This document shows, piece by piece, positions 1-64,000 of a DNA stretch of 64,000 nucleotides. The stretch is from Rhizophagus irregularis (Eukaryota; Glomeromycota; Glomeromycetes; Glomerales; Glomeraceae), in NCBI RefSeq assembly GCF_026210795.1, contig NC_089451.1, positions 2,836,001 to 2,900,000 of the forward strand, in the 5' to 3' direction. How positions within the stretch are numbered: the stretch's first letter is position 1; every line of letters begins with the position of its first letter. A program made the position numbers and the translations under genes. The notes beneath the pieces were generated by a model. That model was not told where the DNA came from and did no database searches. It saw only the letters and a list, made by a program, of their open reading frames with translations.

Positions 1-824
1 TAGAAAATTTATGTAGCTTTTGTTATGGTAAATATAGAAAGAGAATTTGGTTTAAACGATGTGATGATATGGCAGAGATAGAGATTTAGATCGTAAAGAT
101 AAAAGAAAAAGGAAAAAAAGAATAGAGGAGGGCGATAGTGGTAATAATAAAAATTAAGAAAAATTGAAAAAACAAATGAAAATAGTTTAAACGAAAAAAA
201 TATAGAAAAATTAGTAAAATTAGTGACGAGAAATAGTTTACAGTATTAAATGATGTAAAGAATGGTAAATCTTTTAAGAACACTTGGGGAACGAAGGTTA
301 AAATATATATTTAAATTTTATAATTTAGTTTACTATAATTGATTATATAGTTACATATTTAGATGATGGTATTTAGATAGAGGATTATATAATTTATTTG
401 TATAATTTTTTAGGTGTTTGTGTAATTATGTAAAATTTTAATAATCATAATAATTAATAAACGCGTTACGCAGGAGAGCTTGGGATGGTGTACAAAATGT
501 ACTCCTGATTTACTCGCTCCTTTTATTAGTTTGTTTATGGAACAAAGAATTAACAATGGCAATCTAACTATTGTCTTTTACAAATCTTTGTATGAAACAT
601 GCGTCTTGAATTATTGTACTATTTGGAATAGGTTTAACGAAGAACAATTAAAGGATATAAAACAAATGATATATACACCGGAATTTATACACCGGAAATT
701 AATGTATACATCAGGGTCATGGGGTGTAAATCTTAATATTTTAAGTAACGATTGGCCTTTAAAAAATGATTGACAATAACATTTTAGGATAATAATCATT
801 TAGATTTGTGGATTTTGAATTCCT
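1..824. other. Gene-free stretch; decayed upstream part of duplicated block A
   Basis: No convincing gene. An open frame at 480-773 (97 codons) exists, but the DNA there resembles the non-coding upstream regions of the other two block copies (near 7560-7680 and 35030-35130), for example the shared words around 'tttagtttgtttatggaac'. I therefore read it as decayed duplicated sequence and not as a gene. The first ~450 bases are AT-rich with nothing recognised. Confidence 0.6.
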
Positions 825-836
825 TATAAAATAAGC
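825..836 (+). promoter_or_regulatory. TATA-like box of membrane-protein gene copy A
   Basis: The 12-mer TATAAAATAAGC lies 147 bases before the ATG at 972. The same 12-mer sits 141 and 148 bases before the ATGs of the two paralogues (8393 and 35913), inside a short conserved segment ('gaattcc' before, 'ttagaactaaaaa' after). Conservation of sequence and spacing suggests a core promoter, but shared descent of the whole block could also explain it. Confidence 0.45.
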
Positions 837-971
837 CCTTAGAACTAAAAAAATCATATACAGGAAGTATCATTATATTATAAGAAAAAAAATATATTTT
901 TCTATTCTTTTTTTTTTAACAAAAAAAACAAATTCAAAAATAAACTAAGTCATAAAACCCTAGTTAAAAAT

Positions 972-2132
972 ATGGAGGACTCTCCCAATTCTGATCTTAA
1001 TTGGTATGAAACTCTCAATGGTAAAACCGGCATCTTTGCAATAGCGGTGGTCATAATTTTTGTATCAATTATAATTATTACATTCATTGTACGAATCATT
1101 CAATTTCCTCACCTCCGCCAACAAGTTATCAATTATTTAATTGCTGACAGCACTCGAAGTGCCCCTACAAGAATATTTAAGATGATCATTTTCTTGTTCC
1201 TTACTGCCGGATTGGTGGGAGTCATTTATTTCAATGTTTATAAAATGTTTCATTATCCTCCAAAGCTATCTATGAGTTTGGAAGAAGTTGATTCTTTTCC
1301 ATCAATGCTTTTTTGCCCAACCATCAAAAACGCTAATTTCGAAATTATGGAAGCAGGATATTATGAAAGTATTCCTGATATTAATAAAAATAATCCACTT
1401 GTTGATTTAATTGGCTCGAAAGTTTTTCAGAAGGATAATCTAGGAGAAAATAGTGATTGTGAATTTTTTAATGGGACATTGTTCCCATCGTTCCTGAAGA
1501 AGAAGAATTTTGCTGGAGGATATTATGATCTAACCTTTAATTCTTCCGAAGTTATCATTTACATGGGTGATAACAACGTGGACTGGATAAACTTCATTCC
1601 TCAAGGAAAAAAATTCAGTGATGTTGAATCTATAACGTTACAAGCAGGGGGTAAAATTTTTCAATATACAGAAACTCGTATTTAAGTCATAAATGGAACC
1701 ATATATCGAAATTTCCAGATGTCCTTTAAGGGTGATCTTCTCCCTACCACTGACGATACTGTTGGACTCTTAATCAACGCACCAGAACGTGTCACGACGA
1801 TGATTTTAAGGCCATCCCTTACACTAGTTGAAATTTTTAGTAACATCGGTGGTTACCTTAGCCTCTGGGGAATTGTTGTCTTTCTTTTCGGTCGTGATAA
1901 GATGGACCCATTCGGATTTGTCTCACGCTTTGTATTCATAGAACAGGATAAAACGAAACTTCTTAAGGAATTGAAGAAAATGAAAGATGATAGAAGTGTA
2001 AAACAAAGTAAGATTGATATTATCACCGAAACAAGTAATCTCGACGATCAAATTGAATTAGAAAACCTGCTTGCGAAGTATTATGTTCACATGGATTTCT
2101 ATAAACATGCTGTCAAGACATCCGACGTATAA
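972..2132 (+). pseudogene. Multi-pass membrane protein, copy A, interrupted by one nonsense codon
   Basis: This is the first of three paralogues (others at 8534 and 36061). The reading frame is open from 972 to 2132 except for one in-frame TAA at 1683-1685. The paralogues have CAA and CGA there, so a single C-to-T change of the CAA form explains it. No frameshift is seen and the frame continues as Val-Ile-Asn-Gly-Thr. Features are as in the intact copies: two hydrophobic segments near residues 23-45 and 73-92, a SFPSMLFCP motif, a long presumably extracytoplasmic region, then IGGYLSLWG leading into a third hydrophobic segment and a charged C-terminus ending KTSDV. The product would be 237 residues, losing the last membrane segment, unless the stop is read through. 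A sequencing error is possible. Function unknown; see the 36061 entry for a tentative channel-like reading. Confidence 0.8.
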
Positions 2133-2314
2133 TAAATTATATATGGAGCATAATATATACGTGTCTATTTATTATAACAACATACTTTTTCAACATTTCT
2201 TTTTGTTATAAACAATATATGTAAATAAAGTGCATATCATAAAAAAATTATTGATAATGTGACAAACTTTAAACAGTTTAAGTCTCATTATTTTATTGTG
2301 TTATTTTGGGATCC

Positions 2315-2433
2315 GTACAAAATCCCGAATGTCAAAATCCCGAATGGTACGAAATCCCGAAATATTGGCCAGAATTAAGCATAATGCTGCCCGGTTCGGG
2401 ATTTTCTGGATTTTGACATTCAGGATTTTGTAC
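2315..2433. repeat. Foldback (palindromic) repeat at left end of the insertion
   Basis: The arms at 2315-2340 and 2408-2433 are inverted with one mismatch. An inner pair (AAATCCCGAA at 2352-2361 against TTCGGGATTT from 2395) extends the stem. The core word 'aaaatcccgaatg' repeats several times. Confidence 0.7.
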
Positions 2434-2688
2434 CAGACCCGTCATAAAGCACTACCTATATCAACAATCCTTACTATCAACGCCAATACTAACGCACATT
2501 TTATGGTTAGTGATAAAAATCGTGCTATCAATGCACCAGAGGTCTACTTCAGATGCACTCCGCCTCCGGATGACGCTTCAAATACTACAATGAGTGTCTC
2601 ATATTTTTCCGCTGCTGAATCTGTGGACACCATCATTTACCCGCTAACACCGGCGCACGAACATTGTCCTGTGAAAATAAATATATAA
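2434..2688 (+). pseudogene. Unrecognised coding-like exon fragment inside the insertion
   Basis: An open frame runs from the foldback to a TAA at 2686-2688. The last ~80 codons have balanced, globular-protein-like composition (segments such as PEVYFRCTPPPDD and SVSYFSAAESVDTIIYPL) and use far more C and G than nearby spacer DNA. There is no convincing start: the ATG at 2296 lies in flanking and foldback sequence. I do not recognise the family. It may be the 3' exon of a captured gene or chance coding bias in a GC-richer insert. Confidence 0.3.
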
Positions 2689-4197
2689 AAACGAAAAAAT
2701 TCGGACCTGCTAACCTTGCATCATTTTGTACCTGACAGTATTTACGTACAACAACACTGATCGAAGAAAAATACGTGTATCTATATCGGAGTGTAAGTAA
2801 CCTACCTGGACTCTCTTTTTAGCTTTAATTAGTTTTTTTGTTCACTATTTGTAATGGTGCTATCTTACAGGGATTTCCTTGTTATCACCCCAGTCTACGT
2901 CTATATTGAATAAAATAAAATAATATAAAATAAAATAACGGGTCTGGTACACTTTATGATAGCCGTAGTTGTATTGAGGAATGGAACTGACGTCAAAACG
3001 ACGTCGCACCTTATAATCGAACAAGTTGATGTTATACGCTTTCAGGTAGAATATGCGCGGGTCACCGGGAGTACCCGGTGGCAACACAGGTAAGGGTTTC
3101 TTGCATTTGTTGCGCTTTCTAATACGTCGGAGCCAGTTTTTTTCCCGTTTACGAATTTTCCAGCCCCAGCAGCGGTATGTAGCCCATTGTTAGGATTGAT
3201 AAGTCGTGAACGCTGAGGCCTGAGGCCTGAGGTAGATGTTATAATTGTTTGAAGACCGGGTTAAATAACGACTGCGGCAGGTTGTTCACATTTCACATCG
3301 AAAATAAATTCCTAAATAAATCACGTGTTGACCGGAACTCAAATGTATCGTTCTTGACCTGTACGACGGGACTGACTTGACCCGCATAATATATTTTACA
3401 ATAAGGAGGGTCAAGATGATGCCACCATGAGGGTCAAGTCCGATACTTTTGCGAATCGGACAAAAGTTTTAGCCCCCCTATCCTTTTGACTGTCGTTATT
3501 GGTTCGGTTACGTATCGCAAGAAGTTTTCTCGTTGTAATTGGCGTAATCTATTGAAGTATTTCGTGACAGTTTGTTTAGAAAATTGCCTATTTAGGGAGA
3601 AAACGAACTTGAGGTAGTAAGTCCCTAAAATGTAATTTAAATTGGGTTTGTTAGATGTTGATCGATAGACCTTTTGTGAGCTCCGTATCATCTTGAATTT
3701 GTTATTGATCGTCAGGGTAAATCTTTATTGTTTCGTAGTGCAAGCAGAAAGTACCTGCCTTTTTTGGTATCATGTTTCGTTCCACTGCCACGCATGTCAC
3801 ATGAGATGTATGGGTTGGTTCGGCAAGTATGATACGAACTATATATAGCTTTAGTTGCGTTGGTAGTTGTTGTGTCGTTGGCTTCAGTCATAGCGAACTT
3901 CGGGGTAGGCTCCGTGTGTCGTCAGGAGAAAGAAAAAAGGTGGTACTAGGTATAGACCGATGTGAAAATTGTTCCTAACTCTTTGTCACGAAGAACAACA
4001 ATAGGTTCAAAATAACTAAAGTTTTTATTTTGTTATATATTTTTAAAGAAAAGAGTTTATTAGTGTGTGTAGTTGATAGTAGAAACACTTCCGGGTTTAT
4101 ATATAGCAACGAGCGTCTTTGTGATATAGGACATATACAGCTAACGTCGTTAAAATTTTGTACCAAATATCCGTGCTTTCTATTTTATTGTGTTATT

Positions 4198-5207
4198 CCT
4201 CGTATTTAAGATATTCTAATAGATTATGTTGGGACACATGAATCTATCTTAAGATGACTATCTGTTATTATTATCTGTTGGAATAATTCAAATGCGACGT
4301 ATTGTAAGTTTTTCGTCAAGTGATATTTTATAGCTCCGAAAATTGTATGCTTACACAGATGTTAAGACTTTCACACACTTGAGATTAATCAAACTGTTGA
4401 GTAAATTCCAAATTAAAATATTAAATAGATTGATTATCTCGAATACCTTTACCTATTTATATTTATTGAGGTTTGAGACATAGGACGGTATGGTTGATTC
4501 CGAGGGGGCTGAAAATTACCATATAGTAACCGTTCGTTTCGTTGGATTTACTTTTTCTTTAAATAAAAGAGAATAAATTTATTTCTATTAAACATTCAAA
4601 ATTATTAAAATTTGAATTGCAAATTAAATTTTTATGTAATAAATATTAATATATAAAATAAGTATCTGATATCTATAACAAAAATAATGTACAGTAAAGA
4701 ACGATCAGTAATCATTTTTTAATGATATATTTGATTTTGTCTTTTATCTTTTGTTTGACAAATAAAAAAGAATTGCATAATAAAGAATAGTTAAAAAGTT
4801 GATATTTAAAATTTATGAATTCATTATTATATAAAATTACATTAAAAAAAAGAGAACCTTGGTACTTATTTATATACGGTGCTTCAATGATTGAATAAAT
4901 ATGAAATAACTTTAAAATATATTATCGATTGTTAATGGAATTTATTATTAGTAAAGATTACAAAATCATCTTGATGGTTTCAGCCTCAATAGGATATATG
5001 GTTAAGAATTTTTCAATAAAACTTATACAAAAGTCATCGCAAAGTCCTTTTTATTTGTGGCTTATGATTTGTACTTTGTGTTTATGTAACTATTTTAAAT
5101 AGATTGAGTATGTTAACGGAACTTTTTTCCTTCGCCTTTCTATCAACATAAAATAATTTTATTTTTATTGATAAAGGTCTTTTTAATAAAGTTCTTTTTA
5201 CGAAAAC
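4198..5207. other. Gene-free; 3' flank of block A shared with block C
   Basis: No gene seen. 4198-4790 resembles 37990-38670 downstream of the third membrane-protein copy (shared stretches near 'ggaataattcaaatgcgac' and 'tgcttacacaga'), so this is the decayed 3' part of the duplicated block. The rest is AT-rich spacer. Confidence 0.55.
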
Positions 5208-5590
5208 ATGGGTGACTTTAAGATTATTGTAAATGACGATGTTGCAAACAAAAGAGAATATTCGAGTGATAAAGTATATTATAGAAAAGATGATATCACT
5301 AAGAACTAAGTTTATCAAATTGCAATTAGTGGTGAAGATAGAAGATTTGTTGTTACATTCAATACATATAAAAAATTAAATTTGTTCAATAATAAATTAG
5401 AAATCTTCGGATTAAAATACTAGAAAAATTAGAAAAGACTAATTATCGTCCATTTACATATAAGGCGAATCTAGTTTTTTATGAATCCTGGAATTGATAA
5501 AATAATCAGCTATTTTAAAACTAATGATGACTTTAATATTGTGAAGGCTTATGATACGAACTATGGCCTCCTTTATTGTATAGATGTACT
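5208..5590 (+). pseudogene. Decayed member of the 'MG...YEDV...AVSQDGKFVVTFDT' family
   Basis: From ATG 5208 the frame reads MGDFKIIVNDD and later QIAISGEDRRFVVTFNT, which matches the start and core of the better-preserved gene at 22202 (MGNSIGKVYRD, RIAVSQDGKFAVTFDT). The bases before both ATGs also agree ('acgaaaacatggg'). An in-frame TAA sits between KDDITKN and VYQIA, the splice donor after TFNT is changed, and the later part (EKTNYRPF, then IISYFKTNDDFNIVKAYD) is in shifted frames. The family is known to me only as an expanded lineage-specific set in these fungi; function unknown. Confidence 0.65.
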
Positions 5591-7123
5591 TGTATTCTTA
5601 CGTCTAAGCCATTAGGTTAACGTTGACGATATTTAATTAATAGGTATATATAAAAAAAAATAAAGACATACATCCCATAAATGATTCCTATCGACTCACG
5701 ACTTTGAATAGAGGAAAAGGCTAGTCTAATTTCGAATTTAAGTAGAAAAAGATTAGTTTATTATCAGAAATTTTTTAGAGGTTAAACGTGATGAAAATAA
5801 TTATTTTTAAAGAACAAAATGGTAGTACAAAAATATGATGAGATTAACTGAAATCATCGATAATACTATTGGAAATTTATACAAAGAAATTATTTAACAA
5901 TATCCAATTATTGATGTAATATTTAAAAATGAAATTAAAAATTAAAGTTGGAATATAATGAAAATCGATTAACATTTATTGATTCAATTAAAGGAATTTT
6001 TCCTTTTGAAATTATGGAATTTTTAAATCTTTTTTGGTATTACGAAAAAGGAAGATATATAAAATTACGGTATATTTTTATTGCAGACGGTTTTTAAAGC
6101 AACTAGAATTATATAGTCAAATAGAAATAATCTTTTAGTTAAAAAGAAAAAGAAATTGGGTATTACGAAAAAAAAATGGATAGAGTAATAATTATAATAA
6201 AAATTATAGATATTAATAATAATCCTTATAAAGGAGCACAGTGATTATATCATAATATATATTTTCGTAAGATTTTATATTACAAGTGATCCAAATTATT
6301 CTTTTTTCTTATTATTTTCGTCTTTTGGTAGATTAGCTTTATTTTTTGGGGGTGTGACGTTAATATAACCTGGTTTATTGGGTTTTAGTTTAATTTTTTT
6401 TACTAGATATTAAGTTTAGATTTTTTATACAGTTTTCAATTATTCTTTTTGTATCAAACTAAGAGTTCGTATATAAAATCTTAATAAAGTTTTTGAATTT
6501 ACCCAAAAAAAAAAAGCAATGATAAACCTCTTATATTAGCCGCTTTTAGATTAATCATCTAATATATAATATTTAACTGTTGCATATCCCGAAACCTCAT
6601 CGAGCCCTCAAATTTAAATGTTCGAATACCTAACACTATTATTGACATGATTTCTGAAAGAATATTGCTCCCGATTTACAAAAGATTAAAAAATTGGTTT
6701 GTAAAAAGAATCAGGAGAAAAAAACTTTTTTGATCTGACGAATTTATCTGCGGATCGCAATAACAAATTTATAAATCATCGTTGAGCCATTGATAATAAA
6801 AACACATAATGTGTTAAACAGTGATAAACGTTCATGTAGGCATGATGGCGTTATATTAAACTGAGTAGGACTTCTATATGGCTTATTTTTTGTAGGAAGG
6901 AAGGAAAAAAAAATATTTTAGTTCACATATAATATTGAGATATAATTTTTAGAATCGAAATCTTAAACGCTTTGTACGTAAATTCCATGTTTTTTGCTTA
7001 TAAAATTTCATTAGTCATTTATCATTGTCAAAAATGTGCTTGAATGACAAGATATATTATATTTAATAATAGCCTTATTATTTTTATTAGTGTAATTGAT
7101 AGTCCTATTTTCAAATATGTACT

Positions 7124-7342
7124 CCCTATAAAAAAATATTGTCCAAACATTGTTCGGTTTTTTGTTCGGAAAATCGGACATTTATTGGGCATTCATCATG
7201 ATATTGTACGTTTTTATGTGGTTAAAAATTCTCAATCTCCGCATCTTGTATTAAATTGTAACAAATATTGTATAATATCGTGCGAGTATCGGGAAAATTG
7301 ACCCCATTCCGAATATTTATCGGACAAACATTTTTTATAGGG
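7124..7342. mobile_element. 219-bp MITE with 3-bp target-site duplication (ACT)
   Basis: The ends are inverted: CCCTATAAAAAA at the left, and TTTTTTATAGGG at the right. The ACT triplet flanks both sides (7121-7123 and 7343-7345). The equivalent place in block C (near 34805) has a single uninterrupted 'atgtactgtatgttac', which is an empty site. No coding capacity. A related element with the same ends is at 20763-20998. Confidence 0.8.
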
Positions 7343-7827
7343 ACTGTATGTTACTAATTATCAATTTACTTATCTTCTTATATGTAGGCCACATAAAGAT
7401 TTACTTGTAATTTTTTCTTTGTAGAAAAAAGAACATTATTACATTCATGCAAGCGATATTAGGATAGTTTACATAATGTACTCTGCGTTTTATATTCCAT
7501 CTTTTTTCCGTAAAAGACTCATATTTCCGGTTGGTTCATTTTTACTGAGTTTTCCAGAAATAACGGATAAAAATTTTTCGCTCCTTTAGTTTGTTTATGA
7601 AACACAGAATTTGCAATAGTGAAATAAAATTATCTTCGGAATTCCACTCCGCAAAACTATGGCTCTTTGATATTGTACGACCAGTCTTTTGATAGAACTA
7701 TATGTTAGTACTATATAAACATATCAAGATGCATACCCGAAACCTATCAAGATCGGTAATTTTGCTCCACAAATCTTGTATGACGCATACTTTATTATTG
7801 TAGTATTATTTGGCGGAGTAATTTTCT

Positions 7828-8042
7828 GAAGTATACATAAAAGGTTTAGGTTTGAGTTTTCGTACAACTAGCCAAAACAAATCATGAACATCTTTCCTTT
7901 TATAGATAATTCCTGGTAGAAGTCAATTACCTTTTTTGAATAATTACCGAAATTATCATAATCCCGGCCCTGAAAAAATGCGTACATCTAATGGTAAAAT
8001 TTTTTTGGCTGTCTCTGAACTTTTACATATATTTCGGGTATT
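7828..8042. mobile_element. Diverged MITE copy of the 11377 family
   Basis: The interior matches the element at 11377-11601 ('catgaacatctttcctttt' near 7884, 'ggccctgaaaaaatgcgtac' near 7967). The terminal repeats are eroded. A sister copy lies at the same block position at 35264-35468, so insertion preceded the block duplication. Confidence 0.55.
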
Positions 8043-8392
8043 TTTAAAGCTTGTCAGAAATGCCATAAATTTTATAAGAAGCAAAAAGTTGAAGTGTTTC
8101 AAGAAAGTCAAGAAAGTGAAGCTGTGATTCTTTTATTTTTCCTCGGATTTTCCGAGTTTCATAAACGTATGTGGCAAAATTAGAACCAATCATACATTGA
8201 CTTATTATTGAATTAATTTTCAGATCATTGCTATATAAGATGTTCGGAAAAATGGTGTGGATTCTACCTATAAAGATCGACATTGCTCGGTTACACAAAA
8301 CCATAAATTTGTTTGTATCATATATGTCAAAATACAATTCGTATCAGAGAAACAATTAGAATAAAGAATCATTTTGTGGATTTTGAATTCCC

Positions 8393-8404
8393 TATAAAAT
8401 AAGC
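8393..8404 (+). promoter_or_regulatory. TATA-like box of membrane-protein gene copy B
   Basis: TATAAAATAAGC lies 141 bases before ATG 8534, at nearly the same distance as in both paralogues. The sequence after it is T-rich down to an A-rich leader. Confidence 0.45.
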
Positions 8405-8533
8405 TCTTAGAACTAAAAAAAATCGTCTATAGGGAAGTAGAACTATATTAAAATATTTTCCTATTCCTTTTTTTTTAAAAACAAAAAAAAAAAATAAATC
8501 AAAAATATACAAAAATATTTTACCAATTAAAAT

Positions 8534-9697
8534 ATGGACTCCTCCCGTTCTAGTCTTTATGATAATTATGATTTGTATGAGACTCTCAATGGTAAAACCG
8601 GCCTCTTTGCAATAGCGGTGGTCATGATTTTTGTAGCAATTATAATTATTACATTCATTGTACGAATCATTCAGTTTCCCCACCTCCGCCAACAAGTTAC
8701 CAATTATTTCATTGCTGACAGCACTCGAAGCGCACCCACAAGAATACTTAAGATGATCATTTTCTTGTTCCTTATTGCCGGATTGGTAGGAGTAATTTAT
8801 TTCAATGTTTATAAAATGTTTCATTATCCCCCAAAGTTATCTATGAGTTTAGAAGAAAATGATTCTTTTCCATCTATGCTTTTTTGCCCAAACGTAAAAA
8901 ATGCTAGTTTTAACATTGTAGCTGCATCATATTATGAAAGTAATTCTGATGTTAATAAAAATAATCCACTTGTTGATTTAATTGGCTCGAAAGTTTTTCA
9001 GAAGGATAATCTAGGAGAAAATAGTGATTGTGAATTTTTTAATGGGACATTATTCCCATCGTTCTTGAAGAAGAAGAAGAATTTTGCTGGAGGAATTTAT
9101 GCACTAGCCTTTAATTCTTCTGAAGTTATCATTTCTATGGGTGATAACAACGTGGACTGGATAAACTTTATTCTTCAAGGAAATAAATTCAGTGATGTTG
9201 AAACTATATCATTACAATCAGAGAGTAGTACTTTTCAATATACAGAAACTCATATTCAAGCCATAAATGGAACCATATATCGAAATTACCAGATGTCCTT
9301 TAAGGGTAATCTCCTTACCACCGATCCTAGTATTGTTGAACTCACGATCATCGCACCAGCACGTGTCACGACAATGATTTTAAGGCCACCACTTACTCTA
9401 GTTGAACTTTTTAGTAACATCGGTGGTTACCTCAGCCTCTGGGGAATTGTTGTCTTTCTTTTCGGTCGTGACAAGATGGACCCATTCGGATTTGTCTCAC
9501 GCTTTGTATTCATAGAACAGGATAAAACGAAACTTCTTAAGGAATTAAAGAAAATGCAATATGATAAAAATATTAAGCAAAATATTGTTGCCGAAAAAAG
9601 TAATCTTGACGATCAAGTTGAATTAGAAAACCTGCTTGCGAAATATTATGTTCACATGGATTTCTATAAACATGCTGTCAAGACGTCTGACGTATAA
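8534..9697 (+). CDS. Multi-pass membrane protein, copy B (387 aa, intact)
   Basis: This is an intact single-exon paralogue of 972 and 36061. Hydrophobic segments lie near residues 25-47 and 74-94, then SFPSMLFCP, a ~190-residue region with cysteines and N-glycosylation-type sites (NGT, NSS), then SNIGGYLSLWGIVVFLFG as a third hydrophobic segment. The cytoplasmic-looking tail is lysine-rich and acidic and ends HMDFYKHAVKTSDV. The N-terminal variable tract (DSSRSSLYDNYDLYETLNGKTG) differs from the paralogues, while membrane segments and tail are almost identical, so divergence is concentrated in the N-terminus and the loop. Start chosen because ATG 8534 aligns with both paralogues' starts. Function unknown; a distant DEG/ENaC-like channel is a tentative reading. 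Confidence 0.85.
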   Translation: MDSSRSSLYDNYDLYETLNGKTGLFAIAVVMIFVAIIIITFIVRIIQFPHLRQQVTNYFIADSTRSAPTRILKMIIFLFLIAGLVGVIYFNVYKMFHYPPKLSMSLEENDSFPSMLFCPNVKNASFNIVAASYYESNSDVNKNNPLVDLIGSKVFQKDNLGENSDCEFFNGTLFPSFLKKKKNFAGGIYALAFNSSEVIISMGDNNVDWINFILQGNKFSDVETISLQSESSTFQYTETHIQAINGTIYRNYQMSFKGNLLTTDPSIVELTIIAPARVTTMILRPPLTLVELFSNIGGYLSLWGIVVFLFGRDKMDPFGFVSRFVFIEQDKTKLLKELKKMQYDKNIKQNIVAEKSNLDDQVELENLLAKYYVHMDFYKHAVKTSDV

Positions 9698-9756
9698 TAA
9701 ATACCGTATAATAATAATTATTATTATATTCTTACTATCATTGTTAATTATCTGGA

Positions 9757-10245
9757 TAATCCGGATCTAAGGCTCTGAGAATGAAAATCCGGATACCTAG
9801 TTTGGATGGTAAAATTCGGATATTCATAGGATATTCGGATATTCACTGAATTACTTAAAAATTTATTTATCCCAAACCTATTTTATAATTTAATTTAATA
9901 AAATTGCCATGATTGACCTAATAATTATATTATAATATATTGTCTTTTTTATCAATAGAAATTAAGAAGCTGAATTATTATTGTTATTTTCATCGCTATA
10001 TTTTAACATTCATATTATCATCTATTATATTATGTTTTTGGCTAGACATCCTATTTTTTTTAAGCTTAGTTTTTTACGAAATAATCAATAAATATTTATT
10101 ACCGTTAGAATTTATTACTAATAAATTTTATTACATCATATTTACATTATATCTTGGGATATCTGGATTATATTGGATATCCTACTAAAAAGTGAACGGA
10201 TATATCCGATATTTACTGAATAAGTCATTAGGATCGTTCACCGGG
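9757..10245. repeat. 'Gatatccggat' repeat block present in copies B and C, absent from A
   Basis: The stretch is bounded by the similar words 'ccggatctaaggctctgag' and 'ccgggtctaagctctacag' and is full of variants of 'ggatattc' and 'ggatatcc' in both orientations. A longer relative occupies 37312-37945 behind copy C. Block A lacks it at the matching position (near 2210-2240). An open frame at 9940-10188 inside it is not supported as a gene. Confidence 0.5.
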
Positions 10246-11026
10246 TCTAAGCTCTACAGTATATATGTATACATGAAGATAAAGTGCATATTATTAATAA
10301 TGTATATAAGTTTAGTTTCATTTTATTGTTTTATTTCTCGTATTTTGGGTATTTTAGTAGATTAATAAATTCCGTTTACGATGTTTATGATTAAATTGTT
10401 ACGAGCTACATATATAACTGTGTCATGTGTCGTTAGATCACATGAGATTTTATATTTCTATTGCCATCTTTCTTAATTCAAATGTGACGTATTATAAATT
10501 TTTCGTCAAGTGATATTGTGTATTTACTGTTTTTGTCACGTGATGCTTACACAGATGTTAAGACTTTCAAAATGAGTTTGAGATATAAGGTAGTTCCAAA
10601 TTGATTCGGGATTTGGTTGAGTCCTGGGAGGGCAGAAAGTTACTAGAAGCATTACCCTGTAATGTAGTGAATTTAGAAATTAATTTTAAATATTTATTTA
10701 TAACAAGGATTTTATTAATTTGTTAAAGAAGTATTGAGATTGAAATTGCACCATTAGTTCAACCACCTTTGTCATGATGATGTAATAAAACGAGTTCAAG
10801 ATTATTTCGTCAAAATTTACAGCTATTTTCCATAATTTTATATATTACAATCATCTGTAGACAAGCAATAAACAGAAGAAACATAAGAATTTTTTGTTTC
10901 TATGCTCAGCAATAATAATTATTAGCCAGTATTATTACCATGATATAATATTTTTCAAGTAAATAAATAATAAATACATATGAATCGTGAAGAACATACT
11001 GGCAATTTTAATTATAAAAACGTTAG
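10246..11026. other. Gene-free; 3' flank of block B then spacer
   Basis: 10310-10680 matches the flank of copy C near 37985-38370 ('gattaataaattccgttta', 'ctgtgtcatgtgtcgtta'). After ~10680 only AT-rich spacer is visible. Confidence 0.55.
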
Positions 11027-12590
11027 TTAATTATTCATAATTTGAAATACTTCATATTCTTCCACCGAAGATCCACTAAATTCTCCAATCGATTCATAAC
11101 ACATTGTTATTGCATAAAATAAATTCATAACAACCAAATGCTGATCCGAAAATAGAGTCATTACATATGGGCGGGATATGGCATATTCTTCATACTTTGC
11201 TCGACTTAAAATATTTTCTTCGACATTTTTATATTTTTAAAAGAAAATATAAAACTATCTTTAGTAGAGCCATAACTACCATCAGATTTCCATATGATCG
11301 GATTATATCCTCCAAAAATTTCATCACTATTTTTCACTTGATAATCACAATCTCATGGAATTTACGAGGTGAAAATAGGACCCAGAAATATATATAAAAG
11401 GGTCAGGTTTGAGTTTGCGTATTTTGAACTAAAAAAATCATGAAAATCTTTCCTTTTTTAGATAATTTTTGATAATGCCGGTCAGAATTTATTTCCTATT
11501 ATAGTAACCGACTGACATTATCATAATTCCGGCCCTGAAAAAATGCGTACAGCAAAAAATTTTTTCATCACCTGACCCCTATATATATATTTCTGGGTCC
11601 TGTGAAAATCCATCACGAGATCCACGAAGAATTAACTTGAATTCATACGGATTATTTATCCTTGTCAGTAATTTCTAATCTATTATTGAAATGTAATGAT
11701 TTTTGAATCAATACTTTTGAATTAATTTCCTTAGTTATTATCTTTGACTCTGGCTTATTAGTATCTGATTAATGTTAATTAAATTTTCGCGTAAATCTTT
11801 TGGTATGATTTTTTTATATAGATAAACTTTGTTTAAAAATTCTTTATGATTTAAATTAAAGAATTTAATAAAAGGAATAAATTGTTGTAAAGTATTTATT
11901 TAAAGTATTAAAATTATCCTTTGAATAACTCGAAGAGTCTGAAGGAAGTCCAGGATTTTGAGCAATACCCCATTTAATAACGATTGAATTATAAATTTTT
12001 TCAGGTTCGTTGGATATTAATTCCGTACAAAAATTTTGTAATTTCAAAAAGAATCGTTCTCAAAGCTTGTTTTGTATATTAAATTAAAATTTTGTTCCAT
12101 CCAATTTTTTTTATTTTCAATTAAAAATAATTGTAAATGAGCGACTAATTTTTGAAGTCTAAGTTCATTTGCAGCAATCAAGATTTTAATAATATCCGAA
12201 GTATCATATTCCTCTAAAGAAAGTCTTCTTCCATAAATATATCTAAAATGAAAATATTTGAATATTTTCGTAAGAGTCATATATATATAAATATATACAT
12301 TTTTTTTTATAAAAAAAAAACTGTTACAATATCGATATTTCCTACCTTAAGATCATTTGAAAAATTTCAGGTGTAATATTTGGTAATTTAATATGTACCA
12401 AGATTTCTTTTTATTAGAGTTAGTCGATAAAATTCTTTGCAAATAAGGAGAGCGATAATTTAAAATGACCATATGGGAACGAAAAATCTTTACATAAGGA
12501 TCATTACCAACTTCAATAGTTACATCATAAAATTCATTATCTTCTAAAATTTCAAGTAGATTTTGAGATAATTTGGTAAAATTTTATCAT
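11027..12590 (-). pseudogene. BTB-BACK-TLDc protein pseudogene cut by a MITE
   Basis: Read on the minus strand from ~12590. The BTB part (LLEILEDNEFYDVTIEVGND, SHMVILNYRSPYLQRILSTN) has a frameshift near SNKK. A splice donor 'gtagga' follows, then the second exon begins YIYGRRLSLEEYDTSDIIKI and continues ANELRLQKLVAHLQ, through a BACK-like region (FCTELISNEPEKIYNSIVIKWG), to a TLDc piece GSRDGFSPRKFHEI and later EIFGGYNPIIWKSDGSYGST. It ends EEYEVFQIMNN at a TAA (11027-11029). The MITE at 11377-11601 splits the TLDc exon; one 8-bp copy removed restores the frame across it. Further frame breaks exist in the BACK region. The intact paralogue is at 46273-48156. TLDc proteins are generally linked to oxidative-stress resistance or V-ATPase regulation; BTB parts usually recruit cullin-3. 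Confidence 0.8.
11377..11601. mobile_element. 225-bp MITE with ~30-bp inverted ends and 8-bp TSD
   Basis: The left end (11378-11407, starting GGACCCAGAAATATAT) and right end (11571-11600, finishing ATTTCTGGGTCC) are inverted repeats with 28 of 30 matching. GTGAAAAT occurs on both sides (11369-11376 and 11602-11609) as a target-site duplication. An 8-bp duplication is typical of the hAT superfamily, but the assignment is inferred from length only. No coding capacity. It interrupts the TLDc exon of the surrounding pseudogene. Diverged relatives are at 7828 and 35264. Confidence 0.85.
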
Positions 12591-14330
12591 CATACAATAT
12601 AACCTACTTTTGATTTTCAAAGAAATGAAAGAAATGTAAGCACCGAATAATTAATGTATATTAGACCGGAAAATCTTTGGCCCGAGAAACATGAAACATC
12701 TGACTAGATCATGTGGTTTACTACTTTTGTGGTGATCATCTGTTAAAAAAAAAGAGCTAGCAAATTTAATTTGATATACGCTTTGATCGATTTTTTCCTG
12801 TTTCGAAAATTTTTTTATTCATTTATTTAGTAATGTTACCTTTCATATAATGGTTACGTAACTAGTTTCTGCATCTTTTCTATCTTTCTTGTATTTTTCT
12901 TTATTCTTTTTTTTCAACTTTTGTTCCATATTTTCTGTTTATACCTTTAATATATTCTGTTTCCTGTAGGCTCGGGCTGTAGTATTCCGAAAGGGTCGGG
13001 TTAACTGAGTTGACCCGGGATTTGATCTTTAATTGTATTGTAAAAATGAGTGAAGCTCTCTTGAAAAGTGAAATTCTTTAAGAAGAAACAACTTTTTGAA
13101 GAAAAGGAATTTACATCACACTTATTAGAAATTTATGGTTTTAAGGCTGGTTTGATACCCTATAAAAAATTTTATCCGTTATTTCTGTAAAAACTCCGTA
13201 AAAATGAGCCTTTCACGGATCCATTCATTGATAACGAAAATAATTCGATAAAATTCCGTGATATAAGGTTGTTAAAATTCCAGAAATATGAGCCTTTTAC
13301 GGAAAAAAGATGGAATATAAAAAACGGATCAACTTTTCTTACAGGGATAGAATCAAGCGGACGCTTATGTGAACATCAGTTGTGTTCCCAAAAAGATAAT
13401 GTGTTTGTAAGATTCAATCTCAAAAATAATACAATGCGAATTTGTAATCTTGATTGGTAGGTATAGGATATGAAAAGAAGGATCTAATGAGAGTCATAAA
13501 TTTTAGAATCTTTAAATTTTACATTAAATATAATTATGATAATTATTGAAGTAGATTATTCTTACCATTTATTGAAACTTTGATCCATAACGAATACAAT
13601 ATGAAAAGCTGGATATTTATAACTTTAACATGTATTGTAAATATACGCCAAAAATTATTAATAAATATTGTCTTATATAATAAAAAATATGAAAATTTAT
13701 CAAATTATATATTGTAAACAAGAAAATATTGGAGAGATTGATCAAAAAATCGTAATCAAATTTTGTAGTAATCATCATTTATGATACAACGATAATTCAT
13801 AATAGTTATCTTTTTTATTACCATTATACTATATATAAAATATACTAATAATTTTTGTAATTTCTGGTATTTACCTTAAATATTTTATGTTATTATTTTT
13901 GCACATTGACTTCATAAGTCATTATTTTCCGGATTATACCAACTTGTGAAATTTATGATTTTTATCGATGGTTCTTTCCAACCTAAATTATTGTAAATTC
14001 CGGCGAAGGTAAATTGAGCCGGAAATTTTATTTAATTTGCATTTCAGGCCGGATTTACAAATTTACAATAATGCCTGTATCCAGTTGACACATTCTAAAA
14101 AAAGGAAAGATCCTACGCAATTGTTTCTACCATGTGATAGAATTTTCGTGATTCTATGAAATTTATGAAATTTTCAAAAAAAAATTTACTAGAAATTGCT
14201 AGCTGAAATTTAATATAAATATTAAATATATCCTGAATCCAGGCATTTCAAGACACCAATTTTATCAAAGATACAAATAACAATAATTATAAATCTTTTT
14301 AAAATCAACTTTCAAATTTAAATAGTACAA
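12591..14330. other. Gene-free spacer with a short inverted copy of block sequence
   Basis: No gene supported. 13157-13325 is an inverted, partial relative of 7480-7585 and 34970-35030 ('ttatccgttatttctg', 'cctttta cggaaaaaag' type words), so the frame at 13269-13460 is a repeat shadow. The rest is AT-rich. Confidence 0.55.
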
Positions 14331-14825
14331 AATGTCTAATAATGTCTCGCAATTATTAATCATATCTTCGATGATTTTATTAAAGATTTGAACGTAGCCA
14401 GACGTGGTGGTACTCGTTCTGGTCGTGGAAATAATATTTATTTTGTTTCTTTAATAGACGTTCACGAAAATGATAAAGAATTTCTCGTCAATGCAGAATT
14501 ACCAGACGTATTTCTTTCTTACGTCGTATTAATTTCGTATATCTGATATATTAACATTATAATTTTGTAGGGATTGAATAAAGATCAAATTAACATTGAT
14601 GTTCGTGACAACGTTCTTATAATTTCTGGTGAAACCAAAAAAGACAAAAAATATGGAAAAGGAGTAACTCTTATTCAATAACATTCCTATGGTTCTTTCA
14701 CTCGTAGTATTTTATTACCACCAAATGTAAAAGCAGAAGATATCACGGCTAAATTTGAGAATGGACTTCTTGAATTGAAACTTCCAAAGAGTGCTCCTAC
14801 TGGAAGGAAAATTACTATAGAATAA
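14331..14825 (+). pseudogene. Small heat-shock protein (HSP20/alpha-crystallin) pseudogene
   Basis: The frame gives DVHENDKEFLVNAELP, then after a probable ~65-nt intron (donor near 14511, acceptor TTTGTAG at ~14571) GLNKDQINIDVRDNVLIISGE, a classic alpha-crystallin domain, and ends with AEDITAKFENGLLELKLPKS followed by ITIE. The conserved A-x-x-x-n-GxL motif is present as AKFENGLLEL. It is broken in two places. An in-frame TAA at 14679-14681 falls just before HSYGSFTRSILLPP. At the 5' end, the frame of ATG 14331 stops within 20 codons while the domain is in another frame (HIFDDFIKDLNVARRGG). Family members are ATP-independent chaperones that hold unfolding proteins. Confidence 0.8.
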
Positions 14826-15429
14826 TTGTTACATATATTTAGCACTTTCTTTTAGCTCTTAAATAATATTCTTTTAATTTTCCTGTATATATTTATTCTA
14901 AAAAAATTCTAAGTTCATCCATTCTTTTATTAATTTATAAATAAAAGGCTTTGAATTTTCTAATCAAAAATCGTTAAGCTCAATAATACCATAAACGCTT
15001 ATTACTAATCCTTTTTAACCAAATAAAAGTATCATCATCATTTTACCACATTAACCGGCTTGTCATTATTCCTTTGTTATCTAAGATGAGTTTCAATGAG
15101 TATTTTAAGTCGTATAGTTCTTATTGTGAAAAATATCAAAAAAAAATAACAATAATTGCAAAAGGTTATGTTAATAACAGCACAGGGGCGTTCGAAACCC
15201 GACCAAGATAGCTTGTAACCTTGTATATATTCTTATAACTTCTGAAATATATTTTAATCGTACTTAACAAAGATTTGCTAGATTTGTCCCTTTTCTAATG
15301 CGCATTATATACTACGGCAATATTTTTATATAGGGGTCAATGCAATTAATTGATATTCATTCTTTTTTCAAATTTCTAGTTATCACCAGTGTTGGAAATT
15401 TAGATTATTTTATAAGCGCAGAGAATTAT

Positions 15430-15925
15430 TAATCACATAAAACAAGAATTATTTTTAATTCTTAACTTCTTATGAGCTTTAAAATAAGTATATCTTATTC
15501 ATTGACCAATAAAATTAATAATATAAACGTATATAAAGAACGTGACACGCATGTCGTATATAGACGCTTCCCTTCAGTAAATACCTGATATATCGTGATG
15601 TTTTAAGAAAACCTATAAATTACAAAAGATTTTTTCATATCAGAGGAGCAATTTATTATAAGTTAAAGTTAAACATTCGACTTTTGATTATTTTTTAGAT
15701 ATTCATCCTTAAAAAGAAATATTATGAATATTTTTTATATTACAATTTTTAACATATAAATTTAGTTTATCAATTTAACTTTCTTCTATCAATCCTATGT
15801 ACATTAAAATCCAAATTTATAATTAAATTTGTCTAATATATTTTAATGGTATAAATTTCTGATCATCGTTAGTGATCCTGCGTCTTTAGACAAATAATAA
15901 TTTTTGTTTTTTTTTTTAAAAAAAA
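15430..15925. repeat. Long dispersed repeat, inverted partner at 26885-27450
   Basis: About 500 bases here match the reverse complement of 26885-27450 with small indels. Landmarks are 'cgtgacacgcatgtcgtata' against 'tatacgacatgcgtgtcacg', and 'tttagacaaataataattttt' against its complement. No coding capacity or recognisable ends. Probably two copies of one non-autonomous element in opposite orientation. Confidence 0.65.
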
Positions 15926-16680
15926 TCCGACTTGGAAACTGGAATCCTAGGTGATGAAAATGAAATTCGAAACATTAAAGAAAAAAACTATTTTACTATT
16001 TTTTTCCTGTTTTGTAGGGAAATTGGTTCCGACTTGGAAAACCAAAATCCTAAGTTTCAAAAATAGGAATTCGAAACTTTTAAAGAAACAAATTTTTTTA
16101 ACCTTTTTTTTCCTTTATTGTAGGAAAATCGGTTCTAACGTGAATGCCAGATTCCCAAGTGAGTATCGAAAAAAAAAAATTTGAAAATTCATTAAAAAAA
16201 AGATTTTATTAACCTTTTTACCTTTTTTATTTTTTTTTTGTTGTACTCCCATCTTCAGAACCCATGTGAAAAGACGTTAATTACAGTAACGCCTTCTTTC
16301 ATTTTGTAGGTTTCCTTTGACTTAATTATCTTAATTATCAGAATTCTCGGTATGATAACTGATTTTTATGTTTTTCAAGTTGTGTGAAATTAGTAGGTTG
16401 AAGGTAAGTTTTTTGGGGAAAAATAATTTTGAAATGATATTTCTAGACGGATTGGATGGTGAGTTTCAAAATTTTGAAACTAAATTTTTTTAAAGGAAAT
16501 ATTAATATTTACTTTTTTCTTCATTTATAGGAAATGGATTCCTGATTTTTGGGTGGATTGGATGGTAATTTTTGATTTTAGAAACTTAATTTTTTTTAGC
16601 TATTTTTTTATTAATGAAATACTACTAACATTTTATTTTATTTTTATCTTACAGAAGCCTGAAGAATTACGGTGATTTCA
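15926..16680 (+). repeat. Tandem array of short exon-like and intron-like units
   Basis: Units of roughly 110 bp repeat on the plus strand. Each has a T-rich tract ending in TTTTGTAG or TTTATAG, then a ~25-40-nt conserved piece ('ggaaattggttccgacttgg' type), then a GT donor-like word (GTGATG, GTGAGT, GTAATT). Clear acceptors lie near 16018, 16124, 16309 and 16530; clear donors near 15951, 16160, 16460 and 16563. Only the exon-like pieces, the splice-like borders and the pyrimidine tracts are conserved. The final acceptor is TTACAG near 16656. It may be the decayed 3' part of a gene with repeated mini-exons. I recognise no protein. Confidence 0.45.
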
Positions 16681-17435
16681 AGTAATACAATACTGAGCAT
16701 TATGAAGGAAATCGATGTTATATTTTAAATGAATTTTATTATAATGCGGTATAGGATAAGAATAGATCTAAACTTAGAATTGGAAAGATTAGATTTTACA
16801 AGAGTTGATATGGAAAATAATATTATTAAAAATTATATAGTATTTTAAATTTTTTGATAGATGACAAAATTTAATCATAATAATGATATATTAATTAATA
16901 AATTGATTTATTATATTTCCAACATATTTTTGATATATAATGAAAGCATTCCTATTAGATTTTCAAACTATTTTTGATTGCTGTTATCGAGTTACAAAGA
17001 AATAGTATGCAATATGATGATCATATTTTAAATGCATGTTTCAGGTTTCCATGCAGATCATATACAAATATGACACTTCTTATTATCTGTAATACAGGCA
17101 ACACGATAAGGTTTTTATTACATTTAGTTTCGGCCATTTTGCCCATTTCACATCTCACCTATTTCCCTATTTTCGTCATATCGTATATTATATTTTGATT
17201 TTTCCTTTATATCTAGTAATGTGGTGACTTATTTTAAGGTTTCGCGAAACCTTTTAGTATTGTTTGCGTCATTAATCTATACTTTATCGCTCGTAATAAA
17301 CAAAAAATTTTTTTTGTCTTGTGGCATATTACCAAATGAATGTGTTTAATTTGTTATTTAAACATATTAAATGTACTTGTGACATTTTTAATCAAATGTC
17401 TCGATATTCTATATTCTTTTTTGTTTTTTTTTCCA
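16681..17435. other. Gene-free spacer
   Basis: AT-rich sequence with scattered stops in all frames. Nothing recognised beyond short, unsupported frames at 16974 and 17340. Confidence 0.5.
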
Positions 17436-17439
17436 CAAT

Positions 17440-18967
17440 TAATTATTACTAGTCCTTATACACTTGTTGAACGTGATCGTCACACCGCAAGTTATATGGA
17501 CAATAAAATTTATTTTCTTGGTGGATCTACAGAACAATATCCTATCGGTACCAATTATTTTTTTTATTTAGACGGTTCAATACCTTTTAATTTGGATTCT
17601 ACTTTACCAATATATGATTTAAGCAACGATGCTCGTTATATTCATCCTCATAGTTATGGGGTATCAACTATTTGTGAGATACGATCTTTCAAATTTGTGG
17701 AGTTTCTGAAGATAATTTTTATTATAGATTTATTAATAACAAAGAGTGGGCTCAGGATTCATCAATATTCAGTAGTGGTGTTCAATGGTTATCAGTTGTC
17801 TGTAATAAAAATGGATCATATATATATACATATGGTCGTTATGATAATGCTAATAAATATGTGATGACTATTGAAGACACTACCCGGAATTCAGTATTGT
17901 CTAATTTGAATATAACGAATTATCTTGCTCCAGCAATCTTATTACCAGATGGAAGAATTGCTTATATTGGTGAAATATTAAGTGAACATTTGTGGGTTTA
18001 TGTACGACTATTTTGATTAATTTTTATCATTATTAGATATGTAATGATTTTAATTGACCGTATGTTTATTATATTAATTAACACAGTTTCGGAATATTTA
18101 TATATATAATACCAATGATGGAACATGGAGAAATATGGCAAATAATTTTGTAAAGGAGAAGGGTATTTATGTCAATTTTTTATTTTCTGTTACTTAATGC
18201 ACAAAATTTGTCACAACACAACTATTCATAGAGTACAAGTGGAATTGAACCATCACCTAGACATTCACACACAGCGGTCTTAAATATATATTTAATCTAC
18301 TAATATATGTATTTTTTAAAATTGATAAAGTATTTTTAATAAAATGGGTTAAATAATTTTCTAGCACAAGATGGCCTTATTATTATTTATGGAGGAATGA
18401 ACAATATCAATTTGGGACCTTCTCCTGATCAAATATTAGTTTTAGATACCAAAGTAGACCCTTTTACATGGTCCACTCCTAATATCGATCCTGCACCTAG
18501 CTCTACACCATATGGTGGACATACGGCTACTCTTGTTGGAAATTATATGATTATTGCATTTGGTAAGAATGTTATACTGATGAAATCTTGCTTTTACTTG
18601 AATTAAGTTTATTTAATTTTTCTTTAAATCATTATATTATTTAGGATTTTACCGTAATGCTACTCGTGACTTTATTTATAGTAATCAAATTCATATGATT
18701 GATGTGAGCGAAAAAAATAATTACAAGTGGGTTAAAAATTTTATTCCAACTAAATCAGCAATAATAGGTGGAACATCGGGTGGTACTGAAACTACTTCAA
18801 ATAATACAAAAACAGCCCATTCAACTAAATCACCTGGAGCAGCTCATGCAGCAATAATAGGTGGAACAACTGGTGGTATTGCAACTGATATCTTTTAGTT
18901 ACTTATTATATCATAGAAAGAGAACTGTCATATATGCTCCCCAAGCTAAACATGCAATTAACTGTTA
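17440..18967 (+). pseudogene. Kelch-repeat / galactose-oxidase-like membrane protein, broken
   Basis: Kelch-type blades are clear: RHTASYMDNKIYFLGGST, RHSHTAVL, QDGLIIIYGGMNN, and PYGGHTATLVGNYMIIAFG, with the GG and the 'GGHTATL' turn typical of kelch propellers. Likely introns end at CTAG ~18364 and at TTAG ~18645 (donor GTAAGA ~18562). After the propeller come a Ser/Thr/Gly-rich linker with duplicated AIIGGT(S/T)GG words, then a stop at 18896-18898. One frame over, the sequence continues SYLLYHRKRTVIYAPQ to a TAA near 18967, which looks like the original post-membrane tail. Frame breaks also occur near 17680 (propeller continues as QICGVSEDNFYYRF) and 18190. Paralogues in these fungi are secreted-domain, single-pass surface proteins. 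Confidence 0.75.
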
Positions 18968-20290
18968 AGTTTTATAGAGTGTTAGATGAGCGATAAAATA
19001 CACTGATATATAACATGATTACATGAACATACTATATATGACCAGACATTTTAACCTTTTTTAATCTGTAATAGTAATTTTTATTTTAAAATTGATGTGT
19101 GGTGACTTCGTCACCACCAGATAGATTGTTCAAAACATGTGATTAGGTTTTTGTTCATGATTATTTTACTATATAAAAAAAATTGTACAACTGAATAAAA
19201 TTTTGTCACTATAAAGTATATCTTTTGTACTTGCTATAACAGATACTAGCATGATTGTAGTTATTTTATTATACCTGCTTAATATTAATTTTAGTATCAG
19301 TATTCATATTTATTTAATTAAGAAATTGTAGGAATCTTAAATAATAGCAAATTTTTTATTTATAAAATTGATAAAATTTTCACAAATGTAAAGCTACTGG
19401 TAGAAACATTCGCCAAAATCTGGTTAAAAACTGATTATTCAAATCGTATTAGTCAGTAATGAATACAGTGACATTAGTTTATTCAAAACTATCATACTAT
19501 CCAATTGATTAAAAATGAGACATTTACTAAATTGCCATTTCAAAGCCACGAGAATAAACTTAAAATGATAGAAAAAGAGAAAAAATAATATTGTTTAACA
19601 GATGATTGTTACAATGTTATTTACCAGTGTTGTTTTGTTTAGATCAGTTCCTTTTATTTTCAAAGTCACAAGGTCAAACCTAAAATGGTAAATCAATTTT
19701 CAATTTAGTATAGATTATTTAGATTTGTAAACTAATCAAAACATCAGAACACTATTATAGTTTAAAATTAAATTAGTTAATTAGAAAAAAATTGTTTAAA
19801 ATAAAATTGGTTAATTAGAAAAAATTGGCAAAAAAACAAATTAGTCATCGGTAAATATGCCGATCTGTAAAATTTTCCAAATCAGCCGCAGTTCTCATTA
19901 GTCACCAGCTGATCTGCCATTCTTTTTTTTTTATTTGAATAACTTTAATTCGTAAAAAAATTACAGGCCTCTTCAGATTTAGTATTTGAATCTGAATCTG
20001 AATCTGAATCTGATATGATTTTTTTGGAAAAAGGAAATTGTTTATTACACTAGTAAAGACTAAAGATGATAAACATATATAAAATTTCATTTTTAAGGTA
20101 ACACAAATCTCTTGGCGGACCATCCTTAATTATATTATGTTAAATAGTGTATTTTTTAAAATCCAATAATATTTATTCTGTTTTTTAATTTAATAAAATT
20201 GAATACAAAATGAATAATATATAATAGTTCTCTTAATAGATATACAGTAAATATAAATTATGAATATACATTATACATATCCCTAATACA
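18968..20290. other. Gene-free spacer with a (GAATCT) microsatellite
   Basis: No gene recognised. A short GAATCT hexamer repeat (about four copies) lies at 19987-20012. A small hairpin 'ggtgacttcgtcacc' is near 19091. Confidence 0.5.
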
Positions 20291-21400
20291 TCTTTAATGT
20301 TATATGATTCAAATTCCTTCAATTCATCTGTCATAGTAAACAACTCTTTTTTATCCTGATGTGTACTATTTTTACTTGTTTGGGTTGCTATATATTTTTC
20401 AATAGCTAAATATTCAGCCCTTTTTCTTTCATAAATATTCCTTTATATATTGATGGTAAAATATCAACAAATAAATCATTAATTTTAATAATAATTCCTA
20501 ATAAAAATGTGTTAAATTTTTTAAAAATACTTCCCAAATATTTTTTCTAATCTGAGTACTAATATGTAAATTCAAAATATTATAACTTACAAGGAAGAAC
20601 ATGTACTAATCTTAAAAACATTTCTATCATAGATTCATTTGTTTCATGACAAATAGAAACATATATGGAAAAATAATTAAGGCTTTGTCTGAAAATTATG
20701 ACTGAATTTAATTCAATATGAGCTTTCTGAATAATATACGTATATATATCAAAAAATTTAATCCCTATAAAAAAGGAATGTCAGAAAACATACATAAAAT
20801 AAACATAAAATGTACATTATACATAAAATGTCTATAGAATGTCCATAGATTACATAAAGGGGACTCATACTTTTTTGTACATTTTATATACAGTGAGCCC
20901 ATTTTGTACATTTTTTATTATTTTATGGACATTCTATAGACATTTTATGTATATTGTATATTTTACGTATATATTCTAAACATTCCTTTTTTATAGGAAA
21001 TTCTCTTACAATAATTATTAATACTCTGTATTGTGTTGCACCATTTACATCTGAGGCAAATTTAATATTTTCTAAATATTCCCCAAATTTTTGAAATAAT
21101 AATTGCATTAATTCAATTGGTAAATTTCTATTTTCATCACTATTAAACTAATAAAGATATTAATTTAAATGGTTTATTAAGATCAATGATTTGTTGAATA
21201 AAATTAGAATTAAAAATATGACACTCAAGTAAATGAATAAATTCTAAACCATTTAATTGTTTAAATGCCTTTTTTATACTATGTAATATATTCCTAAAAC
21301 CAATTCAATAAAATATAATTATATTTAAAGATTGTGAACTATTAGATTTACGTATAATATTATATATTGGTATACTATTATCTGAAAACGGATAATAAGG
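20290..21400 (-). pseudogene. F-box/LRR-like family pseudogene split by a MITE
   Basis: On the minus strand the region gives fragments in shifting frames: GLEFIHLLECHIFNSNFIQQI, NLPIELMQLLFQKFGEYLEN, IKFASDVNGATQYRVL and, beyond the MITE, NESMIEMFLRLVHVLP. These resemble the C-terminal LRR-like part of the large F-box-like family of Rhizophagus-type genomes (recalled, not searched). Stops and frameshifts are frequent. A further in-frame tract (RAEYLAIEKYIATQTSKNS) sits near 20350-20430 and may belong to something else. No F-box motif itself is visible. Confidence 0.5.
20763..20998. mobile_element. 236-bp near-palindromic MITE, 3-bp TSD (AAT)
   Basis: The ends are CCCTATAAAAAAGGAATG at the left, and CATTCCTTTTTTATAGG(A) at the right, and the inverted similarity continues ~80 bases inward ('ataaaatgtctatagaatgt' against its complement). 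AAT flanks both sides (20760-20762 and 20999-21001). It has the same terminal words and TSD length as the 7124 element. It lies within the F-box-like relic. Confidence 0.75.
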
Positions 21401-21416
21401 ATTTATACATTTTTTG

Positions 21417-21523
21417 GGTATTACTAAATATCACAATGGTGACGGTCACCAGTGGTGACTGACCAAAAGTACATCACAATGCTGGTATGGTGACCATCAC
21501 CACCGGTGAGCTTTAGTAATACC
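21417..21523. repeat. 107-bp foldback element
   Basis: GGTATTACTAAA (21417-21428) and TTTAGTAATACC (21512-21523) are perfect inverted ends. Inside lie repeated 'ggtgac' and 'gtcacc' words that can fold further. Small MITE-like element. Confidence 0.6.
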
Positions 21524-22201
21524 TTTTTTTTGTTTTTTAAAAAAAAAATGAATTTAACGAATAAGGATTAAAGAATAATATGATTAATTTATTTTCATTA
21601 TAGGATTTGTTGTCATATATATATTCTTTGGCTTGATAACTTAAGTTATTCACGCGACATCAATTAATCTAATTGATTAAAAAATTTTAAAAATGAGCTT
21701 AATAATAATAATTTTTTTTTTTTTTTACGGTAAAGTTTTAATACTTTTTTAGTTACTTTAATGGAATTGGCGCAGGAGTTGATAAAATGGTTTTAGCTTA
21801 AATTGGAAAGAAAATATGCGCCATTAAATAATAATTAAAATAATTCTTAATTTTTTCCCAAATAATCTTTTATTTTCATTCCGATGAATATTAAAGTTAC
21901 ATGTGCTAGTATGCATGATGGGCAGATGGCATCATAACTTTATATATATATATGGATAAGCAATTTTCTTAATTTACTCATTTAGTATTTTTCAATAAAA
22001 TATTGACATATACGAAAGTTAGAACGATGATATTGTACTGTATATCCTTTTTTATTGTGATTCTGATCTGTATTATGCGTTACAGCTGCTATTAAAGATT
22101 GAATTTCAGTTTCTTATATAATAAATTGAGTGCTTTCACATTTGCCCACACCCTTCTCGAATTATCAAATAAAATAGTTTATTAGGCCTTTTAACGAAAA
22201 C

Positions 22202-22926
22202 ATGGGCAACTCTATTGGTAAAGTGTATAGAGATGTCATAAATTATGAAGACTCAAGTCAAAGTATAGAATATGGAAAAGATAATTTCACCGAGAAGAAG
22301 AAAAAGTATCGAATTGCAGTTAGTCAAGATGGAAAATTTGCTGTTACTTTTGATACAGGTATGCAAAAATAAATAAATAAATAGCAAATCTTCTGATTAG
22401 AATATTGAAAAACACTGATCATCCTCAACCTAAATTCAATAAGAAAGATGTACTAGATTCCAGTAGTCAGAATAAATCCGATGAGCCTTTTGATAATGAT
22501 AAAACAATCGCTTATTTTAAAATAGATAATGACTTTGAATTTTCTAAACTTTACAATCCTAAAAAAACTGAAGATTCTTCAGGCAACGGCAAGACAACAA
22601 AACACGACAAAAGTAGCTCGGAAGAAGATGAAAAGAATGACAATTATAAATGGTCTTTTGATATATCAAATATGCATAAGAATGATAACGATGATAGCGA
22701 ATATTTTATTTTTGTCACCATATCTCGTATAAACATTAACGAGGACATGAAACAAGAAAAGAGAAAAAAGATGATAATAAAAAGCAATGATGGATATCTT
22801 AATAAAATACGATTTAAACCTTTATTCAATAATAACGATAAATCTGTCGAAACTATAATTTCCATGAAGCCAGAATTTAAAAAAAAGGAATCAAAAAAGG
22901 GATCACTATTTATCACATTAAAATAA
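22202..22926 (+). CDS. Lineage-specific 'MGNS...AVSQDGKFAVTFDT' protein (232 aa)
   Basis: Exon 1 is 22202-22358 (MGNSIGKVYRD, then KYRIAVSQDGKFAVTFDT). Exon 2 is 22385-22926 (ANLLIRILKNTDHPQPKF to a TAA). The frame is only restored by removing 22359-22384, a 26-nt GT...AG piece (GTATGC...AATAG). The sum, 699 nt, is 233 codons. The pseudogene at 5208 has a longer but similarly placed intron remnant, so an intron belongs here. The protein is rich in Asp, Lys and Ser from residue ~65 on, with no signal peptide or membrane segment seen. I recall the N-terminal signature as a large expanded family of unknown function in Glomeromycotina; a WD40-like 'DGKFAVTFD' strand is possible. The short C-terminus suggests a truncated member. 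Confidence 0.6.
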
Positions 22927-24371
22927 AAAGTCAAAATGAAGAAAAAGAAAAAAGTGGGGAATAGGAGAACAATACTGTAGCTTTCTATTATTCTATTTTA
23001 AATAAATACTCAATAATCCATAATGTATTAATGTAGCTTGAAGGATATATATTATACATTTTTGTTAGAATAAATCAGATTGCATTATAATAAATCCTAA
23101 ACATAATAATACCTTAATATTGTATTTACAAATCGAACAGTAGTGGTTATCATAGTGATTTCAATCGTAGATTTTGTTTTATTTATTTTCACCTTCCTTT
23201 TTCAAATTCTGGAATTATATAAATGTTGAGGGCTAGTTTATGAAACATTTTGTTTCTCTTTAATAACTTAACAAGAACCCAACATTTGAATAAACTAATG
23301 AATTGGTTTAGATACATCTACAATTTTAATTTATCGTATAGGAAAAAAAATCAAAAAAATATAATATTTCAAAGAAATTCAATATAAGGAAATAGATTTT
23401 CTTTCAACTTTTTGTTGTAAAAGAAAGTTAATATTATAACAAAAAACAAAAAGATATCAGTGGAAAAATAAAACAAATTCATAAATTTCTACTTGCAATA
23501 ATTACTAAATGATTTTTCTGATCATGAATTTTATTGGTCCAATAAATTAATTTATTTTATTTATTTGTTCATTTTTTTTTATTTTTTATTTATTTACATG
23601 ATATAATTCAATGCACTGTATGTTAATTATAAACCGTTACAAAAGCAAGCTCTCCAGCAGCCTTCTGTTTCTTAACACGCTATTATTAATTTTTTAATAA
23701 TAATCTTTAGTTAAAAATTGATGGAGCAATAAAAAGAAATATATTTTGAACGCTATTTGAAGCTAATAATAAATAAACAAAATACAGAACAGCTAAGAAA
23801 ATTGTTAAGGCTTATTCATTATTTCATCATAAAATTTTAATATAATATCGAAATTTAAAGTGTGAACTATAAAAAAAAAATTTCGAACTCCAAATTTATT
23901 AGAAATTACCAAAAAAATATACATTTAAATATATTATAATAAGGTATTTATTAAATAATACTACAATATGATTTCATATCATAAAAATTTCAGTGATTTT
24001 TACGACTTGATGATATACAGTATATGAAAAATATTTCTCAGATAACTATTAAAGGCTCATTATGTCAATTCTTTTCAGTGAAATCATCTTAAATTTTAAT
24101 CATAATATATAATTGAATAATTTTATAAGGTAATTTATTGATAAGTTATAATATAAAAACAATAAAAAAATAAATAAATAAATTATTTAAATTACAAACT
24201 AAGAAATATTTAATCTTATTACTCTAGTCCTAGTGTTTAAATAATTTATATAAAAATTATAGAAATACTTTATATGTAATAGTATTATTACACAGAAGAT
24301 AGCATTTTCATGATTATTTATCTATATCTAAAAATTTATTAAAAAAAGACTTTAGTAATTTTTTAAATTAA
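22927..24371. other. Gene-free spacer
   Basis: AT-rich, no supported frame. Contains 3' flanks of the genes on either side, which converge here. Confidence 0.5.
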
Positions 24372-26616
24372 TTAAAATTTCAAATTTAAAAATAAAGAAT
24401 CCTTACTATCCGGCAGTTCCAATTCGTCTTGTTCTTCTGAATGAAGATTTGGATTGTTATGTATTTCATCATCTACAAATAAAATAATTATTTAGAAAGT
24501 ATTAAATTATTTATTATTATAATTATTATAACTAATTTAAATAATTATATTACATACCGTCAATATCATCATGATATTTTTTTATTTGTTGTTGCATTGT
24601 TTCTTGAATATCTAAAAATTAAAATAACATTACGTTCAATATTAAACAATTAAATTGATAATATTAATCATTCTACTTGCCATTTTTTGAATTCCTTTTG
24701 AATATTTTAGATAATTTCTTACTACCAACTAAAAAGTTAAAAATATAAATATTAATTTGTTTGATGATCTAAAGGAAATAATATTAAATATGTTTTACAA
24801 ATTACCTTTAAAAATGCTAATTATTTTTGAACTATTCTTCTGATTATTCAACTTATCAAAATCATCGACTAATAATAGATAATAATAAATCAAATAAAGT
24901 AACTTATTATATTAACATAAGTCTAATATACTTACTGTTATTGGGAATATGAAAGTTGTATGATTTATTACTGTGAAATGCTAATAAAAAAAAAATAATT
25001 TATTATTTAATTATTTAAAATAAAAAATATATAAAACTGTAATGTTTAATTTATACCTTCTTGTTCTTCTGCGTTATGATTTAATTAAAAAGTAAGATTT
25101 TAATTATTAATATCGACCATATATTAAAAATTAAATAAAAAATTTCAATAATACCTTCTGTTGCATTTCTTGGTTCAGGAAGATTTTCAAATTGATGAAC
25201 TTTACTCGTAAATAATCTCCTACTATTTGTATAGTTTTCTAAATCATCTATTTCCAAACTATTATCTTCTTCCGGTTGAGTTAATAATTCATTTGGTTTA
25301 TTTTGATAAAATAAATTAACTTCTCTTATTTTTTTCAAAAGTGTAACAATATTAGGTCGCTTTGATGGATCAGCATCCCAACATTGTTTCATTAAATTTT
25401 TATATTCTAAAGGAGTTCCTGATACAATTTTTGGTCTTATACCATTAACGATATTCATAGCAAGATCATAATTATGTTCGTAATTAATAAATGGTGGTTG
25501 TCCAGATGAAATTTCCCACATAAGTATGCCAATACTATAAATATCAGATTTAAAAGTAGTTACTTTTCCTGAAATAACTTCCGGTGCAATGTAAGGAAGA
25601 TTTCCATATACACTCTTTAATGGTTTATCTGCAGGTCCACAGAATCCAAGGTCGCTAATACGGAATGCATAACCAAAATTATATAACATATTTCCAGAAT
25701 GCAAATCTCTATGAATCGCATTCTCTTTATGAACTCGTGAAAGTGCTAATATTATGTCAGCAGAAATTTGAATTCTTTCTTTCCATGTAAGTTGATTATA
25801 ATTTTGTTGTAAATATTTTCTTAAATCTGTATTCAATTTATTCATTACAAGCATATAATCTCCATTTAATGGATCTTTTGTTAAACCAAAACATTGGACA
25901 ATCGCATCTGGCCATTTATTAGATATATTTAAATGCGAATTAGCCTATAAAATAAAGAATATATTATAAAAATTTTAAATGAAAAATTACTATACCATTT
26001 TTAGATTACAAACCTCTTCAAACCAACGTTTATTTGCACTTTCAACATTTTCTAATCTTTTAAGTACTACATTTTGTACTAATCCAGGTCCTCCAATTCT
26101 TTTTAATTGTTGTTGGGTAGAATCCCATTCAATAAAATTTCCATCAGTCCATTCTGCTGTATAAATTTCAGAATATCCACCTTTTGTTAAATATTTAATA
26201 TTTTTTAAATTATTATATGGAATCCATTCAACTATACTATCTGGTTCAAGTGTATTTATCTGACATTCTTGTATTAAATTATCAATATCATCATTTCCGG
26301 ATGTCCAATTTGAAAAATTATTTTTTAAATAATTTCGAACACAATATTCACAGTATAATGTAGCTAAACATTTTTGGTTACAAATTTCACAAACTCTTCT
26401 TGTTCCTTCATTATAAACAAGTTTGCTTTTATCATAACTTGCAGTCAACATTCTTATTGCTTCAAATTTTTCATCTTTTGTAAGTGATTCATCAGCAAGA
26501 ATTGTTTGTTTCCAAAATTCAATTTGTTTGTGGAAATCATTGTGAATATTATAATCCGTTAGTGCATATGATTTATTAATTGTAGTATTAATTAAATCTT
26601 CTCTAATAACAGACAT
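24372..26616 (-). CDS. Protein kinase, Tyr-kinase-like type (577 aa, eight exons)
   Basis: Exons on the minus strand: 26616-25996, 25944-25155, 25068-25057 (12 nt), 24980-24936, 24868-24806, 24728-24681 (GC donor), 24611-24558, 24472-24372. All junctions are in phase and sum to 578 codons with the TAA. A Cys-rich N-terminus (C76, C79, C83, C89, C92) precedes TSGNDDIDNLIQ, then WIPYNNLKNIKYLTKGG opens the kinase domain. The glycine loop is GGYSEIY (147-153), the lysine is in VVLKRL (K186), the catalytic loop is HRDLHSGN (285-292, D287), the metal motif is DLG (305-307) instead of DFG, and APE is at 327-329. All essential residues are present, so it should be active. The tail (DFDKLNNQKNSSK, SKKLSKIFKRNSK) is basic then acidic. 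Substrate unknown. The family is greatly expanded in these fungi. Confidence 0.88.
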
Positions 26617-26884
26617 AATGAAATATATTATTGTAAATTTTTTTAAATAAATATAAAAAAAAAAATTTTTTTCGGAAACGGTCTACTTATAAAGTCAATA
26701 ACGTGTAACAATAACTGCATATGTACTCCTGTACTCAAACCTAATTAGTCTAGTCAAATGATTTGTGATTCTCATTGTTAAGGAAAATTTTTTTTCCGAT
26801 ACATCATAATAATTTTTTTATTTAAACTTTTTTTTTGATTTTCAATTTTTTAAATTAATTAATCCAACTTTACCATTTATTTTA

Positions 26885-27450
26885 AAGGATTTTTTTTTTA
26901 AAAAAAAAGAAAATAAAATAAAATTATTATTTGTCTAAAGACGCAGCAATAAACGATGATCGTAAATATTGGAATTATTAAATATACAGTATATACATCA
27001 GAAATTTATATCATTAAAATATATTAGGCAAATTTAATTATAAACTTGGATTTTAATGTACATAAGGATTGGTAGAAGAAAGTTTAAATTGATAAACTAA
27101 CATTATATATGTTAAAAATTTTAATATAAAAATTATTCATAATATTACTTTTTTAAGGATGACTATCTAAAAAATAATCAAAAGACGAATGTTTAACATT
27201 CATAAAAAGTTTAACTTATAAAAAGTTGCTCCTCTGATATGAAAAAATCTTTCATAATTTATAAGTTTTCCATTTAAAACATCACAATATATCAGGTATT
27301 TACTGAAGGGAAGCGTCTATAACTCTATATACGACATGCGTGTCACGTCCGCTTTATATATGTTATATTATTAATTTTTATTTGTCAATGAATAGGATAT
27401 ACTCAATTTTTAATGCTTATAAGAAGTTAAGCATCAAAAATAATTCTTGT
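26885..27450. repeat. Inverted partner of the 15430-15925 repeat
   Basis: Reverse-complement relative of 15430-15925, about 11 kb apart. The copy begins after a T-run and A-run near 26888-26910 and continues to 'caaaaataattcttg' near 27450. It lies upstream of the kinase start (26616). Confidence 0.65.
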
Positions 27451-28740
27451 TATTCTTATTATTTTAAAAAAATTTTTTTTTTGAAGTTTGTTATAAGAAA
27501 ACTCAATTTTTAACGTTATAAAATTTATTAGTATAGAAATTATTATTTACTACTTCTGTTTCTTCAATTTATTTTTTTTATTTTGCTAATTTTTTCCATT
27601 AATTTTTTTTATTATATTTTTTCTTACGTTTTTCTTTATTAGAATGTGTAAAACTATCGCTAACACTATAAAAGTTAATACAAAATTGCGATTATCAAAA
27701 ATTTCTAATTTTAAAAAAAATTACTTCTAGTTTATCATTTAACTCTTTTTTCAATAAATGACGCAATAAACTGACCGTTTAACGACTTTAACGTGAATGT
27801 AGATCGTCCAATCACATGGTTTACTACATAATTATATTTTCTCTTTCATTATATTATGAGTTTATCAATATTTGTAATTTTTTTTAACAAATTATGACAC
27901 AAAAAAAAAGTTAATGTCTATATAAATTATTTAACTTAAAAAAAAGGCTTGTTTAAAATGTTTGTGATATAGAGAATTGATTTTCCTTTTTATTCCCATT
28001 GATCTTTCATTGAATCAACGAATAATCAATATACAAATTTAACATACTCATAATGTAAAAAATTAAAAGTCAAAGTCATTAATAATAAAAATTATTATAA
28101 AACAGATGATCCACCTTATACGTCATGGTCTTGAAGGATGAACCAGTTAGAATAATGATATTGATGAATTTATTGAGAATACAATTTATAATGATTGGTA
28201 TATTTACTCTTATTTGTTGATTAAATTTTTATAGATTAAAATGGTTTGAAATATTTATTTTAATGATAATAGTGCTTATTTAAAATTTTACTGAATAACT
28301 ATTTGTGATGATTAATTATGCGATTGACAAATCAAGGAAATTTGGAATGTGTCCTTTCAAGTAATTTTAATTGATTTTTTTTTCGGTAAAAATTTTTTTT
28401 TTTTTTGAGTAAATTATTTTTATTTTAGGAATACTAATTGTAGAAGCTATTTTTATTTTTAGGAATTATTTTTAGAATACTAACTCCTGTCATATGAATT
28501 AAAACTGGGCATACTTAATGTTTAGTATTATGTAGTTCACCTGACTGTGTAACTTTAATTGTTTTTAAATATGACCTGAATTCGCTCAAGTTTAGGGAGA
28601 CATGAATAAATCCTAATATTACCCATTAATTTTGACTTCAATTCTTTAGCCTTTTCTTATGATGAAAAGTGTGTAAGTCATCTGATACTAATAAGGGGGA
28701 AATTATTGCAGTTTGTAGAATAATTTGTGATTAGGTAAGA
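27451..28740. other. Mostly gene-free; a possible kinase N-terminal relic near 28100-28200
   Basis: Around 28140-28200 a plus-strand frame reads TS-stop-NNDIDEFIENTIYNDW, resembling the TSGNDDIDNLIQ segment that precedes kinase domains in this family. It is short and contains a stop, so it can only be a relic. Nothing else recognised. Confidence 0.35.
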
Positions 28741-28824
28741 TTGAGAACGAATCACGTGATATTAATCATTCTTTTTGTGCGCAGTGGTATTTACGCAACA
28801 TCACTCATCACTCTTCACAAGTTA

Positions 28825-29035
28825 AATCACTTGTTTACAAGTTTTTCTTTTTTATCTTCTAATTTCTTTATGAGTTGTTTATCACTCGTTTATAAGTTTG
28901 TCCTTTATCTTCTATTTTCTTTACAATATTTGCTTAGGAGTTGTCACACTCATTTCCTTTTATCTTCTATTTTCTTCACAAATTGTTTATTGCTCATTTA
29001 CGAGTTATCATGCTCATTTTTTTTTCTTTTTGACT
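28825..29035 (+). repeat. Degenerate ~55-65-bp tandem repeats
   Basis: Variants of 'tttatcttctattttcttta' followed by 'agttgttta' and 'cactcatttacgagtt' recur about four times. The open frames across this T-rich array (Phe/Leu/Ser-rich) are probably a by-product. Confidence 0.5.
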
Positions 29036-29049
29036 TTTTTATTTTTTAA

Positions 29050-29755
29050 TTTAGTTAATGTAACTGAACAATCACCAATTCACCATCATCAACTGATCAA
29101 CCATTACTATCAAGTCAAACTGAACGAACACCATTATCAAATCATATCAAATATCAATCAAATCTATTACCAAATAATAGTTCATCAATCCAGCCACTAA
29201 CTTATGAAGAAGCTACTAATGGAAAAGTTATTGTAGAAGAATACATTTACATAATAATATGTCTTCTGCAATAGATTGCAATACAAAAAGAATATATTCA
29301 AAATATAGAAATAATCAAATATCTTGGGAGGAGTTGAACAGAGCTTGGAATGGCAATATGAAAAGTGTAAATAGACGCTAAATTATTAAATAAATTTAAT
29401 CATTTTTATGATTTTTTTAAAGGAGTAAAATCGCCACCATTAACCAATCAACCACCACCATCAAATCCTGAACAATCGTCAACATTAACCGATCAACCAC
29501 CACTATCAAGATCAATCCAACCGCCAACTTATGAAGAAGCCACCAGTGGAAAAAGCTATTGCAGAAGAAAACATTTACATGATAATGTGTCTTCTGCAAT
29601 AGCTTTCAATACAAAAATATATTCAAAATATAGAAATAATCAAATATATTGGGAGGAGTTAAACAGAGCTTGAAATGGCAATATGAGAGGTGTAAATAGA
29701 TGCTAAATTATTAAATAAATTTAATCATTTTTATGATATTTTAAAGAAGTAAAAT
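29050..29755 (+). pseudogene. Tandemly duplicated C-terminal coding fragment with PPxY motif
   Basis: Two ~327-bp-spaced copies start at 29185 and 29512. Both encode a Pro/Ser/Gln-rich run, then QP(L/P)TYEEAT(N/S)GK, then SSAI, N-T-K, IYSKYRNNQI and WEELNRA. Copy 1 lacks one A in the 'gaaaa(a)g' tract (frameshift) but retains NRAWNGNMKSVNRR and a stop. Copy 2 keeps that frame but has TGA for the Trp codon. The second copy has QPPTY, a PPxY motif, the ligand of WW domains in Nedd4/Rsp5-type ubiquitin ligases. The YSKYRNNQI...WEELNRAWNGNM tail resembles C-termini of kinase-like or SEL1-type proteins in these fungi, but I cannot name it. Both copies look dead as they stand. Confidence 0.5.
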
Positions 29756-29902
29756 TTTAACCTATTTTAGTATTAACTATCGTGATTTTTTAAAGTGTAA
29801 AATCAAAATTTATCTGATTTTAGTATTAAACATTAACATTAAAGTTCCTATCGCTATAATCGCTATAATATAATTAAGTACGTAATAAGGTATATAAAAT
29901 AT

Positions 29903-30028
29903 GGAGTGTATAGTGATATTAACGTACGAACTGGCCAGAATTAACATTAACGCTATCACGTGCAAGTGCATAACTCCTAAACTTGGGAAAGTTCGTACGT
30001 TAATATCGTTATTATCGCCGTACACCCC
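29903..30028. repeat. 126-bp foldback element
   Basis: GATATTAACGTACGAACT (29915-29932) and its exact complement AGTTCGTACGTTAATATC (29990-30007) form an 18-bp stem. Outer arms (GGAGTGTA at 29903 and TACACCCC at 30021) pair with one mismatch. Overlapping frames on both strands are consequences of the symmetry. Confidence 0.65.
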
Positions 30029-30119
30029 ACTGTACATTAAGGACGCCCATAAAATATACTTAAGGGCGCACATTTTTCTAATTCTGGCAGAATGTACTCG
30101 GTTGAAATTATGAATTTAA

Positions 30120-31003
30120 GAAAAAAGTACAAGCTTGCAAAAAACTTGATTTATATAAATGTACATTATCATCCATAATACTAAATTAATCATTTGGTGC
30201 ATATTTTCACATCAACTCCTTTGTTCTATAGTTGCATCAAGTGAACAGTCCCATTTTATTTATCCTTATATATCTAAATTTTTCAGAGTTGAACTTAATT
30301 TTGGATCAATCGAGTCAATCGGGTGTACTTAAAAATTTTTGGGTTTTTGATCCATTTAAACGATATGCCTATTGGTATGATTGATTTGGTCCATAGTAAA
30401 TAGAAATAAAATAACGCTAATGGTTTTTTATAACGATAAGGATTATAGAATGAGATAATTTGTCGGCCCATAAATGAAATTTGATCATGCTAATAAAAAA
30501 AAATTTTTCTCATATTTTTTTTTGTAAGTTAATCGCGTGGATCCGTTTATATTTTCAGCATACTTTGTACTAGTTAGCTATTAGCAAATAAAAATGCAAA
30601 CTTTGTCTTTTAATAAGACACACATAATTTTGATATTGATAATGATGATATCGTAAGTCAAATAATTGAGATAATCTTATTTTCATAATAAGTTTAACCA
30701 ATTTCTGCTAAATGTAACTAATGATCCTTATTTTCTATCTATATTGATATCGATATATATATATATATATATATGGGCATTTATCACCATTAAAATTATA
30801 GTTATTATTATTTTATTTTATCTTATTGATTGGAATGAAAATGAATATTTTTGTTTTTTATTCTTTATGATTTTTCCAATATTAGTATATGCAAATATTT
30901 TTGATTATTTTTATTTTGGCAATAATGATAACTTTAATAATCATGTATCTTTAACTGATATTTCAGAGAGTAACGAAAATATGAAAACTGTTGGCCAGGG
31001 TAA
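30120..31003. other. Gene-free spacer with a TA microsatellite
   Basis: A (TA)n run lies at about 30752-30772. The hydrophobic frame that overlaps it (from 30744) starts within the microsatellite and is not supported as a gene. Confidence 0.45.
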
Positions 31004-32300
31004 TTAATGATGGCTGTTTTTACATAATGTTGTAGTTAAAGTTAATTTTATCATCATTTTATTGTCAATGTTGTCGATTACAAAATGTAATTTACTTGCT
31101 ACAAAATACATTATCATATCAAAACTATAGATATCTACTGCTTGAGTATAATCCTTTCCTCTTAATACTTCAGGAGCCACATAAGGCATGACTCCATAAA
31201 ATTTTGTTTTATCTATATTACCAACTTCTCCACATAATCCCATATCTGAAATTGATATCAAACAACTAAAATTAGCTATACTACTAAAAAATAATATAGT
31301 TCCTGTATGAAAATCTACAATGAACTATATTTTTTTGATGAATTTCTTCAAGACCATCAACAATATTAAGCAATATAGATAATTTATTTTTCCAATTAAA
31401 ATATTTATAATTGCCATTAACGATTTCCATTGCATAATTAAGAACCATAATGTCTTTTATATTTGGATGTTGAGATATCCCATATATATACTAAGGATAT
31501 TACTACGTTTATTTATTGAGTAGTATTCTTTAACCTATTGAAAAATAACTTAATTAAATTCATAAATTAAATCCATAAAAAATTATTCTATTATAATGAT
31601 TTTTATAATGAAATTTCATACCTCATTTAAAAATTCATCAGTAATACTATTTTTGTAATTGTATAAACATTTTCAAAGCAATTACTCTTTTTGGATTCCT
31701 ATTATATGTATTTATATATATATATTCTATTGGACCATCTTTCCGATTTGCGTAAAATATACTATAGAAAAGCCACCTTTACCTATTTTCTTAATATTAT
31801 TAAACTGACTGTATAGTATACATTCAAAAAAATATATCATTATGATCTTTTATTTGTGATTGAATTTCTTGAATAAATTTATCAATCTTTTCATTTCCAC
31901 TGAACCAATTTACTAAATTTATGAAAGTATTTTGAACCAAAATATAATCTCCTGTATTTGGATTTTGAGATATTTCCTACAATATTTGAAATGCTTTATA
32001 TTTTGTTAGATAGTTTTTACTAACTTAACAGTTTTATTTGAATCCCTTTTATACTCATCTTTCTAATAATAATGCAATGAACCATCCTTCCATATTGCTG
32101 AATATACTGTTGTAAGGCCATTTTTGCCTAGCTATTTCTTTAATTTTATTAAACTGATTGTATGGTATCCATCCAAGCACTAAATTATTATAGTTATTAA
32201 CTTTTTAATTGTTTTTCTTGAATGAAATCATCAATTTTTCATTTCCACTTAAGAATAAGCTAAATCCTTTTTCTAGAATGGTACCTCTATATAAATAAGT
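31004..32300 (-). pseudogene. Protein-kinase relic with a duplicated N-terminal part
   Basis: On the minus strand, ISISDMGLCGEVGNIDKTK then YGVMPYVAPEVLRGKDYTQAVDIYSF gives the DMG (for DFG), APE and DxYS landmarks of the Tyr-kinase-like family seen at 24372 and 55905. Upstream pieces, in broken frames, include a QEIHQKNIV-like region (~31330), and two separate versions of the pre-kinase and glycine-loop segment at ~31700-31960 and ~32040-32290 ('ggtatccatccaa' and 'gtatacattcaaa' for WIPY). Two N-termini for one C-terminus suggests a partial tandem duplication or fused remains. Many stops. Confidence 0.7.
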
Positions 32301-32640
32301 TTCTTCAGAGTAATCATCACGTGATTAATATAGTTGCGGTCCAGGATAAGAACCTGAACCCCGGTCTATTTTAAGGACACTCTTTTGTAATTACGTGAAA
32401 TCTCATCAATAAATAAAGAGTCATGAGACATTAAAAAAAAATATTAAAATTAAAAAATTTTGAAAGATTAACGTTTAAATGGTTTACTGTACAAATGATT
32501 TTAAAATGATTTTGAAATATTCTGTTACTTTTTTCAATTATTATATTTTAGGGTAAACCTATATCTCGGGCGGTTATTATTAACAAATTTTTGGCCCAAC
32601 TTTATTCTTACCTGAGTTCTTGCGTCACTTGATTAACTCG
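32301..32640. other. Gene-free spacer
   Basis: No supported gene. The words 'tatctcgggcggt' and 'cttgcgtcacttgattaactc' recur near 38690-38780, so this is the edge of the duplicated block. Confidence 0.45.
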
Positions 32641-32644
32641 AATT

Positions 32645-35600
32645 CAAGCTCTATCGACTCACGACTTTGAATAGAGGAAAAGGCTAGTCTAATTTCGAAT
32701 TCAAGTAGAAAAAGATCAGTTTATTATCATTGAGAATAATGGAAATTTTTTAGAGGTTAAACGTGATGAAAATAATCATTTTTAAAGAAAAAGCTAATAT
32801 TAAAATGGTTAAACATGATATCCACCTCAATGAGATTAACTATTATAAACCTCTAATTTTGAAATCGTCGATAATATATTGGAAATTTATACAAAGAAAT
32901 TATTAAACAATATCAAATAAGAAACTTGATTTTATGGTTTTCATAATATAAAAATTTCATCACTAACCCGGCAACTCAGCTTTTAATTTTTTTTTTTTTC
33001 AAAAATTTTATGTGAAATTTTTTTCAATTTCTAAAAAATTCTCACCCGGCATAGTAATAATATAAAAAAAAATTTTTTTTTTAAGATTTAACAAAAACTG
33101 ACGCTGCCGAGATATGAAAACCATTTTTACCACTTTGTGACGCCTAATATTGATGCAATATTTAAAAATGAAATTGAAAAGTTTCAAGTTGGAATTTAAT
33201 GAAAATTGATTTACTAATTAAAGGAATTTTTCCATTTGAAATTATAGAATTTTTTAAATCATTTTGGTATCACGAAAAATGAAGATATAGAAAATTACGG
33301 TATATTTTTATTGCAGACGGTTTTTAAAGAAACTACAATTATATGGCCGAATAGAAATAATCTTTTAGTTAAAAAGTAAAAGAAATTGGGTATTACTAAA
33401 AAAAAATGGATAGTTATAATAATTCTTATAAAGGAGCACAGGGATTATTACATAATATATATTTTGGTAAGATTTTATATTACAAGCGATCCAGATTATT
33501 CTTTTTTCTTATTATTTTCGTCTTTTAGTAGATTGGCTTTATTTTTTGGGGTGTGGCTTTAATGTAATCTGGTTTATTAGGTTTTAACTTAAATTTTTTA
33601 CTAAATATTAAGTTTTGAACTTTTGATTTTTTATATATTTTCAAAATTTCTTTTTGTATCAAACTAAGGGCTCGTATATAAAATCTTAATAAAGTTTTTT
33701 AATTACCTAAAATAAAAATAATAATGATAAACCACCGCTTTTAGATTAATCATCTAATAATATTTAACTGTTGCATATCCCGAAACCTAAACCGAACCCT
33801 CAAATTTAAATAGTATTGACATGATTCCTGAAAGGATATTGCTCCCGATTTACAGAAGATTGAAAATTTTGTTAATAAAAAGGAATCGGGAGAAAAAACT
33901 TTTGACTTTCGATCTGACGAATTTATCTGCGGATCGTAAATCGACAATACATAAATGATCGGGATAATAATATGTATGTGACATGCAGTGCGTACTCCGT
34001 CACTTTTTTGTACTAGTCTCCTGAATTTAAACAGAAAAGAATAATAAGGTTTCATCATAGGTTATACAAAACTATTAAGGCTACTAATAAAATGGTTAAA
34101 CGTGAAATACAATACAAGAATATGATATCCGGTTCAATAATACAGTATAAACCTTTAATATTAACCGTCCATTATAATATTTGTGTGTTTCATTAACAAA
34201 CAGGAAAGAGATATCGGTCGAAGATCGATATCCCCATCCAATAACTGAGTTATAGTTCGGTCATTAGGAATACTGCGGTGACCAATAGGAATTAATGCTA
34301 CTAATTTCAATATCGGATGTTTCATAAAAATATAGGTCATTAAAATTCCGCGTATTCCTAATCGACTGAACAATATAGAACCATCATTTACATATTATAT
34401 TGAAGACAATTTTCTTCCCACACGACTATGTCATGTGGATTGTAAAATCAATAACAAATTTATGAATCATCGTTATAACTTATAACCATTGATAATGAAA
34501 ACACATAATGTGTTGAATAGTGATAAACGTTCATATAGGCATGATGACGTTCAGTTATATCAAACTGAGTAGTCTTATTTTTTATAGGAAGGAAGGGAAA
34601 AAATATTTTAGTTTCCCATGTAATATTGAGATATCATTTTCAGAATCGAAATCTTGAACGCTTTGTACGTAAATTTCATGTTTTTGCTTATAAAATTTCT
34701 CTAGTCATTTATAATTGTCAAAAATGTGCTTGAATGACAAAGATATACTAAATTTAATAAAAGCCTTGTAGTTGATAGTCCTATTTTCGAACAATGTATT
34801 CAATATGTACTGTATGTTACTAATTGTCAATTTACTTATCTTCTTATATATAGGCAACATAAAGTTCTACTTGTAATTTTTTCTTTGTAGAAAAGAACAT
34901 TGTTCCGCAATCCAACCTTCATGCAAGCAATATTAGGATAGTGTACACAATGTACTCCGTGTTTTATATTTCATTTTTTCCGTAAAAGACTCATATTTCC
35001 GGTCATATAACGGATAAAATTTTTCGCTCGTTCCTTTAGTTTGTTTATGGAACACAGAATTTGCAATAATGAAATAAATTATCTTCGGAATTCCACTCCG
35101 CAAAAATATGGTTCTTTATATTGTACGACCAGTCTTCTTAATAGACCTATTATATAAACATATCAAGATGCATACTCGAAACCTATCAAGATCGATAATT
35201 TTGCTCCACAAATCTTGTATGGCACATATTATTTTAGTATTATTTGACAAGGTAATTTTCTGAAGTATACATAAAAGGTTTAAGTTTGAGTTTGCCAAAA
35301 CAAATCATGAACATCTTTCCTTTTATAGATAATGCCTGGTAGAAGTTAATTGCCTTTTTTGAATAATTACCGAAATTATCATAATCCCGGCCCTGAAAAA
35401 ACGCGTACAGCTAATGGTAAAATTTCTTTGGCTGCCTCTGACCTTATATATATATATTTCGGGTCTTTTTACAGCTTGTCCGAAATGCCAAAATTTTATA
35501 AGAAACAAAAAGTTGAAGAGTTTCAAAAAAGTGAAGTTCTTGCAATCATGACATATTTATTTATTTAATTTATTTCTAAAGAGTGATTAACAGAGTCTAT

Positions 35601-35912
35601 TACTTAAAAGTAATCTGTACAAAAATAAAGGTAAAACTATCTAAGTAATAAGATCATTGATATTCATCATATCAAATAGGACCTCACTCCAATCATGAAC
35701 TGTGATTCTTTTGATTTCTCCGTGTTTCATAAACATGTTAGTAATGATCAGCAAAATTAACTCAATAATTTTTTTGCAGATCAATACTATATAAGGTTCT
35801 CGACAAATCACATGGACCCTACCTAAAAAATGATCGACAATAACAAAGGACATGATCATAAATTTGTTTGTGTCATTGTACTCATTATATACAATTAGAA
35901 TACAGATTCCTT
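32645..35912. repeat. Upstream part of duplicated block C
   Basis: Counterpart of 5690-8392 upstream of copy B (see that entry). Frames at 33750, 34161, 35116, 35323 and 35641 lie in this repeat and are not supported as genes. Lacks the MITE found at 7124 in block B, giving the empty site near 34805. Confidence 0.65.
35264..35468. mobile_element. Diverged MITE copy of the 11377 family
   Basis: Same interior as 11377-11601 and 7828-8042 ('aattatcataatcccggccc' near 35374). The right end 'tatatatatttcgggtc' is closer to the intact terminal repeat than in block B. Confidence 0.55.
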
Positions 35913-35924
35913 ATAAAATAAGCT
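35913..35924 (+). promoter_or_regulatory. TATA-like box of membrane-protein gene copy C
   Basis: TATAAAATAAGC lies 148 bases before ATG 36061. The same word and spacing occur in both paralogues. Confidence 0.45.
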
Positions 35925-36060
35925 ATTAGAAGTTAGAACTAAAAAAAAAACCATATACAGGACCGAAATATCGTTATATTAAAAGAAAATTTATATTTTC
36001 CTATTTCTTTATACAAAAATATACAAAAATATTAAGAGTCATAATTACCCCAATTAAAAT

Positions 36061-37236
36061 ATGGACTCCTTAGGTTCTAATCCCTATGATATTTATGATT
36101 GGTATGAGACTCTCAATGGTAAAACCGGCATCTTTGCAATAGCTGTGGTTATAATTTTTGTATCAATTATAATTATTACATTCATTGTACGAATCATTCA
36201 ATTTCCCCACCTTCGCCAACAAGTTATCAATTATTTCATTGCTGACTGCACTCAAAGCGCCCCCACAAGAATACTTAAGATGATCATTTTCTTGTTTCTT
36301 ACTGCCGGATTGGTAGGAGTAATTTATTTTAATGTTTATAAAATGGTTAATTATCCCCCAAAGTTATCTATGAGTTTGGAAGAAAATGATTCTTTTCCAT
36401 CTATGCTTTTTTGCCCAGTCTATAAAGACGCTAGTTTCGAAATTGTATCTGCAAATTATTATGAAAGTGTTTACAATATTAATAATAAAAATCCACTTGT
36501 TAATTTAATTGACTCGAAAGTTTTTCAGGATATTCCAGGAGATAATAGTGATTGTAAATTTTTTAATGGTACATTGTTCCCATCATTCTTGAAGAAAAAG
36601 AATTTTGCTGGAGGAGTTTATATACTAGTCTTTAATCGTTTCAATTCTTCCTCTGTTGTCATTTACATGGGTGATAACAACGTGGACTGGATAAACTTCA
36701 TTCCTCAAGGGAAAAAATTCAGTGATGTTGAATCTATAACATTACAAACAGAGGGTAGAAATTTTCAATATACAGAAACTCGTATTCGAGCCATAAATGG
36801 AACCATATATCGAAATTTCCAGATGTCCTTTAAAGGTAATCTTCTCACTACCACCGACGATACTGTTGGACTCATGATCAAAGCACCAGCACGTGTCACG
36901 ACAATGATTTTAAGGCCATCCCTTACACTAGTTGAACTTTTTAGTAACATTGGTGGTTATCTTAGCATCTGGGGAATTGTTGTATTTCTTTTTGGTCGTG
37001 GCAAGATGGACCCATTCGGATTTGTCTCACGCTTTGTATTCATAGAACAGGATAAAACGAAGCTTCTTAAAGAATTGAAGAAAATAAATTATGATAAAAG
37101 TATTAAACAAAATAAGATTGATATTGTTACCGAAACAAGTAATCTTGACGATCAAGTTGAATTAGAAAACCTGCTTGCGAAATACTATATTCACATGGAT
37201 TTCTATAAACATGCTGTCAAGACGTCCGACGTATAA
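36061..37236 (+). CDS. Multi-pass membrane protein, copy C (391 aa, intact)
   Basis: Intact single-exon paralogue. Hydrophobic segments lie at about 23-45, 73-92 and 295-312. After the second comes YPPKLSMSLEENDSFPSMLFCP. Two Cys (118, 165) and NGT/NSS sequons lie in the loop, and SNIGGYLSIWGIVVFLFG forms the third segment. The tail has KTKLLKELKKI, then DDQVELENLLAKYY and a terminal KTSDV, plausibly coiled-coil. The 'FPSMLFC' word after a membrane segment and 'IGGYLSLWG' before the last one recall the FPAVTxC and (D)IGGxxGLxxG motifs of the DEG/ENaC sodium-channel family. That family, however, has two membrane segments, and the rest of its signature Cys pattern is not evident. I offer this only as a hypothesis; 'unknown multi-pass membrane protein' is the safe call. 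Confidence 0.87.
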   Translation: MDSLGSNPYDIYDWYETLNGKTGIFAIAVVIIFVSIIIITFIVRIIQFPHLRQQVINYFIADCTQSAPTRILKMIIFLFLTAGLVGVIYFNVYKMVNYPPKLSMSLEENDSFPSMLFCPVYKDASFEIVSANYYESVYNINNKNPLVNLIDSKVFQDIPGDNSDCKFFNGTLFPSFLKKKNFAGGVYILVFNRFNSSSVVIYMGDNNVDWINFIPQGKKFSDVESITLQTEGRNFQYTETRIRAINGTIYRNFQMSFKGNLLTTTDDTVGLMIKAPARVTTMILRPSLTLVELFSNIGGYLSIWGIVVFLFGRGKMDPFGFVSRFVFIEQDKTKLLKELKKINYDKSIKQNKIDIVTETSNLDDQVELENLLAKYYIHMDFYKHAVKTSDV

Positions 37237-37311
37237 TAAATACAGTATAATAATAAGTTGTACATTAAGTATATTATATAACGTAGACTTTTGCAACATT
37301 TCTTTTTGTTT

Positions 37312-37945
37312 AAACGGATGCAAATCTGGATATCCAGATATCAATCCTAAATGTTAATCCGGATGGTAAAATCTGGATACTCATAAGATATTCACTGAAT
37401 TACTTAAAAATTTATTTATTCAAACTCATTTATAATTTATTGAATAATTACTGTATATTATAATTTGTATGTTTTTTATCATAGAAATCAAGAAACTGAA
37501 TTATTATTGTTATTTTCATCGCTATATTTTGACATTCATCAAAATTTAGGTTCTCAATATTATCATCTACTTCTATTATATTACATTTTTGGCTAGACAT
37601 ATTTATTTCATTACCTCGGTTTGTTCTATAAGAAATTTCTTTTATAGGCATTTTAGCTTAGAAATTTTAGAAATTGTTCCTTTTTTTTTCCTATATTGTT
37701 TCTTTTGTTTATGACAATTATGAAACATTGAAACATCTTGTATCTTTCAGCTTAGTTTTTTGCGAAATAATCAAAATTACCGTTAGAATATTTTATACTA
37801 ATAAATTTTATTATATCATGTTCTGAGATCCGGATTATATTCAGTGAATATCCTATTTTTCTCAAGCAAATCTGGATATCCTACTGAAAAGTGAACGGAT
37901 CCGATTTTCACTGAATAAGTCATTAGGATCATTCACCGGATCTAA
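37312..37945. repeat. 'Gatatccggat' repeat block, long form
   Basis: Homologue of 9757-10245 with the same starting and finishing words ('atccggatggtaaaatctgg', 'tcattcaccggatctaag'), ~150 bases longer. Absent from block A. A frame at 37448-37651 lies in it and is not supported. Confidence 0.5.
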
Positions 37946-38679
37946 GTATATTATTAATAATGTGACAAACTTTAATAAGTCAAGTCTGTTATTTCTCGTA
38001 TTATGGGTATTTAATTAGATTAATAAATTCCGTTAACGACGTTTATGATTAAATTGTCAGCGATCTCATATAACTGTGTCATGTGTCGTTAAATCACATG
38101 ATTTGTATTTCCATTCCGTCTAAAGATCTATCGTATGCTCCTGTTATTATCTTGGGCGTATATTGGAATAATTCAAATGCGACGTATTATAAATTTTCTC
38201 AGGTGATATTGTGTAGCTCCGAAGGTTACATGCTTAGACTGCTTACACAGAAGTTAAGACTTTCAAAATAAATATTATGCGTATCTTATATCTCATATTT
38301 ATATTTGGAGTTTGAGATATAAAATTGATTCGGGATATGGTTGAGTCCTGAGGAGAGCAGAAAGTTACTAGAAGCATTAAAATAAATGACTAAAATCAAA
38401 AACCGAAAGTATTTTACTAGATTTACTTTTTCTTTTCTGAAATTTAAATGAAGAAAATAAAATTCATTTATATTAAAATTATATCAAATGTTCAAAATTA
38501 TTAAAATTCGATTTTGTAAATTAAATTTTTTTATACAATAAATATTTAATATATAAAGTAAGTATCCATTATAATGTAAATAGCTACGGTCAGTGATGAA
38601 TGATGATCTTTTTTGAATGGTGATGATATGTTTGAAGCTGTTTTTTGTCTTGTTTGACAAACAAAAATATTCAGTTTTT

Positions 38680-39290
38680 TTAGAGTAAATCTGAATCTCG
38701 GACGGTTTTTTACTTATACTTTGACAAATTTTTGGTTCAAATTTATTCTTACCTGAGTTCTTGCGTTACTTGATTGACTCGACTTCAAACTATATCGACT
38801 CACGAGTCACGACTTTGAATAGAGGAAAAGGCTAGTCTTATTTCGAATTTAAGTAGAAAAAGATTAGTTTATAACAATAGAAATTTTTAGAAGTTAAATG
38901 TGATGAAAATAATTATCTTTTAAAGAAAAAAGCTTTTATTAAAATGGTTAAACATGAATTGTAGTACAAAAATGTGATATCCGCCTCAATAAGATTAATA
39001 ATAATAATATTAGTCTCTTTTAGACAAACCTAATAAGATAGACCTGACATGTGACTAAATTTGTTATATACAATACTAAGACGATGTAAAAATTACCCAA
39101 CTTGCTTTTCTGCACTGAGGTAACCCTACATTTAAGACTCTTTTAAACATTCTAAATATAACTAAATTTGTTAGTAATAAAATAAAATACATAAGAGAAA
39201 AATTGTTCCAAAAAATTAAACGGTATAAAAAAAAATCCCCTAGTACAGCATATCAGGCTTCTTTAATGATTCATCTTTCTTTTATAGTAG
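38680..39290. repeat. Start of a fourth, truncated block copy (D)
   Basis: 38786-38995 repeats the opening of blocks B and C ('cacgactttgaatagaggaa', 'aggctagtct', then 'gtgatgaaaataattat'). It stops near 39000, after which the sequence is unrelated. So the block unit once continued here. Confidence 0.6.
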
Positions 39291-39670
39291 CGCTTCTGCG
39301 GAAAGTTCTGGGACTCTGCCGGTCGATCACGTGATCGAATTGAAACTTGTCGAGATTCGGCATATGTCAAAAATTCAAAATCCTAAACCATTTGCCGAAA
39401 TCCCAAACATATTATCGATATACGGATATTCTACAAAACATAATACAAATTAATTTATCAAGAAGATAACTAACAAAATTAGTAAATAGTTTACTTAAAT
39501 AATTAATAATTTTAAATGGTTATGAAGTTATAAATAATTTAATAATCGTATACACTATACAGTACACGAATTATGTAAATAATTAAATACATAATTATGA
39601 ACAATTATCGCTGCTGTTTTCAGAATTCTGCTACCCCATGCAAATTACTTAATAATATAAAATTATTTGA

Positions 39671-39724
39671 TACAGGATGATTACTGAACAAAAACCGGAC
39701 AATATGTCCGGTAATCATCCTGTA
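39671..39724. repeat. 54-bp nested hairpin
   Basis: The outer arms TACAGGATGATTAC (39671-39684) and GTAATCATCCTGTA (39711-39724) are perfect. An inner palindrome CCGGACA-ata-TGTCCGG (39695-39711) nests inside. It is ~350 bases upstream of the MYND gene and could be a small element or a regulatory structure. Confidence 0.6.
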
Positions 39725-40075
39725 ATTATAATCATCCAATAATCACCCAGTAATCACAACACAAACAAAGAAATCTGAAACTGCAATAATATAAATGATC
39801 TGCGAAATGATCAACATAAAAAAAAAAAGAATCGTACTTTGGTGTAATAAAATTTGTAAGATTCATTACTCATTTCCTAATATGTATATCTATTAATTTC
39901 CTTTTTTGTAAACAAAAGACTTTGAGTAACTTGTAAAAGATTCCCGAACTTTTTTATTTGAATATTGAATTTTCTTCATTTTCTTTGTAAAAATAATTCT
40001 TATAGCGTTATTGTTATATTTACTGATACAACGACTTTTTAAATTTTTTATTTATAAATTTTTTTTTTATACATA

Positions 40076-41920
40076 ATGAATATATGTAACGTATGTCAGA
40101 AACCTTCTACAACCAAATGTTCAAAATGTCATCAAACATATTATTGCTCTAAAGAATGTCAAAAAAAAGATTGGAAACTTCACAAAAAATCTTGCGGAAA
40201 AAATGATGTTGCCGTACCAAATATTGCATCCGGTCCATTTTTACCTGGAATGTCAGAAATTTTAACTGATATGATGTTCAATATGGATATAGGTACTCCT
40301 TTGGAGAATTGGAACGTACCTGATTTCGGAAAAGAATATGCCATGAAATATCCACATGAAAATGATCGAATTAAGTTTCTTAATTCTGCTAGATCATCGC
40401 TTAAAGCTCTTCAAATCGTTGAAAAAGTATTTGATAATGATATTCCCAATTTACCTGATCCTAAAAAGCTTGCAAAAAGGTGGGGTGAATTATCAGAAAA
40501 TCTTATTAAATTTCTTAAGTCTCCAAGGAAATATGGTGACATTTTTACTGAGAAAACAAAGAGACCATATGTTGGAGATAAAGGAGTTGGCGCTCTAAGT
40601 TTTAGTAACATGCCAAAAGGATGTATATCGCTTGATCAAGGCAAAACTCATGTTGCTGTTGGTTTTGTAGATTTAGATTTACTTTTAAGAGCTAGAATTA
40701 TGCAAAACGATCATTCCGTGGAGCAACCAAATAAATTCATTGGTTATGAAGGATCCATTTTCGCTGTAGCAAAAACAAATGTGATAAAAGAAATGATGAT
40801 AGTAAAGGCGCCAATTCGGTCAATCATAGAAGTATGGTTTTCTACTGTATGGACGATAGAAACTTTAAAGCATTTTGAGAATGCTGTCAATATCGTCTTA
40901 CAATATGAAAATGCTCCAAATAATAAACCACCTAATCCCACAAAAAAAGAGATTCATCCAAAAGTTAGGTCATTGATTTCTCATTGGAAAAAGTCTATTG
41001 TAACACCAAAATCTCGACAAGAAGCTCATAAACTCTGGGTAAAAACTTTTAATTCGGAAAATGCTACACTTACTATTATAGCTAACCTTATTGAACCACG
41101 AGATCGTGTTCAAGCCGTACGACATATCCTTACTGGAGAGTTTCCACTTATGGATGATCAACAAGAGAAAAATTTATTCGCAAGCATTACAATGTTTAAT
41201 TGTAATGATGGAATTTCCCCACATTCAGCAAGTGAATTTATGTTTCAAATGATGCCAATGGATGCCATTTTACCCCAAAATAAACGTAAAGAGACTCCCT
41301 TCTTGAATGCAATTTACAATTTCCTTGAAGACGCAATCACAAAAATTTTTACTTGGTTATCACCGCCTGTGGGAAAAACTGAAGCAATAGAAATTTATTT
41401 GCATTATCAAACAGTCAACAATGATAATTCTGAATTACTAGCCTCGATTCGTCAATTAGATCCATGGACAATATCCTGGAGTAATATTTGTGATTACTTT
41501 TACCCACATGATTTTCACAGTTTGCTTCGAGCATGTTCAGGAGAAAATACAGTTCATATATTGACTTCAATGAATTGGGTCACAGAAGTCTTTGGTGCAC
41601 ATATCATGGAATATGATAGTAAAATTCGTCGCAAAATTTTTATTGAAGCACAAAACATGATTTCAATGACTGGAAAATATAAGGACCCATCTGGATATTT
41701 CCGACATACCAAGGTTATCGCACATCCATATAATATAGGTGATATGGGTGCGACATTGATGGTGAAGGATAGTTGGCAAGATTACTTTTTCAAAGGACAA
41801 GATTTGAATATTGGCGAAGTTTCATTCGTACCATATTCTCATACACACAAAACTCATACGCTCTTGAATATTTATTTTACGTTTAATAAAAAGATTAATG
41901 CTTATACTGGTTACGAGTAG
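40076..41920 (+). CDS. MYND-type zinc-finger protein (614 aa)
   Basis: Single exon from ATG 40076 to TAG. Residues 4-40 are a complete MYND finger with all eight ligands: C4, C7, C15, C18, C24, C28, H36 and C40. MYND fingers bind two zinc ions and mediate protein-protein contacts. The next ~570 residues contain no other domain I can name. Notable pieces are an acidic-hydrophobic start (PFLPGMSEILTDMMFNMD), a region with SWSNICDYFYP, and a C-terminus with HTHKTHTLL. There is no SET-domain signature, so a SMYD-type methyltransferase is unlikely. The combination of an N-terminal MYND with a long unknown fungal domain is common in expanded fungal MYND families. No signal peptide or membrane segment is evident. 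The ATG is preceded by a long T-run and an ACATA context. Confidence 0.88.
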   Translation: MNICNVCQKPSTTKCSKCHQTYYCSKECQKKDWKLHKKSCGKNDVAVPNIASGPFLPGMSEILTDMMFNMDIGTPLENWNVPDFGKEYAMKYPHENDRIKFLNSARSSLKALQIVEKVFDNDIPNLPDPKKLAKRWGELSENLIKFLKSPRKYGDIFTEKTKRPYVGDKGVGALSFSNMPKGCISLDQGKTHVAVGFVDLDLLLRARIMQNDHSVEQPNKFIGYEGSIFAVAKTNVIKEMMIVKAPIRSIIEVWFSTVWTIETLKHFENAVNIVLQYENAPNNKPPNPTKKEIHPKVRSLISHWKKSIVTPKSRQEAHKLWVKTFNSENATLTIIANLIEPRDRVQAVRHILTGEFPLMDDQQEKNLFASITMFNCNDGISPHSASEFMFQMMPMDAILPQNKRKETPFLNAIYNFLEDAITKIFTWLSPPVGKTEAIEIYLHYQTVNNDNSELLASIRQLDPWTISWSNICDYFYPHDFHSLLRACSGENTVHILTSMNWVTEVFGAHIMEYDSKIRRKIFIEAQNMISMTGKYKDPSGYFRHTKVIAHPYNIGDMGATLMVKDSWQDYFFKGQDLNIGEVSFVPYSHTHKTHTLLNIYFTFNKKINAYTGYE

Positions 41921-42199
41921 ATACTAGTTAATTAATTTCTATGGACGTTCAATTTTTTGTTCTATTTTATCTGTAATTAACTTTACTATAGTAACTTTTT
42001 GATTTACAAAATATTTTTTTTTAAATGTTATAGGTATATTTAATTTATTATTAGAAATTATACATTTTATTTTTTAAATTATTTCCTAACATTGAATAAA
42101 ATAAGCTTTCCAAATCTTCAATATAAATAGTTGTAAAGTCATTTCAACAATTACCAGGTATATATCATGCCGACACTTATAGAACTGAATATAAAGACG

Positions 42200-44466
42200 C
42201 GAATTGTGTAATCATATATTAATCTAAGGAAAAAACTGGTATATTTTGATTATTTTGCCTGCATTATAAATTTTTGACCGGATTAAAAGTTATCTCACAA
42301 ATATCCATCTATCATTTGTTTCATATAAGAAGTACAGTACCGAAAATCTTATTCTTTTGGAGGGAACTCTTTCTGATGATCATTCCGACCAAAATTTTTG
42401 AGGAAAGAAAATATCGTTTTAACAAGGAGTGTATTAATAAAACCCTTAAAAATAACCACAAAAATGGAGTCAGCATACAATTTTACAGAATATAGATATA
42501 GGTTTCTCAAAGACGTTAAAGAAGCCTTTTGTGCAGGCCCCATAGACATTATATATCGGTCAGGAAGAGCGAAGAGGAATAACAACCTCAACAAAATGGA
42601 ATAAAACTTCTTGGTGCCAATACAGAAGGTCATAGTACACGAAAAAGAAACAATACAGGACATAGTCCTAAGGTATGCTAACACCTCCTACGAAGTTTAT
42701 AAAGACGAAACGCAAAGGCTCCCAAGAGATTGAAGAGAAAATTCAGAAATTCAGCTTTGGCTGTGGGAGGCGCAGCAAAAAATCAATAGATTGTCATGTG
42801 AGTTAGATAAAACAGGAAAAGAGGCGAAAAGACGGGAACGAATTATATCAGAGAAAAATGAGCGAATTAGGAAAGTTTTGAAAGAAGTTGAGACAACGAG
42901 GGCTGAACTAAAAACAGTAAAGGATGTCGGCAAAAAGCAAGATGATCAACCTATAAAATCAAAAAAAGGTAACCGATCATCAAAAAAGAAAAAACGGGAG
43001 CTGATCTTGGAAATACCAGTTTTACCTGCCGATCACAAGAGAAGGAGGCACATGACTTGTTTTTCTACGATATACTGAAATATTGGAAGGAAGAGGACAT
43101 AAGAAGAAACCTGTTGAAAATAGGAAAAGTTTTCAGAATCCAGATTAGGAACAATTCAAATACAAATCCGTAAAAGCAAAAATACTTTTGAATGAGAAGT
43201 GTGAGATGGCCTTTTCGGTATTGGTATTGAAAAACATTTCATCATGTGGTATGACGCGAAGATTGGATTAAAAGGATGACAAGATAGAGACAAGTGCCAG
43301 CTAGTCAGGGACTTAACCAAAGAGGAGATGGAAGAACTAAAGAACGGAAGCCAATATGACTTCACAAAAAAAACTGCAACAAAAAACCAACGCGGCGTTT
43401 ATCAAAATTATCAAAATTATCAAAATTACACAAAATTGGAAAGTAATAGGATACTTTAATAACCAAACCACAATGGAAAAAGCAGTGGAAAGTTCTATAG
43501 AGGAGAAAGACATCTCAAAGATTTGGATGGTTAGAAATGCTAAGACGATTTATAAAAGTGGAAAACGGAACGTAGAAAATGAGATCAACAAGAAAGACAA
43601 GAAAGAAAGTAAAGTGAAGAAAATGAGTAAGGAAGGAACTATTCAATCATTAACATTCACTTTAAGGGAGGATAATGTCCCATCACCACAGACGCCGCTG
43701 AAAAGAATTTATATGGGGCTCTCAAATATGGTGACAAGAAAGGGACGACAAATAGGAAGTATAATCACGAATGATGATGGTAGTCCACGAAAAGATGAAG
43801 ATGTTGTGAAGACGATCCAAAGATGGCGTTGGAGAGAGAAACAACAAAGAGATACTGATAGCGAGAAGAGTGATAATAAGATAGGTCTTGCGAGTTTAGG
43901 AAATCTAGAAGCAGCACCTCTGAAACGCGACAATGTCACACCCGACGAAGTCGTTAAGATCATCAAAGATATGAGAGCGGAACAAAAGATTAAGTGCACT
44001 CCATATCAAGCATCTAATAACAAATTATCGAGGAAAAATTGGAGGAATTGCAATCAATTTTTTTGGAAAAAGATAATGAGATGGAATGGAAAAGGATCAA
44101 TGGAGAGGCTATACAATGAATAAAAAATGAACATAACTTGACGCCACAAAACGTCAAGCAATGGGCATTAAAAACAAATAATTTCATGTTGTTAGGCTAA
44201 AAAATTATCAGCGTAGCAGAGCAAAGCAAGATCTTACAAGAATATACTACGATTAATGAAGGTTGCGTGAAACGGTTGAAGGACGAAAATTGGAGAACCG
44301 ACGCAAAAGAAATTGGAGAGAAACGCCCGGTTCCCGAAATACCTTCACCAAAAGAATATGGAAATTTACAAGAAAAGGATGAAAGAAGAAAGAGAAGACT
44401 AGAAGAAAATAAAAATGAAGAAGTTGATCTCGAGCATATTGAATCGAAGTCACGTGATTTCACGTA
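42200..44466 (+). pseudogene. GC-richer decayed coding block, charged protein, unknown
   Basis: About 2.2 kb stands out by codon-like composition and higher GC than its flanks. Plus-strand frames follow one another with breaks: 42398-42604 (KMESAYNFTEYRYRFLKDV), 42791-43078 (Lys/Glu-rich, SKKGNRSSKKKKREL), 43356-44123 (NWKVIGYFNNQTTMEKAVE, then GLASLGNLEAAPLKRDNVTPDEVV), and 44267-44463 (EIGEKRPVPEIPSPKEYGN then EENKNEEVDLEHIESK), joined by a bridge read in a third frame (KNEHNLTPQNVKQWALKTNN) that has stops. The charged low-complexity stretches and 'WKVIGYFNNQ' recall gag-like or ORF1 proteins of fungal retroelements, but no RT, integrase or zinc knuckle is visible. A dead retroelement ORF or host gene are both possible. 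Confidence 0.4.
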
Positions 44467-46272
44467 AAAAATTTTTTCCGATAATAAATTTTAACAATAT
44501 GCTTAGAATAATATATAAACATTCAGAACATTTGTTACTTTATAGATTAGATAATTTCATTTAGAGATAGGCTGAGAAGACGATCAGGCTGTTTTTAACG
44601 AATTACTTTAGCAACATCTAGATGTTTTCTATAAACAGTTTTATTTTTAGATGGAATTTATTTTTTCTTTTTCGAAGATAGGAGATTTTCTTTGGTTAGG
44701 TCAATTTATTTAGTATTAGTTTAGTTTAGGTTTAAAAAGGGAGATATAGGTATAGTATTTATTTTATATTTTTTGTTTTTGTGCTTTTATTTGGATCAGA
44801 ATACTCTGTTATAGGGGGGGTTTCTTGTATGCAAGGACCTACTATAGGTGTCTTACGATGTAGAATACGATTATAAAAATCCTAATAAAGACGCGTTACA
44901 GTTTAAAAAAAAAATATAAGTACAGTACCTCGTCACACATGCATTCTTCAATGCTACAGTATGAGATTTAAAATTTCAACTATTTTAACAATATATTAAA
45001 ACAATCCTTATTTTATCGTTTATTATTACAATTATTGGTATTAAATCGAGGATCATCAATAGATGGATATTTCTTGTGAAAGCAATAATGTACTTAATAA
45101 TTATTACTTGCTTTAATGAATAATAAAATAGATAGATACAATTAGTATGATTTATTCGACTTTAATTATAAAATATAATTTATATTTTAGAAATTCTATA
45201 TGAAGACTGGACTAAATCTTTAAATGATAAAAATATAGATCCGGATTTCTTATCTTCTTACTTGTAGGATATTTTTTTTTAAAAAAAAAATAATAATAAT
45301 TTTTTGTACCATTAAATAACAAATTTGCATTTTTAAAAAATTGAAACTATGTCATGTATAATATTTTTATTACTAAATTTGCAAATTGATAGAATACAAA
45401 TTATATTTACCGATAAATCATTAATAAATGTACCAATTTGATTCTTGATTCTACCCTAGTTTGGAAATAAAAAGGTAAGAATGCCTTACACGTAAATGGA
45501 CAATGAAACAATTAAGATTTATTTGAAAATAAAAAAGATAAAACATTTAACAAGCAAGGATGTTATATTATCATAAGAACACATTCAGGCTGTTTAATGA
45601 AATAAATGGGAATCTATCTTGTTAAGTTGAACCAAGGCGAGCCTGAAAATTCAAATCACGTCCAGTTCACATATTAATCGGGTTCATCTGGATCGCACTT
45701 CTACTAGAGAGTCCCCACAAAGAAGAAAAGAAATAAACATTAGTAACGTTTACTAACATTCCAGATAAAAATATCAGCGTTTATGAAAATATATATTGAA
45801 CTTATCATTATTTATCCATATCGATGATATACTACTTGACAACATCAAAGATTTAACTTAAACTTTATTTATTTAGTCAATTGCTATGATACAAAGTATA
45901 CTAATAACGAAACAAAAATATAACAAAGTAACTTATGTTACATTAAATAGTAATTCCACCCATAAATTTTAACCACTCTTCGATATCCGGATTGACCAAC
46001 ACCTCTATACCAAAGGACAAGATATAAAAAGAAAATATTGATACGTTGTTAATTATGAAAAGAAAAGAATTATAACTTAACAAAGCCATTGAAATAAAAT
46101 AGGTACATTTAGCAAATCCTCCTTTACATTATTAATTAGGGATTTGTCACAACATTATAGTTCACTATGCACATGACTTTCGAGTTTTTTGAGTTTCCTG
46201 ATTTATACTATACAGCGAAAAAATTATTGTAAAAAAGGCAAAAATTATCACAATTTCCCATTTTCCGATATA
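44467..46272. other. Gene-free spacer
   Basis: No supported gene. A G-run (GGGGGGG) lies at about 44814. Only the 3' flank of the BTB-TLDc gene is placed at its right end. Confidence 0.5.
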
Positions 46273-48156
46273 TCATGACTTTATTACATAAATTATAAAA
46301 AAAATACAAAAAAGAATAAAATAAATGAAACTCATTAATTCAACTTGGTCAGGAACTTTAACGTTAACCCGAAAAGGAGCAACTTTTTCATCGATTTTAT
46401 CCTTATACTTTTCAAGTAATAAATTTAACAGAATGACTGATAATAACAATGCAAGACAAAAACAAATTAATTGTAGTTCAATACTAATATTTATGCCAAT
46501 AATATATAGTATAAAAAGTAAGAAAAATAGCAGGAAGGAAGCCAATGCACCACATATTAAAATGACCAATAATAAATTGAAAAGACACAATGTTATAATA
46601 AATAGAAAAAATAGAAAAATCATCACATGCAACTTCACAATAAATGCAATAAATTGAAACATTTTATGAGAAAATCCCTTATCAACTTGAAATACTTCGT
46701 ATTCTTCTATTTCAAAAATTTCTCCATTAATGATTTTCTTTTCATAAGAGTGCTGCTTGCTTTCACAAATGACATTAAAATTATTTGAAGGTTTTAATGG
46801 TTTGATACACAAATCTTGTAAACCAAAACAGGGTCCTTTATTTTTACACCAAATAATCGCTTCTTCTTTAGAGGAAATTCGGCTTAAAATGGGAAATTTT
46901 TGATTTGTTAATGAAAATATAAAACTATTTGATGCCTTGCATTTATAATCATTATAAAAATCTTGATTATGAGATAATAGACGTGATGTTTCATTTTCTT
47001 CTATTTTGATGCTACGCCATTCTAATGGATTATATCCGCCAATTATCTCTCCTGAATTGCGAATCTTAATGATGATAACTGTTGATTCCTTATTATCACA
47101 ATTCTTATGAAAATTATTAATTCCAAAACCATCTCTACTAGCGCGATAAATAAGTTTAAATTTAGAAGGTAAATCTTTATAATTATTATAAGGTGTTCGT
47201 TTCTTATGGACCCAACTTGCTATTAATGCTGCATCTTTAGCATTAATAATATTAGAGTCAAATGGATATCCTCTTAATGGTAAAACATCAAATGAAAGTT
47301 TGGAGGTAGGATCTAAAAAATATTGTAAAACTTCTTCATCAAGACCATCTGGTAGAATATCTTTAAAGTGGCGTGTAGCTTTTGTATATTCATTAGGTGA
47401 CATACTAAAAAATCGAATGTGAGGAATACAATTGCGTAAAGTATTTTTTAGACCCACGAAATTCTTTGATGTCCATTTAGTTAAATCATCATCAGAAATA
47501 GAATCAGTATTTTTAATTCCCCATTTAATTAAATATTTCCAAATTTTAATTTCTTTTAATACAAGGTCATCACTTTTCAAAAGCTGAATAAGTTGAACTT
47601 CTTTAATTTTTGAGAAATCCTCTGATTCAAAAATAATTATAGGATTTCTATATATTATTCCTAATGCAAAATTATATAAATTGGTAAAACGATCGTGTTG
47701 CAAAGCTGTAATAATTTCTTTTGGTTTCCAATTCAATTTATTATCAAGAAATCGATTTTCAAGTTGTTGATAAACTTCAAGTAATTTAAGCTCATCGGCA
47801 GCAATGATAACATCCATAAGATTAATTCCATTATTTTCAACTGAAAGTATCCCTTTATAAATATGCCTATTCCCAATTATATTTTAAAAAATATTAGTTT
47901 GTTGTCAGTATTAAATTGTTTTTACAAATACCATAAATATCATTAAAAAATAAACTTACTTTATAAGAACTTCAAATACCAAGGGTGAAATATTAGGTTT
48001 ATAAAAAATGATTATTCCATCTTCTTTCTTTACCCATCGTGAAGACAACGCATTTTTAAAATAAATTGACTTCGAAGACAAGATTGTCGAATGTGCTTTA
48101 AATTCTTCAATATTTGGTTCCTTGCCAACTATAATTTTTACGTCATAATCTTCCAT
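46273..48156 (-). CDS. BTB-BACK-TLDc protein with C-terminal membrane tail (596 aa)
   Basis: Exon 1 is 48156-47960 and exon 2 is 47866-46273. The donor GTAAGT and acceptor AATAG join as FEVLIK-HIYKGILS in phase, and the sum is 597 codons. The start is the ATG at 48156 (MEDYDVKIIVGKEP), since the frame farther upstream has only a TTG. BTB: residues ~1-85 with FKAHSTILSSKSIYFKNALSS. BACK-like: ~90-210. TLDc: ~270-415 with LIYRASRDGFGINNFHKNCD and GEIIGGYNPLEW. After EEYEVFQVD, where the broken paralogue at 11027 ends, about 130 extra residues hold four or five hydrophobic helices (LHVMIFLFFLFIITLCLFNL and others). The paralogue's end suggests a gained tail that would anchor the protein in a membrane. 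TLDc proteins are linked to stress resistance and V-ATPase regulation; BTB domains bind cullin-3. Confidence 0.85.
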
Positions 48157-48290
48157 TATTTTCAAGTAAATTTGAAAAAATCAAAAGATATTGGATTACC
48201 TATACATGTAAAAAAAAAAAAAAAAAATTTTTTAACGTAACATGCAAGTACATTATCACGAGGACCATCTCAGATTTATTTGGAAATAAA

Positions 48291-48600
48291 AGAAGAAAAT
48301 CATTTAACAGAATGCACCATAGCGTCAAAAGTACTATTTTAAGCTTGCAGATGATCATTTACACGCAAACACACATGATCAATCAGAAGAAAATCATTTA
48401 ACAAAATGCATCCATGATAGCGTCAAAATACCATTTTAAGCTTGCAGGTGATCATTTACACGTAAACGCACATGAATCAATAAAAGATTTATTCGGAAAT
48501 GAAGGAGAAAATCATTAAACAGAATGCAACCATAGCGCCAAAAGCACTATTTTAAGCTATAAATGGTCATTTTACACATAAACACTATAAAAAAATTACT
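48291..48600. repeat. Three imperfect ~95-115-bp tandem repeats
   Basis: Copies start at 48291, 48385 and 48501. Shared words are 'gaaaatcattta', 'ac(a/a)gaatgca', 'tagcg(t/c)caaaa', 'actattttaagct' and 'catttacac'. No coding sense. It lies ~130 bases upstream of the BTB-TLDc start, so it could be part of its promoter region. Confidence 0.6.
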
Positions 48601-49155
48601 CCGTGTTTATTCTATGTTATTTCCATAAATATATCATATTCACGGAATTTATAGCCTTAAAACACATGAAGGATGATGACCCATTTATATACTAAACTAG
48701 ATTAGTAAATAAGATAAAGCATCAGAACTACTTTAAGCTGTTTGTCCGCTTTACCGAAAATATTTGGTTCAAATGAAAAACTTAACGTAATGAATCAGAC
48801 TTGTAAGAAAATCAGTGCTAAAAAAACCACCAATCATATATTTTACTATAACAATCCATCAGAGTATGCAAACTCAAGATTGGTGATTTAGCATAAATTT
48901 GAACATATATAGTAGTTACGTAATTAAAATTTAATATAGCAAAAATGTAAGTATTAAAAGTCTTATTATTATTATCGTAATTAAGCTTTCCAAAAAAAAT
49001 ATACTTATTTAATTTACAAAATTTATTTATAAAGTAAATAAATAATAAATAATATAAAAAATAATATAGAATAATAATGATATTTAAACATAACTATAAT
49101 AAAGAATAGCTAAATTACCTTTGTGATTTTCCCAGAACAAGGGTTATTAAATAAA
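48601..49155. other. Gene-free spacer between the BTB-TLDc promoter and the TPR gene
   Basis: AT-rich, no supported frame. Holds the 3' flank of the TPR gene at its right edge. Confidence 0.5.
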
Positions 49156-52100
49156 TCATAAGTTATTGATAAGGTCTTTTAATTCAAGTAAATTTTCTGT
49201 TTCTTTTCTTGAAAAATACTTATCCTCAAAAGCTTCTGGAACGTTCTTTGTGTTAAATGGCAATAAAATATTCGACTCAGGAAAAAAAATTTGTTGTTTA
49301 CAACCATTAGTAAATCGAATATAATCTATTTGCTATAAATAAAGAAGTAAATATTTATATTCATATTTTACAAAACATTTAGGAAACATAAATAGATAGA
49401 TAGCTTACCATATCAATAGAATCCTTATTTGTTTCAATTGAAAATTGTATCCATTTTGAATTGACAAAGCAAATAGAGTAAAATGGTACATATTCAATCC
49501 AACCTATTCCTTCAAGTTTAATTGTATCTTCATATTTCAACATATATTCTTTCTTATGGATCTATCAATCACATATACATATACAGTATATGTAATTATT
49601 TTATAATATTAATTTAATTAAATAACAAAAATAAAAGTGTAACAAACTTACATGTCCATTTTCTTCATATTCTTCATATTTAACTATAAATTTTATAAAA
49701 CAATCTGTCGAAATAATTCTTTTGATATTTATTTTCCAAACTATATCATACAAAATATATCTGTACAACTCTTTTACATTAAACTTGGGTAAGCTTAAGC
49801 AATTATGTTTAATAGGTAATATATTCCCCGATGAACTTAATTTTTAAAATATCAGTAATTTTATATATATAAATTACTCAAAATCTCAAATAATAAATAC
49901 TAATAATTACCTATTTAAATTACTTTCTTGAAATTGATAATCATTATTTAAATTCATAAGATTTGAAATAATATAAACCCTTTGTACTATAAAATAATAG
50001 TACATTAAGTTAGTAATAGTAATTAATTTAAAAAATAGCAATAGATTAATTGTACTTACTTTTAAACATATAAATATAAAACTTATTAATAATTCCAAGT
50101 TCTGAGATTTTTTTAATTCTATAAAATTTACATAAATATGACCAAAACTTTGAATATTTTTGTAGTAAGTAAATAAATGAGATGTCATTGCTTAATGTAA
50201 ATAATCTATCTAAATCTGATTTTGCATCTTTATACTTTTTTAATTCAATATATATTTTACATCTAACAAAAAGTAATGATGTATTATTATTTATATTGGA
50301 AATTTGATTAATTCCAGTAAAAAGTTCATGGGAATTTTCAATATTAGAAGTTTGTGAATATTTTAAATAGTTAACTTGAATTTTTGCTAAACTATTATCA
50401 GAATCAAATTCAATACATTTTTCAAATGCTCCCATAGAACTACTAATATCTTTCATTGTATGATAAATTAATCCTTTATAATAATATGCTAAACTATTAG
50501 TAAAATCTAATTGAATAATTTTATTAAGATCTAATAAAGCTTTGTCATATTCTTGAAGTATATAATATGTAGTAGCCCTCTTAATTAAATTATGAACATT
50601 TTCTGGGTCTACATTATTTGCTTTTGTAAAATATATTATAGCATTTTCATACTTTTCCATTTTACTTAGAATTTCTCCATAATAACATAAAATTAATGAA
50701 TCTTTCTCATTGATACTAAGTAATTTATCTAATATTCTTAAAGTATTAAGATATTCATCTTGTCTTTCATAAATATAAGCACAATTTTTAAGACATAAAT
50801 GATTATTTGGTTCATTTTGTAAGGTAGTATTAAAATTTTCTAAAGCGCTATAATCATAAAGGCAATTCATGTAACAAATTCCGAGCATTATATATATATT
50901 ATTTATTTTAGCATTATAATTTAATGAAATTTGTAAATTCTTTTTTGCGTCTTTATAAAATTTTTGTCTAAAGTAAATTTCTCCACTAATATACCAAGCA
51001 ATAGATCTTTTTTCCTTTAACTTAATTGCTTCATGTAAATATAAATGTGCTTGTTTATAATCATTAAGACATCTATAAGTATAAGCTAAAATACATCTCA
51101 TGGAATAACTTTGTGGAAAAGTTTTAAGAAATTCTTTACAACAAGATATAGCTTCTTTATAATTTTTTTCAAATAATTCTTTTATAGCATTTCTGTATGT
51201 TGGATGTTGCTTTTTTCTGATTTGAAATATTGATTTTAATGACCTATTTATACTAGTTAATTTAATTGCTTCTTGAATTTTCTTTTTTTTGATTAATATA
51301 GAATTAACATCTGAATCACCTGAATCACTATCATATTGATTATCTTTTGAAGATGAAACATACCCAGCTTCAATAAATTGGGAACATAAATTTTTATAAA
51401 TTGTATTTTGTGGTAAATACTTAATTTCATTATCCTCAATTTTTTCTCGACATTCAGGACATTTTTTTTGTTTTAATTTTATAAAATTATTAAGTGATAA
51501 TGTATGTTGACATTTTAGAACACATAATTGGTCTGTTGGTTCATGACCAATAGAACATGTCATTTCATTCGCAATATTTTCTAATATATTATACGATTTT
51601 GATAACTTTTTTGTTAAATTTGTATTTTGAATTTGAATTGGACACTTTTCTTTTCCTTTTCCATTTCCTTTTTCATTATCATTATTTATAAAAAAATTAA
51701 AATCATCAGAACTTTTATTTTTAGTAAATGATAATAAATTTTGAAATTTTTCCGAAAAATCTGTTGTTGGGTTGTTTTCATTTAATTTTTGAACATATTG
51801 ATCAAAATCAATTTGGATTATTGAAAACATTTTATTATTGATATTACTTAAATGAAATAATATTTCAATTGCTTTAAATTGAATGAAACTACTTGGAGCT
51901 CTATTAAGTGATTCAATTGCTAAATAATAACAAAGACCATGTGTAGAAATTCGAGTAGATTTATGAATGAGAGTTTGAACAAGATCTAATATTCCAAACC
52001 ATAAAGTATGTGGCAAAGTTAGAGGTTCATTTCCAGCAAAATCATTTAATAAATTTCCAGTATTTCTTAAAACTTTAACAAGTTTATTTGATACTTCATC

Positions 52101-53160
52101 AAATTTTGATTGAGAATTTAAAATAGAATTATTAGCAACATTAACCCATTCTCTTTCCAGATAACTCCAGAAATATTCCATTAATATCATCTCTTGAAAT
52201 TTTTTACTAATTGCTATTTCAGTATCACACCATGTAAAAAGATTATGTTGAATTATTAACATAATTCTCCAATCTAAATAGTAAGATGATACTGGATATT
52301 TGAAACTCAACCCTCTACGTAGATGAGTAAGTATTGAAAATAATGAACTAACATCTTTTGGAGTAATTCCAGTTGCTGTTGATGGTGGTGTAATGCTAAA
52401 TACAGCTTTAAGTAATTCCTTAGATCTTCGTATAATTTCTTGAAACAACGTCTCATCATCACGCAAACTGTGTAAAGTATCTCGTAAATGAATTAATAAG
52501 AAATCAATATTATAATTTCGTTTATTAATAAAATTTCCATTTTCTTTGTCATCTTGCTGTAATTGATTAAATTGATTGAAACCAGATCTATAATTATTAT
52601 CAATGCCTTCTTGCATTACTTGGGTTGTTTTATTATGAATCTCTGCAAATTTCGCTAAGGAATTATAAACTTTATCTCGAAGTTCTTTGCTTAAACGCAT
52701 TGGTGTAACACAAATTTTTTCCAATACTGCCACCCAGGTACGTAAATGTAATTCTAGCCTAACCATACTTTGTTTTCCGTAATAATCAAAATGTATTGGA
52801 TCTGCCAAAGTAACTAAAGAATTACGAAGAATTCCATCTGAAAATTGATTAAGTGGGTTTTCAAAGAGCAATTTAAGAGCAAATAGATATTCTAAATTAA
52901 TCAAATTTTTATTAATAAGTTCTTCCGCTTTTTCATCTGGTGAGTCAAATCCATCTTTTTCTAATTGTAAAAGTATGCGATTGTTTGAAGTATTTTTAAG
53001 TAGGGGCGTTTTTAATATGACAGTATTATTCTCTAAGTTACTAAGTGAAGAACTTCCGCGGTTCTATATATGTATAAGTTATAATGTTAAATAAATTAAA
53101 AACTCGCATATTTCTAATTTTTATATGAATTTTTCTCACCTGGATTGAATATTTTTCCAT
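49156..53160 (-). CDS. RING/U-box-like and TPR-repeat protein (1204 aa, six exons)
   Basis: Exons: 53160-53140 (MEKYSIQ), 53063-50060, 49986-49911, 49835-49652, 49561-49409, 49332-49156. All junctions carry GT...AG and are in phase; the sum is 1205 codons. Residues ~60-430 are helical, no named domain (VTLADPIHFDYYGKQ, a helical-repeat look). At ~509-550 is a RING/U-box-type zinc motif: MTCSIGHEPTDQLCVLKCQH, then KKCPECREKI. From ~620 to ~930 there are about eight tetratricopeptide repeats (AYYYKGLIYHTMKDISSSM and similar). The last ~200 residues (exons 3-6) have no recognisable domain (NGCKQQIFFPESNI). TPRs bind peptide partners such as chaperone tails, and a RING/U-box would recruit E2 enzymes. 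So a ubiquitin ligase with TPR substrate binding, like CHIP in reverse order, is an inference. Start chosen because only this ATG is in phase with exon 2. Confidence 0.85.
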
Positions 53161-55904
53161 TTTTCTTTTTATTGAAAGTCATAAAGTCCAAAGGGTAATA
53201 AAAAACTAATAAAGTAATAAAGTTCATTTTATTTATAAACGAACGTGGCGCGTGACAATAAGAATTTCTAAGATAACTAGTTTATAACCGGAATTAATTT
53301 TTAAAATAGTAATGTCATGAAAATTTTTATTCATGCAACTTCTATTTATAATCATTTATCATTTAAATGCTTATTTAGAAAAGTTATGTAACGATCGTAA
53401 CGTATAGCAAGGTGCGGGCACTCCGAAAGAGGAAATGAGACAATGAAACGACAAAGATAGTATTGATCATCAATACGATGTTTGATGGCGTGACGTCGTG
53501 ACGTTATCATAATCACTATACGAACTATATATATGAGAAATAAGCATTATTAACATTAACAATTAAAAAAAAAATTGTTAATTGCCAGATCACGTGTCTG
53601 TTGATCTTGAAATTTTGCTGAACGAAATGGCGATGAAAATATTTTCATAAAAATTGTTTAATTATTTAATTAATAATTAATATCAGCTATGTTATTTATT
53701 TGTGAAATATTATTTCAAATATATTTCTGACTAAAATAATACTAATAGTATTAGAGGATTTCCGATTCTCACATTTTTGAATAATAATAAATTTTTTTCC
53801 CTCTTAAAAATATTATTACCAAGCTTTTAACTTAAAACTCTAACAAGTTAATATATTTTATCAGGATTAAAATTTTAGAAAATATAGATATGATAACTAC
53901 TTAATATATTTAATAAGAAATAGATGAAAATTTTGTCTTACCTATTAGAACTTAAAATATGATTTCAAGTTCTCATTTTGAATATATTTATGAAAAAAAT
54001 GTTTATTTTCAAAAATAAAATCGATGAATGAATGTCTACAGTATTATTTCCGGCAGTGTTAAATTATTCACAAAAACCAAACGCAACTCTTTTAAAAATA
54101 TGAATGGATAACTTACAAATAACTTCATTACCAACTCGAGCGAAATAAAATTCTCATTATTCAATTTCTTATTTTTTCAAATGTCTTGTTATTTTGCTTT
54201 ATTTATTTTACATTTCACTTTTTTTTATGCATTTTTTATTTATTTTGTTAAGAACATAATTTAATTAATCTAGTAATAGAGGTAGGTAAAGATTCTTTTT
54301 TATTTCTTTACTATTATCCATAAATAACTTGCTTTTTTTTTCTAGAAACAGCTCAACAATTATACAAATCCTAAAAAGTAAAAAAATAAGAAAAAAGCTC
54401 TCACATACATTTAACTCGATGTTCCAAGACATGATTTTATTTAGCGTCAAACCAGTTCTTAAATAAGATGAAGAGAAGGAAAATGTTATTACTAATATTA
54501 ATAAAGAAATCTGATTATCCTCATCGGTTCTGTTATTTAAAAAAAAATTTACCTTAATAATCTTACGCACTTCTTAAGTTAATAGTTTCCTTATTTCAAA
54601 AATGTTACTTCTACTTATTGGAATAATTTGTTAAAATATTTCCACTTGGAAATTGAAATTGCAAATTTGATATTAAATATGGCTAAATGTTAGGCTAGGC
54701 CAATTTTGATTTTCTGTTTACAAAATTCCCTCTCAAATAATTCTAAGTTTATACAGACATCAAAAAAAGCAAAATGGCTGCGTGAAAAGATTTAGATCCA
54801 AATTTAGACAATACTACCGAAAAATGCGAAATAAAATTATTTTTACCTAAGCATTTTTTGTCTTTACGCTAGGAAATTAATTTTTAGATTAATAATAATA
54901 TTACATGATTGGTTAAATGAACCATGTCTAGTAAATATGGTAAATGAAAGAAAATGTAAGGTATTTCATAATATCCATATGAATATGAAGATATTGCCAT
55001 TGAAGGATCGAAAATTTTATTGTATATACGTAAATCATGAAAATTTTATTATGCAATTTAAATTGGGTAAAAATTTTTTAAAAAAAACGAGATTTTATGT
55101 AAAATCAGGACGGCACTGAAGAACCCATTAAATTGTAAAATTTTACTACAGTATATCGGAATTCACTGTACTATAAGTAGGGCTATATTAATTAATTATT
55201 AATTTACTAAATATAATATTAACAGTTAAGTTATAATTCACTATCAATATTATATCACAAAAAGATTTTATTATTAAATAGAATTATTAAATTCTGGAAA
55301 AAAAACCATGTTTGAATATACAAAAGTGATCAATTTTTTGTGTCTTTGATTTAACCTTGATTTTAATTGGATATTTTTTGCCCTTGTGATGCCAAAATTG
55401 TGGATGTTACTTAACTTTATTTGGAATTTGTTTTTTTCTATTTTGTTAGAAAATAAATAAACAAATAGATTTTCCTAATATTTTTAGCTTAGAAATGAAA
55501 AACTAGCTGTAGTTTATCTTACTTGACACAATCAAACAGATACAATACTTTATTTTAATTATTACTAATGACTAACTATTTTTGTGATAATGACTTGGTA
55601 AAGTATTATTATTATTATTGATTTAAAGCAATCCTGTTTATCAGACTTTGGTTTATTAAGAAATAACTAATGCATCATATAATCTAGATGTCCTTGGTGT
55701 ATTTCCTTTATTTGCCAAAATATTTAAATAATGTTAAAATTAAATAGTAATTTATATTTAATATTCAAATAAAATATATAAAAAAGGAATTATCTAAAAT
55801 ACAAACTAAGAATCTTTAAAATATCCTACTACTCTAGCCTTGGTGTTTAAATAAATCAAAAAAGAATAAAATAAAGATTTTTATTGAATGCATGATATAA
55901 TTAG
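53161..55904. other. Gene-free spacer
   Basis: No gene recognised. A minus-strand frame at 54265-54570 (101 codons, many Phe/Leu/Ser) and a plus-strand frame at 54937 have no domain, repeats or splice context. I leave them out as genes. A self-complementary run 'attaacaatt' occurs near 53557. Confidence 0.45.
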
Positions 55905-57374
55905 TTAATTTTTATCTGTTTTGACATTTAAAGAATAAATTACTAATTTCATGCAAATAATTTGCAAAACTAATTTATTTTATATCATACTATATTACAT
56001 ACCTAATGACTTCAAATTAACCATATATTCACCCAAATCTTCACTTACTAGCATTTCATTCACTTTTACACTAGCTTGTGAATCTTCACTTTCAAGAATT
56101 TCGTTCAATTTTTTGCTAGTATTTTCATCTGTTTTAATATTTAAATAATTAAATAAATAAAATTAATTTCACAAAATAATTTGCAAGATTAATTTCTATA
56201 AATACATTACATACCTAATGACTTTAAATCCTTAATTATATAATCATTCAAATCTTCACTTACTAGCATTTCACTTTCAAGAATTTCATTTAATTTTTTA
56301 CTAGTAAAATTAAGCAAGCGACTTATATAACAAGCCTGTGGATGAGATTCAGTAACAAGATTATTATGCTCAATTGGTGCATTTATAAATTCCATAATGT
56401 TGCATTTTAATTCTTCATCAATATCTTTAATTTTCTTGCTAATAGGAAGATAAATCCATTTTTTAATAATTTCTAATACTTCCTTAGAAGATGGCCTATT
56501 TAATAGATTTTCATCCCAACATTTTTTCATCAAATCTACATAGCATTGTGGAGTATTTTCAATAATTTCAGGACGTTCACCTTTACAAATACTTAAACTA
56601 AGTTGAATATCATGTGCTCTATTGTTAAATGGTGGTATTCCAGATGTAAATTCCCACATAATCATCGAAAAACTGTATACATCACTAGCTGGAGTATAAG
56701 GTTTGCCTCTTAAAACTTCAGGTGCCATAAATGGTACAACACCATAAATCTTATACTCTTTCAAAAATGATTTTACAGGTTGACATAATCCTAAATCACT
56801 AACATAAATATTACTCTCATTATGATTTAAAATATTACCATCATGAAAATCACAATGAATAAGATTTTGTTTATGAATAAAATTAAGTCCAGAAACAATT
56901 TTATGCAACATATATAATTTTTGATTCCAACCACTTTCAATTATTCTTGTTAAGTTTCCTCTTAAATTACCTTTGTTTGCATAATCCATTACTACCATAT
57001 ATTTCAAAGTATCTGGATTTTTTGTAAATCCATAAAAATAAATAATATCATATGAATTTAAACAACTCTCATGATATTTCCACTATAAAGATTAATAATA
57101 TATTAACATAAATAAATGATAATTTAAATTAAAAAAATAAATGATGTAACATCTCACTTCATTTAAAAATTCAATCAAATTTTCATTTAAATCATTATGA
57201 CATTTAAGAATTACTTCAATATCTCCATCATTGCTTAACCATATAGCTTTGTGTATAGTACCAAATCCTCCTTCATTAAGATATTCAACATCTTTAAATT
57301 TATTATAGGGAATCCATTTTAATTTTTTTTCAAGAATAAATTCATCTATAATTGTATTTTCACTTTTTCCAAAT
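55905..57374 (-). CDS. Protein kinase, 5' part missing (about 406 aa visible)
   Basis: Exons on the minus strand: 57374-57158, 57082-56215, 56128-56003, 55915-55905, all in phase. The first base of 57374 completes a codon begun in an unseen exon. Counted from the first full codon: glycine loop NEGGFGT (33-39), VILK lysine (57), catalytic loop HCDFHDGN (148-155) with Cys replacing Arg of HRD, DLG (168-170), MAPEVLRGK (191-199). The catalytic Asp, Asn and Lys are present, so activity is plausible, but it is a non-RD kinase. The segment TSKKLNEILES...SEDLNDYIIKDLKSLG at the end of exon 2 of these repeats, altered, in the next exon, so an exon-plus-intron was tandemly duplicated. The upstream exon would lie beyond the array and LINE at its 5' side. 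TSGN-like pre-kinase sequence appears here as FGKSENTIIDEF. Confidence 0.8.
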
Positions 57375-57439
57375 CTATAATTTAAATAGTAATTAATATT
57401 ATATCAAAACTTATAATAAAATTTACACTAAAATTCAGG

Positions 57440-59588
57440 ATTAAAATTAACACTTACTCTAAAATTTAAATAGGAATTTAAGATAATATAAGTTTTAGTT
57501 CTTATATAAATATATATCAATAATAAGCTATATCACAACTTACCAACTGAAATTTTAAATGAAAGAATAGTTAACAAATAAATATTATATAAATTATATA
57601 ACAATAAAAATAACAAATAACCTACAAGCTATATTATTAAATAATTTTTTAAATAAAGAATTTAGTTAGCTTAAATTATATTAATAATAGAATTAAATAA
57701 ATAAATTATAACCTACAATCTAAAGGAATTACAAAATAATTTTTTAAATAAAGAATTTAGTTAATTTAAATTATAAAACAATAAGTAATAATAGAATAAA
57801 TAAATAATTTATGACTAACAATCTAAAGGAATTACAAATAATTTTTTTAAATAAAGAATTTAGTTAATTTAAATTATATGTAAATATTATAACAATAAGT
57901 AACAAATAGATAACTTACCAACTAAATGAAATTACAAAAATAATTTTTTAAATAAAAAATTTAGTTAGTTTAAATTATATGTATAACAATATGTAATAAT
58001 AGAACTAAATAAATAGCCTATAACTTACGATCTATTTAAATAAAGATTTAATTAGTTTAAATTATATAACAAAAAGTAATAATAAAATTAAATAAATAAC
58101 TTACTTCCTATATTATTCAAATAATTGTTTACAAAAGAATTTAATTAGTTTAAATTATATGTAAATATTATAACAATAAGTATAATAGAATTAAATAAAT
58201 AACTTGCCAACTAAAAGAATTTACAAAATAATTTTTAAATAAAGAATTTAATTAGTTTAAATTATATGTAAATATTATAACAATAAGTAATAATAGAATT
58301 AAATAAATAACTTACCAACTAAGTGAAATTACAAAAATGATTTTTAAATAAAGAATTTAGTTAGGTTTAAATTATATGTAAATAATATAACAACAAGTAA
58401 TAATAGAATTAAGTAATAATAGAATTAAATAACAATTTACTCCCTATATTATTTAAATAATTTTTTTTAAATAAAGAATTTAGTTAGTTAAAATTATATG
58501 TAAATACTATAACAATAAATAATAATATAATTAAATAAATAACTTACTTCCTATTATTATTTAAATAATTGTTCAAATAAAGAATTTTAGTTAGTTTAAA
58601 TTATATGTAAATATTAAAATAATAAGAATTAAATAAATAACTTATAACTTACGATCTATTTAAATAAAGAATTTAGTTAATTTGAATTATATGTAAATAT
58701 TATAACAAATAAGTAATAATAGAATTAAATAAATGACTTACCAACTAAATGAAATTACAAAAATAAATTTTTAAATAAAGAATTAAATTATATGTAAATA
58801 TTATAACAACAAGTAATAATAGAATCAAATAAACAATTTACTCCCTATATTATTTAAATAATTTTTTAAATAAAAATTTAGTTAGTTTAAATTATATGTA
58901 AATATTGTAACAATAAGTAATAGTAGAATTAAATAAATAACTTACTTCCTATATTATTTAAATAATTGTTTAAATAAAGAATTTAATTAGTTTAATTTAT
59001 ATGTAAATATTATAACAAAAGTAATAATAGAATTGAAAAATAACGTACCAACTAAATGAAATTACAAAAATAATTTTTAAATAAAAAATTTAGTTAGTTT
59101 AAATTATATGTAAATATTATAACAATAAGTAATAATAGAATTAAATAAATAACTTACCAACTAAATGAAGTTACAAAAATAATTTTTAAATAAAGAATTT
59201 AATTAGTTTAAATTATATATAAATATTATACCAATAAGTACTAATAATTGAATTAAATAAATAACTTATAACTTACGATCTATTTAAATAATATTTAGTT
59301 AGTTTAAATTATATATAAATATTATGACAATAAGTACTAATAATAAAATTAAATAAAAAACTTACATCCTATATTATTTAAATAATTTTTAAATATAGTG
59401 TAAATATTATAACAATAAGTACTAATAATAGAATTAAATAAATAACTTACCAACTAAATGAAATTGCAAAAATAATTTTTTTAAATAAAGAATTTAGTTA
59501 GTTTAAATTATATGTATAACAATATGTAATAATAGAACTAAATAAATAGCCTATAACTTACGATCTATTTAAATAAAGATTTAATTAG
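57440..59588 (-). repeat. ~105-bp tandem array with a 3-nt micro-exon-like site in each unit
   Basis: Read on the minus strand, every unit has an acceptor-like end (TTTCATTTAG, AATAATATAG or TTTAAATAG), three bases, then a donor (mostly GTAAGTT, sometimes GTAGGT, GTTAGT, GTAAAT, GTACGT or GCAAGT). The triplets lie at 57544, 57626, 57717, 57820, 57919, 58029, 58105, 58208, 58316, 58441, 58548, 58653, 58742, 58842, 58946, 59049, 59158, 59277, 59366, 59451 and 59562 (plus-strand start). They are TTG, CTT, ATT, ATT, TTG, ATC, GAA, TTG, TTG, GGA, GAA, ATC, TTG, GGA, GAA, TTG, TTG, ATC, GAT, TTG, ATC. A degenerate unit is near 57458. Spacing is 76-125 nt. There are no other conserved exons between. 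It may be one long intron, a chain of 3-nt exons, or an expanding intron array. Confidence 0.75.
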
Positions 59589-62500
59589 TTTTTTTTTTTT
59601 TTAACGAAGTCAACTTTATTTAGAAATAAGAAAAATTACAAAAAAGGAAAAGATCTACATTATATAACATTTAGTAAAGAACACGATCGAACTAATACTA
59701 TAATATTATTAGGGACTTAAGATTTTATGTTCAAAAGAACTATCTACCATCCTGCTCACCCAAATAGGTTCACTAAACTATCCGCATAACTACTACTATT
59801 CGTATGGACTTCGGTAATGTTATATAAAAACTCACCACAACTCCTTTAATTACTACTACAACATCAAAGATAATAAAAATAATACTACGAAACACTACCG
59901 TAATCAACAATATTATAGTAATCTATTGTATTACCCCCAAAATAAATATGACTTTGAAGACTTTGTAGATTAAAGTATTTCTTATTTTTTGATTTACGCG
60001 TTTTGTCAATAAACTGCTCTTTACCAAAATGTTGTTTTTTAACATTTTTATCAATTCCCAAACCTCTATCAATTTCATTAAGTTTATTACACCTCACTTT
60101 CCAAAAAATCATAGATTTATCCAAAATTTCATTCCTAAAATTATATGACAAAATTTCAACTTTTGATTTCGTAGATAATAATTGTTTAAAAAAATTAATT
60201 AACGAACAAGGAAAGAAACCTTTAATTAAATCTATGAAAGTTATGTGATCCTCTGATACTTCAAGTTTCCAAATATCATTGAGATTTTTAATATGTTCAA
60301 GAGTAATATGATTAATAGGATCTAAAATTTTATTAATTTCTAAAAGAAGCCAATTTTGTACTCCTGAAATTAAATCATCCATATCCTCTCGTCTTTCTTC
60401 ACAAAACCAGATATGATTGAAATCTTCTTCATCCTCTTCACACATAGGACAAAACCTTTCTTTATATAATGAAAATAAAGTTCTTTTAATTTGTTCAATG
60501 CAAGGAAGTTCTTCAATCATCAACTGAATTTTGCGTCTTCTAATTTTTGATTCTTTGAAATCAGTGTATAATTTTTGTTTTTCTCCCAAAAAATTATTAA
60601 AAAAAATTGACCAATCTATTTCACATTTTCTATACTTATCATTTCTATTTAAATTTAAAAACCTTTCCAAATTTTTCGTATTGGTTGTTAATGTAATTAA
60701 CTTTCTTAAAGATTTTTCTATAACTATGCCATTCCATTTGGGAATCCAAGGAAGATCATAAAAATTATTATAATTTAAATTAATTCCTAAATTTTGATCA
60801 TTATGTGCCAAAGAAACAATATTGTCGACATAATTATTTAAAGAATCATCTGTATGAGCATTAACTTTAAATATATTAACAGATAAATTATTTTCTTTAA
60901 TAATATCCATAATTATTTTCCAAAGAATGTTGTTATTACTAATTTTAAAAATTTGTCTAGTAACTAAAGTAAAATTATAAAATTTAAATTTTTCAAAATT
61001 ACTAATAACGCTAGCACTATCTGTATAAACTGTTAAATTACTATTAGAAGGTGCTATTAGCAAAGTAATTAATAAAGCAAAAATTTCTGCACGTGTTGAT
61101 GAAATCCAATTATTATAAGATGATATTAATTCCAAAATTTTTTGCAAGGACAAATTATAAAAAGTTGTTCCAAAAGTAGCTGATACATATTCTTTGGTAA
61201 TATCTTTAATTGAACCATCTGTATAGCAAACAAAATCTTTAATGTTTGAATCATATAAAATTTTTCTTGAATCAAATAATTTCTGTTTATCTAATGATAA
61301 ATCTATATATTTTTCAATAATATCTAAACTATTTTCATCAAAACGTAATTGATAATTATCATATGAAGAGTAATATAAAGGGTTTCGTTTAAAAAATTGA
61401 TCATATCTTATAATATTTTCCATATAATTATGTTGTGCTTCCTTTAAAAGATATGCCTTATATCCCTTCCATTTAATAAGTCTTTTATATCTCACTTCAT
61501 ATATTTCAGTTTTCATTGATTCTATTATACATTTACCCTCTATTTGACCAATATTATATTCACAACCATTACATACTTTAATAAACAAATTAATTTCACT
61601 TGTGTCTGATATTCTTTTAAAATGTTCAAAAATATATGTAAAGGGCTTTTCTTCAATTATTTTTCCATAAATATTTTCAAAATGAAACATATTAAAAGAT
61701 GTTATAATATTATTAATATGAATATTAATTGGTAAAAATTCATAACCACCCAAATTTGTGACTACATTATTATCTATATATTCCTCTTTAACATTATAAT
61801 TTTTTCCATTAGTTGTAACTAAAGACTGAATTTTTTTATATATATTTGGCGTATTAACTACATTACTATTTCTATTATTACTAAGAGCAAATATCTTATT
61901 TTTTATATTCCACCATGTCAGAAGAGTTTTGTTATCAGGAGATAAAAATTGGTCCAAAAAGTATAAATTATTCATACGTAAAATTTTTATATTTTTCAAA
62001 AAACTTTCAGTTCCAACAATTTCCATAATATGACGACCCCTTCCTAATACAGTACTATTTTTCCCAATATTGTGTTTATTAAATTCTATACTAAAATTAT
62101 AACTTTTCATTAATAATAAATTATTAATAATAAAATTATTTCGCAAATGTTGACCCATAAAGATTAAATCTTTATTAGAAAAAGGAAAATTAATTAAAGG
62201 ATTGAAAGGTAAAAGTAGTTTATTTTGAATATCTACTAAACGAATCTCCATTATTTTTCCTAGAATTCCTTGATCATTAATTTGAATTATAAAATTATTA
62301 ACCTTAGCTTGCAATTGATTATCAAAAATTGAACGAATATTATATAATAAATTCAATTCCATAATTATATTTGGTGCAGTTGAAGCTAACTTTAATTTAT
62401 TTTTAAAATTTTTTCTATAAGGAACCATGATTTTTTCACAATCTTTTTCTGATAGTATTATCGTTTGTGTCCTATATTCGATACGTGGTAATATTACAGC

Positions 62501-64000
62501 ATTAAAAATATAGGAACTAATTTTATCTGTTATGCATTTGTTCTTCAGCAGGTTATTACTTAAATTTTTAACTTCATCAAAGGCTTGTTGTTTGATAAAA
62601 TTGTTATCATTATATATATTGAACCAAACACCCAAGATTCTAAGACTTTCTGTTTTTCCTTTAGGTTTGATTTTGATTTTCTGATTGCCAAATTCTAACT
62701 CTATTTTTTCATTAAAATTAAAATTCTTTTTCTTAAGTAACAATTCAGATTTTTCTTTATTTATTTGAATATCGTTAAGAGTATAGAAGTCATCAGCCGT
62801 TTTTAATATTTTTTCTAATTCTTCTTTATTGCCAGCTAACATATTAGTATCATCCATATATGCCATGCTGGTAATGTTTTGTTTTACTTCTACCTCTATA
62901 TTTTCATATAAATTGATTTTCTTTTTTGCTTTTACACGATATCCAAAGTGTTCTTGCTGTATGGCAGTAAGAAGTGGATCATAATATATACACCACAAAA
63001 GTGGTGAGATTATTTCCCCTTGATCGATTCCAACCATTACATCATATGGATTACTTAATCCTCCTGCTGTAAATACACTATTTTTCCGTCCTAAAAATAA
63101 CTCTTTTGTTAAATTAATAAAAGAACTTGGTATTTTAAGACGTTGCATAGCTTTTTCTAACATAAAAATATTAACACGATCATATGCTTTTGACATGTCT
63201 AATGATAAAATCCACAGTTCCTTATCATTCTCATTAGCATCTTGAATTATTTCATTAATAATCCTTAATGGTTCAAAAGTTGAACTGAAAGGCAATCCAG
63301 CAAATTGTAAACCTTTAAGAATTTTGTTTTTCTGAAGAATTGTTGATAATCTTGCATTCATTATTGATACCATTAATTTCCTAGCCGTTTCCAACAAAGT
63401 TATTGGGCGTGTATTAACTAGTTGACAACCCCATGGCTTTGGTTTCGGTATAGGATAAACATTAGCATATTTCCATTCTAATGGTATCTCTTGATTATTA
63501 AAAATTAAAATAATTAATTTTCTAATAATTTCTTTAAATTCTGGAGATGCGTGTTTCAACATTTCATTACTAATACCCGTAGGTCCAGAAGCTTTATTAT
63601 TTGATAATTTATTTAAAGCTTCATTCAATTCATCATTTGTAGGCTCTACCATCAAATCTTTATAAATTTTATCATTAATTTCATCTTGAGGAAAATAAAA
63701 TTTTGCCCAATATTCTGATAAAATCTTAGGTTGGTTTGTTGATCCTGCAATATTTTGAAAATGATCATTTACAATATCTTTTATTTTTTCTTCATCAGTG
63801 ATTAATTTATCTTCATTATTTTCTTTAATTAGAACTCTGTCTAATACAATGGATTTAATTTCACGTTCCATTACACTATTAATCATACGTTTTTGATTTT
63901 CTAATAAATCTTCACAGCGTTGGTCAATTGCTAGTTTAATTTTTTCTTCTTTGAATTGTAAAAGATCGTGATTATATAGGATTAAATAAATTTGATATAA
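59589..64000 (-). mobile_element. LINE-type retrotransposon, 3' part, inserted in the array
   Basis: Minus-strand element whose 3' end is a 14-nt poly(A) (plus-strand T-run 59589-59602) joined directly to array sequence 'taatta'. Its ORF ends at 59885, giving a ~280-nt 3' UTR. The element runs past the window's right edge, so the 5' end, any endonuclease domain and the second target-site duplication are not visible. Confidence 0.9.
59885..64000 (-). CDS. LINE ORF2-type polyprotein: RT, RNase H, CCHC finger (partial)
   Basis: The frame is open from the window edge through the ATG at 63886, so that Met is not the true start. Numbering from it: the RT fingers (NKASGPTGISNEMLKHA, 97-113), PIPKPKPWG (146-153), RPITLLETARKLM (160-172), first catalytic Asp in SLDMSKAYD (228-236), GIDQGEIISPLLW (286-298) and the YMDD box (343-346) form a full reverse transcriptase. 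LRILGVWF (415-422) is the thumb. RNase H follows with TDGS (889-892, D890), RAE (E934), YTDS (D956) and a later AHTDDSLNNYVDN (D1014-D1021). A CCHC-type finger, C1146, C1149, H1158, C1162, is near the C-terminus. It makes cDNA from its own RNA at a nicked target. No stops over 1333 codons, so it may be recent. RNase H behind RT fits I-clade or Tad-like LINEs. Confidence 0.93.
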   Translation of the reverse strand, partial: LYQIYLILYNHDLLQFKEEKIKLAIDQRCEDLLENQKRMINSVMEREIKSIVLDRVLIKENNEDKLITDEEKIKDIVNDHFQNIAGSTNQPKILSEYWAKFYFPQDEINDKIYKDLMVEPTNDELNEALNKLSNNKASGPTGISNEMLKHASPEFKEIIRKLIILIFNNQEIPLEWKYANVYPIPKPKPWGCQLVNTRPITLLETARKLMVSIMNARLSTILQKNKILKGLQFAGLPFSSTFEPLRIINEIIQDANENDKELWILSLDMSKAYDRVNIFMLEKAMQRLKIPSSFINLTKELFLGRKNSVFTAGGLSNPYDVMVGIDQGEIISPLLWCIYYDPLLTAIQQEHFGYRVKAKKKINLYENIEVEVKQNITSMAYMDDTNMLAGNKEELEKILKTADDFYTLNDIQINKEKSELLLKKKNFNFNEKIELEFGNQKIKIKPKGKTESLRILGVWFNIYNDNNFIKQQAFDEVKNLSNNLLKNKCITDKISSYIFNAVILPRIEYRTQTIILSEKDCEKIMVPYRKNFKNKLKLASTAPNIIMELNLLYNIRSIFDNQLQAKVNNFIIQINDQGILGKIMEIRLVDIQNKLLLPFNPLINFPFSNKDLIFMGQHLRNNFIINNLLLMKSYNFSIEFNKHNIGKNSTVLGRGRHIMEIVGTESFLKNIKILRMNNLYFLDQFLSPDNKTLLTWWNIKNKIFALSNNRNSNVVNTPNIYKKIQSLVTTNGKNYNVKEEYIDNNVVTNLGGYEFLPINIHINNIITSFNMFHFENIYGKIIEEKPFTYIFEHFKRISDTSEINLFIKVCNGCEYNIGQIEGKCIIESMKTEIYEVRYKRLIKWKGYKAYLLKEAQHNYMENIIRYDQFFKRNPLYYSSYDNYQLRFDENSLDIIEKYIDLSLDKQKLFDSRKILYDSNIKDFVCYTDGSIKDITKEYVSATFGTTFYNLSLQKILELISSYNNWISSTRAEIFALLITLLIAPSNSNLTVYTDSASVISNFEKFKFYNFTLVTRQIFKISNNNILWKIIMDIIKENNLSVNIFKVNAHTDDSLNNYVDNIVSLAHNDQNLGINLNYNNFYDLPWIPKWNGIVIEKSLRKLITLTTNTKNLERFLNLNRNDKYRKCEIDWSIFFNNFLGEKQKLYTDFKESKIRRRKIQLMIEELPCIEQIKRTLFSLYKERFCPMCEEDEEDFNHIWFCEERREDMDDLISGVQNWLLLEINKILDPINHITLEHIKNLNDIWKLEVSEDHITFIDLIKGFFPCSLINFFKQLLSTKSKVEILSYNFRNEILDKSMIFWKVRCNKLNEIDRGLGIDKNVKKQHFGKEQFIDKTRKSKNKKYFNLQSLQSHIYFGGNTIDYYNIVDYGSVS

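Follow-up and report, generated by a model that had tools for sequence, protein, structure and literature searches.

Tandem arrays of predicted codon-sized exons upstream of kinase exons in Rhizophagus irregularis, and the hypervariable N-terminal segment they are inferred to encode

The window analyzed here is the whole 64,000-nucleotide stretch C23:2836001-2900000 of the Rhizophagus irregularis genome, of which 146,748,485 bases in 32 contigs were searched. According to our analysis, the minus strand of the window carries a kinase gene preceded by a tandem array of units, each holding three bases between an AG and a G(T/C), and the array is bordered by a LINE-type retrotransposon. The preliminary description of this DNA had reported 21 such sites; we recover all 21 on the minus strand from 59564 to 57544, separated by predicted introns of 73-122 nt, and their triplets are those that had been claimed (TTG, ATC, GAA, GGA, GAT, ATT, and CTT). 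The predicted features are as follows, the 3-nt exons all being placed by the splice-site chain described further below.

59600..64000, continuing past the window, minus strand: LINE-type retrotransposon, 3' part with its poly(A) end at 59600 (RVT_1, RNase_H)
59562..59564, minus strand: 3-nt exon ATC, the first after the LINE
59451..59453, minus strand: 3-nt exon TTG
59366..59368, minus strand: 3-nt exon GAT
59277..59279, minus strand: 3-nt exon ATC
59158..59160, minus strand: 3-nt exon TTG
59049..59051, minus strand: 3-nt exon TTG, donor GTACGT
58946..58948, minus strand: 3-nt exon GAA
58842..58844, minus strand: 3-nt exon GGA, donor GTAAAT
58742..58744, minus strand: 3-nt exon TTG
58653..58655, minus strand: 3-nt exon ATC
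58548..58550, minus strand: 3-nt exon GAA
58441..58443, minus strand: 3-nt exon GGA, donor GTAAAT
58316..58318, minus strand: 3-nt exon TTG
58208..58210, minus strand: 3-nt exon TTG, donor GCAAGT
58105..58107, minus strand: 3-nt exon GAA
58029..58031, minus strand: 3-nt exon ATC
57919..57921, minus strand: 3-nt exon TTG
57820..57822, minus strand: 3-nt exon ATT, donor GTTAGT
57717..57719, minus strand: 3-nt exon ATT, donor GTAGGT
57626..57628, minus strand: 3-nt exon CTT, donor GTAGGT
57544..57546, minus strand: last 3-nt exon, TTG
57458..57458, minus strand: 1-nt exon A, shifting phase 1 to phase 2 (chain; 21-bp context repeated genome-wide)
57158..57374, minus strand: first kinase exon, starting with a third codon base (A, then TTT GGA), recognized by homology to the first kinase exon of other genes
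56207..57082, minus strand: main kinase exon, to the stop codon (PF07714, E 1.3e-33)

The array had also been said to lie directly before a kinase exon that begins in mid-codon. The kinase exon at 57374 does begin with codon base 3; the final unit before it (A, 57458), however, measures 1 nt and not 3. The main kinase exon of the window gene scores 116.8 bits against PF07714, for which the gathering cut-off is 23.1, and the 93-amino-acid first kinase exon alone has no Pfam match at 0.001. The LINE sits in an intron of the array, next to a CTAA-type stretch, and splits the 40 three-nucleotide units that the window gene has in total into 21 + 19. Beyond it, the array resumes with the 19 further units at G000:C23:2905750-2907545; this upstream half-array, exon 2, and the start exon lie outside the window, in locus L013 (C23:2904800-2911300). 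When the gene is spliced in silico across the LINE, the start exon, the 69-nt exon 2, the 40 triplets, the 1-nt exon, and the kinase exons form a single uninterrupted 434-amino-acid ORF. Since the LINE lengthens one intron to about 10 kb, the window gene may be silenced or dead despite its intact codons. On the minus strand at window positions 56000-56130, a second copy of the kinase C-terminal coding stretch (NEILESED... LKSLGM) follows a GTATGT and is perhaps an alternative last exon. A 97-bp tandem repeat at window positions 48291-48481 (two copies, 88% matches) is unrelated to the array.

The observation is real, and it is larger than first described. Searching the genome with the window array gave at least 118 matches, which manual grouping assigns to about 32 array loci. 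The pattern TAGNNNGTAAGTTATTTA has 2009 matches in the genome versus 4 for its reversed control, while for one unit type, searched as TAATATAG-N(0-12)-GTAAGTTATTTA, 1224 of the 1244 genome matches have a spacing of exactly 3, the control giving 0 in both counts. The 21-bp context of the 1-nt exon, TATTTAAATTTTAG-A-GTAAGT, occurs 77 times in the genome and not once as its reversed control (0); among the matches listed, which comprise 150 kinase exons, at least 74 of these 77 contexts lie no more than 1 kb upstream of a same-strand kinase exon, at least 72 of them at 53-79 bp. Altogether, 38 array loci were read. Thirty had been selected by their array, and in 29 of them a same-strand kinase exon follows; the 8 selected by their kinase exon (L018-L025) all have an array upstream (8/8). 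Since 532 of the 1027 known units fit TAGNNNGTAAGTTATTTA and 339 of them fit the longer pattern, the genome should hold roughly 3,700-3,900 such units, as extrapolated from the two patterns. For the kinase genes of R. irregularis, a count of 2,533 is given in the accessible part of an earlier report (PMC10234402). Illumina and Nanopore RNA data of strain DAOM197198 are described there as well, the Nanopore RNA having been mapped with the intron length capped at 3000.

Several loci have features of their own. L016 (C1:1936800-1939800) is a remnant with two units only and no kinase within its 3 kb, and at about 2128-3001 it holds an open frame with short tandem Cys-rich repeats (CVNSGACYSSVT...). 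Match spacings at G000:C2:1347000-1355500 indicate a higher-order repeat of about 1,683 bp within one array, with a triplet that is GGA in one copy versus AAA in another. A divergent array subfamily is found upstream of kinases at L017/L045 and L014, and the L045 kinase has, judged by eye, a long coiled-coil-like C-terminal tail.

The 951 introns considered (those over 130 nt being excluded) have a median length of 100 nt and a range of 63-122 nt. Their donor is GTAAGT in 875 cases and they terminate in TAG in 888, and CTAAY is present in 795 of them versus 231 after base shuffling, mostly 20-45 nt from the 3' end. Judged by such sequence signals only, the criteria of a spliceosomal intron, i.e., donor, branch site, acceptor, and plausible length, are met. 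Retention of the intron would bring in an in-frame stop in 944 of the 951 cases. As for RNA structure, the three window introns that were folded do no better than their shuffles (z 0.42, -0.36, and 1.37).

To chain the introns, donors and acceptors were scored, while exon length could take any value from 0 to 20 nt and did not enter the score. The site weights were trained on the AG-N3-G(T/C) sites of a first gene set and then used to score held-out genes. The chains of 33 paralogous kinase genes hold 1075 exons, of which 1027 measure 3 nt and 33 measure 1 nt, an outcome that is not due to chance; the 3-nt share is 548 of 576 exons in the 18 first-set genes and 479 of 499 in the 15 held-out genes. 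The 1-nt exons are, in 31 of 33 cases, the final exon before the kinase. Another 15 exons are of some other length and resemble local parsing errors or damaged units; introns longer than 130 nt also occur in several chains. Not included in the 33-gene counts are L028, the only one of 34 genes tried to give no chain, because its kinase acceptor ATATGG falls outside the pattern (it does have the 1-nt exon site and 31 strict units), and L014, L015, and L017/L045, whose arrays precede divergent kinases. The suggestion that chain length could vary by copy number is borne out, the parsed genes having from 10 to 49 units each. As a prediction made from DNA, these genes meet the criterion of micro-exon genes, namely a coding region that consists largely of symmetric micro-exons.

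A recursive (ratchet) splice site should instead leave an exon of zero nucleotides, a criterion that the array units do not meet: in the 12 first loci, spacing 0 is found in 2 matches versus 368 with spacing 3 (locus overlaps being counted twice). The idea that the units serve the stepwise removal of one long intron, the 3 nt left over being incidental, has in its favor the resemblance of AG-N3-GT to a recursive site and the fact that stepwise splicing of 1-nt exons is the mode favored by the authors of PMC4674806, as far as the available portion of that report goes. It predicts, however, neither a length of 3 rather than 0 nt nor the hypervariable triplets and the stop avoidance between neighbors reported below, and we deem it most unlikely. 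A stepwise order may still be the way in which the micro-exons are spliced.

The reading frame can be followed from one end of the genes to the other. Applied to the 33 genes, a motif rule located a start exon in 25 of them; it is 13, 19, 22, or 31 nt long, which is 1 mod 3 in 25 of 25. The 3-nt exons preserve this phase 1, and the 1-nt exon shifts it to phase 2, which is the phase of the kinase exon start. The 1-nt exon site is located no more than 170 nt from the kinase acceptor in 32 of the 33 genes and farther upstream in the chain in L032. If the start exon were joined directly to the kinase exon, with the array skipped, the frame would shift. This closure from start exon to 1-nt exon to kinase exon, together with the avoidance of stops between neighbors, supports the micro-exon reading of the preliminary description, splicing being inferred. 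Each site had been expected to add one codon without shifting the frame; the triplets do keep the phase, but they are not themselves codons, since in phase 1 a codon would take its base 1 from one micro-exon and its bases 2-3 from the next.

Phase 0, in which the triplet would be the codon, was ruled out by the start, 1-nt, and kinase exons and by a TGA triplet in C17, L018, and L040. It is also almost without stops (3 of 1027), and as phases 0 and 1 are both nearly stop-free, the choice of phase rests on the flanking exons and not on stops. The site AG T GTAAAT, which in some genes might pass for a further 1-nt exon behind the conserved one, was rejected as such, since the gap would be only about 30 nt and the site is missing from several genes. 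As parsed, 23 of the 33 chains are in frame to the kinase, two with one stop each (L019, CGT-AAC; L022, ATT-AGA). The remaining 10 are out of frame as parsed (C3, C7b, C5, C7c, L021, L025, L027, L032, L036, and L037); they have an odd-length exon, an extra 1-nt exon, or a parse without the 1-nt exon, so that some of them may be pseudogenes. Of the 25 start exons, 6 encode M-G, four of them as M-G-Q-C-I-G-K. We take this M-G start to resemble an N-myristoylation site, in which case some members of the family may sit at membranes. In the long-type genes (L013, L018, L021, L022, L023, and L025), exon 2 encodes acidic stretches of varying length, e.g., E-E-F-E-E-S-G-T, another variable linker.

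Stop codons formed across introns were counted in 951 neighbor pairs of the 33 genes and compared with triplets shuffled within genes; two units counted as neighbors if the intron between them did not exceed 130 nt and no odd exon intervened. In phase 1, 2 of the 951 codons are stops versus 22.3 expected (minimum 8 in 3000 shuffles). The first gene set has 2 stops in 505 versus 9.4 expected, and the held-out genes have 0 in 446 versus 13.0 expected (minimum 5 in 3000 shuffles); in phase 2, stops number 137 of 951. If distinct pairs are counted only once, 2 stops remain versus 12.5 expected (P 3e-5); by this test the evidence is weak for the first set (P 0.03) and strong for the held-out genes (P 1e-5). 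TAG shows the strongest depletion of all 40 base-dinucleotide cells (1 versus 18.4, P 5e-9). Pairs at lag 1 taken in reversed order give 29 stops, as against the 2 of the true order. At lag 2 the avoidance is partial (12 versus 20.8; distinct pairs, P 0.25), and at lags 3-8 no stop depletion goes beyond noise (lag 3, 25 versus 19.6). We know of no cause in DNA or satellite biology for a stop avoidance limited to neighbors, other than the splicing of neighbors to each other followed by translation. Splicing is therefore inferred here from selection, no transcript evidence being at hand, and the confinement of the avoidance to immediate neighbors speaks for the normal inclusion of every unit.

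The symmetric 3-nt units would leave any subset in frame, and a combinatorial alternative splicing could accordingly be imagined in which transcripts differ in the micro-exons they contain, the micro-exon genes of schistosomes being an example. The somewhat low number of stops at lag 2 is in line with it. Common skipping under selection should, however, also deplete stops at lag 3 and beyond, where the lag-3 count does not fall below expectation. The profile over lags 1-8 is only an indirect test of alternative splicing; it speaks against frequent skipping, and we regard combinatorial use of the units as unlikely.

The triplets differ from everything around them in their variability. In 336 units, the information per column is 0.07, 0.72, and 0.01 bit at triplet positions 1, 2, and 3 and 0.49-2 bits in the flanks. 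Triplet columns no more special than arbitrary ones would have refuted the preliminary description; this is not the case, as they stand apart from the flanks. Among 530 first-set units, pairs with identical 40+40 nt flanks differ in their triplet in 970 of 1351 cases, versus a median of 4% in control windows. Three control windows, at -38 to -40, reach about 40%, probably because a run of A is shifted there; no other control window exceeds 19%. A single flank type, represented by 42 units in 5 genes, is combined with 10 triplets. In near-identical blocks (161, from 20 genes), introns differ at 1.1% of sites and the three triplet positions at 43, 25, and 43%, the intron figure being low by design because the blocks were selected for intron identity.

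These data also bear on whether the array is an ordinary satellite inside one long kinase intron, its splice words a by-product of the repeat and its triplets unread. Its repeats are indeed tandem, higher-order, and AT-rich, with homogenized units. Such a satellite would not, however, be expected to vary in the triplets and not in the flanks, to avoid stops across introns at lag 1, or to be followed so regularly by a same-strand kinase exon (29 of the 30 array-selected loci), and skipping the array shifts the frame, the conserved 1-nt exon being required. The criterion of a non-coding satellite, i.e., freedom from reading-frame constraint, fails on the 2 stops in 951 versus 22.3 and on the conserved 1-nt exon site. 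As a by-product of a repeat consensus, the satellite is ruled out by the neighbor-only stop avoidance and the contrast between triplet and flank, and we grant it next to no credence.

How the triplets came to differ can be approached through pairs of units with closely similar flanks. With one mismatch per ~200 nt of flank, triplets differ in half of 114 within-gene pairs and in three quarters of 349 between-gene pairs; with neither mismatch nor gap, they differ in 18% of 71 within-gene and 84% of 25 between-gene pairs. Half of the differing within-gene pairs with one flank mismatch differ at all three bases, as might be produced by a targeted mutator acting on the triplets in place of ordinary mutation, recombination, and selection. 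Conversion from units of the same intron would, however, look alike, and within-gene pairs with fully identical flanks retain the triplet in 82% of the 71 cases; we hold a mutator to be quite improbable. The high between-gene figure for mismatch- and gap-free flanks of ~200 nt (84% of 25) could instead point to an origin by introner invasion, with near-identical introns inserted between the codons of a segment that was already variable. Against this, chance insertion at every phase-1 position over dozens of codons is unlikely, and tandem duplication has copied blocks of units along with the triplets they contain (in C14 at offset 5, 7 of 8 triplets are preserved, with 0 of 778 intron positions mismatched). 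An introner origin is doubtful in our opinion, although it keeps some small weight.

The composition of the triplets is not uniform. At position 2, 984 of 1027 triplets have T or G, whereas all four bases occur at positions 1 and 3. Position 2 supplies the third base of the codon, which gives codons of the N-N-(T/G) form; it is mostly G after a G at position 1 and mostly T after any other base. Codons in the first-set kinase exons mostly end in T (613 of 1254) or A (500 of 1254). The commonest residues of the predicted segment are R, D, W, F, N, and Y, and C and M are nearly absent. Counted by eye, D-W occurs near the segment start in 25 of the 33 genes, with the Trp codon split over two micro-exons, and F-E-F occurs just before or at the kinase exon in 21 of the 33.

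The array architecture, the frame closure, the cross-intron stop avoidance, and the hypervariability of the triplets are observations. The reading we prefer, to which we assign a probability of roughly 0.87, is that constitutively spliced codon-sized exons encode a hypervariable N-terminal kinase segment that is reshuffled by recombination between introns. The predicted transcript would consist of a short start exon (phase 1), followed in some genes by one or two further small exons, then of 10-49 exons of 3 nt separated by spliceosomal introns of about 100 nt, then of the 1-nt exon and the kinase exons. The introns would probably be excised one after another by intron definition, each splice lengthening the upstream exon by 3 nt and thereby juxtaposing the next GTAAGT; the micro-exons would normally all be included, in order, with codons straddling their junctions. 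Actual splicing, its order, and full inclusion are inferred. Since the introns form a near-identical tandem satellite, units could be exchanged without loss of frame, and recombination and gene conversion between units may add, drop, and swap codons with the frame intact, their diversity being maintained by selection. The mechanism of this shuffling, whether conversion or unequal exchange, is likewise an inference.

We further put forward, tentatively and as a possibility we would not yet bet on, that the arrays constitute a germline codon-shuffling system. The introns would act as homology arms through which individual codons could be duplicated, lost, or exchanged, whether inside a kinase gene or among different ones (at least tens of genes in all), with the frame kept. 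Each strain would come to possess its own extensive set of recognition segments linked to kinases, with a codon pattern much like that of a designed N-N-(T/G) peptide library. This set would serve to tell self from non-self among hyphae, to provide immunity within the cell, or to recognize partners. That the segment recognizes something at all (self/non-self, a partner, or a microbe) and signals via the kinase is a guess, there being no ligand-binding data. To our knowledge, no sexual cycle has been observed in R. irregularis.

If the preferred reading holds, one genome would contain ~3,700-3,900 codon-sized exons, a test of the lower limit of exon size and of exon density, and sequential intron-definition splicing would become testable in a natural extreme. 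Introns would directly diversify proteins, homogenized introns with hypervariable codons being the inverse of an ordinary repeat, and this would be a new route by which genomes make variable proteins. The N-terminal ends of many R. irregularis kinases would probably be missing or wrong in gene models, because splice aligners hardly place 3-nt exons; this is an inference, as the annotation was not seen. The segments would also be a candidate molecular basis of recognition in arbuscular mycorrhizal fungi, a basis that is, as far as we know, still unknown.

In the open-licence literature, no report of such arrays, or of micro-exons in Rhizophagus, was found among the matches listed; subscription papers and preprints were outside the scope, and absence from print is unproven. 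A parallel for the variability is the HNWD family of NLR-type recognition genes in the fungus Podospora, where homogenized tandem repeats have a few hypervariable codons per unit, shaped by recombination and diversifying selection. The HNWD repeats are coding throughout, whereas in R. irregularis it is the introns that are homogenized and a single codon that varies. For exons of this size, we know elsewhere only of isolated 1-nt and 3-nt cases. A 1-nt exon of Arabidopsis APC11 is spliced, as tested (PMC4674806), and a 3-nt exon of Drosophila hth is reported to be spliced as well (PMC7392893). Those exons are isolated, while R. irregularis would have dozens per gene and thousands per genome. 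In Trichoderma Xlr2, a single regulated 20-nt microexon is functional; before it, as stated in the accessible text, no functional microexon had been described in filamentous fungi, and among fungi only Schizosaccharomyces pombe had been experimentally tested (PMC11121469). Xlr2 is similar, as far as that text allows us to say, in being a microexon case in a filamentous fungus and differs in involving one regulated 20-nt exon.

Aphids and schistosomes also possess gene families with many micro-exons. In the aphid bicycle and megacycle genes, the exons are not known to be reduced to one codon, nor the introns to form a homogenized satellite. The portion of the source at hand describes many small exons of nearly all one phase, fast evolution, one gene with >100 microexons, and a putative role as plant-gall effectors (PMC9168663). 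On that partial account, they share with the R. irregularis genes the status of a gene family, the many small exons of nearly a single phase, and the fast evolution, and they differ as putative gall effectors without a kinase. The symmetric exons of schistosome micro-exon genes are longer than 3 nt. The coding sequence of these genes consists mostly of very small symmetric exons, and variation is attributed to alternative splicing, within the limits of the text available; an exon-intron satellite array is not described in that part (PMC4350168). On the same partial basis, they are alike in having tiny symmetric exons, variable interface proteins, and a frame kept upon loss or gain of units. 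In R. irregularis, instead, the exons would be of 3 nt and apparently all included, and the variation lies in the genome.
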